The notes under the pieces are model-generated. The model searched no databases. It was not told the DNA's origin and worked only from the letters and a program-made list of their open reading frames with translations. A stretch of 64,000 nt of DNA from assembly GCF_027257875.1 (NCBI RefSeq), contig NZ_JAPVQY010000036.1, positions 1 to 64,000 on the forward strand. Reading direction: 5' to 3'. The position numbers and the translations under genes were made by a program. Each line of letters opens with the position of its first letter. Within the stretch, counting starts at the first letter, position 1. Below, in pieces: positions 1-64,000 of the stretch. This stretch comes from Burkholderia sp. IMCC1007 (GTDB taxonomy: Bacteria; Pseudomonadota; Gammaproteobacteria; Burkholderiales; Burkholderiaceae).

Positions 1-699
1 GCTCGCGCTCGCGACCGGCGCGGTGCCGTCGCGCGGCGCGGCCGGCGCCGCGTGCACGCGCTCGATGCGGCGCGCGGCCGACACGGCCAGCATCGAGAAC
101 AGCACGCACGCGACCGCGAGCGCGAACCATGCGGGTTGCCAGCCGTGCACGCCATGCACGAGCGTCGCCGGGACCAGCAGCGACGACGCGACGATCCCCC
201 ATCCCGTGCCGCCGTAATAGAGCCCGAGCAGCAGCCCCGCGTCGCGCGGCGACGCCGACGCGAGCCGCGCGGCCAGCAAGCCGCCGCTGATGAAGATCAG
301 CGCGCTGCCGATGCCGGTCGCGAGCCGCTCGATCAGCAAAGCGTTCGTGCCGGCGGTGATCCCGCATGCGGCCATCAGCATCGCCGTGAGCACGCAGCCG
401 GCCGCGAGCAGTGCGCCGGTGCGCCAGCGTCGCGACAGGAACGGGAAGGCGAGCGCGCCGATCAGGTAGCCGGCTGCGTTGGCCGTGTTCAATGCGCCGG
501 CCTGCGCGAAGCTCCAGCCGAGATCGGCCTTCATCGGCGGCAACAGCAGCGCGTATGAAAAGCGTGCGAGGCCGAGTGCGATCGCGCTGCCGAGCGACAG
601 GCAAATCGCGAGCCGCCATGCGGCCATGCGCTCGGGGTCTTTTGCACCGGCGTCCGGCCGTGCGTGGCCGGCGTGCTCGGGTTGCGGCGCTGCGCGCAT
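1..699 (-). CDS. MFS transporter, YbfB/YjiJ type (3' end beyond window)
   Basis: The reading frame starts at an ATG at 699 and runs without a stop to base 1, so about 233 N-terminal residues are seen and the C-terminal half lies outside. After a hydrophilic leader of about 30 residues there is a first membrane helix containing LSLGSAIALGLARFSYALLL, followed by PPMKADLGWSFAQAG and an NAAGYLIGAL helix. This is the pattern of the YbfB/YjiJ (MFS_4) subfamily of major facilitator exporters. The substrate is unknown. The next gene in the same direction, the acetyltransferase ending at 803, lies about 100 bp upstream, so co-transcription is possible. An overlapping ATG at 712 is in another frame. 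The family call is good; the function is not assigned. Confidence 0.8.
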   Translation of the reverse strand, partial: MRAAPQPEHAGHARPDAGAKDPERMAAWRLAICLSLGSAIALGLARFSYALLLPPMKADLGWSFAQAGALNTANAAGYLIGALAFPFLSRRWRTGALLAAGCVLTAMLMAACGITAGTNALLIERLATGIGSALIFISGGLLAARLASASPRDAGLLLGLYYGGTGWGIVASSLLVPATLVHGVHGWQPAWFALAVACVLFSMLAVSAARRIERVHAAPAAPRDGTAPVASAS

Positions 700-802
700 C
701 AGGTGTCTCCATCGTGTTCGAGGCCGCTTTGGCCCCGGGGGCCGCACGGTCGACGCAGCGTGGCATCGCCGATACGGCATCCGTGTTGTGGCCGGCGTCG
801 CA

Positions 803-1312
803 TCAGGCGTCGGCAGCCGCCTTGTCGCCGAGCCACTTGAACATCACGAGGCAATCGACGAACCCGAGCCGCGCATGACGATACGCGCGCGGCAGGCGGC
901 CGACGATGTCGAAGCCAAGTTTCTGCCACAACGCGACCGCGACCTCGTTCGTCGCGACCACCGAGTTGAACTGCATCGCGAGAAAACCGCGCTCGCGCGC
1001 GACCTGCTGCGAGTGCTCGCACATCAGGCGCGCGACGCCGCGGCCGCGCGCGGCCTCGCCGACCATGTAGCCGCAGTTGCACACGTGGTTGCCGGGGCCG
1101 GCCGCATTCGCCTTCAGGTAGTACGAGCCGAGCAGCACGCCGTCTTCTTCGGCGACCCACGTGCAGAGCGGTGCGTCGAGCCACAGTGCGCGGGCCGCTT
1201 CGCGCGTCGGCGCCGGATCGAATGCATAGGTTTCCTGAGCGGCGACGATCGCTTGATACGTGGGCCAGAAGCGCGGGAAATCGTCTTCGGTCATCGGGCG
1301 AATCGTGATCAT
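803..1312 (-). CDS. GNAT-family N-acetyltransferase
   Basis: A 169-residue protein of the Gcn5-related acetyltransferase fold, close to the usual length for a single-domain GNAT. It opens with ITIRPMTEDDFP, a typical GNAT beta-1 start. Around residues 85-110 it has the acetyl-CoA pyrophosphate-binding segment GEAARGRGVARLM, matching the [RQ]-x-x-G-x-[GA] signature. FNSVVATNEVAVALWQKLGF near residues 116-135 is the conserved motif B region. The acceptor substrate cannot be told; relatives include phosphinothricin- and amino-acid-type acetyltransferases. It lies downstream of the AraC gene (stop 1418) with a tandem-repeat-bearing gap between them. Confidence 0.88.
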   Translation of the reverse strand: MITIRPMTEDDFPRFWPTYQAIVAAQETYAFDPAPTREAARALWLDAPLCTWVAEEDGVLLGSYYLKANAAGPGNHVCNCGYMVGEAARGRGVARLMCEHSQQVARERGFLAMQFNSVVATNEVAVALWQKLGFDIVGRLPRAYRHARLGFVDCLVMFKWLGDKAAADA

Positions 1313-1370
1313 GCGGGTCCTTTCGTGATCGGGTTAAGAGACATGCGGACGGCGCCACGCGCACGGCATC

Positions 1371-1430
1371 GCGCAACGCGACGCAACTCGGCGCAACTCG
1401 GCGCAACTCAGCGCACATCAGCGCACATCG
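1371..1430. repeat. 10-bp tandem repeat, six units
   Basis: Six consecutive 10-bp units (1371-1380, 1381-1390 and so on to 1430), all variants of GCGCAACTCG or GCGCACATCA. The array runs into the 3' end of the AraC gene on the minus strand, and TCA units supply its stop at 1418 and a second redundant stop at 1408. The exact 10-bp register argues for local duplication. Confidence 0.85.
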
Positions 1431-2455
1431 CCGTCGCGCAGCAGACCGCTGCGATAGGTGCCCGGCGGCACGCCATACCAGCGCTTGAATGCCTGCGAAA
1501 AGCTCGACAGGTCGCTGAACCCCAGCCGCTCGGCCACGTCCGTCAGCGACAGATGCGCGTCGCCGAGCAGCGTCTCGGCCATCGCGCCGCGCGCCTGCGC
1601 GAGCAGCGTGCGAAACGTCGTGTGTTCGTCCTGCAGCCGGCGCTTCAGCGTGCGCGGGCTCGTGTTCATCAGCCGCGCCATGTCCTCGAGCGAGAACGGC
1701 ACGTTGCCGGGCGTCGCCGTCAGATATTGCCGCACCATCTCCGCCGTGCCCACGCGGGCGCGCCGCGCTTCGACGAGCTGGCTGCACATCTGCTCGCACA
1801 TCGACACCGTCAGCGGGTTCGCATGCGGCAGCGGCCGGTCGAGAAACGCGCGGTCGAACGCGAGGGTGTTCGCGCGCGCACCGAACGCCGGCTCGACGCC
1901 GGCAATGCGCGGCACGGATGCGGCGCCACTCGCCACGCCCGCGGCCTGCAGCGTGAAGCGCGACAACGCGAAATCGCCGCCGCCGATTTCCTGCAGCAGC
2001 ACGGCAGCGGCCGTCATGTCGCGCTCGACGAGGAATCGGCTCAGGTCGGCGTCGAGCTCCGGCGCACCGAAATTGAGCACACCGGCGCCCGGCTCCTCGC
2101 GATACGTGATCACGGTAAACGCATACGTGAGCGGCAGGAAGCGCATCGCGAGCGCCAGCGCGTCGCGCGCGGTCGCACTCGCGATCAGCCCGTAGCCCCA
2201 GACGCCGTACGCGGAGAAGTGATAGCGCTGCCCGACCTCGAAGCCGAGGCCCGGCGCACGCCCGAGCGCGCGCAGCAGGTTGCCGGTCAGCCGCAGTTCC
2301 TGCGCGGCCGTCACCTCGACGTTCGGATCGTCGAGTTGCGCGTCCGCGAGGCCCGTGCCGGCCAGCAGCTTCGTGCGCGACACGCCGCGTGCGTCGCCGA
2401 AATCGACCAGCAGCCGGGCGCTGGCCGGACTCCGGGTGAAGTCCCAGAAGCTCAT
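1418..2455 (-). CDS. AraC-family regulator with N-terminal arabinose-binding-type domain (VirS/OruR-like)
   Basis: A protein of about 345 residues if it starts at ATG 2455 (MSFWDFTRSP); an in-frame ATG at 2518 would add 21 poorly supported residues. Roughly the first 210 residues match the effector domain of the OruR/VirS class (arabinose_bd), with the characteristic FGLLG-like stretch replaced here by YGVWGYGLIAS. The last 100 residues carry two helix-turn-helix motifs: SLEDMARLMNTSPRTLKRRL, then LSLTDVAERLGFSDLSSFSQ followed by AFKRWYGVPPGTYR. It is divergent from the small ORF, GMC oxidoreductase and BVMO-esterase genes starting at 2598, so it probably controls them. VirS of Mycobacterium tuberculosis similarly faces a monooxygenase/esterase operon; that parallel is inference. 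Confidence 0.9.
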   Translation of the reverse strand: MSFWDFTRSPASARLLVDFGDARGVSRTKLLAGTGLADAQLDDPNVEVTAAQELRLTGNLLRALGRAPGLGFEVGQRYHFSAYGVWGYGLIASATARDALALAMRFLPLTYAFTVITYREEPGAGVLNFGAPELDADLSRFLVERDMTAAAVLLQEIGGGDFALSRFTLQAAGVASGAASVPRIAGVEPAFGARANTLAFDRAFLDRPLPHANPLTVSMCEQMCSQLVEARRARVGTAEMVRQYLTATPGNVPFSLEDMARLMNTSPRTLKRRLQDEHTTFRTLLAQARGAMAETLLGDAHLSLTDVAERLGFSDLSSFSQAFKRWYGVPPGTYRSGLLRDGDVR

Positions 2456-2597
2456 GCGGAGAAACCCTCGAAGCGCCGATTTGGCCCAAATACTAAAACA
2501 ATTGTCCCGAAGCAGCATTGGTGTTTTCCCATCCGGCCCGCACCATCGGCGTCATCGATCGTCGCCCGAACGACGCCAACGCCCAGGAGGAGACACC
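2456..2597. promoter_or_regulatory. Divergent regulatory region of the alcohol/BVMO cluster
   Basis: 142 bp between the AraC gene and the plus-strand operon. It contains the only AT-rich patch nearby, around 2479-2508, with the small palindrome ACAATTGT at 2498-2505 next to TACTAAAA. A strong Shine-Dalgarno AGGAGG sits at 2585-2590 in front of the ATG at 2598. The operator is not defined. Confidence 0.45.
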
Positions 2598-2810
2598 ATG
2601 CGACCGAGTCGCCCCCCCGACCTCGCCGCCCGCTTCGCGCGCCAGCACGAAGCATGCGCCCGCGACCCTGCGCCGCCGCTCGCGCGCCGCGTATTCAGCG
2701 ATCGCAAGCCTGTTTTCGATCACGCGCGCCGCAGCGGCACCGCGCCGTTCCGCACGCCGTACGGCCAGACCTTCGACCGGCTGCTGCGCGTGCCGACGCG
2801 CATCGCATGA
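2598..2810 (+). CDS. Small hypothetical protein (70 aa), first gene of the alcohol/BVMO operon
   Basis: A 70-residue ORF (MRPSRPPDLAARFARQHE...) starting 7 bases after a perfect AGGAGG ribosome-binding site, the best in this region. It ends 26 bp before the GMC oxidoreductase start, so it is translated ahead of it if the operon is transcribed from the divergent promoter. It is basic and Arg/Pro-rich, with no signal peptide, membrane segment, Cys or motif I recognise. It might be a real small protein, a translated leader, or a remnant. The strong start signal is the main support; the function is unknown. Confidence 0.5.
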   Translation: MRPSRPPDLAARFARQHEACARDPAPPLARRVFSDRKPVFDHARRSGTAPFRTPYGQTFDRLLRVPTRIA

Positions 2811-2836
2811 CCCATCGACCATCTGGAGAGAATTTC

Positions 2837-4564
2837 ATGAGCAAGACTTACGACTACATCGTCGTCGGCGGCGGTTCGGGCGGATGCGTCGTGGCAGGAC
2901 GACTGACCGAAGACCCGGCCGTCACCGTGTGCGTGCTCGAGGCCGGCGGCCGCGGCGACAGCGCGGTCGTCAACGTGCCGACCGGCGCCGTGGCGATGCT
3001 GTCGACCCGCTTGAACAACTGGGCGTTCGATACCGTGCCGCAGCCGGGGCTCGGCGGGCGCATCGGCTATCAGCCGCGCGGCAAGGCGCTCGGCGGCTCG
3101 TCCGCGATCAATGCGATGGTCTATATCCGCGGCCATCGCGTCGACTACGACGGCTGGGCGGCGCTCGGCAACGAGGGCTGGGCCTACGACGACGTGCTGC
3201 CGTACTTCCGCCTGAGCGAGCACAACGAGCGCTTCGACGATGCGTGGCACGGCCGCGACGGCCCACTGTGGGTCAGCGACCTGCGCACCGGCAACCCGTT
3301 CCACGCGCGCTATCTCGATGCGGCGCGCCAGGCCGGCCTGCCGCTCACCGACGACTTCAACGGCGCGCAGCAGGAAGGCGTCGGCATCTACCAGGTCACG
3401 CAGAAGCACGGCGAACGGTGGAGCGCGGCACGCGCGTACCTGCTGCCGCACATCGGCCGCCGCGACAACCTGACCGTCGAAACCCATGCGCAGGTGCTGC
3501 GCATCCTGTTCGACGGCACGCGCGCCACCGGTGTCGAGGTGCGGCAGCACGGCGAAGTCCGCACGCTGCATGCGCGACGCGAAGTCGTGCTCGCGGCCGG
3601 CGCGTTGCAGACGCCTCAGTTGCTGATGCTGTCCGGCATCGGCCCGGCCGCCGAACTGCAACGGCACGGCATTCCGATGCGCGCCGACCTGCGCGGCGTC
3701 GGCCGCAACCTGCAGGATCATCCGGACTTCATCCTCGGCTACCGCGCGCGCAGCGTCGACACGATGGGTGTATCCGCGCGCGGCGGCCTGCGCATGCTGC
3801 GCGAATTCATGCGCTTTCGCCGCGAACGGCGCGGGATGCTGACGTCGAATTTCGCGGAAGGCGGCGGCTTCCTCAAGACGCGCGCCGGCCTCGATGCGCC
3901 CGACATCCAGTTGCACTTCGTCGTCGCGCTCGTCGACGATCATGCGCGCCGCCTGCATGCCGGCCACGGGCTGTCGTGCCATGTGTGCCTGCTGCGGCCG
4001 CGCAGCCGCGGCTCGGTCACGCTGCACGGCGCCGACCCGCTTGCCGCGCCGCGCATCGATCCCGCGTTCTTCGACGATCCGCGCGACCTCGACGACATGG
4101 TTGCCGGCTTCAAGCTCACGCGCCGGCTGATGGAAGCGCCCGCGCTCGCCGAATGGACCACGCGCGACGTGTTCACCGCGAACGTGACGACCGACGACGC
4201 GATTCGCGACGTGCTGCGCCGGCGCACCGACACCGTGTATCACCCGGTCGGCACATGCCGGATGGGCCGCGATGCGCTCGCCGTCGTCGATCCTCAGTTG
4301 CGCGTGCATGGCATGGAGGGGCTGCGCATCGTCGATGCGTCGATCATGCCGACGCTGATCGGCGGCAACACCAATGCGCCGACGATCATGATCGCCGAGA
4401 AGGCCGTCGACCTGATGCGCGGCGTGCGGCGCACGGCGGCATGCGCACCCGCCGATACGCGCTGCGAGCCGGCCGATGCGCCGGCACACCGCGATACCGT
4501 TCCAGCGTCGTGCATGTCGCGCGATGCGATCCAGCACGAGGAAACCCGCCATGTCGTCGCCTGA
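2837..4564 (+). CDS. GMC-family FAD-dependent oxidoreductase (choline/alcohol dehydrogenase-like)
   Basis: A 575-residue flavoprotein of the glucose-methanol-choline family. The start is at ATG 2837, with GGAGAG at 2825-2830. The N-terminal ADP-binding motif is YDYIVVGGGSGGCVVAGRL (residues 5-23). GMC signature 1 region is GKALGGSSAINAMVYIRG, signature 2 region is GALQTPQLLMLSGIGP, and the C-terminal catalytic His area is YHPVGTCRMG followed by VVDPQLRVHGMEGLRIVDAS. The family oxidises primary or secondary alcohols to aldehydes or ketones using FAD. It overlaps the downstream BVMO-esterase by 14 bp, so the two are translationally coupled and the ketone product is a plausible substrate of that enzyme. 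The C-terminus has an unusual Ala/Arg-rich extension of about 40 residues. Confidence 0.93.
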   Translation: MSKTYDYIVVGGGSGGCVVAGRLTEDPAVTVCVLEAGGRGDSAVVNVPTGAVAMLSTRLNNWAFDTVPQPGLGGRIGYQPRGKALGGSSAINAMVYIRGHRVDYDGWAALGNEGWAYDDVLPYFRLSEHNERFDDAWHGRDGPLWVSDLRTGNPFHARYLDAARQAGLPLTDDFNGAQQEGVGIYQVTQKHGERWSAARAYLLPHIGRRDNLTVETHAQVLRILFDGTRATGVEVRQHGEVRTLHARREVVLAAGALQTPQLLMLSGIGPAAELQRHGIPMRADLRGVGRNLQDHPDFILGYRARSVDTMGVSARGGLRMLREFMRFRRERRGMLTSNFAEGGGFLKTRAGLDAPDIQLHFVVALVDDHARRLHAGHGLSCHVCLLRPRSRGSVTLHGADPLAAPRIDPAFFDDPRDLDDMVAGFKLTRRLMEAPALAEWTTRDVFTANVTTDDAIRDVLRRRTDTVYHPVGTCRMGRDALAVVDPQLRVHGMEGLRIVDASIMPTLIGGNTNAPTIMIAEKAVDLMRGVRRTAACAPADTRCEPADAPAHRDTVPASCMSRDAIQHEETRHVVA

Positions 4565-7097
4565 AGCGCTCCATTCCGCCGCATCGGCCGCGCCGCTGTC
4601 GGCCATCATCATCGGCGCCGGCTTCGCCGGCATCGGCATGGCGATCGCACTGCAACGCGCCGGCATTCACGACTTCGTGATCGCCGAACGCTCGCACGAC
4701 GTGGGCGGCGTGTGGCGCGACAACCGCTACCCGGGCGCCGCGTGCGACGTGCCCTCGCATCTGTACTCGTTCTCGTTCGAGCCGAATCCGGCGTGGTCGC
4801 GCGTGTTCGCGCCGCAGCCGGAAATCCATGCGTATCTGCAGCACTGTGCGCGCAAATATGGCCTCGAACGCTATCTGCGTTTCGGCGCGGAAGTCGCCGA
4901 TGCGCGATATGACGACGCCCGCGCACGGTGGGATGTGACGCTCGCCGACGGCACGACGCTCAGCGCGACCCTGCTCATCAGCGGCACCGGCCAGTTGAGC
5001 CGCCCCGCGATGCCCGACCTGCCCGGCATCGACACGTTTCGCGGCCGCGCATTCCACTCCGCACACTGGGATCACGACTATTCGCTTGCCGGCAAACGCG
5101 TGGCGGTGGTCGGCACCGGCGCGTCGGCGATCCAGTTCGTCCCTGCGATCGCCCGTGACGTCGCGCGCCTCGTCGTATTCCAGCGTTCGCCGGCCTACGT
5201 GATGCCGCGTCCCGACCGCGCGTATCGCGCGTGGGAGCACGCGCTGTTCCGCCGGCTGCCGTGGGCGATGAAGCTGTACCGCGCGTCGATCTATGTGCGC
5301 TACGAGTCGCGGGCGGTCGCGTTCACGCGGCTGCGCGGGCTGATGGATCTCGCGGTCGGCCGGCCGTTTCGCAAGCTGCTCGCGCGCGATGTGCGCGACC
5401 CCGCGCTGCGCGCACGGCTCACGCCCGACTATCCGATCGGCTGCAAACGGATCCTGCTGTCGAGCGACTATCTCGCCGCGATCGCTCGCGACAACGTCGA
5501 ACTCGTCACGCAACGCATCCGGCGCGTGACCGAGGACGGCATCGAGACCGACGACGGCGTCCATCATCCGGTCGACGCGATCGTCTACGGCACCGGCTTC
5601 GCCGCGACCGCGTTCCTGTCGCCGATGCGCATCACGGGCCGCGACGGGCTCGAGCTGAACGACGCATGGCGACGCGGCGCGCAGGCGTATCTCGGCCTCA
5701 CCGTGCCCGGCTTTCCGAATTTCTTCATGCTGTACGGGCCGAACACCAACCTCGGCCACAACTCGATCGTGTACATGCTCGAAAGCCAGATCGCACATGT
5801 GATGCGCTGCGTGCTCGCGATGCGGCGCGACGGCGCGCGCGCGATCGACGTCGATCCGCGCCGCTACCGGCACTTCAACGTGCACGTGCAACGGCGGCTC
5901 GCCGGCTCGATATGGAGCGGCTGCAACAGCTGGTACGTCGATGCGTCGGGGCACAACAGCACGAACTGGCCGGGCTTCACGCTGACCTATCGATGGCTCA
6001 CGCGCTTCGCCGGGCTGTCCCCGTACCGCTTCACGCGGCCGCTGCCCGGCGGCGTCGCGCCCGTGGCCGTGGCCGTGCCCGTGCCCGTGCCCGTGCCCGT
6101 GCCCACACACACGCACACGCTCAGGCACACGCTCACGCCCACGCCGACGCCCACGCACGGCGTCGTCGTCGCGCCGCCTGCCGGCCGCGCAGAAGCGCTC
6201 GCCGCCGCGTCGCTGCGCGGCTTTCTGCGCGTCGCGTTCCGGCCGCTGATCGGGCCGCCGTTCGGCGCGCGCATGCAGCGCGGTGTCGTCGCGTTGCTGG
6301 CGCCGCTGATGCCCGGCGCGGGCGGTACGCTGCGCTACCGGATGTTGGCCCATGGCGTGCCGGTCGAAGTGATCGCGCCGAAGCACGGCGATGCGGGCGG
6401 CGCGATGCTGTATCTGCACGGCGGTGCGTTCTGTGTCGGCGGCCCGCATACGCATCGCGGCGTGACGACGCGGCTCGCCGCCGAAGCCGGCCTGCCGGTG
6501 TGGGTGCCCGACTACCGGCTCGCGCCCGAGCATCCGAGCCCCGCGGCGCTCGACGATGCGCTCGCCGCCTACGACGCGTTGCGCGCGCAGGGCTACGCGC
6601 CGCACCGGATCGTGATTGCCGGCGATTCGGCCGGCGGCGCGCTCGCGCTGGCGCTCGCCGTCGCGCTACGCGATCGTGGCGAGCCGGCGGCCGCCGCGCT
6701 GCTGCTGATCTCGCCCGTGACCGATCCCGCACTGGGCGGCGACACGCTCACGTCGCGCCGCCACGACGATCCGATGATCCGGCGCGGCTGGCTCGAACAG
6801 GGTTTGCGCTGGTATCACGGGGCGGGCTCGGCTGCGGCGCGCGGCCCGCTCGACACCGATCTGCGCGGCATGCCGCCGATGCTGGTGCAGGCCGGCGATC
6901 AGGAGGTGCTGCTGTCGGATGCGCAGCGGCTCGCCGAGCATGCGCGCGCGTGCGGCGTGCCGTGCCGGCTCGAAGTGCATGCCGCGCGCTGGCACGTGTT
7001 TCATCTGCAGGCGTTCTACCTGCGCTCGGCGCGCGATGCGCTGCGCACGCTGGCCGCATTTGCGGCGGAACGGGTGGCCACGGTGGCGGCGCCATGA
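4551..7097 (+). CDS. Fused Baeyer-Villiger monooxygenase and alpha/beta-hydrolase (HSL-type esterase)
   Basis: An 848-residue bifunctional protein; ATG 4551 is preceded by GAGGAAA. Residues 1-500 are a flavin monooxygenase: FAD-binding IIIGAGFAGIGMAIAL near residues 18-33, the Baeyer-Villiger fingerprint FRGRAFHSAHWD from F163 to W173-D174, the NADPH-binding VVGTGASAIQF, and YGTGFAATAF. Residues 503-537 are a low-complexity linker (VA/VP pairs, then Thr-His and Thr-Pro pairs). Residues 545-848 are a hormone-sensitive-lipase-type esterase with oxyanion motif HGG at 623-625, nucleophile S693 in GDSAGG, and a terminal His at about 818. A ketone oxidised to an ester by the first half could be hydrolysed by the second. 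In other bacteria these activities are normally separate adjacent genes. It follows a GMC alcohol oxidoreductase in the same operon. Confidence 0.93.
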   Translation: MSSPEALHSAASAAPLSAIIIGAGFAGIGMAIALQRAGIHDFVIAERSHDVGGVWRDNRYPGAACDVPSHLYSFSFEPNPAWSRVFAPQPEIHAYLQHCARKYGLERYLRFGAEVADARYDDARARWDVTLADGTTLSATLLISGTGQLSRPAMPDLPGIDTFRGRAFHSAHWDHDYSLAGKRVAVVGTGASAIQFVPAIARDVARLVVFQRSPAYVMPRPDRAYRAWEHALFRRLPWAMKLYRASIYVRYESRAVAFTRLRGLMDLAVGRPFRKLLARDVRDPALRARLTPDYPIGCKRILLSSDYLAAIARDNVELVTQRIRRVTEDGIETDDGVHHPVDAIVYGTGFAATAFLSPMRITGRDGLELNDAWRRGAQAYLGLTVPGFPNFFMLYGPNTNLGHNSIVYMLESQIAHVMRCVLAMRRDGARAIDVDPRRYRHFNVHVQRRLAGSIWSGCNSWYVDASGHNSTNWPGFTLTYRWLTRFAGLSPYRFTRPLPGGVAPVAVAVPVPVPVPVPTHTHTLRHTLTPTPTPTHGVVVAPPAGRAEALAAASLRGFLRVAFRPLIGPPFGARMQRGVVALLAPLMPGAGGTLRYRMLAHGVPVEVIAPKHGDAGGAMLYLHGGAFCVGGPHTHRGVTTRLAAEAGLPVWVPDYRLAPEHPSPAALDDALAAYDALRAQGYAPHRIVIAGDSAGGALALALAVALRDRGEPAAAALLLISPVTDPALGGDTLTSRRHDDPMIRRGWLEQGLRWYHGAGSAAARGPLDTDLRGMPPMLVQAGDQEVLLSDAQRLAEHARACGVPCRLEVHAARWHVFHLQAFYLRSARDALRTLAAFAAERVATVAAP
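6060..6160 (+). repeat. In-frame hexanucleotide repeat encoding the BVMO-esterase linker
   Basis: Two GTGGCC and five GTGCCC hexamers (Val-Ala, Val-Pro), then alternating CAC/ACG runs giving Thr-His, then ACG/CCC runs giving Thr-Pro. All are in frame inside the 4551-7097 gene. Changes by whole hexamers would alter linker length without a frameshift. Confidence 0.9.
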
Positions 7098-7115
7098 CCC
7101 TGCACCGGTGATGCA

Positions 7116-7155
7116 GCGCGATCGGCGCAGCGGTTCGCCGCGGCCCCGATCGCGC
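7116..7155 (+). terminator. Nested GC hairpin after the BVMO-esterase gene (putative terminator)
   Basis: Outer arms GCGCGATCGG (7116-7125) and CCGATCGCGC (7146-7155) pair perfectly. The loop contains an inner GCGG-TTCG-CCGC hairpin (7130-7141) with a stable UUCG tetraloop. It begins 18 bp after the stop codon. A T-run at about 7199-7206 is too far away for a classic intrinsic terminator, so termination is inferred from the fold and position. Confidence 0.5.
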
Positions 7156-7288
7156 CGCTTGCAGCAATGCGACACCGTCTTGCCAAAACCGGCCGTTTAT
7201 TTTTTTCCGGCGCGCGCGGCCGCGCATCATCTCCGCAAGCCTCGGCGCGCTGCCGTGGCGACGATCCCCTCACTCCGGCGGAGACACA

Positions 7289-7843
7289 ATGAAAAGAACC
7301 CATACCCTCAACACGCTTGCTCTGCTTTGCTGCGTGGGCCTCCAGTGCGCGACGTCGGCGTTCGCGGACGAACCGAAGAAGGTCGCGTTCGTCGACACGG
7401 GCAATACCGGACGCAGCGTGATGGCCGAAGCGATCGCAGGACAACTGATCGAGCAACGCCACGCACATATCGCGGTGATCTCGCGCGCGGTGGACGAGGA
7501 TCCGTACGACGTGAAGCCCGAGGCCAACGGCGTGATCCTGATGAAGCGGCGCGGGCTCGACACGTCCGCGCATCGTTCGGTGCAACTGAACGCGAACGAC
7601 GTCAAGCATTCCGACGTGATCCTGACGATGACCGACAAGCACAAGGAAAAAGTGCTCGCGCTCTATCCGTCGGCGGCCGGCAAGGTGTTTACGCTCGCCG
7701 AATATGCGACCGGCGAGCACAAGGACGTGCCCGACGCGTGGGGCAAGCCGATCGACTTCTACGAATCGGTGACCGCGCAGCTCGACGCGTTCATCCCGGC
7801 CGCGCTCGACAAGGTCGCGACGGCCGCGCCCGCGAAGCCGTAA
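7289..7843 (+). CDS. Secreted low-molecular-weight tyrosine-phosphatase-like protein lacking the catalytic Cys
   Basis: 184 residues with an apparent Sec signal peptide: MKRTHTL, a hydrophobic core to about residue 22, and a likely cut after SAFA at residue 26. The mature part resembles the LMW-PTP/arsenate-reductase fold, but the P-loop reads FVDTGNTGRSVMAE instead of the canonical VCxGNxCRSPMAE. D36 therefore replaces the nucleophilic Cys and G41 the second Cys. The downstream VPDAWGKP is near the usual DPW/DPY general-acid loop. The preserved G-N-T-x-R-S loop suggests it may still bind an oxyanion without acting as a phosphatase. It stands alone, 191 bp after the BVMO-esterase. A periplasmic binding role is speculation. 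Confidence 0.82.
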   Translation: MKRTHTLNTLALLCCVGLQCATSAFADEPKKVAFVDTGNTGRSVMAEAIAGQLIEQRHAHIAVISRAVDEDPYDVKPEANGVILMKRRGLDTSAHRSVQLNANDVKHSDVILTMTDKHKEKVLALYPSAAGKVFTLAEYATGEHKDVPDAWGKPIDFYESVTAQLDAFIPAALDKVATAAPAKP

Positions 7844-7887
7844 CGCGGTTGCACTTGCGGGGTCGCCCGTCGCAATGTCCGGCGGCC

Positions 7888-7974
7888 GGCTCCGGCTTCG
7901 GCTTCGGATCCGGCTTCGGCTTCGGCTCCGGCTTCGGCTTCGGCTTCGGCTTCGGCTTCGGCTTCGGCTTCGGC
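7888..7974. repeat. GGCTTC hexanucleotide tandem repeat
   Basis: About 14 units of GGCTTC with a few GGCTCC and GGATCC variants, uninterrupted from about 7888 to 7974, in an intergenic stretch. The last eight or so units are identical, suggesting recent slippage. Confidence 0.92.
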
Positions 7975-8268
7975 AGGTCGATCGTCCCCGCGGTCCCCTC
8001 CCCCCGTGGCGCGTACTCCCCGCGCGCCAACGCGTTCGGCCATCCGGCCGAATCGTCTCCGCACGTCCCGACTGGAAGAATGATCGTCGTTCGGGAAGCA
8101 GGCTTCATCACCCGAAATCCCGAACCACGAAGGCGCCGCGTGCATTCCCGTCGCGGCGCCGGCGCGCGGCGTTCCGCGTCGATTTCGGCAGCCCGGCCGC
8201 GCTGCATCGGGCTTGCTCCGCGCCCATCCGGCAGACCGTGTGACCACGCTGCTCCCTATACCCTTCAT

Positions 8269-8284
8269 GTAGCTTATAAGTTAC
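8269..8284 (+). promoter_or_regulatory. Palindromic operator candidate at the toxin-antitoxin start
   Basis: GTAGCTTATAAGTTAC is a near-perfect palindrome (14 of 16 positions) with an 8-bp perfect core CTTATAAG. It ends one base before the ATG at 8286. This is the expected kind of site for autoregulation by the antitoxin or the complex. No Shine-Dalgarno-like purine run lies between it and the start. Confidence 0.55.
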
Positions 8285-8285
8285 A

Positions 8286-8618
8286 ATGCTCTCCAAGTTC
8301 GAACTGCTTCGCTATCAGCGCGACGACGGTCGCGAGCCGTTCACCCAATGGCTGAACACCGTGCGCGACAAGCTCGCGCAAGCGCGGATCCGCGAACGCC
8401 TGCGCCGCGTGGAAACCGGAAATTTCGGCGATTGCGAAGCGGTCGGCGAAGGCGTGATCGAACTGCGCGTCCATGTCGGCGCGGGATATCGGGTGTATTT
8501 CGGCCGACACGGCAGTGCACTGGTGCTGCTGCTGTCCGGTGGCGACAAGCACAGCCAACCCGACGACATCCGGCGCGCAAAGGAACACTGGTTGAACTGG
8601 AAGCGGAGGCAAACATGA
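8286..8618 (+). CDS. Type II toxin, RelE/ParE superfamily (HigB-like addiction module killer protein)
   Basis: 110 residues, the usual size for the HI1419/HigB-like subgroup of RelE/ParE toxins. Visible family features are the N-terminal PFTQWLNTVRDKLAQARIRERLRRVETGNFGD, then GVIELRVHVGAGYRVYF (the core beta strands with conserved Arg and Tyr) and LLLSGGDKHSQPDDIRRAKEHW near the C-terminus. Members are usually ribosome-dependent mRNA interferases. The toxin is first in the operon, which is typical of the HigBA arrangement, and its TGA overlaps the antitoxin ATG (ATGA at 8615-8618). The start lacks a recognisable ribosome-binding site. Confidence 0.9.
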   Translation: MLSKFELLRYQRDDGREPFTQWLNTVRDKLAQARIRERLRRVETGNFGDCEAVGEGVIELRVHVGAGYRVYFGRHGSALVLLLSGGDKHSQPDDIRRAKEHWLNWKRRQT

Positions 8619-8944
8619 AGAAGCTGAAAGGCGCGGTATCGCACCACGACGCCGAAGTCGCCGAACTCGGCGCCGATCGCGAGCTCGCGGTCGCCTATCT
8701 GCGCGTCGCGATGGAATCGCTCGACGATCCCGACAATCGCGCGGCCGGGCTGCTCGCGCTGCGCACGGTCGCCGAAGCGTACGGCGGCCTCGGCGCGGTT
8801 GCCGCGGAAGCCGGCATCAGCCGCGAATCGCTGTATCGCACGCTGTCGCCCAACGGCAACCCGACACTGAAAACCCTGCTCGCGGTGCTCAAGACCGTCG
8901 GCCTGCGCCTGTCCGTCGTCCCCGCGCAGCCGGCGCACGCATAG
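8615..8944 (+). CDS. Antitoxin, HigA-like / HI1420-type DNA-binding protein
   Basis: 109 residues, overlapping the toxin stop by 4 bp, with GGAGG at 8605-8609 as ribosome-binding site. The C-terminal half contains a helix-turn-helix of the addiction-module antidote family: GGLGAVAAEAGISRESLYRTL followed by SPNGNPTLKTLLAVLKTVGLRLSVVP. The N-terminal part should neutralise the toxin. It probably binds the palindrome at 8269-8284 to repress both genes, as in other modules of this family; that is inference. Confidence 0.9.
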   Translation: MKKLKGAVSHHDAEVAELGADRELAVAYLRVAMESLDDPDNRAAGLLALRTVAEAYGGLGAVAAEAGISRESLYRTLSPNGNPTLKTLLAVLKTVGLRLSVVPAQPAHA

Positions 8945-9033
8945 GGCCTGTTCATGCTAATAACGGGCTTGCGCCGGCCCCACGAATGAATTTTCCAAAC
9001 AGGGGAACGTGCCTTTCCGCCCGCATGGCGCCG

Positions 9034-11052
9034 TCACGGCTGCACCATCCACACGAGCAGCATGTTCGCGGGCGCGGCACGCATCGCCGCCGGCGGATGC
9101 GCGATCGTCGGTTCGATCGCGAGCGCCTGCGCGATCGCCGCCGGATCGTCGATCGTCGTCGTGCGCACGCTCGTCATCAGCCGCGCAGGCCGATGCAGCG
9201 TCTCGCGATACAGCGCGCCATACCACAGCGGCCGCATCCCGCGCGCGTCCTCCAGCACATACGGATAACGCCACAGCCGCAGCACGAAGCGGCTGTCCGG
9301 ATACGCCGGATCGACGCGCACGAACACGCGGCGCGTGCTTTCGCCGTGCGTGTAGCGCGGCAGCACGGGCAGCGTGTCGGCCGGCGACTGCGGCAGCAGC
9401 CAGCGCAGCGCGGTCGCCGGCGTCCACGCCGGCGACCGCTGCCAGCCGGCCAGCGACAGATGGCGATCGAGCGTGTCCGACGTCGCGCACCATTGCAGCG
9501 GCAGATATTCCTCGCGGTCGCCGCCGATCTCGGTGCGCCGCATCGGCACACGCTGCCAGCCGCCGCGCAGCCACTGATCGACGGTCATCGCCACGACGTC
9601 GCCGACATGCGGACGCGCCGCGCGATCGAGCTGCCATTGCGCGGGCACGGTCCACACGCCCGCCGTCGCGAGCACGACGAGCACCGCGACGAACGCGCCG
9701 CGGGGCTGCACATGCTCGCGCACCTGCCAGTACGCATAGGCGCCGGCCAGCAGCGCGAACCACGCAAGCCCGAGACTCCAGCCGCCCAGCAAGCCCGACA
9801 ACCACGTATCGCCCACGTACAACCGCGCGAAGCCGCCCAGCACGACCCACAGCCCGACCGCCGTCACGACCGGAATGCGCCACAGCGCCGGCCGGTCGCG
9901 CGCCAGCACCCAGCCGAGGCCGCTGCTCGCGAGGATCGCAAACGCCGCGTCGGCGTCGGGCAACGCCACGTGCAGCGCGCCGGGCGGCAAATTCGCGGGC
10001 GTCGTGCCGGGCACGCCGCCGCCGAACACCGGCACGAGCACGACCGCGATGCCGACCGTCGCGAGCCACCAGGCAGACGTCAGCCAGCAGCGATGGATCA
10101 TCAGCCAGACGAGAAACGCGGCCGCCACGATCATCCCCGTATCGTGTCCGTGCAGCACGGCGAGCGCGCGCATCACGGCGTCCACGGGCGGCGTGCGCAG
10201 GTTCTGCAGGAATGCGTACAGCGCGATGTCGGCGTGCATCAGCGGATCGTTCGCGACGACGTCCTGCACGATGCCGGCGAACAGCCACACGCAGCCGACG
10301 AACAGCAGCGCGAGCACCAGCACCGCGCCCGGCAGGCGGCGCACCCGCGCGAGGCCGTCGTGCAGCCGTGCGCCGACGCGCGGCCAGCGGCGCACACACG
10401 CGTGCACGCACGCAGCGATCGCGCGGTGCAGCAACGGTAAGCCGCGGCGCAGCGCGATGCGCACACCGATCCACACGAGCGCGACGAGCGCGGCGGCGAG
10501 CAACAGGATCGCGGCGACCCGCACGCTGATCGCCGCGGCCAGCGCCGCCGACGCGCCGAACAGGATGCCGGGTGCGACGTGCACGGGCGCCCAGATCAGC
10601 GCCGACACGATGTTGACCGGATAGAACGCGCGCCGCGGCAACGTCGCGCAGCCGACGACGACCGGCACGACCGCTCGCACCGGCGCCAGGAAGCGCGCGA
10701 GCACGATGCTCTTGATGCCGTGCCGCAGCACGAACTGCTCGCCGCGCGAATACGCGTCCGCATAGCCGACGCGCACCAGCCCGTCTCGCACCGCGCTGCG
10801 GTAGCGCCGTCCGAGTTCGTAACTGATCGCGTCGCCGGCGATCGCGCCGGCGGCCGCGACACCGATCGTGATCCAGCCGTCGAGCGCGCCCGCGCCGATC
10901 AGCGTGCCGGCCGCGAACATCACGGCGCCGGCCGGCACGACCGTGCCGATCAGAGCGATCGCCTCGGCACAGGCCGTGACGAACACGATCGCCAGCACGA
11001 GCGCCGGATGCGCGCCGATCGCGGCGAGCCACGCGTGGATCGTGTCGCTCAT
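9034..11052 (-). CDS. DedA-PAP2-LssY fusion membrane protein
   Basis: 672 residues in three parts. Residues 1 to about 180 form a DedA/VTT domain (GTVVPAGAVMFAAGTLIGAG, AGAIAGDAISYELGRRY, ARFLAPVRAVVPVVVG). Residues about 240-450 are membrane helices in the position of a PAP2 lipid phosphatase. Residues about 460-660 are a soluble LssY-C-like domain (QWLRGGWQRVPM, YTHGESTRRVFVRVDP). LssY-type proteins act in envelope lipid handling and secretion-linked functions. Here the PAP2 signatures are degenerate: the PSGH motif reads PDAD, and SR-x5-H-x3-D reads ARLYVGDTWLSG, so the catalytic His residues appear lost. The start ATG at 11052 fits the first DedA helix. It is convergent with the antitoxin. 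Confidence 0.88.
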   Translation of the reverse strand: MSDTIHAWLAAIGAHPALVLAIVFVTACAEAIALIGTVVPAGAVMFAAGTLIGAGALDGWITIGVAAAGAIAGDAISYELGRRYRSAVRDGLVRVGYADAYSRGEQFVLRHGIKSIVLARFLAPVRAVVPVVVGCATLPRRAFYPVNIVSALIWAPVHVAPGILFGASAALAAAISVRVAAILLLAAALVALVWIGVRIALRRGLPLLHRAIAACVHACVRRWPRVGARLHDGLARVRRLPGAVLVLALLFVGCVWLFAGIVQDVVANDPLMHADIALYAFLQNLRTPPVDAVMRALAVLHGHDTGMIVAAAFLVWLMIHRCWLTSAWWLATVGIAVVLVPVFGGGVPGTTPANLPPGALHVALPDADAAFAILASSGLGWVLARDRPALWRIPVVTAVGLWVVLGGFARLYVGDTWLSGLLGGWSLGLAWFALLAGAYAYWQVREHVQPRGAFVAVLVVLATAGVWTVPAQWQLDRAARPHVGDVVAMTVDQWLRGGWQRVPMRRTEIGGDREEYLPLQWCATSDTLDRHLSLAGWQRSPAWTPATALRWLLPQSPADTLPVLPRYTHGESTRRVFVRVDPAYPDSRFVLRLWRYPYVLEDARGMRPLWYGALYRETLHRPARLMTSVRTTTIDDPAAIAQALAIEPTIAHPPAAMRAAPANMLLVWMVQP

Positions 11053-11153
11053 CGCAGGGCGCGCGGCGTGGCGGCGCGACGTGCATGCGCCGGGCCCGCG
11101 GTGGCGTGGGGAAGGTTCATCGGAGTCTGCGCGCGTTCGCGGCGGTCGGGGCG

Positions 11154-11606
11154 TCAGTCGAATTCGTGCTGGCGCGCATCGGCCTCGAGCGGTGCGTCGT
11201 GATAGCCGACGGTCGCGATCTCGTGCAGATAGCGCGCGAGAAACGCGTCGATCGAGCCGGCCGCCTCGTACTGATGCACGTGGCGGAATTCATGCGTGAG
11301 CAGGCGTCGCGTATCGTGGCCGCGCAGCACGAACACGGCATGGCCGAGCGTGAGGCCGATCGTCCCGGGCGACAGCAGCCCGGTGTCGCGCGCGATCGCG
11401 CCCAGCGCCGGCGTGTCGGGAAACGGCAGCCGCTCGGCGACCACGATCCGGATCCGCTCCGGCTGCGCGACGCCCACGGCCCGCGCGTCGTCGACCTGCG
11501 CGGGCGTCAGCGGCACGCCCTGGGCGAGCCCGTGGGCCGCCTGCGCAGCGGCCCATGCGACGGCGTCGGGCAGCGCGGACGGCAGGATGTCGGCGAGATC
11601 GATCAT
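11154..11606 (-). CDS. Small HEXXH-containing protein (putative zinc peptidase-like)
   Basis: 150 residues from ATG 11606, which is preceded by GAGGAG in the transcript; an earlier ATG at 11645 lacks that support. The one motif is HEFRHVHQYE near residue 116, an HEXXH zinc-peptidase signature followed by FLARYLHEIATVGYHDAPLEADA. This resembles the DUF4157-like or M48-like minimal domain in which a downstream Glu could be the third ligand. There is no signal peptide. The N-terminal part is an amphipathic helical region. It lies 101 bp upstream of the DedA-PAP2-LssY gene on the same strand. Peptidase activity is not established. Confidence 0.75.
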   Translation of the reverse strand: MIDLADILPSALPDAVAWAAAQAAHGLAQGVPLTPAQVDDARAVGVAQPERIRIVVAERLPFPDTPALGAIARDTGLLSPGTIGLTLGHAVFVLRGHDTRRLLTHEFRHVHQYEAAGSIDAFLARYLHEIATVGYHDAPLEADARQHEFD

Positions 11607-11913
11607 CGTGGGAGCTCCTCGGGGCGGGACGCGGCAATCAGGCACCAGTTTATCTCTTAATTAGGGCGATCCGCGAGGTGCGGCGCCTGCCCCACCCCGA
11701 CGACTCCCCGGGAATGCCCGCCCCGCATGGGCCGATCGCCTGTACCATTTCCCGTCGATTATTGCGCTCCGGAATACGATCCACATCAGGATGTCTCAAA
11801 AATTTACAGTTGGTGCACCATTTCCCGCTTCGGCGGAATATATTGATCAGAAGAACGGCCGCGGCGGCTACCGGCAGCACAGCCCGCGGTGTCATCCCGA
11901 AGAGGACCGCTAG
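11607..11913 (+). promoter_or_regulatory. Regulatory region of the NarL-type two-component operon with an 11-bp direct repeat
   Basis: 307 bp without a gene. ACCATTTCCCG occurs at 11744-11754 and again at 11817-11827, 73 bp apart (about seven helical turns), each followed by an AT-richer GGAATA segment. The second copy lies within 90 bp of the response-regulator start. The pair is a candidate binding site for the regulator encoded at 11914. Confidence 0.5.
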
Positions 11914-12567
11914 ATGATCAGGGTAATTCTGGCTGACGATCACGCAGTCATGCGCGACGGACTGCGTCACATCCTGGAAACGGCCGGCGGCTTCGAAATC
12001 GTCGGCGAGGCGAGCGACGGCTCGGCCACGCTCGAGCTGGCCGGGCATCACGCCGCCGACGTGCTGCTGCTCGACCTGTCGATGCCCGCACCGACCGGCA
12101 TCGAGCTGATCCGGCTCGTCAAGACGCGCGCGCCGTCGCTGCGCACGCTCGTGCTGACGATGCATGCGGAGGCGCAGTACGCGGCACGCGCGTTCAAGGC
12201 CGGCGCCACCGGCTACCTGACGAAGGACAGCGCGACCGCCGAGCTCGTCGAAGCCGTCGGCAAGGTGGCCGCGGGCGGCGTGTACGTGAGCCCGTCGGCG
12301 GCCGAAAGCCTGGCACGCACGCTGCGCGCGCCGGCCGACATGCTGCCGCATGAACGGTTGTCCGCGCGCGAACTCGACGTGATGCGCCGCATCGTCGCCG
12401 GCCAGACCGTCACGCGGATCGCGTCCGAGCTCACGCTGAGCGCGAAGACGGTCAGCACGTACAAGACGCGCATTCTCGAGAAGATGGATCTGCCGCACGA
12501 AGCCGCGCTGGTGCGCTACGCGGTGCGGCACGATCTCGACCTGGGCCTCGGCCCCGACGACGCATGA
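11914..12567 (+). CDS. NarL/LuxR-family response regulator
   Basis: 217 residues: receiver domain 1-120 with acidic DDH (residues 8-10), phospho-acceptor D54 in LLLDLSMPAP, Thr in VLTMHAEAQYA and Lys in GYLTKDSA; then a LuxR-type helix-turn-helix at about 150-205 (LSARELDVMRRIVAGQTVTRIASEL and LSAKTVSTYKTRILEKM). Its TGA overlaps the ATG of the following kinase (ATGATG at 12564), so they form one coupled operon. The regulated genes are not evident; autoregulation through the upstream 11-bp repeats is possible. Confidence 0.94.
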   Translation: MIRVILADDHAVMRDGLRHILETAGGFEIVGEASDGSATLELAGHHAADVLLLDLSMPAPTGIELIRLVKTRAPSLRTLVLTMHAEAQYAARAFKAGATGYLTKDSATAELVEAVGKVAAGGVYVSPSAAESLARTLRAPADMLPHERLSARELDVMRRIVAGQTVTRIASELTLSAKTVSTYKTRILEKMDLPHEAALVRYAVRHDLDLGLGPDDA

Positions 12568-14408
12568 TGTCCGCATTCCGCGACCGCCCGGCCGCTGCCG
12601 CTGCCGCTTCCGCTTCCGCTTCCGCTGCCGCTTCCGCTTCCGACGACGAAGACGGCACGTCGGAGCCGTCGCGGATGTTCATGTCGTCGCTGCCGCCGGG
12701 CCGGCCCGAGCGGCGGCTCGCGATCGCGACGGTCGTCGTGTCGGCCGTGGTCTTCGCCGTGCTCGCGCCGTTCGCGGGCGTGCAGTTTGCGCGGGTCTGG
12801 GGATTCATTCCCGTGTACCAGTCGGCGATCGTCGTCAACGACATGGTGACGGCCGGCCTCCTGCTCGGCCAGTACGCGATCCTGCGCGAGAAATCGCTGC
12901 TCGCGCTCGCGGGCGGCTATCTGTTCACCGGCTTCATGGCCGGCACGCACATGCTGAGCTTCCCCGGGCTGTTCACGCCGTCGGGCCTGCTCGGCGCGGG
13001 CGAACAGACCACCGCGTGGCTGTACCTGTTCTGGCACGGCGGCTTTCCGCTGGCGGTCGCCGCGTACGTGCTGCTGCGTGAAGCGCCGCGCGCGCGCCAG
13101 CCGTCGGTGACGCAGCGCCGCGCGGCGATTCCGATTCTGCTGTGCATCGTGTCGGTTGCGGCCGCAACCATCGCGCTCGCGCTGCTCGCGACCGCCGGCC
13201 ACGATCTGCTGCCGCGCATCATGCAGGGCAACCGGATGGCCGCGACGATGCGCTACGCGATCACGACCGTCTGGATGCTGAACCTCGCCGCGCTCGTGCT
13301 GATGTGGCGGCAGCGGCGGCCGCATTCCGTGCTCGACCTGTGGGTGATGATCGTGCTCGTCGCGTGGCTGTTCGACATCGCGCTGTCGGCGATGCTGAAT
13401 CGCGGGCGCTTCGATCTCGGCTTCTATGCCGGGCGCACCTACGGCCTCGTCGCGTCGGGTGTCGTGCTGTTCGCGCTGCTGTTCGAGAACGGCCGGCTGC
13501 ATGCGCAGACGGTACGCGCGCTGGCCGGCGCGCGCTATCAGCATCTGCTGGTCGTGCAGAAGAGCGCGCAGCTCAACGACGCGAACGAACGGCTGGAGCA
13601 ACGCGTCGCCGCGCGCACCGCGCAGCTGAGCGCGTCGAACCGCGACCTGCGGCGCGAGGTCGAGGAGCGCGTGCGCGCGGAGCGGGCATTGCAGGCGTCG
13701 CGCGAGGATCTGCGCGAGATCGCGGCGATCAGCGCGACCGCGCGCGAGGCCGAACAGCGCCGCATCGCGCGCGAACTGCACGACGAACTCGCGCAGACGC
13801 TCGCGACACTGAAAAACGATCTCGAATGGCTGCTCGATCACGTGCCGCAGGACGACGCGCCGCTGGCACGCAAGATCGCGACGATGCATGCGCTCGCGCG
13901 CGGCGCGGTGACCGCCACGCGGCGCATCGCATCGGACCTGCGGCCGCTGATGCTCGACGATCTCGGGTTTGCCGCGGCGATGCAATGGCTCGTCGAGGAT
14001 TTCCAGCAACGTCACGGGATGGCGTGCACGCTGCAGGTCGAGCCGGGCGAGCTGAACCTCGACGAACCGTATGCGACGGCCGTGTTCCGCATCGCGCAGG
14101 AAGCGCTCGCGAACGTCGCGCGGCACGCGGCCGCGTCGAGCGCGAGCGTGGCGCTGCTGTACCGGGACGAGACGATCGCGTTGACGATCCGCGACGACGG
14201 CGCCGGCTTCGATCCCGGCGCAGCGCGCAAGTCGGGATCGTTCGGGCTGGTGGGGCTGCGCGAGCGCGCGTATCTCGTCGGCGGCACGCTGCGGATCGAT
14301 ACGACGCTCGGCGAAGGGACGACGGTCGAGGTGGATATTCCGGTGGCGTCCGCGCATGTGGCGATCGCGCATGGGGGGGACGGGGCTACCGGACGGCCGG
14401 GATCGTGA
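12564..14408 (+). CDS. NarX-type membrane sensor histidine kinase (MASE-like sensor domain)
   Basis: 614 residues. After a low-complexity Ala/Ser leader (about residues 10-27) there is a membrane domain of about eight helices, residues about 48-310, similar to MASE-type integral sensor domains. A coiled coil follows (ANERLEQRVAARTAQLSASN), then a HisKA_3 dimerisation domain with RRIARELHDELAQTL and phospho-acceptor H406. The ATPase domain is of the NarL-partner type (EALANVARHA, DDGAGFDPG, GSFGLVGLRERA). It partners the response regulator at 11914. No periplasmic ligand domain is visible, so it may sense a membrane-associated or small hydrophobic signal. Start 12564 or 12567 cannot be distinguished. 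Confidence 0.92.
   Translation: MMSAFRDRPAAAAAASASASAAASASDDEDGTSEPSRMFMSSLPPGRPERRLAIATVVVSAVVFAVLAPFAGVQFARVWGFIPVYQSAIVVNDMVTAGLLLGQYAILREKSLLALAGGYLFTGFMAGTHMLSFPGLFTPSGLLGAGEQTTAWLYLFWHGGFPLAVAAYVLLREAPRARQPSVTQRRAAIPILLCIVSVAAATIALALLATAGHDLLPRIMQGNRMAATMRYAITTVWMLNLAALVLMWRQRRPHSVLDLWVMIVLVAWLFDIALSAMLNRGRFDLGFYAGRTYGLVASGVVLFALLFENGRLHAQTVRALAGARYQHLLVVQKSAQLNDANERLEQRVAARTAQLSASNRDLRREVEERVRAERALQASREDLREIAAISATAREAEQRRIARELHDELAQTLATLKNDLEWLLDHVPQDDAPLARKIATMHALARGAVTATRRIASDLRPLMLDDLGFAAAMQWLVEDFQQRHGMACTLQVEPGELNLDEPYATAVFRIAQEALANVARHAAASSASVALLYRDETIALTIRDDGAGFDPGAARKSGSFGLVGLRERAYLVGGTLRIDTTLGEGTTVEVDIPVASAHVAIAHGGDGATGRPGS
12592..12641 (+). repeat. In-frame hexamer repeat in the kinase N-terminus
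   Basis: Eight hexamers, GCTGCC or GCTTCC, encoding Ala-Ala or Ala-Ser, within the first 27 codons of the histidine kinase. Length changes by one unit keep the frame. Confidence 0.88.
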
Positions 14409-14444
14409 CTTGTTCTACCGTTCGCACGAATCGACACCGATCGT

Positions 14445-14720
14445 CTAATGCGGTGCCGCCGCAGCGCGCGCGGCTTTCAGCATCGTCTCAAGTTTGGCCT
14501 GGACTTCCGCGGCGTCGACGTACTCACCAGTACGTCGCGCCTCACGCGCCGACGCCAGACCGCGCGCGACAAACTCGCGCCGCAAGCGGCGTCGCGCAAT
14601 GGCATCGCGCAGCGTCGACTCGACGAACGCAGATAGCGTCTCGTTTTCAGCCAACACAGTTTCCGCTGCCTCGAGCAGTTTCCGATCGACGCTTAGCGTG
14701 GACATCGCCGTCGTTTTCAT
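14445..14720 (-). CDS. Orphan antitoxin-like protein (ParD/YlcI-type helix protein)
   Basis: About 91 residues from ATG 14720 (MKTTAMSTLSVDRKLLEAAE), with GGAG a few bases upstream; ATGs further upstream are less well placed. The pattern, a short N-terminal strand then LSAFVESTLRDAIARRRLRREFVARGLASAREARRTGEYVDAAEVQAKLETML, resembles ribbon-helix-helix or PHD-adjacent antitoxins that normally precede a ParE toxin in the same operon. Here the 3' side is only 36 bp from the convergent kinase gene, so no toxin gene follows. It is probably a solitary antitoxin or a repurposed regulator. Confidence 0.75.
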   Translation of the reverse strand: MKTTAMSTLSVDRKLLEAAETVLAENETLSAFVESTLRDAIARRRLRREFVARGLASAREARRTGEYVDAAEVQAKLETMLKAARAAAAPH

Positions 14721-14819
14721 TTCGCTCTCCATGCATCTCGACCGCATGCACGGTAGCACATCGGCACGCCCGGGAGCTGGGACCGCGTGGAAGCGCAGCG
14801 CCAACGCTTCCCGCATCCA

Positions 14820-16130
14820 TCACGCCCGCGCCGCCACCATCCCCCGCTCCGAGCGCGTCCACGCGACCAGCGCACCGACGCCGAGCAACGCGAGGCACAC
14901 GATCGGCACGATCATCGGCCCGAACGCGGTGCCCGTGACCTTGCCCGCGAACGGCATCAGGTTCTGGCTGAAGAAGCCGCCGAGGTTGCCGATCGAGTTG
15001 ATCGCCGCGACGCTCGCCGCCGCGCGCGCGCCGGTGAAGTAACGCGGCGGCATCGACCAGAAGCACGGATACAGCAGCGGGATGCACGCGCCGCCGAGCA
15101 CGAGCGCGATGAAGCGCAGCGGCGTCGACGGCAGCACGAGGCTCAGCAGGAACCCGAGCGCGCCCAGCGCCGCGACGATCGCGATCGTGCGCAGGATGCT
15201 CTTCGCGCGGCGCAGCTTCGACGGCAGCCACACCAGCAGCACCACAGCGAGCGCCCACGGCAGCATGCTCAGCAGCCCGTTCATGGTGCTCGACACGCCG
15301 AACGACTTCACGAGCGTCGGCAGCCAGTACGTGACGCCGTACAGCGACGTCGACATCAGCATGTAGGTCGCCGCGAACAGCATCACGCGCGGATCGAGCA
15401 GCGCCTTCCACGGCTGCGCATGCTCTGCCTGCGCCGGCTTCTCGCGCTCCAGCGCGGCCGCGACGATCTGCTTCTCGCGTTCATCGAGGAACGGCGCTTC
15501 GCGGAACGACGCCGGCAGCACGCGGAACACGACGATCGCGACGATCACCGCCGGGATGCCCGTCGCCACGAACACCCACTGCCAGCCCGCGAGCCCCCAC
15601 ACGCCGTTCAGGCTCAGCAGCACGCCGCCGACCAGCGAACCGAGCATGTTCGCGAGCGCGCTGCCGAGCGTGAAGATGCCGAGCACCTTCGCGCGGTAGC
15701 TCTGCGGGAACCACAGTGTCAGGTAATAGATCACGCCCGGATAGAAGCCGGCCTCGGCGATCCCGAGCAGGAACCGCAGCGAACAGAACGCGGGCATCGA
15801 CGTCGTGAAGCCCATCAGCACGGTGATGAGGCCCCACGTCAGCATGATCCGCGCGAGCCACACGCGTGCGCCGTAGCGATGCAGCGCGAGCGTGCTCGGC
15901 ACCTCGAACAGCAGGTAGCCGATGAAGAACAGCGACGACGCGAGACCGAACGCGGCCTCGGTCATCCCGAGGCTGTGCACCATCTGCAGTTTCGCGAAAC
16001 CGACGTTCTGCCGGTCGATGAACGCGATCAGGAACATCACGACGAGAATGGGCATCAGGCGCCGCGCCATCTTCGACATGATGCGCTGCTCTTCGGCGGA
16101 CGCGGGGTCCAGGGTTTCGGTGGCGTTCAC
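14820..16130 (-). CDS. MFS transporter, anion:cation symporter (ACS) family
   Basis: 436 residues starting at GTG 16130 with GGAG upstream; no better ATG exists. Twelve membrane helices are expected. Family marks are AFIDRQNVGFAKLQM at helix 1, LFFIGYLLFEVPS, and RFLLGIAEAGFYPGVIYYLTLWFP, typical of the phthalate/tartrate/galactonate ACS permeases that import carboxylates with H+ or Na+. The next gene upstream on the same strand is an ABC-type substrate-binding protein (16247-17272). The pair lies back to back with a TctD/TctE-like two-component system, so a carboxylate-type substrate is plausible. Confidence 0.9.
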   Translation of the reverse strand: MNATETLDPASAEEQRIMSKMARRLMPILVVMFLIAFIDRQNVGFAKLQMVHSLGMTEAAFGLASSLFFIGYLLFEVPSTLALHRYGARVWLARIMLTWGLITVLMGFTTSMPAFCSLRFLLGIAEAGFYPGVIYYLTLWFPQSYRAKVLGIFTLGSALANMLGSLVGGVLLSLNGVWGLAGWQWVFVATGIPAVIVAIVVFRVLPASFREAPFLDEREKQIVAAALEREKPAQAEHAQPWKALLDPRVMLFAATYMLMSTSLYGVTYWLPTLVKSFGVSSTMNGLLSMLPWALAVVLLVWLPSKLRRAKSILRTIAIVAALGALGFLLSLVLPSTPLRFIALVLGGACIPLLYPCFWSMPPRYFTGARAAASVAAINSIGNLGGFFSQNLMPFAGKVTGTAFGPMIVPIVCLALLGVGALVAWTRSERGMVAARA

Positions 16131-16146
16131 TTCAGGCTCCTTGGGT

Positions 16147-16184
16147 GAATCGGTTGCATATCGGTTGAATCGGTTGAATCGGCG
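16147..16184. repeat. Short GAATCGGTT repeat between MFS and SBP genes
   Basis: GAATCGGTT at 16147-16155 and 16167-16175, with related copies at 16156-16166 (GCATATCGGTT) and 16176-16184 (GAATCGGCG), in the 116-bp gap. It overlaps the leader of the MFS transcript and may be simple local duplication. Confidence 0.7.
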
Positions 16185-16246
16185 CCGCGCTCGACGAGCG
16201 CGCGGGCGCGCAAATGTTTCGGTGAATGGCGTGCCGCGTGCGGCGT

Positions 16247-17272
16247 TCAGCCCGACCGGTAGTCGTCGAGCATCGGCGCGAACATCTCGTGCCACGCGCG
16301 CGGCTTCGCCTTGATCGTGCCGGCGAGATACAGGAATTCGACGTAGTCCATCAGCTGGTTCGGCCGCACCGAGAAGCGCGTGTCGGGCGCGGCGAGCATC
16401 TGCATCACGTCGTCGTGCGACACGCCGACACCCGACGACGCCGCATACAGCGCAGCGGCCGCGCGCGGATCCTGCGCGATCACGTGATTCGCTTCGTCGA
16501 GCGCGCCGAGAAACGCGGCGGCCAGCGCGGGCTCCGCATCGACGAGCCGCTTCGGCGCGAACACGACGTCGAGCGTCATCGGGCCGAGCACGTCGACCGA
16601 ACTCACGACGCGATGAATGCCCGGCTGCCGCAACTCGAGCGTCGAGAACGGCGGCGACGTGAAGTGCGCGGTGATGCCGTTCTCGCGGTGGATCAGCGCC
16701 TGCATCGCCTGCGGATGCGGCAGGTTCACGGTGATCGAGTCGAGCTGCGCGAAATGCTTCGCACCGAGCTGCCGGCTCGCGACCATCTGCAGCACGACCG
16801 CCGACAGCGACGTGTGGATGCCCGGCACCGCGATCCGGTCGGCGCGCGTGAAGTCGTGCAGCGACGCGAGGCCGGGACGGTTCGCATTGAGCGACAGCGA
16901 CGTGGTCGACAACCCGCTGATGCCGATGACCTCGACGTTCGGAATCCCGCGCGCCCGCGCCCACAGCTCGATGAAGCCGGGCGCGCCGGCGCCCGCGAAA
17001 TCGAGCGTGCCGGCCATCATCGCGTCGTTGACGGAGTTGCCGCCGTCGAGCAGCACCCAGTCGACCGCGATCTCGCGCAGGCCGTGCCGCGCCGCGTGCC
17101 GCTCGAACAGCCGCTGCTTCTCCATCACGAGCAGCGGCAGGTACAGCACGCCATAGCCTTTCGAGATCCGCACGGTGCGCGGCGTCGAGCGCACGAGCGC
17201 CGGCGCCCCGAGCACGCCCAGCGCGCCGAGCCCGGCTGCGATCAACGCGCGGCGGCGTGGCGACGTCGTCAT
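16247..17272 (-). CDS. Periplasmic substrate-binding protein, SsuA/TauA/NMT1 type, Tat-like signal
   Basis: 341 residues from ATG 17272. The leader TTSPRRRALIAAGLGALGVLGAPALVRS has consecutive Arg residues before a hydrophobic stretch, which fits a Tat-type signal. The mature part has the NMT1/ABC-nitrate-sulfonate type II binding fold: VRISKGYGVLYLPLLVMEKQ, DWVLLDGGNSVNDAMMAGTLDFAGAGAPGF, and RIAVPGIHTSLSAVVLQ. No ABC ATPase or permease gene is nearby. The adjacent transporter is an MFS permease, so it is either an orphan receptor or serves a distant transporter. Its ATG overlaps the stop of a 31-codon leader ORF, suggesting coupled translation. Confidence 0.87.
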   Translation of the reverse strand: MTTSPRRRALIAAGLGALGVLGAPALVRSTPRTVRISKGYGVLYLPLLVMEKQRLFERHAARHGLREIAVDWVLLDGGNSVNDAMMAGTLDFAGAGAPGFIELWARARGIPNVEVIGISGLSTTSLSLNANRPGLASLHDFTRADRIAVPGIHTSLSAVVLQMVASRQLGAKHFAQLDSITVNLPHPQAMQALIHRENGITAHFTSPPFSTLELRQPGIHRVVSSVDVLGPMTLDVVFAPKRLVDAEPALAAAFLGALDEANHVIAQDPRAAAALYAASSGVGVSHDDVMQMLAAPDTRFSVRPNQLMDYVEFLYLAGTIKAKPRAWHEMFAPMLDDYRSG

Positions 17273-17364
17273 GCGCGCGCCGCCGTGCGGCGGTCGGCCA
17301 GCGGCCACGCGCAGGCCGGCGTGGCGCCGCGGCGCGCGTTCATCGTGCCCGTGACATGCTGCAT
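17269..17364 (-). CDS. 31-residue leader ORF coupled to the substrate-binding protein gene
   Basis: ATG 17364 is preceded in the transcript by AAGGAGA with a 7-base gap, a strong ribosome-binding site. The 31 codons (MQHVTGTMNARRGATPACAW...) end in TGA overlapping the ATG of the binding protein at 17272-17269. The start of the binding protein itself has no comparable site, so its translation may depend on reading through this leader. The peptide shows no regulatory codon run that I can see. Confidence 0.45.
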   Translation of the reverse strand: MQHVTGTMNARRGATPACAWPLADRRTAARA

Positions 17365-17510
17365 GTTGCCGTCTCCTTGAATATTTCTGGTATTAATGCC
17401 GTCCTTGCATCCTGCTTCCGGCTCGACACAGGTTATCGAGCGAGTCTGAGAAAATACTGACACCCCGGCCCCGGGAAAACCCCTAACCCATCTACCTGCG
17501 AACCGGCACC
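17365..17510. promoter_or_regulatory. Divergent promoter region between SBP/MFS genes and the two-component system
   Basis: 146 bp with the lowest GC nearby (for example AATATTTCTGGTATTAAT at about 17380-17397), consistent with promoters for both directions. The back-to-back layout suggests the response regulator controls the transport genes, as with TctD/TctE systems. Confidence 0.5.
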
Positions 17511-18176
17511 ATGCGCATTCTCGTCGTGGAGGACGATGCCGAAATCGGCGCGGCGATCCGCAGCCGCCTGACGCGGCTCGGCCACGCCGTCGATCTCGAG
17601 ACCGACGGGTCGACCGCGAACAGCCTGCTGCGCGTCGAGCGCTTCGACCTCGTCGTGCTCGATGCGAACCTGCCCGGCCTCGACGGCTTCGCGGTGCTGC
17701 GCAACCTGCGCGCATCGGGCAGCACGACGCCGGTGCTGCTCGTCACCGCGCGCTCGGCGATCGACGACCGCGTGAGCGGCCTCGGCCTCGGCGCCGACGA
17801 CTATCTGGTGAAGCCGTTCGACTACCGCGAACTCGACGCGCGCGTGCAGGCGCTGCTGCGCCGCAACAGCGGCCATGCGAACGACGTGCTGACGCTCGGC
17901 GGCCTCGTGATCGACCGCAGCAGCCGCCTCGCGGAACTCGACGGCCAGCCGCTGTCGCTATCGCGCCAGGAGTTCGCGCTGCTCGAGATTCTCGCGAGCC
18001 GTCCGCAACGGATCTTCTCGAAGGACGAACTGCTGAACCAGTTGTTCAGCTTCGGCAACGAGCCGACCGCGAACGCGGTCGAGCAATACGTGACGCGCGT
18101 GCGCAAGAAGCTGCAGGGCAGCTCGGTCGAGATCCGTACCGCACGCGGGATGGGGTATCAGATTGCCGCGCATTGA
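17511..18176 (+). CDS. OmpR/PhoB-family response regulator (TctD/QseB-like)
   Basis: 221 residues: receiver domain with VVEDDAE (acidic pair), phospho-acceptor D51 in VVLDANLPG, LVTARS, and Lys in LVKPFDYREL; then a winged-helix DNA-binding domain from about 125 (SLSRQEFALLEILASRPQRIFSKDELLNQLF and VEQYVTRVRKKLQGSSVEIRTARGMGY). Its end overlaps the kinase start by 14 bp. It is divergent from the binding-protein and MFS genes, which are its most likely targets. Confidence 0.94.
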   Translation: MRILVVEDDAEIGAAIRSRLTRLGHAVDLETDGSTANSLLRVERFDLVVLDANLPGLDGFAVLRNLRASGSTTPVLLVTARSAIDDRVSGLGLGADDYLVKPFDYRELDARVQALLRRNSGHANDVLTLGGLVIDRSSRLAELDGQPLSLSRQEFALLEILASRPQRIFSKDELLNQLFSFGNEPTANAVEQYVTRVRKKLQGSSVEIRTARGMGYQIAAH

Positions 18177-19629
18177 CTGGTTCCCGAAGACGCTGTTCGG
18201 GCGCACGCTGCTGTTCATCGCGCTCGTCGTCGCGACCGGCGCGCTCGCGCTCGCGGCGATCGCGCGCTACTACGCGGGCGTCGCGGCCGAACGCGCTTAC
18301 GACCAGTTGCTCGCCGGCGCATCGATCCAGGTCGCGGAGAACCTCTACGTACAAGGCGGCGTGCTTGCGCTGAATCCGCCCGTGGCAGCGCTGTCGACGC
18401 TGTCGCGCTACGACCTCGTCTACTACAAGGTCGTCGATTCGCGCGGCGTGGTCGTGGCCGGCTACAACGATCTCGCGAGCCCCGCGACGCTCGCCGCCGC
18501 CAAACAGGGCCCGGCGTTCGCGAACGCCGTCTATCAGGGGCACCGGATCCGCACCGCGACCATCGCGCGCTACATGCCCGAGGAAAGCACGCCCGGTTGG
18601 GCGCTCGTCACCGTTGCGCAGACAACCAACGCGCGCCAGCAGCTGACGAACGAGATGAGCATCAAGGTGTGGACGCTGATCCTGCTGATGAGCGTGCTCG
18701 CGATCGGCGCGAGCGGCCTCGCGATCCGGCGCGGGCTGCGCCCGCTCGCGCAGATCGGCACGATCATCGCCGCGCGCGACCCGGCCGACCTGCGGCCGGT
18801 GGCCGTCGATACGCCGAGCGAGATCGACGCGATCATCGGTTCGATCAATGGTTTGATGCACCGCCTCGCCGAGCGAATCAACGCGATGCAGCGCTTCATC
18901 GCCGACGCCGCGCACCAGATGCGCACGCCGCTCGCGCGGCTCGACGCACAGATCGAGCTGCTCGACGGCGAATCCGATCCCGCGCGTCATGCGGCGCGGC
19001 TCGATGCGCTGCGTGCGACCAGCGCGGATGTCGGACGGCTCACCGGGCAGTTGCTCAATCATGCGATGGTGATCCATCGCACCGAGGCCGTGCCGCTGCA
19101 ACCCGTCGAACTCGTCGCGCTCGCGAAGGACGTGTTAGGCCGCGCGATTCCACTCGCGGACGAACGCGATGTGGCCGTTGCATTCGCAAGCGATGCGCCG
19201 CAAGCGTGGATCGACGGCGATGCGATCAGTCTTCAGGAGGCGTTGTCGAACGTGCTGCACAATGCGCTGCTGCATGGGCATGCGGACGACATCGTCGTAT
19301 CGGTCGCCACCGCAGGCAACGCAGGCAACGCAGGTAACGCAGGCAACGCGGACGACGCGGTGACGCTGACCGTCACCGACAACGGACGAGGCATTCCGCG
19401 CGAGCACTGGGATGCGGCGTTGCAGCCGTTCGTGCGGCTCGCGCCGGACGGCACCGAGCGCCGCACCGGGTCGGGCCTCGGGCTCGCGATCGTGCAGGAA
19501 GTGATGAAGGCGCACGGCGGGCGTGTCGGGTTCGCGTTTCCCGATGCGGGCGGGTTTGCGGTGGTGCTTACGTTTCCGCAGCCGGTGACGGCTCACGCGA
19601 GCAAAGCCGCGGTTCGCCGGACGATCTGA
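18163..19629 (+). CDS. OmpR-type sensor histidine kinase (TctE/QseC-like)
   Basis: 488 residues if translation starts at TTG 18163; no ATG is better placed, and the overlap with the response regulator argues for coupling. It has an N-terminal helix (GRTLLFIALVVATGALALAA), a periplasmic domain of about 130 residues, a second helix (VWTLILLMSVLAIGASGLA), HAMP-like residues, then HisKA with AAHQMRTPLARLDAQ (H251). The ATPase domain has N-box LSNVLHNALLHG, DNGRGIP and GSGLGLAIV. Between the N-box and G1 box is an in-frame nonamer repeat giving Ala-Gly-Asn units, an unusual insertion near the ATP lid. Confidence 0.92.
   Translation: MPRIDWFPKTLFGRTLLFIALVVATGALALAAIARYYAGVAAERAYDQLLAGASIQVAENLYVQGGVLALNPPVAALSTLSRYDLVYYKVVDSRGVVVAGYNDLASPATLAAAKQGPAFANAVYQGHRIRTATIARYMPEESTPGWALVTVAQTTNARQQLTNEMSIKVWTLILLMSVLAIGASGLAIRRGLRPLAQIGTIIAARDPADLRPVAVDTPSEIDAIIGSINGLMHRLAERINAMQRFIADAAHQMRTPLARLDAQIELLDGESDPARHAARLDALRATSADVGRLTGQLLNHAMVIHRTEAVPLQPVELVALAKDVLGRAIPLADERDVAVAFASDAPQAWIDGDAISLQEALSNVLHNALLHGHADDIVVSVATAGNAGNAGNAGNADDAVTLTVTDNGRGIPREHWDAALQPFVRLAPDGTERRTGSGLGLAIVQEVMKAHGGRVGFAFPDAGGFAVVLTFPQPVTAHASKAAVRRTI
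19312..19347 (+). repeat. Nonamer repeat inside the kinase ATPase domain
   Basis: Four 9-bp units of GCAGGCAAC (one with GGT) encode Ala-Gly-Asn repeats between two ATPase-domain motifs of the TctE-like kinase. It is in frame, so unit changes alter only the loop length. Confidence 0.88.
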
Positions 19630-19665
19630 CGCGGAGTCAGTCGAACGGCAGCGCGCGACAGGCGC

Positions 19666-20112
19666 TCAATCGTCGCTGTCGCGACGGTCGGCGTTGCGCT
19701 CCGCATGCCGCGCCACCAGCCGGTCCAGCTCGTGATAGTGGCGGTCGCAGAAGAGACGGCACAACGTGTCGACGTCGACGCGCTTCCTGACGTCGATCGT
19801 TTCGACGTATTGCCCCAGCTTCGCCTTTCCGATGCCGAACAACCCCTTCTTCATCCGCATGGAAACCGCATTCAACTGGAAGCCGTCCGAATGCGCGTCG
19901 CTCAGCGCGCTGATCCACAATTCGCGCCGATCGCCGGCATGCTGCAGCACGAGCGCGGGCAACGGGCCGTCCTGCAACACGTTCCAGTCCGCATGCTGCG
20001 CGACCCACGGGAATGCATCGAAGGCCCGCGCGAACGACGCGTAGTCCGTCGCTCGCTCGGGATCCAGCTGGTCGTAGTCGTAGCCGACTTTCTGCGTGGA
20101 ATAGGTCAACAT
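19666..20112 (-). CDS. Hypothetical protein (148 aa)
   Basis: 148 residues beginning MLTYSTQKVGYDYDQLDPE, starting at ATG 20112. It is a soluble protein with a basic C-terminal tail (ARHAERNADRRDSDD) and no signal peptide or membrane segment. Recognisable pieces such as RRELWISALSDAHSDGFQLNAVSMRMKKGLFG suggest a real folded domain, but I do not recognise the family. It is convergent with the TctE-like kinase and 86 bp from the downstream end of the ABC cluster, apparently unrelated to both. Confidence 0.7.
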   Translation of the reverse strand: MLTYSTQKVGYDYDQLDPERATDYASFARAFDAFPWVAQHADWNVLQDGPLPALVLQHAGDRRELWISALSDAHSDGFQLNAVSMRMKKGLFGIGKAKLGQYVETIDVRKRVDVDTLCRLFCDRHYHELDRLVARHAERNADRRDSDD

Positions 20113-20198
20113 GGCGGGTGATCTCCGTGGCGCCGATCGCCACAGAACATCAATCTACTCCACTTTTCATCGAGCACGGCCGCGCCAGGGTGCACGAC

Positions 20199-20963
20199 TT
20201 ACGCCGCCACCGCCTCCCCGCCGAGATACGCATCGCGCACGCGTTCATCGTCGAGCAGTGTTTTCGCGGGCCCTTCGAGCACCACGCGCCCCGTCTGCAG
20301 CACGTAGCCGTAGTGCGCGATCTCCAGCGCGAGGCTCGCGTTCTGCTCGACCATGAACACCGTCACGCCCTGCCGGTTGATCGTGTCGATCAGCTCCAGC
20401 ACCTTGTCGACGTACAGCGGCGACAGCCCCATCGTCGGCTCGTCCATGCAGATCAGCTTCGGCCGCGCCATCAGCGCACGCGCCATCGCGAGCATCTGCT
20501 GCTCGCCGCCCGACAGCGTGCCCGCGCGCTGCGCGAGCCGTTCTCGCACACGCGGAAACAGGTCGAGCATGCGTTCGTAGTCTTCGCTCACCGCCGCACG
20601 ATCGCCGCGCGTGTACGCGCCCATCAACAGGTTCTCGCGCACGCTCATGTCGCCGAACAGCCGCCGCGCTTCCGGCACGGCCGCGATCCCGCGCCGTACG
20701 CGCTGCGGTGTCGCGAGCGCGGTCACGTCGTCGCCGTCGAAACGTACGACGCCACGCTTCGGCCGCATCAGCCCGAGGATCAGCTTCATCGTCGTCGACT
20801 TGCCGCTCGCATTGCCGCCGAGCAAGCTGACGATCTGCCCGCGGCCGACTTCGAAATTCACGTCGAAGTGCACCTGTACCGGCCCGTAGAACGTGTCGAG
20901 GTGTTCGAGTTTCAGCAGCGCGTCGGTCATAGTCGTATCGGCGTCCGAATAAAGTGCGCTCAT
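20199..20963 (-). CDS. livF: Branched-chain amino-acid-type ABC transporter ATP-binding protein LivF
   Basis: 254 residues, or fewer if a later start is used; the ATG at 20963 overlaps the livG stop (ATGA). Walker A is LLGGNASGKST, the signature motif is GTLSGGEQQMLAMARAL, Walker B is LICMDEPTMGLSP, and the switch His region ends in VFMVEQNA. The length and pattern are those of LivF-type ATPases that pair with LivG to drive uptake of amino acids or similar carboxylates. It is the last gene of the binding protein, LivHM, LivG, LivF operon on the minus strand. Confidence 0.93.
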   Translation of the reverse strand: MSALYSDADTTMTDALLKLEHLDTFYGPVQVHFDVNFEVGRGQIVSLLGGNASGKSTTMKLILGLMRPKRGVVRFDGDDVTALATPQRVRRGIAAVPEARRLFGDMSVRENLLMGAYTRGDRAAVSEDYERMLDLFPRVRERLAQRAGTLSGGEQQMLAMARALMARPKLICMDEPTMGLSPLYVDKVLELIDTINRQGVTVFMVEQNASLALEIAHYGYVLQTGRVVLEGPAKTLLDDERVRDAYLGGEAVAA

Positions 20964-21817
20964 GCGGCCGCCTGCACGGTGCGCTCGGCCGCCGCGCCGC
21001 CCGCATGGCGGCGGCCGAGATAAGCCTCGACCACGCGCGGATCGTGCCGCACGTCGCGCGGCGCGCCTTCGGCGATCTTCACGCCGTTGTCGAGCACCAT
21101 CACGCGGTCGGACACGCGCATCACCAGTTCGAGCTTGTGCTCGATCAGCAGGATCGTCAGCCCGCGCGCCTTCAGCGACTGGATCAGCTGCAGCATCTCG
21201 GCCGTTTCCGTCTCGTTCATGCCGGCCGTCGGCTCGTCGAGCAGCAGCAGGCGCGGATGCAGCGCGAGCGCGCGGCCGATCTCCACGCGCCGCCGGTTCG
21301 CATACGACAGGCTGTGCGCCGGATGATCGATGCGCGGCGTGAGCCGCTCGCCGAAGCCGGCGATGATGTCGCGCGCCTCGTCGCGCAGCGCCGCTTCCTC
21401 GCGGCGCACCGACGCGGGCCGCACGAGCGCGCGCAGCACTTCGGCGGCCGCGCCGAGCGCCGGCCAGCCGGGACGCGCCGCGCGCAGCCGCGCATGCGCG
21501 CCGATCAGCACGTTGTCGAGCACGCTCAGGTTGCCGAACACGCGGCCGTGCTGGAACGTGCGCGCGATGCCGAGCGCCGCGAGCCGTTCCGGCGCGGTGC
21601 CGGTGATGTCGCGGCCGTCGAAGGTCACGCGGCCGGCATCGGGCCGGTCGGCGCCCGCGATCAGGTTGAACAGCGTCGACTTGCCCGCGCCGTTCGGGCC
21701 GATCACGCTGAGCAGTTCGCCGTCGGCGAGCGCGAGGCTCGCACCGTCGAGCGCGGTCACGCCGTCGAAGCGGCGCGTCAGGCCCTGCACGTCGAGCAAG
21801 GGTCGGGTGGTGGTCAT
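20960..21817 (-). CDS. livG: Branched-chain amino-acid-type ABC transporter ATP-binding protein LivG
   Basis: 285 residues from ATG 21817 with GAGGAGG upstream. Walker A is VIGPNGAGKST, the Q-loop has RTFQHGRVFGNLSVLDNVLIG, and Walker B is LLLDEPTAGMNETE followed by LLIEHKLELVM. The signature loop reads LSYANRRRVEIGRAL, the relaxed form seen in LivG proteins rather than LSGGQ. The characteristic LivG insertion between Q-loop and signature is present. It is translationally coupled to LivF and follows the fused permease gene by 11 bp. Confidence 0.93.
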   Translation of the reverse strand: MTTTRPLLDVQGLTRRFDGVTALDGASLALADGELLSVIGPNGAGKSTLFNLIAGADRPDAGRVTFDGRDITGTAPERLAALGIARTFQHGRVFGNLSVLDNVLIGAHARLRAARPGWPALGAAAEVLRALVRPASVRREEAALRDEARDIIAGFGERLTPRIDHPAHSLSYANRRRVEIGRALALHPRLLLLDEPTAGMNETETAEMLQLIQSLKARGLTILLIEHKLELVMRVSDRVMVLDNGVKIAEGAPRDVRHDPRVVEAYLGRRHAGGAAAERTVQAAA

Positions 21818-21828
21818 TGCATTCCTCC

Positions 21829-23628
21829 TCACACCGTGCCGAGCACGCCCTGCGGCCGGAACCGGACGAGCAGCAGCACGAGCCCGTAGATCAGCATCCG
21901 GTAGTCGGCCGCCCAGCGGAACAACTCCGGCAGCCCGATCAGCGCAACCGCGCCGACGATGCCGCCGAGCACGTTGCCGAGCCCGCCGAGGATCACCATC
22001 GTCAGCGCGAGGATCGACACCTGCGAATCGAAGGTCTGGTGATTGATGTAGCTGTACAGATGCGCGGCAATCCCGCCGCTCACGCCCGCCGCGACACCGC
22101 CGACCGCGAACGCGATCGCCTTGTAGCGGTTCGGCGCGATGCCGTGCGCGCGCGCGGCGACGTCGTCCTCGCGCACCGCGCGCAGCGTGCGGCCGAGATG
22201 CGAGCGCAACAGCCGCACCTGCACGAGCGCGAACACGACGAGCACCGCGAACGTGAACCAGTACGCGGCGCGCGCGGTGGTCGCCCACGGCAGCGGCGCG
22301 ATACCGGTGATGCCGAGCGGGCCGCGCGTCAGGCCGTCCCAGTTCAGGATCACGAGGCTCACCACTTCGCCGATGCCGAGCGTCGCGATCGACACGTAGT
22401 GTCCGCGCAGCCGGAACGCCGGATAGACGAGCAGCGTGCCGAGCACGGCGGCGATCACGCCCGCGCACGGAATCGTCACCGCGGGCGACCAGCCGAGATC
22501 CGACGACAGCAGCGCGGACGCATACGCGCCGATCACGAGCAGCGCCGCATGACCAAGCGAGATCTGCCCGACCGTGCCGGCGACGAGCGTGAGGCTCAAT
22601 GCGAGCAGCCCGTACAGCCACGCGTTGGTCAACGTCTGCAGCACGTAAGGCGATGCGCCGAGCCACGGCAGCACGGCCGCCAGCGCGATCAGCAGCGCCA
22701 GCACCGGGCGCGGCACGCGCACCGCCTTCGCGGCCGCGAGGAACGTGCCCGTCATCGGCTCCGGCGGCAGCGCGCGGTTCGCGCTGAACAGCCCGTTCGG
22801 ACGCCAGACGAGGAACACGATCAGCAGTCCGAACGCGAACAGGTCGCGGTAGCTCGTGCCGAACAGCGCGACGCCGTAGCTTTCGACGAGACCGAGCAGC
22901 AGGCTGCCCGCGATCGCACCCGGCACGTTGCCGAGCCCGCCGATCAGCAGCGCGACCACGCCCTTCAGCGTCGCCTGGAAGCCCATCGCCGGATCGATGC
23001 TGTTGTAGTACATGCCGACCAGGAGGCCGCTCACGCCGCCGAGCGCGCACGCGATCGCGAACACCGTCTGGTTCACGCGATCGACGTCGACGCCCATCTG
23101 CAGCGCGGCGTCGCGATCCTGCGCGGTCGCGCGCACGGCCCAGCCGAGCCGCGTGAAGCGCAGGAAGCCGTACAGCAGCGCGGCCGCCGCGATGCCGATG
23201 CCGGCGATCAGCAGGTCGAGCGAGCCGAGCGTCGCACCGGCGATCCGCACGTGCCAGTCGGGCAGCGGCGTCGGCACCGCGCGCGGGTCCGCGCCGAACG
23301 CGAGCTGGTCGAGGATGAAGCTGATGCCGATCGTCGCGAGCAGCGGCGCGATGCGCGCGGCATGGCGCAGCGGCCGCAACCCGATCCGCTCGATCGCGAT
23401 GCCGAGCGCGCCGCAGCCGACCACGACCGCCGCGAGCGCGATCGGCAGCGGCAGCCCGAAGCGCGTCAGGCACAGCCAGCCGATGAACGCGCCGACCATG
23501 TAGACCGAGCCGTGCGCGAAGTTGATCAGGTGCGACACGCCGAAGATCAGCGCGAGCCCGACCGCGAGCAGCGCGTAGATGTTGCCGACGATGAGGCCGT
23601 TGAGCGTGTAGTCGAGCCAGGAAGCCAT
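21829..23628 (-). CDS. Fused LivH-LivM ABC permease
   Basis: 599 residues from ATG 23628 ([24 protein letters not shown]). The first half (to about 300) is a LivH-type permease with [14 protein letters not shown] and [21 protein letters not shown]. The second half (about 310-599) is LivM-type, with [36 protein letters not shown] and [17 protein letters not shown]. In most bacteria these are two polypeptides, so this is a gene fusion giving both membrane subunits in fixed ratio. It lies between the binding-protein gene (64 bp upstream) and livG. Confidence 0.93.
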
Positions 23629-23692
23629 CACGATGCGTCCGTCTTGGGCATGCGGGTCTAGGTCAGAGTGAGGGTGAGATTCGCGTTCGGAT

Positions 23693-24886
23693 TCAGCGCG
23701 CCGCGATCTGCGGCTTCGCGCCATCCCACAGCGCCCACTGCCCCTGCTTCACGACGAGATACACGGTGCGCGCGCCCGCGACGCGGCGCGTCTGCGGATC
23801 GAAGCGCACCTTGCCGAAAATCACGCTCGGCACGTCGCTCACCTTCGCGAAACCGTCGTGCGCGGCCTGACGCGTCGTGCCGTAGCGGCGCAGCACGTCG
23901 GCCGACAGGATCAGCGCGTCGTACGCGCGCGCGACGAACGAATCGGGATCGGTATGGAATTTCGCGCGATAGCGCTGCACGAACGCCTGGACTTCCGGAC
24001 GCGGCTCGGCCGGGAAGAAGTTCGATTCCGTATAGACGCCGTCGACGGCCGTGCCGCCCAGTTCGAGGAACTTCGGCGAATACACGGAGCCCACCGCCGC
24101 GATCGGCAGCGTGAGCCCCGACGTGCGCGCCTGCCGCACGATCTGCGCGCCGTCCGCGTAGTACGAGATCAGCACGATCGAATCGGGCTTCGATTCACCG
24201 ATGCGCACAAGCGTTGAACGGAAATCCTTCTCCGTCGGCTGGTAGCCCTCGGCCGCGACGACCTGCGCGCCGAGCCCCGTCACCGCCTTCGCGAAGATGT
24301 CCTTGCTGGTGCGGCCCCAGTCGGTGTTCAGGTACAGCACCGCGATCCGCTTGAAGCCGAGTTCCTTCACTGCATAGCGCGCGAGCAGCGGCTGCTCTTC
24401 GGCCTGGCTCAGCGCGGTGCTCCACAGATAGTCGCCGCCCTTCGTGAAATCCGGATGCGAGTTCGTGAAGCCGAACTGGAGCAGTTGCCCGCGCTGGTAG
24501 ATCGGCGACGCGGCCATCGACGTCGCGCTGGAGAAGTCGCCGAGCTCGATCACGACGCGCGGGTCCGCGACGAATTTCTGTGCGATCGCCACGGCCTGGC
24601 GCGGATCGCTGCGGCTGTCCTGGAAGTCGATCGCGAGCGGCCGGCCATGAATGCCGCCGCTGCCGTTGATCTCGTCGAGCGCGAGATCGAAGCCGCGCTT
24701 CCACTGCTCGCCGTATTGCGCGTCCTGCCCGGTGAGCGGCCCGCTCACGCCGATCACGACCGGCTCGCCCGCCACGCCTGCCGCGAGCGCGCCGCCCGTC
24801 GACAAACCCCATGCGGCAGCCAGCGCCGCCACCGTGCCCAGCACGCGCCGCCATGCGCCGCGTGTGTCGTTCCCCGAAACGTTCAT
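23693..24886 (-). CDS. ABC transporter periplasmic substrate-binding protein, LivJ/type I
   Basis: 397 residues from ATG 24886, with GGGGGA upstream. A long signal sequence ([18 protein letters not shown] to GGALAAG) precedes a type I periplasmic-binding fold: [36 protein letters not shown], and [21 protein letters not shown]. First gene of the liv-type operon and divergent, across 354 bp, from the LysR gene at 25241. The substrate cannot be read from sequence. The neighbouring FAD oxidoreductase and CMD proteins suggest a catabolic substrate rather than plain branched-chain amino acids. Confidence 0.91.
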
Positions 24887-25240
24887 GCGTCCCCCAGCTT
24901 CAGTCGATCGAAAAGAGTGAGGGCATGTAACCATCCGGTCCGGAGCGTTCCAACGAAGTTTTGCGCATATCGATATCGCGCATGGCGCGAAGTGAAACGC
25001 ATGCGTGACGGTGTCCCGCGTATCGCGCATCGCGCGCTGCATCGGCGCGCGGCGCAGCACATTGATTCGATTGACGTTTCCCGCGCGGGGCCGATGGCAA
25101 CGAGTGCGCGTGCATGCATGACCGGCCGTCGCGGCGCGTATGCGCTTCGCATTTATCGCGCTGTCGATAGCAAAAATCATTATATGAATCGCGCATGCTC
25201 GCACTCCTACAATGCGCAAATCGCATCATCGGAACGCGTC
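24887..25240. promoter_or_regulatory. Divergent promoter region, ABC operon versus LysR operon
   Basis: 354 bp without a gene. GC drops near both ends, with TATATGA at about 25182-25188 as a -10-like element for the LysR side and ATATCGATATCG at about 24967-24978 in the middle. This is where a LysR-type protein would be expected to bind; no operator can be named with confidence. Confidence 0.5.
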
Positions 25241-26263
25241 ATGGAGCTGCATCAACTCGAAGCCTTTTCCGCGGTCATGTCGGCCGGCAGCGTGACCGGC
25301 GCGGGCGAACTGCTCGGCCGCTCGCAGCCGGCCGTCACGCGGCAGATCCAGGAGCTCGAAGCCGATCTCGGCTACGCGCTGTTCGACCGGCACGGCCCGC
25401 GCGTGACGCCGACGCGCCGCGCGTTCCTGCTCTATGAGGAAGTCGAGCGTTCGCTCGTCGGGCTGCGCGCGATCGAAGCGCGTGCACGCGCACTCGGCGA
25501 CGAAACGGCCGAACCCGTGCGCATCGCGGCCACGCCCTCGCTCGCGGCCACGCTCGTGCCGGCCGCGCTTGCGGCCCTTCCCGGCGACGCGCATGCGCCG
25601 CACTATCAACTGCGCAGCGAGTCGGCCGAACACGTCGTGCACGAGGTGCTGGCCGGCACCGCCGATATCGGCGTCGTCACGCTGCCGATGGCGCATGCCG
25701 GGCTCGACGTGCACTGGATCGCGCAGACGCCGTGCGTCGCCGTGCTGCCCGCCGACGATCCGCTCGCGACGAAGCCGCGCATCGCGCTGCGCGATCTCGC
25801 GCGGCGTCGCATCGTGACGGTCGCGAACCGGCACCGGCTGCGCCAGCGGATCGATGCCGCGTTCGCCGCCGCCCGCGTCGATGCGCGCGTGTTCATCGAA
25901 ACCAATGCGTCGTTGAATGCGGTGATGGCCGCGCGCGCGGGCATCGGGATCGGCATCGTCGATCCGGCGACCGGCGTCGCGCTGCCGGTGGACGGCGTCG
26001 CCGCGCGCCCGCTCGACGTCGACATCCCGTTCGCGTTCGGGGTCGCGACACCGGCCGGCAAAGCGCGCACGGCCGCCGTCGACGCGCTGCTCGACGCGCT
26101 GCATCGCACGACGCGCACGCTGCTCGACGACGTGATCTTCCACGACGCTGCCGCGCACGACGCGCTGCTGCGCGGCGACCGCCTGCGCACCGATCGCGCA
26201 ACCCGAGCGGCAGGCACCGCAGGCACCAAGCGCGCGCGCCGTACGCGCCGGGAGGCCGCATGA
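25241..26263 (+). CDS. LysR-family transcriptional regulator
   Basis: 340 residues from ATG 25241. The N-terminal winged helix is MELHQLEAFSAVMSAGSVTGAGELLGRSQPAVTRQIQELEADLGYALF, then the linker helix and a periplasmic-binding-like effector domain (EPVRIAATPSLAATLVPAAL, GTADIGVVTLPM, ARAGIGIGIVDPA). It has a basic, Arg-rich tail of about 45 residues beyond the usual length of about 300. Its stop overlaps the next gene start (ATGA), so the regulator is the first gene of the oxidoreductase/CMD operon rather than standing apart. It likely controls both this operon and the divergent ABC transporter. Confidence 0.92.
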   Translation: MELHQLEAFSAVMSAGSVTGAGELLGRSQPAVTRQIQELEADLGYALFDRHGPRVTPTRRAFLLYEEVERSLVGLRAIEARARALGDETAEPVRIAATPSLAATLVPAALAALPGDAHAPHYQLRSESAEHVVHEVLAGTADIGVVTLPMAHAGLDVHWIAQTPCVAVLPADDPLATKPRIALRDLARRRIVTVANRHRLRQRIDAAFAAARVDARVFIETNASLNAVMAARAGIGIGIVDPATGVALPVDGVAARPLDVDIPFAFGVATPAGKARTAAVDALLDALHRTTRTLLDDVIFHDAAAHDALLRGDRLRTDRATRAAGTAGTKRARRTRREAA

Positions 26264-27690
26264 CGACGCCCGCCACACTCGAAGCCCTCGAAGCGCGGCT
26301 CGCGCAGGATCTGCGCTGGCTCGATCTGCCCGCCCCGTCGTGGGTGCCGCCGCGCGACGTCGACGGCGCACGCGTGCTCGATGTCGCCATCATCGGCGGC
26401 GGCATGGCGGGGCTCGCCGCATCGGCCGAACTGCGCCTGCTCGGCATCGACAACCAGTGCGTGATCGACCGCGCGCCGGCCGGCTACGAGGGCCCGTGGA
26501 TCACGTTCGCGCGCATGGAGACGCTGCGTTCACCGAAGCAACTCACCGGCCCCGCGCTGGGACTCCCCGCGCTGACGTTCCGCGCGTGGTTCGAAGCGCA
26601 ATATGGCCGCGAAGCATGGGATGCGCTCTACAAGATTCCGCGCACGCAATGGATGGATTACCTGCGCTGGTATCGCCGCGTGCTCGGCCTGCAGGTGCGC
26701 AACGACTCCACGCTCGTCGCGCTGCGTCCGCGCGACGACGGCCTGCTCTCGCTCGACATCCGCGCAAACGGCGAAGGCGACACGCTGCTCGCACGGCACG
26801 TCGTGCTGGCCACCGGCCGCGACGGACTCGGCGGCCCATACGTGCCGCCCGTCGCGCAACGTGCGCCGCGCACCCGCTGGGCCCATTCTTCGGAGCCGAT
26901 CGATTTCGCCGCGCTTGCCGGCAAGCGGGTGGGCGTGGTCGGCGCGGGCGCATCCGCGTTCGACAATGCCGGCACCGCGCTCGAAGCGGGCGCCGCGCGC
27001 GTCGACCTGTTGTTCCGACGTGCGGACATTCCGCGCATCAACAAGCTGACGGGCATCGGCAGCCCCGGGCTCGTGCACGGCTACGCCGATCTCGACGACG
27101 CGACGAAGTGGCGCTTCATGCACTACGCGCTGACGTCGCAGACACCGCCGCCGCGCGACAGCGTGCTGCGCGTGTCCCGGCATGCGCATGCGTATTTCCA
27201 TGCGGGCAGCCCGATCGAAACGCTCGTCGAACACGCGGACGGCCTCGACGTGATCACGCCGCGCGGGCGCTACACGGTCGACTTCCTGATCTTCGCGACG
27301 GGGTTTCATTCGGACTGGACGACGCGTGCGGAATTCGCGTCGTTCGGGCCGCATGTGCGGCGCTGGAGGGATCGCTATCGCCCGGAGCCGGGCACGTCGC
27401 TCGACGAGCTCGCCGAGTCGCCCGATCTCGGCCCTGCGTTCGCGTTCCAGGAGCGCGAACCCGGCGCATGCCCGGCCGTCACGCGCATTCATTGCTTCAA
27501 CCATGCGGCGAGCCTGAGCCACGGCAAGCTGTCCGGCGACATCCCCGCGATCAGCGCCGGCGCCGAACGGCTCGCGCGCGGCATCGCGAGCCGGCTGTTC
27601 GATGCCGATCGCGACCGCCACTACGACGCGCTCGTCGCGTTCGCGAACGCGGAGCTGCAAGGCGACGAATGGCACGATGCCGATGCATGA
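26260..27690 (+). CDS. FAD/NAD(P)-binding oxidoreductase (flavin monooxygenase-like)
   Basis: 476 residues; the start overlaps the LysR stop and has GGAGG at 26251-26255. The FAD-binding motif is VAIIGGGMAGLAASAELRLLG near residues 42-62, and a second dinucleotide motif is RVGVVGAGASAFDNAG. The late motif FLIFATGFHSDW is typical of flavin monooxygenases. The classic Baeyer-Villiger fingerprint is not intact (RWAHSSEPIDFAAL), so it is better described as a monooxygenase-like FAD protein than a BVMO. It sits with two CMD/AhpD-like genes and a Liv-type transporter, suggesting oxidation of an imported compound. Confidence 0.88.
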   Translation: MTTPATLEALEARLAQDLRWLDLPAPSWVPPRDVDGARVLDVAIIGGGMAGLAASAELRLLGIDNQCVIDRAPAGYEGPWITFARMETLRSPKQLTGPALGLPALTFRAWFEAQYGREAWDALYKIPRTQWMDYLRWYRRVLGLQVRNDSTLVALRPRDDGLLSLDIRANGEGDTLLARHVVLATGRDGLGGPYVPPVAQRAPRTRWAHSSEPIDFAALAGKRVGVVGAGASAFDNAGTALEAGAARVDLLFRRADIPRINKLTGIGSPGLVHGYADLDDATKWRFMHYALTSQTPPPRDSVLRVSRHAHAYFHAGSPIETLVEHADGLDVITPRGRYTVDFLIFATGFHSDWTTRAEFASFGPHVRRWRDRYRPEPGTSLDELAESPDLGPAFAFQEREPGACPAVTRIHCFNHAASLSHGKLSGDIPAISAGAERLARGIASRLFDADRDRHYDALVAFANAELQGDEWHDADA

Positions 27691-27736
27691 GCGCCGCGGC
27701 GATCAACGACGACACTCGAGACTGGAAACCACCACG

Positions 27737-28267
27737 ATGACCGAACCCATCACGCCGGCCGCCGCGCCGGATACGATCGACGCCGTCGCCGGCCTGCGCG
27801 ACGGCGATGCAGTAGCCGCACTGCGTCGCGCCCGCGACAAGATCCTGCTCCATACGCGATCGAGCGAAGCCGCGCTGTTCGATCCCGCTCTGCCCGATCT
27901 TTCGCTGGCCGAACGATTGCATGCGGCGCGATATGTCGCGCAGCGCTCGAACGCGCATGCGCTCGCCGCAACGTACCGCGCACGACTGCTCGCTGCGGGC
28001 GGCACGGCGGACGACATCGCGCATGCGGACGCCGATGCATTCGACGCGCTGCCGCCACGCATCGGCGCACTGCTCGCACATGCACACCGGCTGACGCTCG
28101 CGCCCGTCGACGCGCGCCCGTCCGATCTCGACGCGCTGAAGTCGGCCGGGCTCACGACGCCGGCGATCGTCGCGCTGTCGCAGCTCGTCGCATTCGTTAC
28201 CTATCAATTGCGCGTCGCGGCAGCCGCGCACGCATTGCAGGCACGCGCCGGCAAGGAGGCCGCATGA
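27737..28267 (+). CDS. CMD-domain protein without cysteines
   Basis: 176 residues from ATG 27737. The C-terminal part resembles the carboxymuconolactone-decarboxylase/AhpD helical fold (DLDALKSAGLTTPAIVALSQLVAFVTYQLRV). No Cys residue is present anywhere, so it cannot carry AhpD-type CxxC chemistry. It overlaps by 4 bp with the next gene, which does have CxxC, so the two are likely made together and may form a complex. This gene order (FAD enzyme, Cys-less CMD, CxxC AhpD-like) looks like a conserved catabolic unit. The function is unknown. Confidence 0.82.
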   Translation: MTEPITPAAAPDTIDAVAGLRDGDAVAALRRARDKILLHTRSSEAALFDPALPDLSLAERLHAARYVAQRSNAHALAATYRARLLAAGGTADDIAHADADAFDALPPRIGALLAHAHRLTLAPVDARPSDLDALKSAGLTTPAIVALSQLVAFVTYQLRVAAAAHALQARAGKEAA

Positions 28268-28878
28268 CGACCACGACCGCCCACGGCTTCACGTCCGACA
28301 CGCTCGGCTGGCGCGCGTGGCTCGACACCGTGCCGCTCGACGGCGCAACGGCCGACCAGCTCGCGGTGCTCGAAGCGAGCCATCCGCAAGCAAAGACGTC
28401 CGACTATTACCTGCTGCTCGTCCATCTGCCCGAGATCCTGCGGCAGCGCTCGGGCGTGTTCAACGCGATCATGTACGGCCCCGGCGGCCTCTCACGCGCG
28501 GAACGCGAACTGGCGAGCACGGTCGTGTCGCGCGTGAATGGCTGCGTGTATTGCGCATCGGTGCATGCGCAGCGCTTCACGCAGCTCGCGAAGCGTACCG
28601 ATGCGATCGAACAGGTGTTTGACGATCCGGCCACGGCCGGCACGTCCGCGCGCGAACGCGCGATCATCCGCTACGCGATCGCGCTGACCGAACGGCCCGA
28701 CGCGGTGGACGAGCACGACATCGCCGCGCTCGAAGCGGAAGGGCTGACGCATGAGGAAATTCTCGACCTGTCGCATGCCGTCGCGATTTTCGCGTGGGCG
28801 AACCGGTTGATGCTGACGCTGGGTGAACCGGTGTTTCCCGATCACGCGCGCACGCGGCCCGTCGACATGACTGTCTGA
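28264..28878 (+). CDS. AhpD-like alkylhydroperoxidase/CMD protein with CxxC
   Basis: 204 residues starting at ATG 28264, which overlaps the previous stop. The active-site motif is VVSRVNGCVYCASVHAQRF, with C94 and C97 in the E/S-x-N-x-C-x-x-C-x-x-x-H pattern of AhpD-type peroxidase-related proteins. The remainder follows the family (LSRAERELASTVV, ARERAIIRYAIALTERPDAV). It may relieve peroxides formed by the flavoprotein upstream; that is inference. Last gene of the LysR-led operon, convergent with the ICMT-like gene. Confidence 0.9.
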   Translation: MTTTTAHGFTSDTLGWRAWLDTVPLDGATADQLAVLEASHPQAKTSDYYLLLVHLPEILRQRSGVFNAIMYGPGGLSRAERELASTVVSRVNGCVYCASVHAQRFTQLAKRTDAIEQVFDDPATAGTSARERAIIRYAIALTERPDAVDEHDIAALEAEGLTHEEILDLSHAVAIFAWANRLMLTLGEPVFPDHARTRPVDMTV

Positions 28879-29003
28879 CGCCGTCAATTCAGCGATGCTG
28901 AGGTTTGCCGATAGACCGGCGGGCGCTCGACCGATCGCGACACGACGGCCGGCGCCAAGGTGCTTCACCGGTAATGCGCAATGGCGGGCGTTCCGCATGC
29001 CCG

Positions 29004-29705
29004 TCAAAACACGCCCGGAACCAACCGGTACCGCACCTGCGCCTTGTACGCGCGATAATCCGCGTCTTCCGACAACACGCGTTCTTCCAGAATGATTCGC
29101 CCGACCTGCAACAGCATCCAGCTGCTGACCATGAGCAAGTTTCGGGAGCTGAAGTTTGCGAGCAGGAAACCAAGCTCGGACACCAGGTAAGCGGCATAGA
29201 TCGGGTGACGCACGAACCGGTATGCGCCGCTCGCCACGACCCCGCGGTTGGCCGGCAACAGACCGAACGAGCGCCCCAGCGACAGCTTCGCGAGCAGCTG
29301 GAATGCGATCCCGAAAATCTGCAACGCTCCGCCTGCCCACTCCGGAATCAGGTGTGTGCTGGCGTCGAGCTGATAGGCGAGGCAGTAGAACGAACCGCCA
29401 AGAGAAACGCACACCGCGACGGGATGCCAGTCGCGCTGCTTCGGCAATTTCGCGAATGCCGACATGCCGACGGTCAATGCCGCGGCGACCAGCAGCAGGA
29501 CCAGCGTGATCCGGCTCGGATCCTGTCGCCACGGGATGTAAGTCAGATAGGCAAATGCGCCCAGTACGGTCACCGACGACACGCGCGCGCCAAGTTCGAT
29601 CAGGTCGATCTGTTCCGACTCCGCTGCCGCGCTTGCGACGTGCGGCACCAGCGCTTCTTCCTCGTATGCTCCCCGTCCCCCTGCATCCTGTACGGCCTCT
29701 CTCAT
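29004..29705 (-). CDS. ICMT/PEMT-family membrane methyltransferase-like protein
   Basis: 233 residues. After a hydrophilic leader of about 35 residues there are about five membrane helices. The C-terminal SAM-binding region carries GAYRFVRHPIYAAYLVSELGFLLANFS and ILEERVLSEDADYRAYKAQVRYRLVPGVF, the RHPxY and E-x8-Y pattern of isoprenylcysteine carboxyl methyltransferase relatives. Bacterial members methylate unknown isoprenoid or lipid substrates. The ATG at 29705 is followed upstream by the AT-rich stretch at 29706-29760, a likely promoter. It appears to be a single-gene unit. Confidence 0.87.
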   Translation of the reverse strand: MREAVQDAGGRGAYEEEALVPHVASAAAESEQIDLIELGARVSSVTVLGAFAYLTYIPWRQDPSRITLVLLLVAAALTVGMSAFAKLPKQRDWHPVAVCVSLGGSFYCLAYQLDASTHLIPEWAGGALQIFGIAFQLLAKLSLGRSFGLLPANRGVVASGAYRFVRHPIYAAYLVSELGFLLANFSSRNLLMVSSWMLLQVGRIILEERVLSEDADYRAYKAQVRYRLVPGVF

Positions 29706-30116
29706 CTTATAGACCCCGTCATTTATCGCGTTTTTTTATATTGCGGCTGCAGGTTAGCATGGCCCGCCTCGATGCAGCAGGCCAGGTTTCTGACTTTGTG
29801 ACGTTGATTAGTGTAAGTCCCGAGGACATCGGACGAGTGGAAGGTCAGAAGGGCTGAATTTCGCCGCGCCTACGCTCCTCGGTCTGACGAAATCATCTTC
29901 GTGCTCCGCAATAGACTGGCTCGGATTCCGAACGAAGCAGGCCCGGTAATTGCCGCGTACGCCGTGGCCCGTGGCCGTGATCGCAACCGAACGACGACGC
30001 CCGCTCACGAACTTCGCGCCGCTATCGTTTGCACGGCCGCCGCAGCCGCGTCGGTGGTATCCGTCGGCGTTTCAAACACGCGTTGGCAACGGAACTGACG
30101 CGCACGCCACGCCGCG
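29706..30116. other. Gene-free stretch upstream of the ICMT-like gene
   Basis: 411 bp. The left part (29710-29760) is AT-rich, with a run of seven T at about 29730-29736 and TATATT, and should hold the promoter of the minus-strand methyltransferase gene. The rest has no convincing ORF, RNA gene or repeat. Confidence 0.5.
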
Positions 30117-30548
30117 TCACGCCTTGTGCGTCGACAACAAAATACTCGTCTCCGTACTTGCGATCCCGTCGATGAGCCGGATCGCGCCGAGCACGCGATC
30201 GAAATGCTCGAGCGAATCGGCGTGCAGCTCGGCGACCAGATCCCAGCGCCCGTTCGTGCTGTGAATCGACGCGACGTTCGGATGCCCGCGCAGCACCTTC
30301 ACCACTTCCGCGCCGCGATTGCCCTGCACCGCGATCGACATCAGCGCGCGGATCCGGTGCCGCTCGGCGGCCGGCTTGAGCCGCACCGTATAGCCGACGA
30401 TCACGCCGTTCTTCTCCAGCCGCGTCAGCCGGTTCTGCACGGTCGCGCGCGCGACGCGCAGTTCCTTCGCAAGCGCGACGACCGGCAGCCGCGCGTTATC
30501 GCGCAGCAGCGCGATGAGCTGCCGGTCGACGTCGTCGAGCGTAATCAT
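30117..30548 (-). CDS. Lrp/AsnC-family transcriptional regulator
   Basis: 143 residues from ATG 30548 (MITLDDVDRQLIALLRDNARLP), the typical Lrp size. The helix-turn-helix is LAKELRVARATVQNRLTRLEKNGVIVGYTVRL; the C-terminal RAM domain follows (MSIAVQGNRGAEVVKVLRGHPNVASIHSTNGRWDLVAEL). It is divergent from the ornithine cyclodeaminase and CtlX genes and is probably their amino-acid-responsive regulator, with ornithine, citrulline or arginine as candidate effectors (inference). A small palindrome GCAATTTGC at 30645-30653 in the shared gap is a candidate site. Confidence 0.92.
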   Translation of the reverse strand: MITLDDVDRQLIALLRDNARLPVVALAKELRVARATVQNRLTRLEKNGVIVGYTVRLKPAAERHRIRALMSIAVQGNRGAEVVKVLRGHPNVASIHSTNGRWDLVAELHADSLEHFDRVLGAIRLIDGIASTETSILLSTHKA

Positions 30549-30843
30549 GAACGCCTCTTCCTGTTGAGCGTGAACGGGCCGCCAGCGTGCCGGACAGTGC
30601 GCATTCCGACCAGCGGGAATTGAGCAAACTGCCGGATATGTCAAGCAATTTGCAAAGTCTACCGAGAAATCTGCCACTTTTGCCGTCTTTTTGTTGGCTC
30701 GACTCCCGGAAATAATGACTCCATCGACCGGCCCAACGCGCCGCGACGCCGCTTTTCATGGAGCCGGGGCCCGGGCCACAGCGCCCGCCCCGGTCGACCG
30801 GAACGCCGGATATCCGCACCGGCAAAATAATGGAGACAGACCG

Positions 30844-31923
30844 ATGACTCGCTTCCTCGACGTTCCCGCCACCGCCCGACTGATCGCCAGGACCGGCGTC
30901 ACGCCGTTCCTGCGCGAACTCGTCGACACGCTGCGCGCCGATTACCTGCACTGGGCCGACTTCGACAAGTCGCCGCGCGTGGCGTGCCACTCGCGCGACG
31001 GCGTGATCGAACTGATGCCCGTCGCGAACGACTCGCTGTTCGCGTTCAAGTACGTGAACGGCCATCCCGTGAACGCCGCGCGCGGCATGCACACGGTGAT
31101 GGCGTTCGGCGCGCTCGCCGAAGTCGACACCGGCTACCCGCTGCTGCTCGCCGAACTCACGCTGACCACTGCGCTGCGCACGGCCGCGACGTCGGTGCTC
31201 GCCGCGCAGGCGCTCGCCCGCCCCGATTCGCGCACGATGGCGCTGATCGGCAACGGCGCGCAAAGCGAATTCCAGGCGATCGCATTCCACACGCTGCTCG
31301 GCATCGAAGAGATCCGCGTGTTCGACGTCGATCCGCTCGCCACCGACAAGCTCGCGAAGAACCTCGCCGCGTATCCGGCGCTGCGCGTCGTGCGCGCCGC
31401 GTCGACCGCCGATGCCGTGCGCGGCGCCGACATCGTGACGACCGTCACCGCCGACAAGGCATACGCGACGATCGTCACGGCCGACATGATCGAGCCCGGC
31501 ATGCACCTGAACGCGGTCGGCGGCGATTGCCCGGGCAAGACGGAGCTCGACGCCGGCGTGCTGCACGCGGGCCGCGTGTTCGTCGAATTCGAGCCGCAGT
31601 CGCGCATCGAAGGCGAGATCCAGCAGATGCCGGCCGACTTCCCCGTCACCGAACTGTGGCGCGTGCTGCAGGGCGAAACGACGGGCCGCGAACGCGCTGA
31701 CGAAGTCACCGTGTTCGACTCGGTCGGCTTCGCGCTCGAAGACTATTCCGCGCTGCGCTACCTGTACGCGCTCGCGCAGCAGCACAACGCCGGCATCGAG
31801 ATCGCGCTGATTCCGCCGGCCGTCGATCCGAAGAACCTGTTCGCGCTGATCGACGATCCGGCCGCAGTCGCGCAGGGTCACGCGGCGTTCGTCGCCGAAG
31901 CCGTCGCCGCGTTTGCGCGCTGA
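30844..31923 (+). CDS. Ornithine cyclodeaminase
   Basis: 359 residues from ATG 30844, preceded by GGAGACAGACC. Ornithine cyclodeaminase/mu-crystallin fold with substrate-side residues in RVACHSRDGVIELMPV, FKYVNGHPVN, and the NAD-binding motif MALIGNGAQSEFQAIAF; the catalytic Asp region is LNAVGGDCPGKTELD. It converts L-ornithine to L-proline and ammonia with bound NAD. The partner gene, CtlX, hydrolyses citrulline to ornithine, so the pair gives citrulline to proline. Near-full-length match to the longer bacterial ornithine cyclodeaminases (about 350 residues). Confidence 0.93.
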   Translation: MTRFLDVPATARLIARTGVTPFLRELVDTLRADYLHWADFDKSPRVACHSRDGVIELMPVANDSLFAFKYVNGHPVNAARGMHTVMAFGALAEVDTGYPLLLAELTLTTALRTAATSVLAAQALARPDSRTMALIGNGAQSEFQAIAFHTLLGIEEIRVFDVDPLATDKLAKNLAAYPALRVVRAASTADAVRGADIVTTVTADKAYATIVTADMIEPGMHLNAVGGDCPGKTELDAGVLHAGRVFVEFEPQSRIEGEIQQMPADFPVTELWRVLQGETTGRERADEVTVFDSVGFALEDYSALRYLYALAQQHNAGIEIALIPPAVDPKNLFALIDDPAAVAQGHAAFVAEAVAAFAR

Positions 31924-31982
31924 CCGTCATTGCCGGGCGGCGTGCGCGCCGCCCGGTTCCTCGCCTCTCGCCACTACCGTTC

Positions 31983-32984
31983 ATGAATCTCGTATCGATC
32001 CAGGCGCCGGCCGCCGTCGTGATGATCCGGCCGCACCGCTTCCTGCCGAACCCGCAGACCGCGGCCGACAACGCGTTCCAGCGCACGGCCGGCGGCGCTG
32101 CGCGCGACACGGCGTCGGTGTCCGCCGCCGCGCGCGACGAAGTCACGGCCGCCGCGCAAACGCTTGCCGAAGCCGGCGTGCGCGTGCACGTGTTCGACGA
32201 CCACGGCGAGCGCGACACGCCGGACTCCGTGTTCCCGAACAACTGGTTCTCCACGCATCCGGGCGGGCACGTCGCGCTGTACCCGATGTACAGTCCGAAC
32301 CGCCGCCGCGAACGGCGGGCCGATGTCATCGACATGCTGAAGGCCGAGTACCGCGTGCAGGACGTGATCGACTACTCGGGCCTCGAATACGACGACGTGT
32401 TTCTCGAAGGCACCGGCGCGATGGTGCTCGACCACGTCGCACGAATCGCATACACCGCGCGTTCGCGCCGCGCCGATCCGGTCGCACTCGAACGCTTCTG
32501 CACGAACTTCAACTTCGAGCCGATCTGCTTCGACACGGCCGACGCGAACGGGCGGCCGATCTATCACACGAACGTGATGATGAGCGTCGCGACCGAGTTC
32601 GCGATGGTCGGTCTCGACCTGATCGCCGATCGCCGGCGCCGCGAGGAAATCGCACAACGCCTGACCGAAACCGGCCGCACGGTGATCGCGCTCGATTACG
32701 CGCAGATCGCCCATTTCGCGGGCAATACGCTGGAACTGTCGGGCACGGACGGGCGCGTGCTTGCGCTGTCGCGACGCGCATTCGACTGCCTGACCGGCGA
32801 GCAACGCGTGACGATCGAGCGCTCGGCGCGGCTGCTGCCGCTCGACGTGCCGACGATCGAACTGGCCGGCGGCTCGGTGCGCTGCATGCTCGCGGGCATT
32901 CATCTCGCACGGCGCACGTCGATGCATGGCGTGATGGCAAGCGAAGCGGTGGAGCGGCAACGCGAAGCAACGGCGCTCGCCTGA
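31983..32984 (+). CDS. ctlX: Citrulline-utilization hydrolase CtlX (amidinotransferase-fold)
   Basis: 333 residues of the CtlX family within the guanidine-modifying (amidinotransferase/arginine deiminase) fold. Key segments are PDSVFPNNWFSTHPGG, YPMYSPNRRRERR, FLEGTGAMVLDH, YHTNVMMSVAT and the C-terminal nucleophile region GGSVRCMLAGIHL with C301. Members hydrolyse citrulline to ornithine, CO2 and ammonia. It is 59 bp downstream of ornithine cyclodeaminase in the same operon, which supports that role. It ends at a hairpin that separates it from the convergent Hsp70 genes. Confidence 0.92.
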   Translation: MNLVSIQAPAAVVMIRPHRFLPNPQTAADNAFQRTAGGAARDTASVSAAARDEVTAAAQTLAEAGVRVHVFDDHGERDTPDSVFPNNWFSTHPGGHVALYPMYSPNRRRERRADVIDMLKAEYRVQDVIDYSGLEYDDVFLEGTGAMVLDHVARIAYTARSRRADPVALERFCTNFNFEPICFDTADANGRPIYHTNVMMSVATEFAMVGLDLIADRRRREEIAQRLTETGRTVIALDYAQIAHFAGNTLELSGTDGRVLALSRRAFDCLTGEQRVTIERSARLLPLDVPTIELAGGSVRCMLAGIHLARRTSMHGVMASEAVERQREATALA

Positions 32985-33026
32985 GCGAACACACGTCCGC
33001 CATTGCAGCGGACTGTCGGACACAAG

Positions 33027-33063
33027 CGGATGCATCGGTCTCCGAACGGGATCGATGCATCCG
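33027..33063. terminator. Bidirectional hairpin terminator between ctlX and Hsp70 genes
   Basis: Perfect 11-bp arms CGGATGCATCG (33027-33037) and CGATGCATCCG (33053-33063) with a 15-nt loop, lying between the ctlX stop (32984) and the convergent Hsp70 stop (33072). TTGTTG follows on the plus strand. It probably serves both directions. Confidence 0.75.
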
Positions 33064-33071
33064 TTGTTGAT

Positions 33072-35834
33072 TCAACTACCCAGCAGCTTCAGCCCGGCCG
33101 GCAGCGTTTCGCCGAACACGCGTGCCGTGTCGGCCTCGTCGAACGCGATCGCTTCGCGCACCATGTCGATCCACGCCGCCGATGCGTTGGCCGCCGACAA
33201 ACGCTTGATCACCGCTTCGCGCGTATCGTCCGGCAGATCGCGTTCGCGGTCGCCGGTCATGCGCGCGATTTGCGCCGCCGCGAACGCCGCGGGTTCGACC
33301 TGTTTCCAGTCGAGCGCGAACAGCGCGTCGAGCCAGCGCGTCGCGACGTCGGCCGGCACGACACTGTGCGCGCTGCCGTAGAACGGCCGGCGCGCGCCGA
33401 TGCGCCCGAGCGCCCACGCGCACAGCGTGCGCTCGGCCGGCTTCTGCAACTGCCCGATCAAACGCTCGGCCAGCTCCACCTTGCGCTCGACCGGCAGCCG
33501 CTCGAGCGACGCCGACAAGCGCGTCATGTCGGCGGGGCCGACCTTGGCCGGGTCGAACGGCAGCTTGCGGCGCTTGTCGTCGGACGGTTCGAGGAACGCG
33601 ATCGCATCGCGCACCTGCGTCTGCGCATCGTCGTCGAGACCGCCGGCCGCGCGACGCCACAGCGTCCACCATTCGGACCACACCTGCGCGTCGTTCACGT
33701 ACTGGATCCCGTCGTCGAACAGCGGCCAGAGCTGCTCGATGCGCCACGCGTCGAGCGGATGACCGAAGCCCGGACGCAGGCAATAGCCGGCAAGATTCAG
33801 CCACGCGCGCTCGTGATCGGCCGAACGCCGGCGCCGACGCGCCCGCGCGAGCAATGCATCGAACAGTTCGCGCGCGAGCGCGACGTCCCACTCGTCGCGC
33901 GGGCCGAGCACCTGTTCCAGTTGCGCGCGCAACCGTCGCGTGTCCTTCGGCGTGACGCCCGCGGCCTTGCCGCCGAATGAGCGGTCGATCAGCTCGATCG
34001 CGTGATCGAGACGCGGATGGCGGGACGGTGTCCCATCGTCGCCCTGCGCGGGCGCGTCGCCGCGCAGCTGGAATTCGAGCCGCCAGCGGCGCGACGCATC
34101 GTCGGTCGCGATGCAATGCATTTCAAGCGTGCCGACCTCGGTCAGCGACGCTGTGAGCTTCACCGGCGTTTCGCGCGCGTCGCCGCCGGCCTTGCGATCG
34201 ACGACCGTCGCGATCGGCGGCAGCCGCACGAAATCGCCGCGGTCCAGGTCGACGAGATCGCCGGGCTGGTACACGGTATCGGCCACCGTCGACACGAGGT
34301 GGAAACGCACCGGGTGCCCGAGCTGCAGCGCGAACGTGCGATCCTCGAGCCGGATCTCGCGGCCTTCTTCCGAACCGCGCGGCAGCAGGCAGACGCCGCG
34401 CGCGGCCGCGTCGCCCGCACCATCGTCGAGCACCAGGAAATAGCTGCGCGCCGAGCCGCCGCCGATACGCGGCGCATGCCCCGCGCGCGCGAGCCCGTAG
34501 GCCACCGCACCGCGTGCGACCGCGACGTCCGGATGCGCGTTGTGCAGCACGTCGAGCGGCGCGCCGCGCCACGCGCCGAGCGTCTGCGCGAGACGGCCGG
34601 CGAGCGCGCCCGCGCGGAACACGCCGCCGTTGAGCAGCAGCGTGTCGGGCAGCGGGCCTTCCGCATGACGATTCAGGAACGCGGCGACGTGCCGCGTGAC
34701 GGCCGCATCGCTCGCATACGGCAACCCGAATTCGACGATCGCGGCCCGCGCGCGGCGCGGCAAGTCGCCAGCCTCGACCTGCGGAAAGAACCCGTCGACG
34801 ACGATCTGCTCGACCTCCTGCCGCGTGAGCTCCGCCGAGCGCGCGCCGCCGACGAGCTTGCTGCCCGCGCCGAGCAGCGTCACGGTGACGGACGCGGGCG
34901 CATCGTCGCCGAGCAGCCGCTCCTTCGCCGCACGGCAGCGTTCGACGAGCTGCGACAGGCTCGCGGCCGACAGCCGCGTGCCGGGCTCGGTGAGCCGCGT
35001 CTCGACCAGGCGCGCGAGCGCGAGGTCCATGTTGTCGCCGCCGAGCATCAGGTGATTGCCGACGCCCACGCGCGTGAAGGTGGGCGCACCGTCGTCGCCC
35101 GGCGCGACGTCGACGAGCGTGAGGTCGGTCGTGCCGCCGCCGACGTCGCAGATCAGCACGCGCCGCGCCGCGGCGAACGTGTCGCGCAACGTCGCGCGCT
35201 GGCCGTACAACCAGTCGTAGAACGCGGCCTGCGGCTCTTCCAGCAGCCGCAGCGCCGGCAGTTTCGCGCGCCGGGCGGCCTCGACCGTCAACGCGCGCGC
35301 GCCGTCGTCGAACGACGCCGGCACGGTGAGGATCACGTCCTGCTTCGCGAGCGGCGCATCGGGAAAGCGTGTGTCCCATGCGGCACGCACGTGCGCGAGG
35401 TAGCTCGCACTCGCATCGACCGGCGACACCTTGTCGACGCCGTCGGCCGCGCCCCACGGCAGGATCGCCGCGAGCCGGTCGACCGATGCGTGCGACAGCC
35501 AGCTCTTCGCGCTGGTGACGAGCCGGCCCGGCACCTGCGCGCCGAGCGTGCGCGCATAGCGGCCGATCACGGCCGGCGGAGCGCCGGCCGCCTTCCCATC
35601 GGCCTTCGCATCGGCCTTCGGGCCGGGCGTCCAAGGCAGCCGCAGCGCATCCGGCGGCAGTTCGCCCGCCGCCGGGTGATAGCGGACCGACGGCAGCAGC
35701 GGCTGCGCCGCCACCGCGCCGGGGCCGACCAATTGCTCGACGTCGAACACGCGGATCGTGTCGGAGCCGGCCTCGACGTACGCGACGACCGTGTTGCTCG
35801 TGCCGAGGTCGATGCCGACCGTATAGCGCTTCAT
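33072..35834 (-). CDS. Non-canonical Hsp70-family protein with long C-terminal extension (DUF3731-like)
   Basis: 920 residues from ATG 35834. The N-terminal part is an Hsp70/actin ATPase: YTVGIDLGTSNTVVAYVE (phosphate 1), a lid-side segment VILTVPASFDDGARALTVEAAR, and CDVGGGTTDLTLVDV (phosphate 2). No DnaK-type substrate-binding domain or EEVD-like tail is evident. Instead, residues about 600-920 are an all-helical domain (RLRAQLEQVLGPRDEWDVALARELFDALLARARR..., ending AGLKLLGS) that I take as the DUF3731-type extension. It is 5 bp downstream of a second Hsp70, with a DUF2760 gene ahead, forming a three-gene operon of unknown client. Confidence 0.9.
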   Translation of the reverse strand: MKRYTVGIDLGTSNTVVAYVEAGSDTIRVFDVEQLVGPGAVAAQPLLPSVRYHPAAGELPPDALRLPWTPGPKADAKADGKAAGAPPAVIGRYARTLGAQVPGRLVTSAKSWLSHASVDRLAAILPWGAADGVDKVSPVDASASYLAHVRAAWDTRFPDAPLAKQDVILTVPASFDDGARALTVEAARRAKLPALRLLEEPQAAFYDWLYGQRATLRDTFAAARRVLICDVGGGTTDLTLVDVAPGDDGAPTFTRVGVGNHLMLGGDNMDLALARLVETRLTEPGTRLSAASLSQLVERCRAAKERLLGDDAPASVTVTLLGAGSKLVGGARSAELTRQEVEQIVVDGFFPQVEAGDLPRRARAAIVEFGLPYASDAAVTRHVAAFLNRHAEGPLPDTLLLNGGVFRAGALAGRLAQTLGAWRGAPLDVLHNAHPDVAVARGAVAYGLARAGHAPRIGGGSARSYFLVLDDGAGDAAARGVCLLPRGSEEGREIRLEDRTFALQLGHPVRFHLVSTVADTVYQPGDLVDLDRGDFVRLPPIATVVDRKAGGDARETPVKLTASLTEVGTLEMHCIATDDASRRWRLEFQLRGDAPAQGDDGTPSRHPRLDHAIELIDRSFGGKAAGVTPKDTRRLRAQLEQVLGPRDEWDVALARELFDALLARARRRRRSADHERAWLNLAGYCLRPGFGHPLDAWRIEQLWPLFDDGIQYVNDAQVWSEWWTLWRRAAGGLDDDAQTQVRDAIAFLEPSDDKRRKLPFDPAKVGPADMTRLSASLERLPVERKVELAERLIGQLQKPAERTLCAWALGRIGARRPFYGSAHSVVPADVATRWLDALFALDWKQVEPAAFAAAQIARMTGDRERDLPDDTREAVIKRLSAANASAAWIDMVREAIAFDEADTARVFGETLPAGLKLLGS

Positions 35835-35839
35835 CGCGC

Positions 35840-37681
35840 TCAGGCGGTGCCGCGCACGTCGAACTCGACCTTCCAGCGCTCGTCCGTGCCGCTCGGGATC
35901 GCCTCGAGTTCAAGCGTGCCGGCCTCCGTCACGCGCGCATGCAGCCTCACCGGCACGACTTCGCCGACCGTACGCCCTTCGGCGGGCAGCGTCGCCTGGA
36001 TTTCCTCGAGCTCCTGCAGCTCTTCCGGCGACCAGTAGTCGAGCAGCGTGCCGACCTGGTCCTGGCGCCGCACCGACGACCCGAAGAAGCGGAACTGCAC
36101 CGGTTCGCCGACGACGAGGCCGAACTCCTGCGGCGGCAGCGCCGCGTCCGTGCCTTCCTCCATCCCGAACGGCGCGACGCACAGCGCCTGCACCGGCGGT
36201 TCGAGCCCCGGCACGGCCGGCATCGCCGACTCGATCGCGACGTAGTACGCACGCGCCGTGCCGCCGCGAATCCGCACGCCGCGGCCGCGCTTCACGAAGC
36301 CGTAGTACGCCGCGCCGCGCGCGACCGCGAGATCGAGATCCGCGCCTTCGAGCAGTCGCGCGGGCGGCGCACCTTCGGCGGCGAGCCAGCTGTTGAGCGT
36401 ATCGAGCACGCGCTCCGTGAGCAGCGTCGACTTGAACACGCCGCCGTTGAACAGCACCGCGGTCGGATGCAGGAACGTCGCGCCCTGCGGCAGCGTGCGC
36501 TGCACGCCTTCGAGTGCGTCGAGCGCCGCGACCTGGCGGCCGAGGAACGCCGCGAGATGGCGCGTAATGCCCGCGTCCTGCGCATACGGCAGCCCGAGCT
36601 GCGTGAGACCGACGCGTGCGCGGCTCACCGGGCGCGCCGCCGCGTCGACTTGCGGGAAGAAGCCTTCGAGGATCGTCTGCGTGAGTTCCGCGCGCGTGAG
36701 CTCCGTGCGGATCGAGCCGCCGATCAGCTTCGAGCCGCGGCTCGGCACGACGAGCGGCACCGCGTCGGTCGTCGGGTCGGACAGCAGCATTTCCTTCGCC
36801 GACCGGCACGCGTAGGTCAGCGCGCGCAGTTGCCACGGATCGGGCTGCGTGCCCTGCTGCGCGAGCTTGCGCGCGACCACGTGCGCGAGCGCGAGATCCA
36901 TGTTGTCGCCGCCGAGCAGGATGTGCTCGCCGACCGCCACGCGGTGCAGTTCGAGATTGCCGTCGCGCTCGACCACCGCGATCAGCGACAGGTCGGTCGT
37001 GCCGCCGCCGACGTCCACGCACAGGATCAGGTCGCCGACCTGCACCTGCTTGCGCCAGCCGCCTTCGCTCTTCTGGATCCAGCTGTAGAGCGCCGCCTGC
37101 GGTTCTTCGAGCAGCGTCATCCGCGAATAGCCGGCGGCACGCGCGGCTTCCGCCGTCAGTTCGCGCGCGGCCGGGTCGAACGACGCGGGGATCGTGACCG
37201 TCACGTCCTGATCCACGAACGGCGCATCGGGACGTGCGTGGTCCCACGCTTCGCGCAGGTGCGTCAGGTAGCGGATCGAGCTTTCGAGCGGCGACACGCG
37301 CGCGACTTCCGGCGGCGCATCGCTCGGCAGGATCGCCGCGCGGCGGTCGACGCCCGGGTGGCACAGCCAGCTTTTCGCGCTCGACACGAGGCGGATCGGC
37401 GTGCCGGCGCCGCGGGTGCGCGCCATCTCGCCGACCGCGAACGCGCGCGAGTCCGTCCACGGCAGCGTGAGGTCGCCCTGCGTCAGCTCGCTTTCATGCG
37501 GAAGATAGAGGAACGACGGCAGCAGGTCGCGCGACTCCAGCGCGCCGGGTGCGGTCAGCTGCGGGATCGGCAGCACCTGCTGCGTGACTTTTTCGCCGTC
37601 GCTCGCGGCGCTGTCGACGTACGACAGCGCGGAGTGGGTCGTCCCGAGATCGATACCGATCGAATAGCGCGGATCGCTCAC
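35840..37681 (-). CDS. Non-canonical Hsp70-family protein
   Basis: 613 residues from GTG 37681, overlapping the DUF2760 stop (GTGA). ATPase motifs are YSIGIDLGTTHSALSYVD, VTVTIPASFDPAARELTAEAAR and LCVDVGGGTTDLSLIAVV, then HILLGGDNMDLALAHVVARK. The C-terminal quarter is beta-rich (YWSPEELQELEEIQATLP, VPVRLHARVTEAGTLELEAIP) and unlike the DnaK peptide-binding domain. It is paralogous to the following gene, with shared FFPQVDA/E, VLFNGGVFKS and LAVARGA blocks. The two probably act together. Confidence 0.9.
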   Translation of the reverse strand: MSDPRYSIGIDLGTTHSALSYVDSAASDGEKVTQQVLPIPQLTAPGALESRDLLPSFLYLPHESELTQGDLTLPWTDSRAFAVGEMARTRGAGTPIRLVSSAKSWLCHPGVDRRAAILPSDAPPEVARVSPLESSIRYLTHLREAWDHARPDAPFVDQDVTVTIPASFDPAARELTAEAARAAGYSRMTLLEEPQAALYSWIQKSEGGWRKQVQVGDLILCVDVGGGTTDLSLIAVVERDGNLELHRVAVGEHILLGGDNMDLALAHVVARKLAQQGTQPDPWQLRALTYACRSAKEMLLSDPTTDAVPLVVPSRGSKLIGGSIRTELTRAELTQTILEGFFPQVDAAARPVSRARVGLTQLGLPYAQDAGITRHLAAFLGRQVAALDALEGVQRTLPQGATFLHPTAVLFNGGVFKSTLLTERVLDTLNSWLAAEGAPPARLLEGADLDLAVARGAAYYGFVKRGRGVRIRGGTARAYYVAIESAMPAVPGLEPPVQALCVAPFGMEEGTDAALPPQEFGLVVGEPVQFRFFGSSVRRQDQVGTLLDYWSPEELQELEEIQATLPAEGRTVGEVVPVRLHARVTEAGTLELEAIPSGTDERWKVEFDVRGTA

Positions 37682-38286
37682 AGTTCCACCTCCGCCGGTG
37701 CGATGACCGATGCGTCGTGGCTGCCCGTCAGCTTCGGCAGGCGCACGTCGGAGACACGCCAGCCGCGATGGCTGACCGTGCCCGTGAAGGGTGCCGCGCC
37801 GACCACGTTGCCGGTCACGCGCACGGCCGTCGCGTCGAAGCCGGCCGGCAGCGTCACGCGGCTGCCTTCGGCTTCGTCGCGCACCGGCACGATCGTGAAG
37901 TGTTCGCGCAGCGCGGCGCGGCAGCCGTCGTGCACGAGGCGGGCGGCGGCGCCGATGTCGGCGTCGCCGTAGCCGGCGATATCTTCCTCGACGAAATCGA
38001 TGAAGCGCGCATCGCGCTGCAGCAGGCCGAGCAGTTGCAGCGCCGCTTGCGGGCTCGCTTCGCGCAGCTCGGGCGCCGGCGCCTTCACGGGCGCGGGTGC
38101 CGGGGCCGGTGCAGCGGCAGGCGCAACCGGGGCCGCCGCCGGTGCGGGTGCAACCGGGGCCGAGGCCGGCGGGCCGTTGCGCACGCGCAGCACGGCGGCC
38201 GCGAATTCGCGGTTGCCGAGCACGGAGAAGAATGTGCCGACGGCCAGCGATAGCCGGCCGAAGAAGGACAGGTTCGATTCGGGCAT
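37678..38286 (-). CDS. DUF2760 protein (Hsp70-operon partner)
   Basis: 202 residues from ATG 38286 (MPESNLSFFGRLSLAVGTFFSVLGNREFAAAVL). Residues about 40-75 are an Ala/Pro-rich flexible linker encoded by imperfect repeats. The conserved C-terminal block is PQAALQLLGLLQRDARFIDFVEEDIAGYGDADIGAAARLVHDGCR. DUF2760 proteins are repeatedly found in front of unusual Hsp70s, so it may be a co-factor or client-binding subunit; that is inference. The GTGA overlap with the next gene fixes the operon. It has no signal peptide, though the N-terminus has an amphipathic or hydrophobic stretch. Confidence 0.88.
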   Translation of the reverse strand: MPESNLSFFGRLSLAVGTFFSVLGNREFAAAVLRVRNGPPASAPVAPAPAAAPVAPAAAPAPAPAPVKAPAPELREASPQAALQLLGLLQRDARFIDFVEEDIAGYGDADIGAAARLVHDGCRAALREHFTIVPVRDEAEGSRVTLPAGFDATAVRVTGNVVGAAPFTGTVSHRGWRVSDVRLPKLTGSHDASVIAPAEVEL

Positions 38287-38736
38287 GAGGTCTGGACTCC
38301 TGTGGGCTCGCGACACGGCGAGCAGCTTGCCTGGGCGCCCGGCGGCGGCGTGCGATTGCGCACTGCCACCGCCCGGCGCGTGATTCGGACACACCCTCGC
38401 GGATGCGGAAAACCCGTATTTTGCCCTGTGCCGGGCGAACCGGGCAGAAGTTGGGGGACAGATCGGTGCGGCGCACGGATTTCACGCTGCGCCGGATTGC
38501 GTCGGACTACACGCTAGCGCGCGCCGAACGCGATGTTGCGGCGCGTCAGCGCGGCTTGCGGCGACGCACGGCCGTCGCTTCGAATTCGCGCGACAGCAAG
38601 CAGCGTCACCTCGCCGAAGCGCGCGAGCAGCGTCGTCTCGGCCTCTCAGCGCCGCCGACAAATGCGCGTTGATTTTCAGACTCGCCGCGTGATGTGAGGT
38701 TTAATGCTCGCCACACCCGCCGTTAAGAGACACGAA
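38287..38736. promoter_or_regulatory. Divergent intergenic region, DUF2760-Hsp70 operon versus LysR
   Basis: 450 bp without a convincing gene. It should hold the promoter of the Hsp70 operon (left) and of the LysR gene (right). A short open frame at 38403-38672 has poor composition and no ribosome-binding site. No heat-shock (sigma-32 or CIRCE) element is clearly seen. Confidence 0.45.
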
Positions 38737-39681
38737 ATGCTCGACCTCGAAGACCTTCGACTGATTCGCGCGATCGGCGCGTCGCGCTCCCTGGCGTCCG
38801 CCGCGCGCTTGCTCGACCTCACGCCGCCCGCGGTCACGATACGCCTGCAGCGGATGGAGGCGCGCCTGAACGTCAGGCTCGCGGTGCGGCAGTCGAAAGG
38901 GATCGCGTTGACCGACGAAGGCCAGCGGCTGTACCAGGAAGCCATCGGGATTCTCGAGCGCGTCGACGCGCTGCCGGTCAATATCGCCGGCGACCACGGC
39001 GACGTGCAGGGCGCGCTGCGCGTCGTCGCGCCGTTCGGCTTCGGGCGCAAGTACGTCGCGCGGATCGTGCGCGACGTCCAGCGCGCGCACCCGAAGCTCG
39101 AGATCTCGTTGCATCTGTCGGAAAGCCCGTTGACCAGCGCATCGGGCGCCGACGTGGTCGTCCATGTCGGCAGCCTGAAGTCGTCGTCGTGGATCGGCTA
39201 TCCGCTCGCGCCCAACGAGCGCTTCCTGTGCGCGAGCCCCGGCTACGCGCGCCGGATCAAGTCACTGAACCATCCGTCCGACCTCGCCCGCTACGACTGC
39301 CTGTGCCTGCGCGAGAACGACGAGGACATTCCGCGCTGGCGCTTCTCGCAGGCCGGCGACGGCAAACGCGAACCCAGACGCTCGGCGGTGATTCGCGTCA
39401 CGGGCGCGCTGTCGTCGAACGACGGCACCGTCATCACCGACTGGGCACTGGCCGGGCTCGGCATCGTCGAACGCTCCGAGTGGGACGTCGCACCGCTGCT
39501 CGCCAGCGGCAAGCTCGTCAGGCTGCTGCCCGACTGGCATCTGCCGCCCGCGCCCGTGACCGCCCTGCTGCCGTCGCGCACCGGCCGCTCGGCGCGGCAA
39601 CGGGTGTTCCTCGAAGCCGCGACGCAGTTCTTCGACCCGCCGCCGTGGCGTGGCAAGGCATCCGTCGCGCCACGCGATTAA
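38737..39681 (+). CDS. LysR-family transcriptional regulator
   Basis: About 314 residues if starting at ATG 38737 (MLDLEDLRLIRAIGASRSLASAARLLDLTPPAVTIRLQRMEARLNVRL), which is preceded by AAGAGA at a good distance; an upstream in-frame ATG at 38704 would add 11 residues. The winged helix is followed by a standard effector domain (VVAPFGFGRKYVARIVRDVQ, LAGLGIVERSEWDVAPLLASGKLVRLLPDW). It precedes the DSD1-type gene by 95 bp on the same strand and is a plausible regulator of it and of the following cyclodeaminase-like gene. Confidence 0.9.
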   Translation: MLDLEDLRLIRAIGASRSLASAARLLDLTPPAVTIRLQRMEARLNVRLAVRQSKGIALTDEGQRLYQEAIGILERVDALPVNIAGDHGDVQGALRVVAPFGFGRKYVARIVRDVQRAHPKLEISLHLSESPLTSASGADVVVHVGSLKSSSWIGYPLAPNERFLCASPGYARRIKSLNHPSDLARYDCLCLRENDEDIPRWRFSQAGDGKREPRRSAVIRVTGALSSNDGTVITDWALAGLGIVERSEWDVAPLLASGKLVRLLPDWHLPPAPVTALLPSRTGRSARQRVFLEAATQFFDPPPWRGKASVAPRD

Positions 39682-39776
39682 ACCGCGCTTAATGAACGAT
39701 TTGGCACGCGTTAAACACGCGCGGCGCCAAAGACCCTACAGTGTGCGCGTCGGCAATCCAGCGAGGTACACACATC

Positions 39777-40907
39777 ATGGGCATTCCCGTCGTCAACACA
39801 CCGGCCGCGCTGATCGACGTCGGCCGCATGCAGCACAACATCTCGCGCATGCAAACGCATCTGGACGCGCTCGGCGTGACGTTCCGTCCGCACGTGAAGA
39901 CGACCAAGTGCCGGCACGTCGTCGACGCGCAAATCGCCGCCGGTGCGCGGGGCATCACGGTGTCGACGCTGAAGGAAGCCGAACAGTTCTTCGCCGGCGG
40001 CGTGCGCGACATCGTCTACGCGGTCGGCATGATCCCCACGAAGCTCGGCCAGGCGCTCGCGCTGCGCCGCCAGGGTTGCGACCTGAAGATCGTCGCCGAC
40101 AGCCTGCAGACGGCCAACGCCATCGCCGAATTCGGGCGCGCGCACGACGAGCGCTTCGAAGTCTGGATCGAAGTCGACGTCGATGGCCACCGCTCGGGCA
40201 TTGCGCCCGACGACGACCTGCTGATCGCCGTCGGCCGAGCGCTCGTCGACGGCGGCATGACGCTCGGCGGCGTGCTCGCGCACGCCGGCTCCAGCTACGA
40301 ATACGACACGCGCGAAGCGCTGGTCGCGATCGCCGAACAGGAGCGCAGCCGCACCGTGCGCGCGGCCGAGCGCGTCAGGGCCGCGGGGTTGCCGTGCCCG
40401 GTCGTGAGCATCGGTTCGACACCGACCGCGCTGTCGGCGGAACACCTCGACGGGGTGACGGAAGTCCGCGCGGGTGTGTACGTGATGTTCGACCTCGTGA
40501 TGCACAACATCGGCGTGTGCGCGCTGTCCGACATCGCGCTGTCGGTGTTGACCACCGTCATCGGGCATCAGGAAGAGAAAGGCTGGGCGATCGTCGACGC
40601 GGGCTGGATGGCGATGAGCCGCGATCGCGGCACGCAGCGGCAGGCGCGCGATTTCGGCTACGGGCAGGTGTGTACCGAGGACGGCGACGTGCTCGGCGAG
40701 TACGTGATGAGCGCGGCGAATCAGGAGCACGGCATCGTGTCGCGGATCGGTACGCCGGATGCGGGCATCGCGCAGCGGTTTCCGATCGGGACCCGTCTGC
40801 GCATCCTGCCGAACCATGCGTGCGCGACCGGTGCGCAACATCCGGAATATCTCGCGCTGAGCGGCGACGGTGCCGTCGAGACCTGGCCGCGCTTCTACGG
40901 GTGGTAA
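39777..40907 (+). CDS. DSD1-family PLP enzyme (D-threonine aldolase / 3-hydroxyaspartate-type lyase)
   Basis: 376 residues from ATG 39777, with GAGG in GCGAGGTACACACATC as the ribosome-binding site. Fold-type III PLP enzyme: RPHVKTTKC with the likely PLP Lys at K41, an alanine-racemase-like N-terminal barrel, and a C-terminal metal-binding motif RILPNHACATGAQHPEY (H-x-C). Members include D-threonine aldolase, D-serine dehydratase, D-threo-3-hydroxyaspartate dehydratase and beta-hydroxyaspartate aldolase (BhcC), and the sequence alone does not choose. The ornithine-cyclodeaminase-family gene 143 bp downstream makes a 3-hydroxyaspartate-related role worth testing. Confidence 0.9.
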   Translation: MGIPVVNTPAALIDVGRMQHNISRMQTHLDALGVTFRPHVKTTKCRHVVDAQIAAGARGITVSTLKEAEQFFAGGVRDIVYAVGMIPTKLGQALALRRQGCDLKIVADSLQTANAIAEFGRAHDERFEVWIEVDVDGHRSGIAPDDDLLIAVGRALVDGGMTLGGVLAHAGSSYEYDTREALVAIAEQERSRTVRAAERVRAAGLPCPVVSIGSTPTALSAEHLDGVTEVRAGVYVMFDLVMHNIGVCALSDIALSVLTTVIGHQEEKGWAIVDAGWMAMSRDRGTQRQARDFGYGQVCTEDGDVLGEYVMSAANQEHGIVSRIGTPDAGIAQRFPIGTRLRILPNHACATGAQHPEYLALSGDGAVETWPRFYGW

Positions 40908-41050
40908 GCAGCGTCGCCGCCCATAACGCCCCGATTTCCCGCGAGAAATTCGACGCCGCGCGTTAGCCCGAACGACATTGACTAATTGTCCAAATCTAGA
41001 CAAACTATAAATACCGCAATTCGTATTGCACCTGCACAGGCTCGCTGACC

Positions 41051-42022
41051 ATGCCGACAGACGCGCAACTCCTTCTTCTCGACCGGGATGTCGTCGAACC
41101 GGCCCTCCAAGCCGAACAGGTGATGGCCGCGGTCCGCGAAGCGTTCGTACTGCACAGTCAACGCGCCGGACGCGTATTCCCGGTCGTGCGCGAGAAACTG
41201 CACACGGGCGGCGTGTTCGGCATCAAGTCGGGCGACGTCGCGAGCCAGGAACTGCTCGGCTTCAAGGCGGCCGGGTTCTGGCCCAGTAACCGAAGCCGGG
41301 GTGGCGAGCCGCACCAGGCGACCATCGCGTTGTTCGATCCGGCCACCGGCCGGCCGCTCTGCATCATGGATGGCAATGCGATCACCACCGGCCGCACCGG
41401 CGCGGCCGGCGGCCTCGGGCTGCAGGCGCTCGCTCGCCGCGACAGTTCACGAATCTGCGTGTTCGGCACCGGCGTGCAGGCGCGCGTCCAGCTCGACTAT
41501 GCGATCCGGCTGCTGCCGCAACGATGCACGGTGCAATACGTGAACGTCAGCGGCGACACGGATCCGGGGTTCGAATCGGCATTCCGCGAACGCTGCGACC
41601 TCCGCGTCGCACGCGACCGCAACGATGCGGTGGCCGACAGCGACGTGGTCATCACGGCGACGCCGGGCGGCGGCCCGCTGTTCGACGCGGACGCGGTCCA
41701 GCCCGGCACGCACCTGACCTGCGTGGGCGCCGATACCGCGGGCAAGCGCGAACTGCCCGACGGCGTGCTGCAGCGCGCGCGCATTTACGTGGACGATCAC
41801 GAGCAGGCGCGCAGCATCGGCGAGTGCCAGTGGGCGCCCGAGCTGCCGCGCACCGAGATCGGCGCCGTACTCGCCGGGGCCGTATCGGTCGATCGCTGCG
41901 CGAGCGACATCACCGTATTCGACATGACGGGCCTCGCGCTGCAGGATCTGACCGTTGCGCGTTTCCTGTATCGGCAGGCCGTCGACGACGGGACGGGGCG
42001 CTCGATCCCGTGGCCGTGGTGA
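41051..42022 (+). CDS. Ornithine cyclodeaminase / mu-crystallin family reductase
   Basis: 323 residues from ATG 41051. The N-terminal part shows REKLHTGGVFGIKSGDVASQELLGFKAAGFWPSNRSRGGEPHQATIALFDPATGRPLCIMDGNAITTGRTGAA as recognisable family blocks; the Rossmann motif is ICVFGTGVQARVQLDYAI; VGADTAGKRELPDGVLQRARIYVDD follows. It is shorter than the true ornithine cyclodeaminase at 30844 and diverged from it. Family members with this layout often reduce cyclic or acyclic imines (for example pyrroline-2-carboxylate or iminosuccinate) with NAD(P)H. It follows the DSD1-type gene and precedes a HAD gene by 29 bp. Confidence 0.87.
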   Translation: MPTDAQLLLLDRDVVEPALQAEQVMAAVREAFVLHSQRAGRVFPVVREKLHTGGVFGIKSGDVASQELLGFKAAGFWPSNRSRGGEPHQATIALFDPATGRPLCIMDGNAITTGRTGAAGGLGLQALARRDSSRICVFGTGVQARVQLDYAIRLLPQRCTVQYVNVSGDTDPGFESAFRERCDLRVARDRNDAVADSDVVITATPGGGPLFDADAVQPGTHLTCVGADTAGKRELPDGVLQRARIYVDDHEQARSIGECQWAPELPRTEIGAVLAGAVSVDRCASDITVFDMTGLALQDLTVARFLYRQAVDDGTGRSIPWPW

Positions 42023-42051
42023 GCGGCCGTTGCGTGGTATCTTCCATCGCC

Positions 42052-42774
42052 ATGCGCCTCACCCACGTTTCCGCCATCTCGTTCGATCTCGACGACACGC
42101 TGTGGCCGTTCGGACCTTCGGTCCAACGAGCCGAAGCCTCGCTGCATGCGTGGCTGATCGAACATGCGCCCAATACCGCGCGCGTGCTGCCGACGTCGCA
42201 CGCGCTGGCCGTATTGCGCGACGAATACGAGCGCCTGCGGCCCGATCTCGTCAGCGACTATCGTGCGTTGCGAATCGGATCGATCCGGCTTGCGCTGGAA
42301 CGCGCGAACGAAGACGTCACGCTGACCAACCGCGCATACGACGTGTTCTATTCGGCACGGAACCAGGTGGAATTCTTCGACGATGCGTTGCCCGCGCTCG
42401 CGTGGTTGAGCGCGCGGTTTCCGCTGATCGCGGTGACCAACGGCAATGCGGATTTACGGCTGACGGGCGGCGGCGAGTTCTTTCGCGAAACGCTCAGCGC
42501 GCGGGCGTTCGGGTTCGCGAAGCCGGAGCCGCAGATCTTTCATGCGGCCGCCGCGACACTCGGTGTGCATACGGCGGAACTGCTGCACGTCGGCGACGAC
42601 TTTCACCTCGATATCGTCGGTGCGTTGCAGGCGGGGCTGCAGGCGGCGTGGGTCGTGCGCGATGAACGCGCGGAAGCGGAGCACGCTGCGCATCGTGCCC
42701 CGTCCGCGCATCTGACCGTTCGCGACTTGTCGGTGCTGTGTCGTCTGCTGGGTGGTCCTGTCGAGGCGTCGTAG
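42052..42774 (+). CDS. HAD-family hydrolase (YigB-like phosphatase)
   Basis: 240 residues from ATG 42052. HAD motif I is AISFDLDDTLWPFGPS, with nucleophile D12 and acid D14; motif II is IAVTNGNADLR; motif III/IV is FGFAKPEPQIFHAAAATLG and LLHVGDDFHLDIVGALQAGLQAAWV. The helical cap between motifs I and II and the overall length fit YigB/DEHGL-type phosphatases acting on small phosphorylated metabolites such as FMN-pathway intermediates. It lies 29 bp after the reductase gene and may share its transcript, though its substrate need not be related. Confidence 0.9.
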   Translation: MRLTHVSAISFDLDDTLWPFGPSVQRAEASLHAWLIEHAPNTARVLPTSHALAVLRDEYERLRPDLVSDYRALRIGSIRLALERANEDVTLTNRAYDVFYSARNQVEFFDDALPALAWLSARFPLIAVTNGNADLRLTGGGEFFRETLSARAFGFAKPEPQIFHAAAATLGVHTAELLHVGDDFHLDIVGALQAGLQAAWVVRDERAEAEHAAHRAPSAHLTVRDLSVLCRLLGGPVEAS

Positions 42775-42826
42775 GCGCAGGCCGGCGAGTTACCCGGTCG
42801 ATCACGCCATTCCACTTCACCGCGCC

Positions 42827-43444
42827 TCACGCCGCCTTGCGCGCCTCCGCGATCCGCTGCGGCGCCTTCGGCCGCGCATACAGCCGGTCGACATACGCGC
42901 GCAACTGCGGAAACGCATCGATCAAATGGCACTCGCTGGCCCAGTCGATCAGATACACCGTCACGCAATCGGCCACCGTCAGCGTATCGCCGACGATGAA
43001 TTCGCGCCCTTCCAGATGGCGGTCGAGAATCGCGGCCATCGTCGCGAAATCCTCGCGCGCGAGTTCGATGTCGGCCGGCAGCCGCTTCTCGGGCGGATAG
43101 ATGAACGAATGCCGCGTGATGCGCCACAGCGGCTGCTCGAGCTCCGTCACCGCGAACATGACCCATCGGTACGCCTGCGCACGCAGCGCCAGATCAGCGG
43201 GCAGCAGCGCCTTCTCCGGATACTTGTCCGCGAGATACAGCACGATCGCGGCGGACTCCGGAATCACGAGATCGCCATCCACCAGCACGGGCACCTTGCC
43301 CGCCGGATTGAGGCGCAGGAATTCGGGCCGCTTGTGCTCGCCCGCCAGCAGGTTGACCGACACGAACTCGAAATCCGCATCCAGTTCCTTGAGCCCCCAG
43401 AGCGCGCGCTGCGAACGCGTGCCGGGGAATCCGTAAAGCTTCAT
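42827..43444 (-). CDS. Glutathione S-transferase
   Basis: 205 residues from ATG 43444 (MKLYGFPGTRSQRALWGLKEL), which has GGAGAC eight bases upstream; an ATG two codons earlier at 43450 is possible but too close to the site. Thioredoxin-fold N-domain with the glutathione-binding NPAGKVPVLVDGDLVIPESAAIVLYLADKY, and an all-helical C-domain (FIVGDTLTVADCVTVYLIDWA). It conjugates or reduces electrophiles using glutathione. It is followed upstream by a YCII gene and a divergent MarR gene, a likely detoxification group. Confidence 0.93.
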   Translation of the reverse strand: MKLYGFPGTRSQRALWGLKELDADFEFVSVNLLAGEHKRPEFLRLNPAGKVPVLVDGDLVIPESAAIVLYLADKYPEKALLPADLALRAQAYRWVMFAVTELEQPLWRITRHSFIYPPEKRLPADIELAREDFATMAAILDRHLEGREFIVGDTLTVADCVTVYLIDWASECHLIDAFPQLRAYVDRLYARPKAPQRIAEARKAA

Positions 43445-43576
43445 CGCCATGTCTCCGTCGAAAACGTCGGGGAAATTTCCATTTCCGTGTGCAGGCGAAC
43501 GCGCATCGGCCGCGATCACGACGACACCACCCGCCGCGATCACCGCGACGACGCGCCTCGCGCCTGCGCTGCCCGC

Positions 43577-43945
43577 TTACATGCCGGGCACGGCGAGCAC
43601 CGGCATCACGTCGATCGTCTCGCCCGGGAACAGCGTGAAATGCGGATGGCCTTCGAACAGCGCGGCCGCCGCCTCGTGCGACGCGGCGCGCACCACGGTA
43701 AAACCGCCCATCGCGTTGGCGGTGTCCTTCACGCCGCCCGCTCCGATGGTCTTGGTCTTGCCGAGCGGCCCGCCGAGCTCGACGATCGCGTCGCGATGCC
43801 GTTCGACCCACGCGTGCCACGCGGCGATGCCTTCCCGCTCGCGCGTGCGCCGCTCGTCGTCGGGCAACGCCATCCATGCCTTCATGCGCGGGCTGTCCTT
43901 GCTGCCGAGGAATACCGCGAGATACAACTGCTGTTGAGCACTCAT
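43577..43945 (-). CDS. YCII-related protein
   Basis: 122 residues from ATG 43945. The pattern LYLAVFLGSKDSPRMKAWMALPDDER ... GIAAWHAWVERHRDAIVELGGPLGKTKTI ... GGFTVVRAASHEAAAALFEGHPHFTLFPGETIDVMPVL is that of YCII/DGPF-like small alpha-beta barrels, whose biochemical role is mostly unknown. It lies between the GST gene (132 bp away, same strand) and the divergent MarR gene and is probably controlled by that MarR. Confidence 0.88.
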   Translation of the reverse strand: MSAQQQLYLAVFLGSKDSPRMKAWMALPDDERRTREREGIAAWHAWVERHRDAIVELGGPLGKTKTIGAGGVKDTANAMGGFTVVRAASHEAAAALFEGHPHFTLFPGETIDVMPVLAVPGM

Positions 43946-44004
43946 GTTTCCTCCGTCCGATCGCGGGCACGACGGAACGCCGCACCTCGCCCTTGACACG
44001 ATAG

Positions 44005-44016
44005 GTTGATATCAAC
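44005..44016 (+). promoter_or_regulatory. Perfect palindrome GTTGATATCAAC, MarR operator candidate
   Basis: A perfect 12-bp palindrome 11 bp before the MarR ATG (44028) and 60 bp from the divergent YCII start (43945). It is the only palindrome of this quality in the 82-bp divergent gap and matches the TTGATATCAA type of half-site used by many MarR proteins. Confidence 0.65.
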
Positions 44017-44027
44017 ACAATTGCAAC

Positions 44028-44495
44028 ATGGCACGCAAAGAAAAGCTCCCTTTCGAAACGACGCTGATGGTGCGCGATTGCTGCCTGTGCCTGCACATGC
44101 AGCGCGCGGCGCGCAATCTCGCGCGCATCTTCGACGATGCGCTGCGCCCGCTGGATCTGACCAACGGTCAGTTTTCGCTATTGATGTCGCTGAACCGGCC
44201 GCAACCGGCCGCGATGAAATCGGTCGCGTCGCTGCTCGCGATGGACCGCACTACGCTGACCGCCGCGCTCAAGCCGCTCGAGCGGCGCGGGCTGGTCACG
44301 ATCGAGCCGGATCCGGACGACGGGCGCAGCCGCCTGCTCGCACTCACGCCGGCCGGCCATCGGCTGCTCGCCGACGCGTTTCCGGTGTGGCAGCAAACGC
44401 ATGCCGACATCGAACGGCCGTTTGCGCCGGGAGAAGTCGATCTGCTGCGCGGCCAGTTGCGCGCGCTGTCGGAGGATCCGGCTACGCGAGACTGA
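44028..44495 (+). CDS. MarR-family transcriptional regulator
   Basis: 155 residues from ATG 44028. The N-terminal helix contains a Cys cluster (MVRDCCLCLHMQRAARNLARIF) that could sense oxidants or electrophiles. The winged helix-turn-helix is NGQFSLLMSLNRPQPAAMKSVASLLAMDRTTLTAALKPLERRGLVTIEPDPDDGRSRLLALTPAG. It is divergent from the YCII and GST genes, with a perfect palindrome in between. It probably represses itself and those genes and is released by electrophiles (inference). Convergent with the TetR gene, 12 bp apart. Confidence 0.93.
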   Translation: MARKEKLPFETTLMVRDCCLCLHMQRAARNLARIFDDALRPLDLTNGQFSLLMSLNRPQPAAMKSVASLLAMDRTTLTAALKPLERRGLVTIEPDPDDGRSRLLALTPAGHRLLADAFPVWQQTHADIERPFAPGEVDLLRGQLRALSEDPATRD

Positions 44496-44507
44496 CGCGC
44501 GCACCGC

Positions 44508-45101
44508 TCACTTGCGGCCCTGCTTCGGCATCAGCAATTGCGCGAACTCCTGCAGGAACCGCACGGGCCCGTGCGCGTGCAGCGCCTGCCCGCTGCTGAG
44601 CGCGCCGTCGATGACGGTCGCGAGCCGCAGCGCGTACGTTTCCGGCTCGTCGATCCCCATCGCATTCGCCAGCTCGGTCAAGCGTCGCCGCAGTTCCTGC
44701 TTGTGCGCGACGGCGACCTTGCGCGCCGGATGATTGCCGTCCGCATATTCGGCGGCGATATTGATCTGCGGGCAACCGCGATAACCGGGGCGCTCGATCC
44801 GTTCGCCGATCCACTGCAGCTGCGCGTCCAGTTCCTCGCGCGGCGTGCGGCGATACTGCGCGGCCACCGCATCCCAGTGCGCCCAGAAATCCGCGTCCTC
44901 GCGCAACAGGAACGCCTCGATCAGGTCGTCCTTGGTTGCGAAGTGCCGATACAGGCTCGTCTTCGCGACGCCGGCCTGCGCGACGATCAAGTCCACGCCG
45001 ACCGCCCGCGTGCCTTCCCGATAGAACAGCTCGCTGGCCGTTTGCAGAATGCGTTCGCGCGTATCGAGCGCGACGCCGTTCGTGTCCGTTGCCTTTTTCA
45101 T
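44508..45101 (-). CDS. TetR-family transcriptional repressor
   Basis: 197 residues from ATG 45101. The N-terminal helix-turn-helix is TRERILQTASELFYREGTRAVGVDLIVAQAGVAKTSLYRHFATKDDLI, of the subgroup with a C-terminal effector domain containing IGERIERPGYRGCPQINIAAEYADGNHPAR. That segment, with its conserved Cys, occurs in repressors of electrophile- or reductase-linked genes. It is divergent from the reductase at 45220. The gap contains a symmetric operator overlapping a strong promoter, so it very likely represses that operon and itself. Confidence 0.93.
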   Translation of the reverse strand: MKKATDTNGVALDTRERILQTASELFYREGTRAVGVDLIVAQAGVAKTSLYRHFATKDDLIEAFLLREDADFWAHWDAVAAQYRRTPREELDAQLQWIGERIERPGYRGCPQINIAAEYADGNHPARKVAVAHKQELRRRLTELANAMGIDEPETYALRLATVIDGALSSGQALHAHGPVRFLQEFAQLLMPKQGRK

Positions 45102-45163
45102 CCCGACTTGGCCATCCAGGGCCGCCTGTCCCGCAAAGTGGTTCCGATGATAGCACCGCGTGC

Positions 45164-45206
45164 TTGACGACGCTACAGGTCTGTACTATAAAACAGACCG
45201 TTCTGT
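45164..45206 (+). promoter_or_regulatory. Sigma-70 promoter with overlapping TetR operator
   Basis: TTGACG at 45164-45169 and TATAAA at 45187-45192 are separated by exactly 17 bp, a near-consensus promoter and rare in this GC-rich window. GGTCTGT (45178-45184) and ACAGACC (45193-45199) form a 7-bp inverted repeat around the -10 box. ACAGA-CCGT-TCTGT (45193-45206) forms a second one. Binding by the divergent TetR would occlude RNA polymerase. Confidence 0.75.
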
Positions 45207-45219
45207 ATCGGAGTCGATC

Positions 45220-46275
45220 ATGGATGCTCGAATGACGGTTGCAGTGTATGGCGCGACGGGTCACACCGCGCGATTCGTGATCGCGGAACTGGAGCGCCGC
45301 GGCCTCGGCACGATCCGCATCGGGCGCGATGCGGTGCGGCTCGCGCAAGGCCGCAACGACGCGGCGCCGTGGCGCGTCGCGTCGGTCGACGATCCGGCCT
45401 CGCTCGACGCCGCGCTGCGCGGCGCGCACGCCGTGATCAACTGCGCGGGGCCGTACCTGGATACCGCGCTGCCGGTCGCCGATGCGGCATTGCGGGCCGG
45501 CATCCCGTATCTGGACCTGACGGCCGAGCAGCCGTCGGTCCACGCACTGACCGAACAGCGCGACGCCCGCGCGCGCGCCGCCGGCGTGACGCTCGTGCCG
45601 GCCGCCGCGTTCTACGGCGGACTGGCGGACCTGCTCGTCACGGCCGTGATCGACGCGAACCAGCCGATCGATCGCATCGACATCGCGACCGGTCTCGACA
45701 GCTGGCATCCGACCCGCGGCACGCGCGTGACCGGCGAGCGCAATCATGCGACCCGGCTCATCGTGAAGGGCGGCAAGCCGACCGCGGTGCCGTCGGCCGC
45801 CCGCGAACGCAGGTGGCCGTTCCCGCCGCCGCTCGGTGACGTCGACGTCACGCTGCTGCCGTTTTCCGAAGTGATGACACTCGCGCGACATCTGCGTGTC
45901 GATACGATCGAGTCCTGGCTCGCGACGCTCGCGCTGCGCGACGTCCGCGATGCCGGCACGCCGCCGCCGCAACCGGTCGACGCGCTCGGCCGCTCCGCGC
46001 AGCAGTTCGCGATGGATGCCGTCGTCGTGCAGAACGGCGTCATGCATCGCGCGACCGCGTCGGGACGCGACATCTACGCGGTCAGCGCACCGATCATCGT
46101 CGAAGCGACGGTCCGCCTGCTGACCGGCAGGACGCTGACGTCGGGCGGCGTCTGCAGCCTCGGCGAACTGTTCGATGCGCGTGATTTCCTCGCGGCACTC
46201 GATGCGATCACCGTATCGTTCTGCACCACTGACGATCCCGTTTTCACCAGGAGAGACGAGTATGAGCAGCAGTAA
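45220..46275 (+). CDS. Saccharopine-dehydrogenase-like NAD(P)-binding protein
   Basis: 351 residues from ATG 45220, with GGAG six bases upstream. The N-terminal Rossmann motif is VAVYGATGHTARFVIAELERRG, and later INCAGPYLDTALPVADAALRAGIPYLDLTAEQPSV matches the saccharopine-dehydrogenase / trans-acting enoyl reductase superfamily. The C-terminal half is less conserved. The substrate is unknown. It overlaps the following PEP-mutase-family gene by 14 bp and is driven by a TetR-controlled promoter, so it is probably induced by a specific small molecule. Confidence 0.85.
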   Translation: MDARMTVAVYGATGHTARFVIAELERRGLGTIRIGRDAVRLAQGRNDAAPWRVASVDDPASLDAALRGAHAVINCAGPYLDTALPVADAALRAGIPYLDLTAEQPSVHALTEQRDARARAAGVTLVPAAAFYGGLADLLVTAVIDANQPIDRIDIATGLDSWHPTRGTRVTGERNHATRLIVKGGKPTAVPSAARERRWPFPPPLGDVDVTLLPFSEVMTLARHLRVDTIESWLATLALRDVRDAGTPPPQPVDALGRSAQQFAMDAVVVQNGVMHRATASGRDIYAVSAPIIVEATVRLLTGRTLTSGGVCSLGELFDARDFLAALDAITVSFCTTDDPVFTRRDEYEQQ

Positions 46276-47029
46276 CAAAGAGAAAGGCGCGTATTTCCGT
46301 TCGCTTCACCGCGCAGGCGAGCCGCTGGTGCTGTTCAACGTGTGGGACGCCGGCAGCGCGCGTACCGTCGCCGATGCGGGCGGCGTCGCGCTGGCGACCG
46401 GAAGCTGGTCGGTCGCGGCCGCCAACGGTTTCAGCGACGGCGAAAAGATGCCGAAGGCGCTGATGATGGAGGTGCTCGCGCGGATCGCGCAGGCGACGGA
46501 TCTGCCCGTCACCGCCGATCTCGAAAGCGGCTATGGCGAGCGGCTGGCGGATGTCGCCGACACGATCGCGCACAGCATCGAGGCCGGCGCGATCGGCTGC
46601 AATCTCGAGGACAGTTTCCCGGCCACGGGCGAGCTGCGTACGCTCGACGACGCAGCCGCGCGTGTCGCATCGGCCCGGCAGGCGGCCGATCGCGCCGACA
46701 TCGGCTACTTCATCAACGCGCGCACCGACGTGTTCTTCAAGGCCGCGGCCGACACGCACGACGAGCGGCTGCTCGACGAAGTACTGGCCCGCGCACGCGC
46801 GTATGCGGCGGCCGGCGCCGACGGCCTGTTCGTGCCGGGCCTGCGTGCGCCCGCGCTGATTCGCGCGCTGACGGCCGCATCGCCGCTGCCGGTGAACATC
46901 ATGCGCGTGTCCGACACGCCGACGCTGGCCGAACTCGCCGAATACGGCGTCGCGCGCATCAGTCACGGGCCGTACCCATACCTGCAGGCGATGAACGCGC
47001 TTGCGGCGGTGGTGAAGCAACGTGCATAG
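46262..47029 (+). CDS. Isocitrate lyase / PEP mutase-family protein
   Basis: 255 residues from ATG 46262, with GGAGAGACGAGT as ribosome-binding region. TIM-barrel of the PEP mutase/isocitrate lyase superfamily: LFNVWDAGSARTVADAGGVALATGSWSVA, metal-site region ADLESGYGERLADV, NLEDSFPATGELR, and YFINARTDVFF. The loop Cys of true isocitrate lyases (KKCGH) is absent, so it is one of the short family members such as oxaloacetase- or phosphonate-type lyases of unassigned substrate. Coupled to the reductase upstream. Confidence 0.9.
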   Translation: MSSSNKEKGAYFRSLHRAGEPLVLFNVWDAGSARTVADAGGVALATGSWSVAAANGFSDGEKMPKALMMEVLARIAQATDLPVTADLESGYGERLADVADTIAHSIEAGAIGCNLEDSFPATGELRTLDDAAARVASARQAADRADIGYFINARTDVFFKAAADTHDERLLDEVLARARAYAAAGADGLFVPGLRAPALIRALTAASPLPVNIMRVSDTPTLAELAEYGVARISHGPYPYLQAMNALAAVVKQRA

Positions 47030-47047
47030 CCCGATCGATTACATCCG

Positions 47048-47340
47048 ATGCGCGTGATCGACGACGACACGCAGCGACTGCTTGACGACCTGCTTGCCAG
47101 TCCGCAGGCCGCGCACGACTGGAAAACGCCGCCGGCGCCGGCCGCCGCACCGCCGCACCGCCGCACCATCGCTGCCGGTCGTGCCGGTCGGCTTCGTCCA
47201 CGAAGGCGTCGTGCTGCGCTATTTCTCGTCGATCACGACGGTCGGTACGCCGCAAAGCGCCGCCGCGCAGGAGCTGCACATCGAGTGCATGTTCCCCGCT
47301 GACGACGCCACCGAAACACGTCACCGGCGGTTGCTCGACG
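47048..47340 (+). pseudogene. Frameshifted, N-terminally truncated regulator remnant
   Basis: Two frames together resemble the C-terminal part of a bacterial regulator. The first frame gives DDDTQRLLDDLLASPQAAHDW up to about 47140. A GC-rich CCGCACCGCCGCACC tract then requires a shift to the frame giving VGFVHEGVVLRYFSSITTVG and QELHIECMFPADDATETRH up to about 47340. This kind of segment occurs, as I recall, at the end of XRE-type regulators with a ligand-binding domain. No DNA-binding part or ribosome-binding site is present. It lies between the PEP-mutase-family gene and the convergent MFS gene. Confidence 0.5.
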
Positions 47341-47386
47341 CGCAGCCGACGCGCCGAACAGCCCGCAGCCGGCGCTCACGCGTCGT

Positions 47387-48598
47387 TCACTCGGCCAGCG
47401 CCGCCGCCGCCCCGACCCGCTTCGGCACGCCGGTCACGATCGTCGCCACCGCGACGGCCAGCACCGCGGCCGCGCCCAGGAACACGCCGCCCGCGCCGTT
47501 CGCGTCGAACACGACACCGCCCACCGCCGCGCCGGTCGCGATCGCGAGCTGGATCGCCGCGACGATCAGCCCGCCCGCGCTCTCCGCTTCATCGGGCACG
47601 GTGCGCGTGACCCACGTCGACCATGCGACCGGCACGCCGCCGAACGCCATCCCCCACAACGCGACCAGCACCGCGTCGATCATCGGCGCACGGCCGAGCG
47701 CGACGAGCGCGATGCCGAGCACGACCATCAGCGCGGGCATCCCGATCAGCATCGGCCGCAGCCGGTGTTCGAGCACGCGGCCGGCGAGCGACGTGCCGAC
47801 GAAGTTCGCGATGCCGTAGCCGAGCAGGATCGCCGACAGCCCGTTCACGCCGACGCCCGCCACCTGTTCGAGGAACGGCCGCAGATACGTGAAGAACGCG
47901 AAATGCCCGGTGAACACGAGGATCGTCGCGAACATCCCGAGGCCGACGGTCGGCCGGCGCAGCACGTCGACGAGCGTGCGCAGCCGCGTCGTGCCGCTCG
48001 GCGGCATCGACGGCAGCGTCATCACCTGCGACACGAGCGCGACGCCGCCGATCGCGGCCGCGATCAGAAATACGTTGCGCCAGCCGATCAGGTGCCCGAA
48101 GTAACTTCCCATCGGCGCGGACGCGATCGTCGCGACCGCCACGCCGCTGAAGATGATCGACAGCGCACGCGGCACCATCGCGGTCGGCACGAGCCGCATC
48201 GCGGTGGCCGTCGCCATCGTCCAGAAGCCGCCCAGCGCGACGCCGAGCACCACGCGGCCGACCAGCAGCGTCGTCAGGTTCGGCGCGAACGCGACCGCGA
48301 GATTCGATGCGACGAGCAGCACCGAGAATGCGAGCAGCACGCGCCGCCGGTCGATCGTGCGCGTCAGCGCGGAGATCAACAGGCTGGTGACGAGCGCGAC
48401 CGTCGCGGTGGCCGTCACGGCCTGGCCGGCCACGCCTTCGGTCACGCCGAGACTGTCGGCCATCGGCGTGAGCAGGCTCGCGGGCAGGAATTCGGCGGTG
48501 ACGAGGCCGAACACGCCGAGCGTCATCGCGAACACCGCGCCCCAGGCCGGTTCGCGGGGAGCCGCTGAGGTGGCGGCAGAAGACATTCCGGGATTCAT
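47387..48598 (-). CDS. MFS transporter, DHA1 (drug/purine efflux) type
   Basis: 403 residues from ATG 48598; ATG 48586 is an alternative. Twelve predicted helices; GVFGLVTAEFLPASLLTPMADSLGVTEGVAGQAVTATATVALVTSLLISALT and TRTIDRRRVLLAFSVLL (motif A region) are typical of the DHA1 arabinose/purine-nucleoside efflux group. VGRVVLGVALGGFWTMATATAMRLVP is the helix-4/5 region. It is divergent from the AraC regulator at 48709, so the pair is likely an inducible exporter and its regulator. The substrate is unknown. Confidence 0.9.
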   Translation of the reverse strand: MNPGMSSAATSAAPREPAWGAVFAMTLGVFGLVTAEFLPASLLTPMADSLGVTEGVAGQAVTATATVALVTSLLISALTRTIDRRRVLLAFSVLLVASNLAVAFAPNLTTLLVGRVVLGVALGGFWTMATATAMRLVPTAMVPRALSIIFSGVAVATIASAPMGSYFGHLIGWRNVFLIAAAIGGVALVSQVMTLPSMPPSGTTRLRTLVDVLRRPTVGLGMFATILVFTGHFAFFTYLRPFLEQVAGVGVNGLSAILLGYGIANFVGTSLAGRVLEHRLRPMLIGMPALMVVLGIALVALGRAPMIDAVLVALWGMAFGGVPVAWSTWVTRTVPDEAESAGGLIVAAIQLAIATGAAVGGVVFDANGAGGVFLGAAAVLAVAVATIVTGVPKRVGAAAALAE

Positions 48599-48708
48599 GT
48601 GTGGTTCCGTACGAAAAGGCGTTCCAGTGATGGCGTATCGTAAGGAACCACGGCAGGACGGTCTATGACATACAATCCGCTCTTATTGATCGAACGTCCG
48701 AATCTGAT

Positions 48709-49698
48709 ATGTCCGAGCCTTTGCTTCCCGATGCCCACGACGCGCACGACCTCGTCAGCGAGCTGCTGCTCGGCATGCGCCTGAGCGGCGTGCAGTACCG
48801 CCGGATCCAGGTGCCGCGGCCGTTCGGGCTGAGCTTCGGCCAGGCGCCGGGCCGCGCGCAGTTCCATTTCGTCGGGCGCGGGCCGGTGCTGCTGCGCGAC
48901 GCGGCCGGCACGACCGTGCAGCTCGAAGCCGGCGACGCGATCCTGCTGCCGCACGGCCGCACGCACGCGCTGGTGTCCGATCCGGATGCCACGTGCCGCG
49001 AGATCGGCGGGTTCGAGGTCGCGAAGATCTGCGACACGGTCGCGGCGGTGGGTGCAACGTCGTGCGCGACGCCGGAGCCGGGCGCCGGCGATGCGCTGAT
49101 CTTCAGCGCGTGCATGGAGCTCGATCTCGGCGGCATGCAGCCGCTCGTCGGCACGATGCCGGAGTTCATGCACGTCGGCACGCTGCTCGCGCGCTACCCG
49201 GAGATCCGGCCGATGCTCGACGCGATGGAGCGCGAATCGTGCTCCGCGCGCGCGGGCTTTGCGGGCATCCTCGCGCGGCTCGCGGACGTGGTCGCCGCGT
49301 TCATCGTGCGCGGCTGGGTGGAATGCGGATGCGGCGACGCGACGGGCTGGGTGCAGGCGCTGCGCGAACCGAGGCTCGGCCGCTCGATCGTCGCGCTGCA
49401 TCGCGATCCGGGGCGCAACTGGAGTGTCGCGGAACTGGCCGCCGAAGCCGGCGTGTCGCGCTCGGTGTTCGCCGAGCGCTTTCTCTCGGCCACCGGGATG
49501 ACGCCGGTGCGCTATCTGACCGAGCTGCGGATGCGGCTCGCCGCGCAGTGGATCGCACGCGACCGCGAAGCGATCGAGGCGGTCGCGTACCGGCTCGGCT
49601 ACGGGTCGCTCGCCGCGTTCAGCCGCGCGTTCAAGCGCGTGGTCGGGCGGCCGCCGGGCGCGGTGCGCGCGGAAAGCGACGCGCACGCCGACGCGTGA
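48709..49698 (+). CDS. AraC-family regulator with cupin_6 N-terminal domain
   Basis: 329 residues from ATG 48709. The N-terminal half is an AraC-binding-like cupin (FHFVGRGPVLLRDAAGTTVQLEAGDAILLPHGRTHAL) characteristic of the cupin_6 group found next to MFS exporters or dehydrogenases. The C-terminal half carries two helix-turn-helix motifs: NWSVAELAAEAGVSRSVFAERF and AIEAVAYRLGYGSLAAFSRAFKRVVGRPPGAVR. It is divergent from the MFS gene, its probable target. Confidence 0.92.
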   Translation: MSEPLLPDAHDAHDLVSELLLGMRLSGVQYRRIQVPRPFGLSFGQAPGRAQFHFVGRGPVLLRDAAGTTVQLEAGDAILLPHGRTHALVSDPDATCREIGGFEVAKICDTVAAVGATSCATPEPGAGDALIFSACMELDLGGMQPLVGTMPEFMHVGTLLARYPEIRPMLDAMERESCSARAGFAGILARLADVVAAFIVRGWVECGCGDATGWVQALREPRLGRSIVALHRDPGRNWSVAELAAEAGVSRSVFAERFLSATGMTPVRYLTELRMRLAAQWIARDREAIEAVAYRLGYGSLAAFSRAFKRVVGRPPGAVRAESDAHADA

Positions 49699-49805
49699 CG
49701 GGGCTCGCGTAGCGAGCCTCGCGCAACGCACGCCTTCCTGTGCGCGAGCCGGCCGCGTCGTGTCGCGCCCGCGCTATCCATCGGCATCGCGATACGCGTC
49801 GCCGG

Positions 49806-49988
49806 TCATGACGGACCGACTCCCCCGCTGCGCGCGTCGAGCTGGTCCACCAACGCCGTCGCACACTGCACGGCCAGCGCCGCGCACTGTTGCGCATCCA
49901 CCGGCGCGCCCTTCATCACCACACCCTGCACGATCCGGCCCAGCAAATCCTTCGACAGGTCGGCGATCTCATGTTCCCGTTCAGTCAT
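49806..49988 (-). CDS. Small hypothetical protein (60 aa)
   Basis: 60 residues from ATG 49988 (MTEREHEIADLSKDLLGRIVQGVVMKG...), with GGAGAC-like purines upstream. It is acidic and helical with two Cys in QQCAALAVQCATALVDQLDA; no signal peptide. The composition is protein-like and unlike the shadow frames, so it is probably real, but I do not recognise it. It is downstream of and co-directional with the transglutaminase-like gene, 105 bp away. Confidence 0.6.
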   Translation of the reverse strand: MTEREHEIADLSKDLLGRIVQGVVMKGAPVDAQQCAALAVQCATALVDQLDARSGGVGPS

Positions 49989-50093
49989 GTTCGTCTCCCG
50001 CGCGTCGCGCCCGGTTCGGCCGGGTTCGGCCACGCGTCCGATCGTGCCGGGCGCCGCGCATGCCGCATGGAGAGCATGTACCGTGCCCGACAT

Positions 50094-52070
50094 TCAACGT
50101 TGCCGTGCCCGCACGACGATCTGCGCCTGCGTGTCGCGTTCGATGCGTTCGAGCGACGCACGCAGCGCCGTGAATTCGTCGGGCGTGCAGACCTGGCGCC
50201 CGAAAGCCGCCGTCATCCGGCGCGTCACCTGCACGACGTGCGCGTTCGCATCGAATACGTAATGCGATGTGAAATCGACGAAGCGCTCGTGCACGGCCGT
50301 ATCGGCCGGCAGGTCAGTGACCGCGACGTCGGCCGGCAACGCGATCTGGCCGGTCTCGTCGAAGGTGCCGCCGATGCACACCCACGGTTGCGTGCGCGTG
50401 GGCTCCGTGAGCCAGCCTTCGACCTGCGTCGCGATCCCGCCCGTCAGGCTCGACAGCGCCGGCACCGCCGTCGTGCCGTCAGGCCACACGAAGTGATCGA
50501 GCGTGCCCGAATACGTGACGTCGAACGGCCCGTTCGTCGCCCGGCGATCGCTCGTCGCGATCTGCGCGCGGCCGCGCAGCCCGCTTTGCCGCAAGCGCTC
50601 GTTCGCGAGTTGCCGCACACGGTCGGGCGGCGCACGACGAAACATCGTACGTTCGAGCTCCGCGGTCCAGCCTTCGTCCTCGACCAGCGCCTGGACACGC
50701 GCGGCGCCCGCCTGCGCGGCATCGATCTCCAGCCGCGCGACGCGGCGGCGCGGCTGCGCGGCCGGCGTACGCGACAGCACGCCGGTGTCGACGAGCAGCG
50801 CCGGACGATCCATCACGATCGGCGGCAGGTAGCCGAATGCGATGCCGCTTGTCGTCGTGTCCGCGTAGAGCGCGAGATCCGGCAGCCACGTGATCGCGTG
50901 ATTGATCGCGCCGCCGCCGTAACCGGGCATCGACGGCAGCGTGTAGACCGAGCCGAGATTGATCAGCACCGGTTCGCTGCGGATCCCGACTGCCGCGAGC
51001 AACGCGCCGAACAGCGCGACGTGGTCCTTGCAGTCGCCGTAGCGGTTGCGCAGGATGTCAGCCACGCGATGCGGCGCGGCGGCCGTTTCGCCGAGAAAAA
51101 GCGCGACGTAACGCACGTTCGCCTGCACCCAGTCGTACAGGATGCGCGCCTTGTCGTAAGGATCGGCAGCGGCGGCGGTGAGCGCGCGCGCGAGTTGCAC
51201 GACGGCCGGATCGTTCGCGCTCGGGTCGACCGCCGCATCGCGGTAGCGCGCGGCGAACGCCGCGTAGTCAGGCAGCGTGGACACCACGAGCCGGTCGCCG
51301 TAGGTCGGGTAGCCTACCGAGCCGCTCTCGATCCGGTCGTACGGCCCGTGCCGATAATCGAACTCGTAACGCGTGCGGCCGTTTTCGGTCACGGGCGGCA
51401 GTGCGACGTAGCCGCGTGCGTCCGCATGCAGCGGCATGTCGGCCGGCAGATCGAAGATCAACCGCTGGCTCTCGACCGGCTCGCGCGACGGCTCGACGTA
51501 GTAGCCGAAGTACCCGGCGTTGACGGGTTTCGTGCGTGTCTTGCGAAACACGATGCGCGTGCTCGATCCCGCCTCGACGCCGGGAAACACGACGGTGCGC
51601 AGCAAGCCGTCCTGAAACGTCGGGGCGCCGGCCGAACGCGGCTCCTGCACGTCGCGGATGGCGTCGGCGCCGACCGGATGCGCGACGCCGTCGCGATCGA
51701 CGGTCTCGGCCGCGAGCAAATCGACCTTCTCCAGGTTCTTGTCGAACCACACGTAGCGCTGCGCGATCGCATCGATCCCGTTCGCGTCGTTCGCGCGCAG
51801 CGTCGAATCGTCGTGCTCGTCGAGCGAGCCGTCGTGCTGCAGCACGAATACGTGGACGTCGCTGACGAGCGTCACCGGCGCCGTGTCGTCCGTCGCCGCG
51901 AAAGCGGGCCGTGCAAGCGCCAGCGCAAGCGCAGCGAGGACGCCGGCGAGTGCAGCCGTGCGCGCCGGGAAGTGGCCGGTCAATCGGCGGAACGGAAAAC
52001 GCACCACGTAGAAGCTCTCCGCGCGTTCGTGCTCGGTCGGACTCGGCGGGCAGGCAGCGACGCGGACCAC
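50094..52070 (-). CDS. DUF3857 / transglutaminase-like exported protein
   Basis: 658 residues if translation starts at GTG 52070; the exact start is uncertain. A signal-like segment lies at about residues 34-58 (RTAALAGVLAALALALARPAFA). Next is a DUF3857 beta domain (to about 250), then a transglutaminase core with Cys in NRYGDCKDHVALFGALLAAVG (C347), His in INHAITWLPDLALYAD and the following Asp, so the triad looks intact. The C-terminal third is a further beta domain. It is 11 bp downstream of the APC transporter gene, so the two are probably co-transcribed. Substrate and envelope role are unknown. Confidence 0.88.
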   Translation of the reverse strand: MVRVAACPPSPTEHERAESFYVVRFPFRRLTGHFPARTAALAGVLAALALALARPAFAATDDTAPVTLVSDVHVFVLQHDGSLDEHDDSTLRANDANGIDAIAQRYVWFDKNLEKVDLLAAETVDRDGVAHPVGADAIRDVQEPRSAGAPTFQDGLLRTVVFPGVEAGSSTRIVFRKTRTKPVNAGYFGYYVEPSREPVESQRLIFDLPADMPLHADARGYVALPPVTENGRTRYEFDYRHGPYDRIESGSVGYPTYGDRLVVSTLPDYAAFAARYRDAAVDPSANDPAVVQLARALTAAAADPYDKARILYDWVQANVRYVALFLGETAAAPHRVADILRNRYGDCKDHVALFGALLAAVGIRSEPVLINLGSVYTLPSMPGYGGGAINHAITWLPDLALYADTTTSGIAFGYLPPIVMDRPALLVDTGVLSRTPAAQPRRRVARLEIDAAQAGAARVQALVEDEGWTAELERTMFRRAPPDRVRQLANERLRQSGLRGRAQIATSDRRATNGPFDVTYSGTLDHFVWPDGTTAVPALSSLTGGIATQVEGWLTEPTRTQPWVCIGGTFDETGQIALPADVAVTDLPADTAVHERFVDFTSHYVFDANAHVVQVTRRMTAAFGRQVCTPDEFTALRASLERIERDTQAQIVVRARQR

Positions 52071-52081
52071 CTACTCACCCG

Positions 52082-54052
52082 CTAACCGACGTTCATCGGC
52101 AGCAGCACCATCTGCCGCCCCTCGACATGCAGCCGCGCCTGCAATTCGACCGGCGTCTGGTTATGCAGCCACGCGGTCAGGAAGTTCACGCGCCGGAAAA
52201 TCAGCTTGCTCGCGAAGCACACGGCGTTCGGATACACGTCGAGCGTCGACGACGCGAGGTTCATGAATTCGACGACCGGGTTCGTGCCGAACGCGATCCG
52301 GTAGTCGGCGGCAATGCCGTTGCGGCGGCAGTGCGCGACGTAATAGTCGAGCGCTTCGGTGATCGTGTGGCGCAGCCGTTCGAGATGCTCGTGTCCGTCG
52401 TACGCCTTCGCATCGACCTCGCCGACCGCGAGAAAGATCACGTTGCGAAAGTGCCCCGGAAACAGCCGGTTGACCCACAGCAGCGCGTGCATGCTCGCGC
52501 CGCGATGCTTGCCGACGAGCAGCACCGCGGTGGGCTGCGCCGGATCGGGCCGGCCAGGCGCGCTCGCTTCGTCGACTGCCGGCGGTGCGCCGGAGAACAA
52601 TGCGTCCTCCTTGGCGAGCTGCGCGCGCGTGTACGCGTAGTGCCGGTTGATCATGAAGCACAGCGCGATCACCGCGCTCGTCACGAGCACCGTGAGCCAG
52701 CCGCCGGCGGTGAACTTCTCGATCAGCGTGATGACGAGCACGGTGGCCGTCACGCTCAGGCCGAGCGCCGACAGGCAGAAGTGCTTGACCCAGCCGCGCT
52801 CGCTGCGATGGCGCCACCAGTACGTGCACAGCCCGAGCAGCGACATGCTGAAGGTGAGGAACACGTTGATGCTGTACAGCACGACGAGCACATCGACGTT
52901 GCCGTGCGTCCACAGCAGGATCAGCAGGCTCGACAGGCCGACGACGATGATGCCGTTCTGCCGCACGAGGCGCGTCGACAAGTCGCGGAAATGGCGCGGC
53001 ACCCACGAATCCGATGCCATGTTCGACAGTACGGCCGGCCCGTCGAGGAAGCCCGTCTGCGCGCCGACCAGCAGCAGCCCGGCCTCGAACGCGAGCACGG
53101 CCGCGAGCAGCGCATGCCGCGCGAATGCGGACCCGAGCCCGAGATGATCGATCACGCTGCCGAACACGACCGCGTTGAGCGTCTCGCCTTCGACCGGCCG
53201 CGCGTGCCACAGCATGTACAGCAGGATGATGCCGCCGGCCGTGAACGCGAGCGACGTCGACATGTACCACATCGTCACCTTGCCGTTCGGCACGCGCGGA
53301 TCGGCCAGCATGTTCACGTTGTTCGACACGGCCTCGAGGCCCGTATACGTGCCGCCGCCGAGCGAGAACGCGCGCATCAGCAACGCGAGCATCACGAACG
53401 TGCCGAGCGATTGCGACATCCCGTGCGCGTCGTGCACGGCGTCGGGCACGATCGTCGTCAGGTTGCTGCCGTGCACCGCGATGCCGTACACGATCAGCCC
53501 GAAATGCAGCACGACGAAGCCGATGAAGATCGGCAGCATCACGATGATCGACTCGCGCATCCCGCGGAAGTTGAGCCCCGTCATCAACAGGATCAGCACG
53601 ATCTCGGTCGTGAGCTTGAACGCCTGCGCACCGACCGGCAGCAGGCTGTAGAACGCGTCGACGCCGCTCGCGAGCGACGTCGCGACCGTCAGCACGTAAT
53701 CGACCAGCAGCGCCGCGCCCGACACGAGCCCCGGCTTCGGCCCGAGCAGCGACGTCGCGACGCGATAGCCGCCGCCGCCGGTCGGGAACAGCTCGATCAC
53801 CTGGTTGTAGCCGAGCGCGATGATGAACACGGTCGCCGCCGTCGCCAACGCGAGAAACAGCGCGAGCGGCGTGTGCTGCGCGAGCGCGAGGAACGCCTCC
53901 TCCGGGCCGTAGCACGACGACGACAGCCCGTCGGCGCCGAGCCCGACCCATGCCAGCAGCGGCGTGACGGCGATTGCATGGCGCGTGCGCGGGTCGAGCG
54001 GGTCCAGCGGCTTGCCGACGAGCAACTGCCACATCTTCTGGACTCCGGTCAT
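52082..54052 (-). CDS. APC-family transporter with cytoplasmic C-terminal domain (KimA-like)
   Basis: 656 residues from ATG 54052, with GGAGGGGACC upstream; an ATG at 54088 lacks a site. About 12 membrane helices: VGLGADGLSSSCYGPEEAFLAL (unwound first helix region), ALGYNQVIELFPTGGGGYRVAT, TEIVLILLMTGLNFRGMRES. The soluble tail of about 150 residues (VLLVGKHRGASMHALLWVNRLFPGHFRNVIFLAV) resembles the universal-stress-like domain of KimA/YdaO potassium importers. It is therefore a candidate K+ or amino-acid transporter, operonic with the transglutaminase-like gene. Confidence 0.87.
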   Translation of the reverse strand: MTGVQKMWQLLVGKPLDPLDPRTRHAIAVTPLLAWVGLGADGLSSSCYGPEEAFLALAQHTPLALFLALATAATVFIIALGYNQVIELFPTGGGGYRVATSLLGPKPGLVSGAALLVDYVLTVATSLASGVDAFYSLLPVGAQAFKLTTEIVLILLMTGLNFRGMRESIIVMLPIFIGFVVLHFGLIVYGIAVHGSNLTTIVPDAVHDAHGMSQSLGTFVMLALLMRAFSLGGGTYTGLEAVSNNVNMLADPRVPNGKVTMWYMSTSLAFTAGGIILLYMLWHARPVEGETLNAVVFGSVIDHLGLGSAFARHALLAAVLAFEAGLLLVGAQTGFLDGPAVLSNMASDSWVPRHFRDLSTRLVRQNGIIVVGLSSLLILLWTHGNVDVLVVLYSINVFLTFSMSLLGLCTYWWRHRSERGWVKHFCLSALGLSVTATVLVITLIEKFTAGGWLTVLVTSAVIALCFMINRHYAYTRAQLAKEDALFSGAPPAVDEASAPGRPDPAQPTAVLLVGKHRGASMHALLWVNRLFPGHFRNVIFLAVGEVDAKAYDGHEHLERLRHTITEALDYYVAHCRRNGIAADYRIAFGTNPVVEFMNLASSTLDVYPNAVCFASKLIFRRVNFLTAWLHNQTPVELQARLHVEGRQMVLLPMNVG

Positions 54053-54621
54053 GGTCCCCTCCCCGAACGCCGGGCGCACCGGCGTCATCTTCTCAAGCTA
54101 GCCCACCCGCGCGCGCGGCGCCAGTCCGCACATTCCATAAGAGGCCGCCAACGGCTTGGCGGCGCTTTCAACGCGTAAGCGAAAGGGCGGCGCGAGCGGC
54201 ATCGCTGGGGCATCGCGGCGGCGTCGCGGCGGCATCGCTTGGGCTCCGCATCGACATCGCTCCGGCATCGCTCCGGCATCGCTCCGACATCGCGGCAGCG
54301 ACCTCGCACCGCCGGCAAGCCGGCCGCCCGCGGCGCGCCATGTCGCGCCGTATCCCGCCAGCTCGCACTGCGGCCGCCGCCCGCGCGCTGCCGCACCGAC
54401 CACCGCCCCGTCAGGCCGATTCCGCCATTCGCGTCGATCGACGCTGAACCTGCCGGATGCAACGCGCAATCGCGTCCTCGTCGTGCGTCATTCCCCGCAG
54501 TTCGCCATTAGTGCGCGCGCAACAATGGCGATGCCTCGCGGCCGGGGTCATCCGGGGAGCGGGTCTCCCGCGCGACACCGGCCGCGGCGGTCTTTGAAAA
54601 ACCACATCACGAGGACATACC
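54053..54621. other. Long intergenic region with an 11-bp phased repeat array
   Basis: 569 bp upstream of both the APC transporter gene (leftward) and rpfF (rightward). It holds the 11-bp array described separately. The rpfF ribosome-binding site (GAGGAC, about 54611-54616) is at its right end. No ORF here has acceptable composition. Confidence 0.6.
54199..54297. repeat. Nine 11-bp tandem units related to GCATCGCTCCG
   Basis: Units at 54199, 54210, 54221, 54232, 54243, 54254, 54265, 54276 and 54287, each 11 bp with no spacing change. The units at 54265 and 54276 are identical (GCATCGCTCCG) and the one at 54254 differs at one base; the others differ mostly in the last four bases. The period is close to one helical turn. 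Confidence 0.85.
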
Positions 54622-55485
54622 ATGCAACTCCAATCCCATCCGGCGTGCCGCCCGTTTTACGAAGCAGGTGAACTCACGCAATTGACCGCGTTCTACGAAG
54701 AAGGTCGCAACGTCATGTGGATGATGCTTCGATCGGAGCCGCGGCCGTGCTTCAACCAGCAACTCGTCACCGACATCATCCATCTCGCGCGCGTCGCACG
54801 CGACTCGGGCCTGCGGTTCGACTTCTGGGTGACGGGCTCGCTCGTGCCCGAGCTGTTCAACGTCGGCGGCGACCTGAGCTTCTTCGTCGACGCGATCCGC
54901 AGCGGCAGGCGGGATCAGCTGATGGCCTACGCGCGTTCATGCATCGACGGCGTGTACGAAATCTACACGGGCTTCGGCACCGGGGCGATCTCGATCGCGA
55001 TGGTCGAGGGCAGCGCGCTGGGCGGCGGCTTCGAGGCCGCTCTCGCGCACCACTACATCCTCGCGCAGAAGGGCGTGAAGCTCGGCTTTCCCGAGATCGC
55101 GTTCAACCTGTTCCCGGGCATGGGCGGCTATTCGCTGGTCGCGCGGAAGTCGAACCGCGGGCTCGCGGAATCGCTGATCTCGTCCGGCGAGGCGCACGTG
55201 GCCGAGTGGTACGAGGATCAGGGGCTGATCGACCAGACGTTCGAAGCGGGCGACGCGTACCTCGCGACGCGCACCTTCATCGACGTGACGAAGCCGAAGC
55301 TGAACGGCATTCGCGCGATGCTGCGCGCGCGCGAGCGCGTGTTCCAGCTCACGCGTTCCGAGCTGATGGACATCACCGAGGAATGGGTTCGCGCGGCGTT
55401 CACGATCGAGCCGAAGGATCTCGCGTACATGGAACGCCTGGTGATGCTGCAGAACCGGCGCGTGTCGAAGCTGCGCACGGTGTAA
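54622..55485 (+). CDS. rpfF: DSF-family signal synthase RpfF (cis-2-dodecenoic acid synthase)
   Basis: 287 residues, the length of the Burkholderia cenocepacia enzyme. Crotonase fold; it both dehydrates and hydrolyses 3-hydroxy-acyl-ACP to make the diffusible signal BDSF. Catalytic Glu candidates, spaced as in Xanthomonas RpfF (E141/E161), are E138 in GGGFEAAL and E158 in LGFPEIAFNLFPGMGGYSLVARK. The start ATG 54622 has GAGGAC upstream. It is convergent with rpfR, which encodes its receptor and binding partner, across a shared hairpin at 55496-55522. The identification is by family recognition and synteny with rpfR. Confidence 0.95.
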   Translation: MQLQSHPACRPFYEAGELTQLTAFYEEGRNVMWMMLRSEPRPCFNQQLVTDIIHLARVARDSGLRFDFWVTGSLVPELFNVGGDLSFFVDAIRSGRRDQLMAYARSCIDGVYEIYTGFGTGAISIAMVEGSALGGGFEAALAHHYILAQKGVKLGFPEIAFNLFPGMGGYSLVARKSNRGLAESLISSGEAHVAEWYEDQGLIDQTFEAGDAYLATRTFIDVTKPKLNGIRAMLRARERVFQLTRSELMDITEEWVRAAFTIEPKDLAYMERLVMLQNRRVSKLRTV

Positions 55486-55495
55486 CGTGAGTGAA

Positions 55496-55522
55496 GCGCG
55501 CCGCCCGGGACCGGCGGCGCGC
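55496..55522. terminator. Bidirectional hairpin between rpfF and rpfR
   Basis: Perfect 10-bp arms GCGCGCCGCC (55496-55505) and GGCGGCGCGC (55513-55522), loop CGGGACC. It lies 11 bp after the rpfF stop and 13 bp before the rpfR stop on the opposite strand. There is no T-tract, so termination efficiency is uncertain. Confidence 0.7.
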
Positions 55523-55534
55523 CGCCACCGAAGC

Positions 55535-57538
55535 TCAGGCGATAAGCCAGAGCTTTATCGTCTCCGCAAGCCACGCCTCGAAGGCCTGGGCCGGCATCGG
55601 CCGCGCGAAGTAGTAGCCCTGCGCGTGATCGACCTGAATCTGCTTCAGGAATTCGGCTTCCGCGTGGGTCTCGACGCCTTCGGCGACCACCGAGAAACTC
55701 AGCGCCTTCGCAAGCGACACGACGGAGCGCACCAGCGCCTGCGAGCGCGGATTGCGATCGATGCCGGTGATGAAGGTGCGATCGAGCTTGATCGAATCGA
55801 GCGGCAGACGCGACAACTGCGACAGCGACGAATAGCCGGTGCCGAAATCGTCGAGATGGATCTCCGCGCCGAGCTGGCGGAATTCATTCATCAGCCGATG
55901 CGCCGATTCCTCATCCTCGATGAAGCTGCTCTCGGTGAGCTCGATGTCGAGCAGGCTCGGCTTCAGCCCCGCGCCGTCGAGAATCGACGCGAACTGGTGG
56001 ACGATGTTCGTGTCCTGCAACTGCCGCGCCGACACGTTCACCGCGATCCGCACGCCGAGCCCCTTCGCCTTCCATGCAGCGGCCTGCGCGGCCGCGGTGC
56101 GCATCACCCAGCGCCCGAGCGGCGCGATCAGCCCCGACTCTTCCGCGAAGCGAATGAACTCGACCGGCGCGACCAGCCCGCGGTCGGGCGACTGCCAGCG
56201 GATCAGCGCCTCGACGCCGTGCACGTCGCCGGTCGCGATGTCGACGAGCGGCTGGTAGTGCAGCACGAACTGGTCGTCTTCGAGGGCCTTGCGCAGGTTC
56301 GTGTCGAGCCACATGTACTTCGCGACCTTCTGGTTCATCTCCTGCGAGAACACGCGATACGTGTGCTTGCCTTCTTCCTTCGCGACGTACATCGCGGTGT
56401 CGGCGCTGCGGATCAGCGTCTCGAGTGTATCGCCGTGCTGCGGATACATCGCGATGCCGATCGAGCAGCTCGTGTAGACCTCCATCAGCCCGAGATGGAT
56501 CGGCGTGCGCAGCCGCTCGAGGATGATCTGCGCGGTCGCTTCGAGCAGCGGCCGCGTGCCGTGCTCGAACAGCACCAGGAATTCGTCGCCGCCGAGCCGC
56601 GCGAGCGTCGCGCCGGACGGCAGGCAGCCGCTGATGATCGCGGACACGTCCTGCAGCAGGCGGTCGCCGGTGATGTGACCGTAGTGATCGTTGACGCGCT
56701 TGAAGTTGTCGAGATCGAGGAACAGGATGCCGACCTGGCCGCGCATGTCGGTGCGGTCCATCGCGAGCGCCGCGCCGATGCGCTCGCTGATCGCGTGGCG
56801 GTTCGGCAGGCCGGTCAGCACGTCGGTGTTCGCGAGTTCGCTGAGCCGCTGCTGCGCGCTGCGCTCCTCGGTGATGTCGATGCCCGAGCAGATCAGGAAC
56901 TGCTCGTCGACGCCGCTGCCGCTCTGCACGAACTTGTTGCGGAACTGGAACAGGCGCGGCCCGTTGACCGTGTTGATGTAACGCTCGACCGCGAACGACT
57001 GGTTGCTCGCGAAGAAGCCGGTGATGTTGTGGCGCGACTGTTGGCCCTGCTCGGGGCTCATGAACAACTCGAATGCGCTGCGGCCGACCACGTCGACCTC
57101 GCGCTTGCCCGTCACTTCCTCGCACAGGCGGTTGAAGCGCTGCACCATCCCGTTGCGGTCGAGAATCACGACGAGCGAATTCACTTCGGACACGACCTGC
57201 TCGGCGAACGCGAGCCCGTTCGCGAGATCGCTCGCGACGGACGCGGCATCGGAATAGGCGGAGGCCGTGCCGGCCCAGTCGCGCGTATCGACCTTCTTGC
57301 CGACCAGATGGAGGCTGATTGCAGTGCCGTACAGCGTGATGTCGAGCACGAGGTGCGACGTGACGCCGGTCAGCGCGCGAACCCGCGCAGCCTGCTCGGC
57401 GGTGAGCGCGACCGCGACGTTGGTCATGCCGCGCACCGCGGCCAGTTCGAGTGCATTGCTGTCGCTGCCGAGACGCCAGCAGGGGCTGCGCGTACCGACG
57501 TGCGCCTCGAGCACCGCGCTATCGCTTTCGTCATCCAT
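55535..57538 (-). CDS. rpfR: RpfR: BDSF receptor, PAS-GGDEF-EAL cyclic-di-GMP enzyme
   Basis: 667 residues from ATG 57538. The N-terminal ~95 residues are the RpfF-interaction domain; a PAS domain (about 110-235, with LVVILDRNGMVQRFNRLCEEVTG) binds the fatty-acid signal. The diguanylate cyclase domain has an intact GGDEF at 316-320, and the phosphodiesterase domain an intact EAL at 443-445 (EALIRW), with ELTESSFIEDE, DDFGTGYSSL and VAEGVETHAEAEFL. In Burkholderia, BDSF binding raises c-di-GMP phosphodiesterase activity, lowering biofilm and changing virulence and motility gene expression. The gene faces rpfF, its signal synthase and partner. Confidence 0.95.
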   Translation of the reverse strand: MDDESDSAVLEAHVGTRSPCWRLGSDSNALELAAVRGMTNVAVALTAEQAARVRALTGVTSHLVLDITLYGTAISLHLVGKKVDTRDWAGTASAYSDAASVASDLANGLAFAEQVVSEVNSLVVILDRNGMVQRFNRLCEEVTGKREVDVVGRSAFELFMSPEQGQQSRHNITGFFASNQSFAVERYINTVNGPRLFQFRNKFVQSGSGVDEQFLICSGIDITEERSAQQRLSELANTDVLTGLPNRHAISERIGAALAMDRTDMRGQVGILFLDLDNFKRVNDHYGHITGDRLLQDVSAIISGCLPSGATLARLGGDEFLVLFEHGTRPLLEATAQIILERLRTPIHLGLMEVYTSCSIGIAMYPQHGDTLETLIRSADTAMYVAKEEGKHTYRVFSQEMNQKVAKYMWLDTNLRKALEDDQFVLHYQPLVDIATGDVHGVEALIRWQSPDRGLVAPVEFIRFAEESGLIAPLGRWVMRTAAAQAAAWKAKGLGVRIAVNVSARQLQDTNIVHQFASILDGAGLKPSLLDIELTESSFIEDEESAHRLMNEFRQLGAEIHLDDFGTGYSSLSQLSRLPLDSIKLDRTFITGIDRNPRSQALVRSVVSLAKALSFSVVAEGVETHAEAEFLKQIQVDHAQGYYFARPMPAQAFEAWLAETIKLWLIA

Positions 57539-58197
57539 GGACACGCCCCGATTCAGAAAAAACGCACAGTGTAGACGGAGGCGAGACGGCCGCCCCCGAT
57601 CGCTGGGCGCGCAACGCGTGTACCGGGCAACGCAGTCGTGATGGCCGCGACAGCGGCGCTCGTTCCGTATTTGTTTCCAACTAAGGCGACCCGGCGTTCG
57701 CGCTCGACGCGCGCAGGTTTTCCAGACGAATGGAACCCATCTTATCAAATGACGAAGCAGATGGGCACTCACATTTGGAATGGGGTGTCAAGGAATGGGG
57801 ACTCCATTGGCAACCAGGATTTTTCGTGATCCGCGCGCCGGTGGAGGCCGTCGGACGGGCCCCGGGCGGCGCGCTGAAACCGGCCGCGAGCCATGCTGCG
57901 CAAGGATTCGCGACCCAATGAATCGCCGGGGCGAGGCGTCGCAATTGCACGTCATTCGCGGGCCCGATTGCATTGCAGCAATCGGCAAAACGGGCATTTT
58001 CCTTTCCGTTTGCGCGAGAATCCACGCCTTTATTCCCGCGGACTGGTGCAATAGGCGCCGATCTTTTCACGCGTATATATCGCTCGTGCCGCCGTGGCGG
58101 CAGCGCGGGTGGAACCGGTACGATCGTGCGCGGCCCGTCCGGCGCGGGCCGCGCGCGACGGGCGTGTCACCGCCCGTTCCCGCTTGCGTCGTTCGCC
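57539..58197. other. Long intergenic region upstream of rpfR
   Basis: 659 bp between rpfR (leftward) and the 5-oxoprolinase gene stop (58198). It has lower GC in 57640-57850 (about the only such stretch nearby) and likely contains the rpfR promoter. Apart from the weak ORF at 57730-57921 nothing is recognised. Confidence 0.5.
57730..57921 (+). CDS. Possible small protein (63 aa), weak support
   Basis: ATG 57730 opens 63 codons (MEPILSNDEADGHSHLEWGVKEWGLHWQPGFF...) in the lower-GC patch of the rpfR upstream region. The first half has unusually balanced, protein-like composition (Trp- and His-rich), but there is no clear ribosome-binding site and no family match I know. It may be spurious. Confidence 0.25.
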   Translation: MEPILSNDEADGHSHLEWGVKEWGLHWQPGFFVIRAPVEAVGRAPGGALKPAASHAAQGFATQ

Positions 58198-61836
<3,639 letters not shown>

Positions 61837-61952
61837 GGCGATGAAGTCGATATGTCGTTGCATTCAGGACGAGCGCCGCCGCACGGCGCGCGTCGCGCGC
61901 CGCGTGATGGCTTCGGCGAAAAGGGAGTGAAAAGCGGCGGGCGGGCGCCCGC

Positions 61953-63251
61953 TCAGGCGGCGTCGAGTTCGCGGCCGCGCGTCTCGGGCAGCGTCAGTGC
62001 GGCGACGATCACCACGCCGTACGCGGCGACGGCGAAGATTCCGATGCTCATGCCGAGCCCGTACTGCTTCGACAGCGCGCCGATCAGGAACGGGAACAGT
62101 GCGCCGATCGCGCGGCCCACGTTGTAGCAGAAGCCCTGCCCCGAGCCGCGCACGCGGGTCGGAAACAGTTCGGTCAGGAATGCGCCCATCCCCGAGAAGA
62201 TGCCCGATGCGAAAAACCCGAGCGGGAAACCGAGCCACAGCATCGACGCGTTGGTCAGGCTCAGCGACGTGTACGCGAACGCGATCACCATCGAGCCCAC
62301 CGCGAACAGGATGAAGTTCGGCTTGCGGCCGAGCCGGTCGGTCAGGTACGCGCTCGTCAGGTAGCCGATCCACGAACCGAAGATGATCATCGCGAGATAG
62401 CCGCCGGTGCCCATCACGGTCAGGTGCCGTTCGGTCTTCAGGAAAGTCGGCAGCCACGTCGTGATCGCGTAGTAGCCGCCTTGCGCGCCGGTCGTCAGCA
62501 GTGCCGCGCGCAGCGTCGTCGTGATCAGCTTCGGCGCGAAGATCTCGGTGAGGCGCGGCGCGTCGGCCACTTTCGCCTGGGCGGCCTTTTCCTTCTCGAA
62601 CACTTCGGGTTCCTTTACGTAGCGGCGAATCACGACCACCAGCAGCGCCGGTGCGAGGCCGACGAGGAACAGCCCGCGCCACGCCTGTTCGGCCGGCAAC
62701 GCCGAGAACAGCACCGCGTACAGCAGCGCCGACAGCCCCCAGCCGAGCGCCCAGCCCGACTGCACGAGCCCGACCGCCTTGCCGCGATCCCGCGCGCGGA
62801 TCACTTCGCCGATCAGCACCGCGCCGGCGGTCCATTCGCCGCCGAAGCCGAAGCCCATCAGCGCACGCGCGGCGAGCAGCTGGTGATAGTTCTGCGCGAG
62901 CCCGCACAGCGCGGTGAACACGGCGAACCACAGCACCGTCAGCTGCAGCGTGCGCACGCGGCCGATCCGGTCGGACAGGATGCCCGCGATCCAGCCGCCG
63001 AGCGCCGACGCGAGCAACGTCATCGTGCCGATGAAGCCGGCGTCCGCGAGCGAGATGCCCCAGGTCGCGACGAGCGTCGGGATCACGAACGACAGCATCT
63101 GCGTGTCCATCCCGTCGAGCATGTAGCCGACCTTGCAGCTCCAGAACGCGCTGCGCTCGCGCGGCTTCGCGTCCGCGTACCAGCCGAACAGCCCGTTGCG
63201 CGAGGGGCCCGCGGGGGCAGCGGCGGGCGCCGCGAGGGTCTTGCTTTCCAT
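61953..63251 (-). CDS. MFS transporter, sugar/carboxylate:H+ symporter type
   Basis: 432 residues from ATG 63251, with GGAGCATCACC upstream. Twelve helices with FWSCKVGYMLDGMDTQMLSFVIPTLV, AGFIGTMTLLASALGGWIAGILSDRIGRVRTLQLTV (motif A), RALMGFGFGGEWTAGAVLIGEVI and GYLTSAYLTDRLGRKPNFIL. This is the aromatic acid/metabolite:H+ symporter-like pattern. The position between the DUF1445 and 5-oxoprolinase genes suggests uptake of 5-oxoproline, glutamate or a related acid (inference). Confidence 0.9.
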   Translation of the reverse strand: MESKTLAAPAAAPAGPSRNGLFGWYADAKPRERSAFWSCKVGYMLDGMDTQMLSFVIPTLVATWGISLADAGFIGTMTLLASALGGWIAGILSDRIGRVRTLQLTVLWFAVFTALCGLAQNYHQLLAARALMGFGFGGEWTAGAVLIGEVIRARDRGKAVGLVQSGWALGWGLSALLYAVLFSALPAEQAWRGLFLVGLAPALLVVVIRRYVKEPEVFEKEKAAQAKVADAPRLTEIFAPKLITTTLRAALLTTGAQGGYYAITTWLPTFLKTERHLTVMGTGGYLAMIIFGSWIGYLTSAYLTDRLGRKPNFILFAVGSMVIAFAYTSLSLTNASMLWLGFPLGFFASGIFSGMGAFLTELFPTRVRGSGQGFCYNVGRAIGALFPFLIGALSKQYGLGMSIGIFAVAAYGVVIVAALTLPETRGRELDAA

Positions 63252-63441
63252 GGTGATGCTCCTGTCGATATGCGCGGTCAAAATCGGTTCGTGTCGTGTC
63301 GTGCATGCCCGTGTGCCGGGCTCGCGGCCTGCGGGCCGCCGCTGCGCGCCGCCCTCCGGCGGGGCGGATCGTCTGCGGTCGCGGCACGCTGCCGCGACGG
63401 GGCCGGACCGGCGAGCGCGCACGCTGCCGGCGTCGGTTGGG

Positions 63442-64000
63442 TCAGAACACGGCCAGCGATGCGTTCGTGATGTCGGTCATCAGCATGTAGCCGGGCGTAT
63501 GCGCGATCGCGAGCGGCAGCTTCGCTTCCATCAGCGCGGTTTGCGGCGTCACGCCGCACGCCCAGAACACCGGCAGCTCGCCGTCGCGCACCGTCACCGC
63601 ATCGCCGAAATCGGGCGCGCCGAGATCCGCGATGCCGAGGGCTTCAGGATGGCCGATATGGACCGGTGCGCCGTGCACGCCCGGGAACCGGCTCGTGATC
63701 TGCACCGCGCGGATCGCATCGGCGCCGCGCAGCGGCCGCATCGACACGACCAGCTGCCCGCCGAAGATCCCCGCGCGCCGGTTCGGGATCGACGTGCGGT
63801 ACATCGGCACGTTGCGACCCTCCTCGATGTGGCGTAGCCCGATGCCTTCGCGCGCCAGCATGTCCTCGAACGAGAACGAGCAGCCGATCGCGAACACGAC
63901 GAAATCGTCGCGCCACAGCGCTTCGAGCGATTCGACGCGCTCGGTCAGCACGCCATCTCTGTATACGTTGTAGCTCGGCACGTCGGTGCGGATGTCGAGA
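63442..64000 (-). CDS. DUF1445 / D-glutamate cyclase-type hydro-lyase (5' end beyond window)
   Basis: The frame is open from the right edge; about 186 C-terminal residues are seen, continuing upstream ([20 protein letters not shown]...). Family blocks are [91 protein letters not shown] and [32 protein letters not shown], matching DUF1445 (PF07286), whose characterised mitochondrial member converts D-glutamate to 5-oxo-D-proline. With the permease and 5-oxoprolinase downstream it suggests a glutamate/5-oxoproline pathway. GTG 63981 is internal, not the start. Confidence 0.88.

Follow-up and report, generated by a model that had tools for sequence, protein, structure and literature searches.

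Organization of the locus

The window analysed here, a stretch of 64,000 nucleotides from Burkholderia sp. IMCC1007, carries a short operon made of an aldehyde dehydrogenase (ALDH) remnant, a GMC oxidoreductase gene and one long gene in which a predicted Baeyer-Villiger monooxygenase (BVMO) is joined to a predicted esterase, with an AraC-type regulator gene divergently oriented next to it (Table 1). Such a compact operon with a divergent AraC-type gene had been proposed in the initial annotation, and both the coordinates and the PF12625 match of the regulator (E 8.3e-33) agree with it.

Table 1. Features of the BVMO-esterase locus, in window coordinates
Feature	Position	Strand	Basis or remark
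AraC-type regulator gene, divergent	1418..2455	-	PF12625 and HTH_18
Predicted operator, conserved 29-nt site TTTGGCCCAAATACTAAAACAATTGTCCC	2480..2508	.	two TTGKCCC half-sites, 21 nt apart
Aldehyde dehydrogenase remnant, 70 codons	2598..2810	+	both ends match, middle gone
GMC oxidoreductase gene	2837..4564	+	stop overlaps fused gene by 14 nt
Fused BVMO-esterase gene	4551..7097	+	848 aa; ORF reading, Pfam, 233 fused rows
BVMO half, residues 1-500	4551..6050	+	D66, F163, H169, W173, R300
Hexanucleotide-repeat linker	6059..6158	+	repeat units GCCCGT, CACGCA
Esterase half, residues 541-848	6171..7094	+	HGG 623-625, S693, E785, H815

The long gene is a single stop-free frame, and Pfam matches its 848-aa translation to an FMO-like domain at residues 20-236 (E 6.7e-18) and to Abhydrolase_3 at residues 619-818 (E 2.5e-51). 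The start at 4551 is supported by GAGGAA ahead of it at 4538-4543 and by the overlap with the GMC stop codon (4562-4564); another in-frame ATG is present at 4476. An AlphaFold model of the fused protein had a mean pLDDT of 79.8 and a pTM of 0.82, with the active-site stretches 61-74, 350-356 and 397-404 all below a pLDDT of 50. The frame, the Pfam matches and the conserved active sites described below bear out the initial proposal of one polypeptide, and confirm, at the level of predicted function, that this gene combines a type I BVMO half with a bacterial hormone-sensitive-lipase (HSL)-type esterase half.

Both halves keep their active-site residues

Conservation was scored over 233 uninterrupted fused rows, made up of 89 locus frames and 144 database proteins, in which the window is counted twice and 212 rows are distinct by their last 600 residues. 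Type I BVMOs are recognized by the fingerprint FxGxxxHxxxW[PD], which the window protein displays as F163 followed by RGRAFHSAHWD (FRGRAFHSAHWD starts at F163), as had been noticed initially; the strict pattern was found in 222 of these rows and 11 rows deviate from it. A first Rossmann motif, GAGFAG, lies at G22 and a second one, GTGAS, starts from G188, while GGVWRDNRYPGAACD ends at D66 and a KR pair at 299-300 aligns with the KR of steroid monooxygenase. H169, W173, K299 and R300, as well as G188 and G190, are found in all 233 rows, F163 in 229 and G165 in 230, and G22/G24/G27 and D66 in 231, the other two having gaps. PDB titles among the Foldseek matches name Asp66 and Arg337 mutants of PAMO, and we take D66 and R300 of the window protein, by motif, to be their putative equivalents. 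When the BVMO half alone was used as a Foldseek query, the best match was 7v8o_A (E 2.2e-38), and 50 of 50 among the matches listed were CHMO, PAMO, OTEMO, steroid monooxygenase or other BVMOs; identity to solved BVMOs is about 25-33%, and the closest ones include CHMO and steroid monooxygenase. By its fingerprint, its two Rossmann motifs with the catalytic Asp and Arg, and its fold, this half is classified as a predicted type I BVMO.

The esterase half had been described as an intact HSL-type esterase with H818 as its histidine, and most of that description stood: the HGG at 623-625 and the nucleophile S693 within GDSAGG are invariant (233/233 rows), as are E785, D790 and H815. H818, however, is replaced by Gln in 62 of the 233 rows, and EstD11 has a Gln opposite H818 and a His opposite H815 in the alignment, indicating that the catalytic histidine is H815, not H818. 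The triad acid appears best placed at E785, to which, together with H815, the alignment with EstD11 and Est8 points; E785 would be the catalytic acid. A fold search with the esterase half alone also matched the EstD11 fold. HGG, a GDSAG nucleophile, a Ser-acid-His triad and this fold classify the half as a putative bacterial HSL (family IV) esterase, with the difference that EstD11 and related bacterial HSL esterases are stand-alone proteins while this one is part of a fusion.

Compared with 13 loci, the BVMO half had a dN/dS of 0.16-0.21 and the esterase half one of 0.15-0.27, so that purifying selection is similar on both. Pairwise distances of the two halves correlated with r = 0.77 over 84 rows (the maximum of 999 permutations was 0.23), as joint inheritance predicts, shared species history alone giving part of this correlation. 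By these measures, the fused protein is conserved and has retained both of its active sites.

The fusion is genuine, common in the genus and patchy beyond

We analysed 79 loci from a scan with one genome per species (the best 80 of the 539 encoding a relative). They comprise 60 complete fusions, 17 standalone BVMOs, one locus cut by a contig end (L025) and one frameshifted in its esterase part (L076). Of 65 genomes of the same genus, 39 have a BVMO match that reaches 74% identity or more; its open frame spans at least 839 codons in 38 of them and 694 codons in the last one (G057). In the genome G049, one TGA was reported in the esterase stretch. For the remaining 26 genomes, none of the BVMOs among the matches listed exceeds about 52% identity. 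A search of 369 genomes of the class, that of the window included, at E <= 1e-150 gave one other candidate, G090, which looks like a fusion from its 838-codon frame and its 59% identity. Judging by these matches, the fusion is frequent within the genus and of patchy occurrence outside it, and it was found in Burkholderia, Paraburkholderia, Cupriavidus, Ralstonia, Pseudomonas, Massilia, Solimonas and others. It also occurs on plasmids: among the 192 plasmid records that gave a match, 54 contain a single place where 80% or more of the protein is covered. Records H4-H25 (22 of 25 among the matches listed) are Burkholderia glumae plasmids of 100-200 kb that bear the fusion. Since automatic annotation names both halves in some members ('CzcO/acetyl esterase/lipase'), the architecture is already on record in databases.

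The search for the same two-domain architecture, suggested in the initial annotation together with the worry that a sequencing error had joined the halves, bears directly on whether a frameshift or a misassembly could have produced the fusion artificially. The linker is repetitive and one relative, L076, does carry a frameshift in its esterase part, which would speak for an artefact; yet the many separate records in which the fusion is uninterrupted, with linkers of 13-27 aa, refute it, and a 6-nt repeat unit preserves the frame when its copy number varies. We give an artefact practically no chance, and the relatives dispose of the sequencing-error worry as well. Measured between fixed points, the linker is 49 aa long in the window, the longest of the 233; all other fused rows have 13-27 aa, and 19 aa is the commonest length (136/233). 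The window linker is, judging from its sequence, an in-frame expansion, length changes keeping the frame because the repeat unit is 6 nt.

Two kinds of frames were rejected as further fusions. Open frames of about 823 aa with 44-46% identity, considered as a second fused paralogue in the genus, turned out to be two adjacent genes in both cases inspected (L117, L119), and at L006/L122 an overlapping frame of 858 aa enters a separate BVMO of about 31% identity. The cluster at L117 (593-9534) and L119 (2575-11606) consists of a BVMO of 487 aa and a hydrolase of 329 aa, 6 nt apart, plus a second BVMO-like gene; that of L117 additionally contains an iron-type alcohol dehydrogenase, an aldehyde dehydrogenase and a long-chain acyl-CoA ligase. 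By its gene content, this cluster is the putative split-gene counterpart of the fusion.

A divergent regulator with a single conserved site

For the regulator, we prefer the MSFWDF start (2455) over 2518 because homologues outside close kin align from MSFWDF. The initial annotation had called it VirS-like, which holds in so far as it is of the PF12625 kind and matches VirS (8rcx, E 3.9e-12), although it is closer to another AraC family regulator, 5chh (E 3.1e-18). An AraC homologue was found in 59 of the 79 loci, and in the other 20 none lies within the flanking DNA covered. Of the AraC-bearing loci, 29 combine a fusion with an upstream GMC gene, 14 have a fusion but lack GMC, 13 have a standalone BVMO and likewise lack GMC, and 3 have the AraC gene downstream beside a GMC gene; in 12 loci the fusion has neither GMC nor AraC in the flanking DNA covered.

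Upstream of the AraC gene lies the conserved 29-nt site, whose half-sites form a direct repeat. It was found in 59 of 60 sequences, taken from the window and 59 loci, and in most of them 14-31 nt separate it from the AraC start; the only absence is the frameshifted locus L076. Sites scored 17.5-54.0 bits (the lowest being L055 with 17.5 and L052 with 21.8) versus at most 14.1 in 522 control stretches, scores which are inflated as the matrix was trained on the sites themselves, the controls being scored by the same matrix. Depending on the locus, the site precedes an ALDH gene, a GMC gene, a fusion or a standalone BVMO. Of the 65 genomes of the genus, 36 contain the pattern, each a single time, and 29 lack it. 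Every one of the 36 belongs to the 39 fusion carriers, three of which (G015, G021 and G057) are without the pattern, and it is absent from all 26 non-carriers. Its distance from the fusion is at most about 3.5 kb in 35 of these 36 genomes; in G047 it sits on another contig. Within the own genome, no further copy was found within 3 mismatches, nor by the half-site pattern with 1 mismatch; the strict pattern found only the own site in the 369 class genomes, a result that is uninformative on distant taxa. Half-sites phased by 21 nt suit an AraC-type protein. Because the site is single in the own genome and confined to fusion carriers in the genus, the regulator, which is predicted to bind there, looks dedicated to the fusion locus alone. 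A single conserved upstream site would also offer a practical route to the inducer, and thereby to the substrate.

Neighbouring genes and the order of steps

At the place of the ALDH remnant, relatives have a whole gene, with a Pfam Aldedh match in L068. The remnant still has a good ribosome-binding site in front (AGGAGGAG), and in the Burkholderia loci L018, L019 and, weakly, L009 only the beginning of the ALDH gene is kept. The operon-type ALDH was found in 10 of the 79 loci (L016, L020, L024, L037, L046, L050, L052, L055, L067, L068), with 49-100% identity to that of L068 and always together with a GMC gene; matches at 30-34% in L030, L048 and L071 were dropped as unrelated. The GMC gene itself lies upstream of the fused gene in 32 of the 79 loci, and many loci have none. 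A short-chain dehydrogenase (SDR) accompanies the fusion in 8 loci, six of these SDRs being only 35-40% identical to that of L052, and SDR and GMC occur in the same locus in L039, L052, L055 and L076.

These distributions bear on the order of reactions that was proposed initially, in which the GMC enzyme oxidizes a secondary alcohol to the ketone that the fused protein converts to an ester and then to cleaved products. The position of the GMC gene, directly upstream of the fused gene and overlapping it, stood, recurs as an upstream position in the 32 loci and, with no other alcohol oxidoreductase found in the window's operon, would fit such an order. The role given to GMC is nevertheless doubtful: the operon ALDH is confined to GMC loci (10/10), as if the GMC product were an aldehyde, four loci have a separate SDR besides the GMC gene, and many loci do without any GMC. 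A published 2-ketone route, moreover, places alcohol and aldehyde oxidation after the esterase (PMC12753306). We regard the GMC-first order as possible and on balance rather unlikely. Because the operon ALDH always accompanies GMC (10/10 loci), GMC may instead oxidize the released alcohol; we read the ketone as coming from an SDR or an outside enzyme, with GMC and ALDH acting on a released primary alcohol or hydroxy acid.

A second hydrolase where the esterase half is missing

Directly downstream of the BVMO, 11 of the 17 standalone-BVMO loci have a gene for an unrelated alpha/beta-hydrolase, starting -4 to 50 nt past the BVMO stop. The one in L066 (7464-8378), an Aquabacterium locus, has Hydrolase_4 among its Pfam hits and a GTSFGG motif, and the sole NCBIfam match of this displacing hydrolase is the UilS lactonase model (95.7, versus a cut-off of 400). 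The same gene lies 41-82 nt after an intact fusion in five loci (L038, L040, L042, L045, L062); a 33% match in L022 is further away and was not counted. Five standalone loci (L072, L082, L084, L085, L086) have no such hydrolase, and hydrolysis within the operon would therefore not always be needed; L069, whose contig ends 93 nt after the BVMO, counts neither way. The absence of the esterase half beside an unrelated hydrolase, in Aquabacterium-type relatives, may be taken as natural evidence that hydrolysis should follow the BVMO step.

A tree built from 26 rows contains a clade of 13 (support 96/95), made up of five fused rows with the hydrolase, seven standalone rows with it and L072, which has neither. 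Within this clade, a fused row has a standalone row as its sister in more than one place (L045 with L066, 95/92; L072 inside the 100/100 group of L040 and L042), so that repeated loss of the esterase half, where the second hydrolase was already present, is probable; the tree by itself cannot separate loss from gain. Larger trees require 12 fused/standalone changes for the BVMO (122 rows; 9 forced by starred branches) and 16 for the esterase (121 rows; 3 forced), counts that cannot tell gain from loss. Many forks are weak, the outgroups were not clean, and some of the 'standalone' BVMO rows are partial records (P0139 and P0141 have 'partial' in their names, P0149 comes from a contig of 2.4 kb). 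Our preferred reading would be one origin of the fusion followed by repeated loss, since it is less likely that one and the same domain was acquired several times at one position. We also considered that the lost esterase had been relocated: five of six genomes with a standalone BVMO have an HSL protein at 38-44% identity, and the sixth has none at E <= 1e-20. The genome of L045 keeps its fusion yet has a 40% paralogue, and the HSL proteins therefore look like paralogues and not like relocated copies.

Proposed function and comparison with known systems

From the gene structure, the residues, the selection, the operon and the site, we infer both activities, their order and the binding of the regulator. 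The whole reading, which we consider probable, is that of a bifunctional catabolic enzyme under a dedicated AraC-type regulator. The N-terminal FAD/NADPH BVMO would insert an oxygen beside the carbonyl of a ketone to form an ester, or a lactone from a cyclic ketone, and the C-terminal serine esterase would hydrolyse it to an acid and a primary alcohol (or to a hydroxy acid). The released alcohol would then probably be oxidized by GMC, joined in ten relatives by an aldehyde dehydrogenase, and the divergent AraC-type protein would bind the 21-nt-phased repeat and serve the fusion locus alone.

Consecutive steps are not obligatory for fused proteins, so the two halves could also not act in series, the BVMO oxidizing something else (e.g. 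nitrogen or sulfur) beside an unrelated or idle esterase. We judge this improbable, for the triad is invariant, selection is alike on both halves, an unrelated hydrolase replaces the esterase half in 11 loci, and a BVMO and an esterase work consecutively in acmA/acmB (PMC6215540). Within the serial reading, the substrate might more specifically be a cyclic ketone (e.g. a terpenoid): the BVMO would give a lactone, the esterase would be a lactonase, and GMC and ALDH would turn the hydroxy acid into a dicarboxylic acid. As a variant that differs in substrate class, it overlaps in probability with the whole reading. CHMO and steroid monooxygenase among the closest solved BVMOs, the 'putative Monoterpene epsilon-lactone hydrolase' name that its source gives to a close esterase relative (P0181) and the lactonase-model match of the displacing hydrolase, far below cut-off as it is, point that way. 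Source names are automatic, however, and an identity of about 25-33% to solved BVMOs is too low for naming a substrate, which leaves the cyclic ketone a tentative and rather doubtful choice. Bolder still, in line with the channelling proposed initially, and somewhat less probable, is a self-contained ketone-cleaving enzyme that passes the ester or lactone between its sites without release, under a single-site regulator, with a history in which fusion was followed by arrival of the second hydrolase and repeated esterase loss.

According to the initial annotation, described systems such as mymA-lipR keep the two activities in separate adjacent genes. The published acm and sad cases agree with separate genes. 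In Gordonia sp. TY-5, acetone monooxygenase (acmA) forms methyl acetate, which the esterase of the next gene (acmB) hydrolyses (PMC6215540); the BVMO product is likewise an ester cut by an esterase, there with two separate genes and no fusion. The Acinetobacter sad cluster takes a 2-ketone through an ester to a primary alcohol and acetate by the BVMO SadD and the esterases SadA/SadB, followed by alcohol and then aldehyde oxidation (PMC12753306), an order like the one proposed here, with the difference that the sad proteins are separate. A BVMO operon switched by a divergent AraC-type regulator is described for virS-mymA of Mycobacterium tuberculosis (PMC13234193); it shares the PF12625 kind of regulator with our locus and differs in having seven separate genes, against an ALDH remnant, a GMC gene and a fused gene here. 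Whereas the acm-, sad- and mymA-type pairs are separate BVMO and esterase proteins, the window has one 848-aa frame. Artificial ADH-CHMO fusions join a BVMO to a neighbouring pathway step (PMC5624969); these are man-made and couple the step before the BVMO, whereas the natural fusion would couple the step after it.

Among the matches listed in the literature searched, we found no characterized natural BVMO-esterase fusion, in line with the initial statement that none of this type was known. By analogy, the mode of working would be a known one (acmA/acmB, sadD with sadA/sadB), its one-polypeptide form being absent from those matches. New here are the conserved 29-nt site, the putative esterase loss beside an unrelated hydrolase and the occurrence of the operon ALDH in GMC loci alone. 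The protein is a natural one-protein candidate for converting a ketone to an acid, where artificial BVMO fusions were built to couple reactions, and the fused, fused-plus-extra-hydrolase and split lineages would allow a direct test of the benefit of fusion.

Other genes near the locus

Beyond the fused gene, the window has a low-molecular-weight phosphotyrosine phosphatase-like gene (7289-7843, PF01451), just past which lie 14.7 copies of CGGCTT (7887-7974). Two overlapping small genes at 8286-8944 are toxin-antitoxin-like, with a Gp49-like match below cut-off (20.2 versus 23.9) and a probable addiction module antidote (PF21716).
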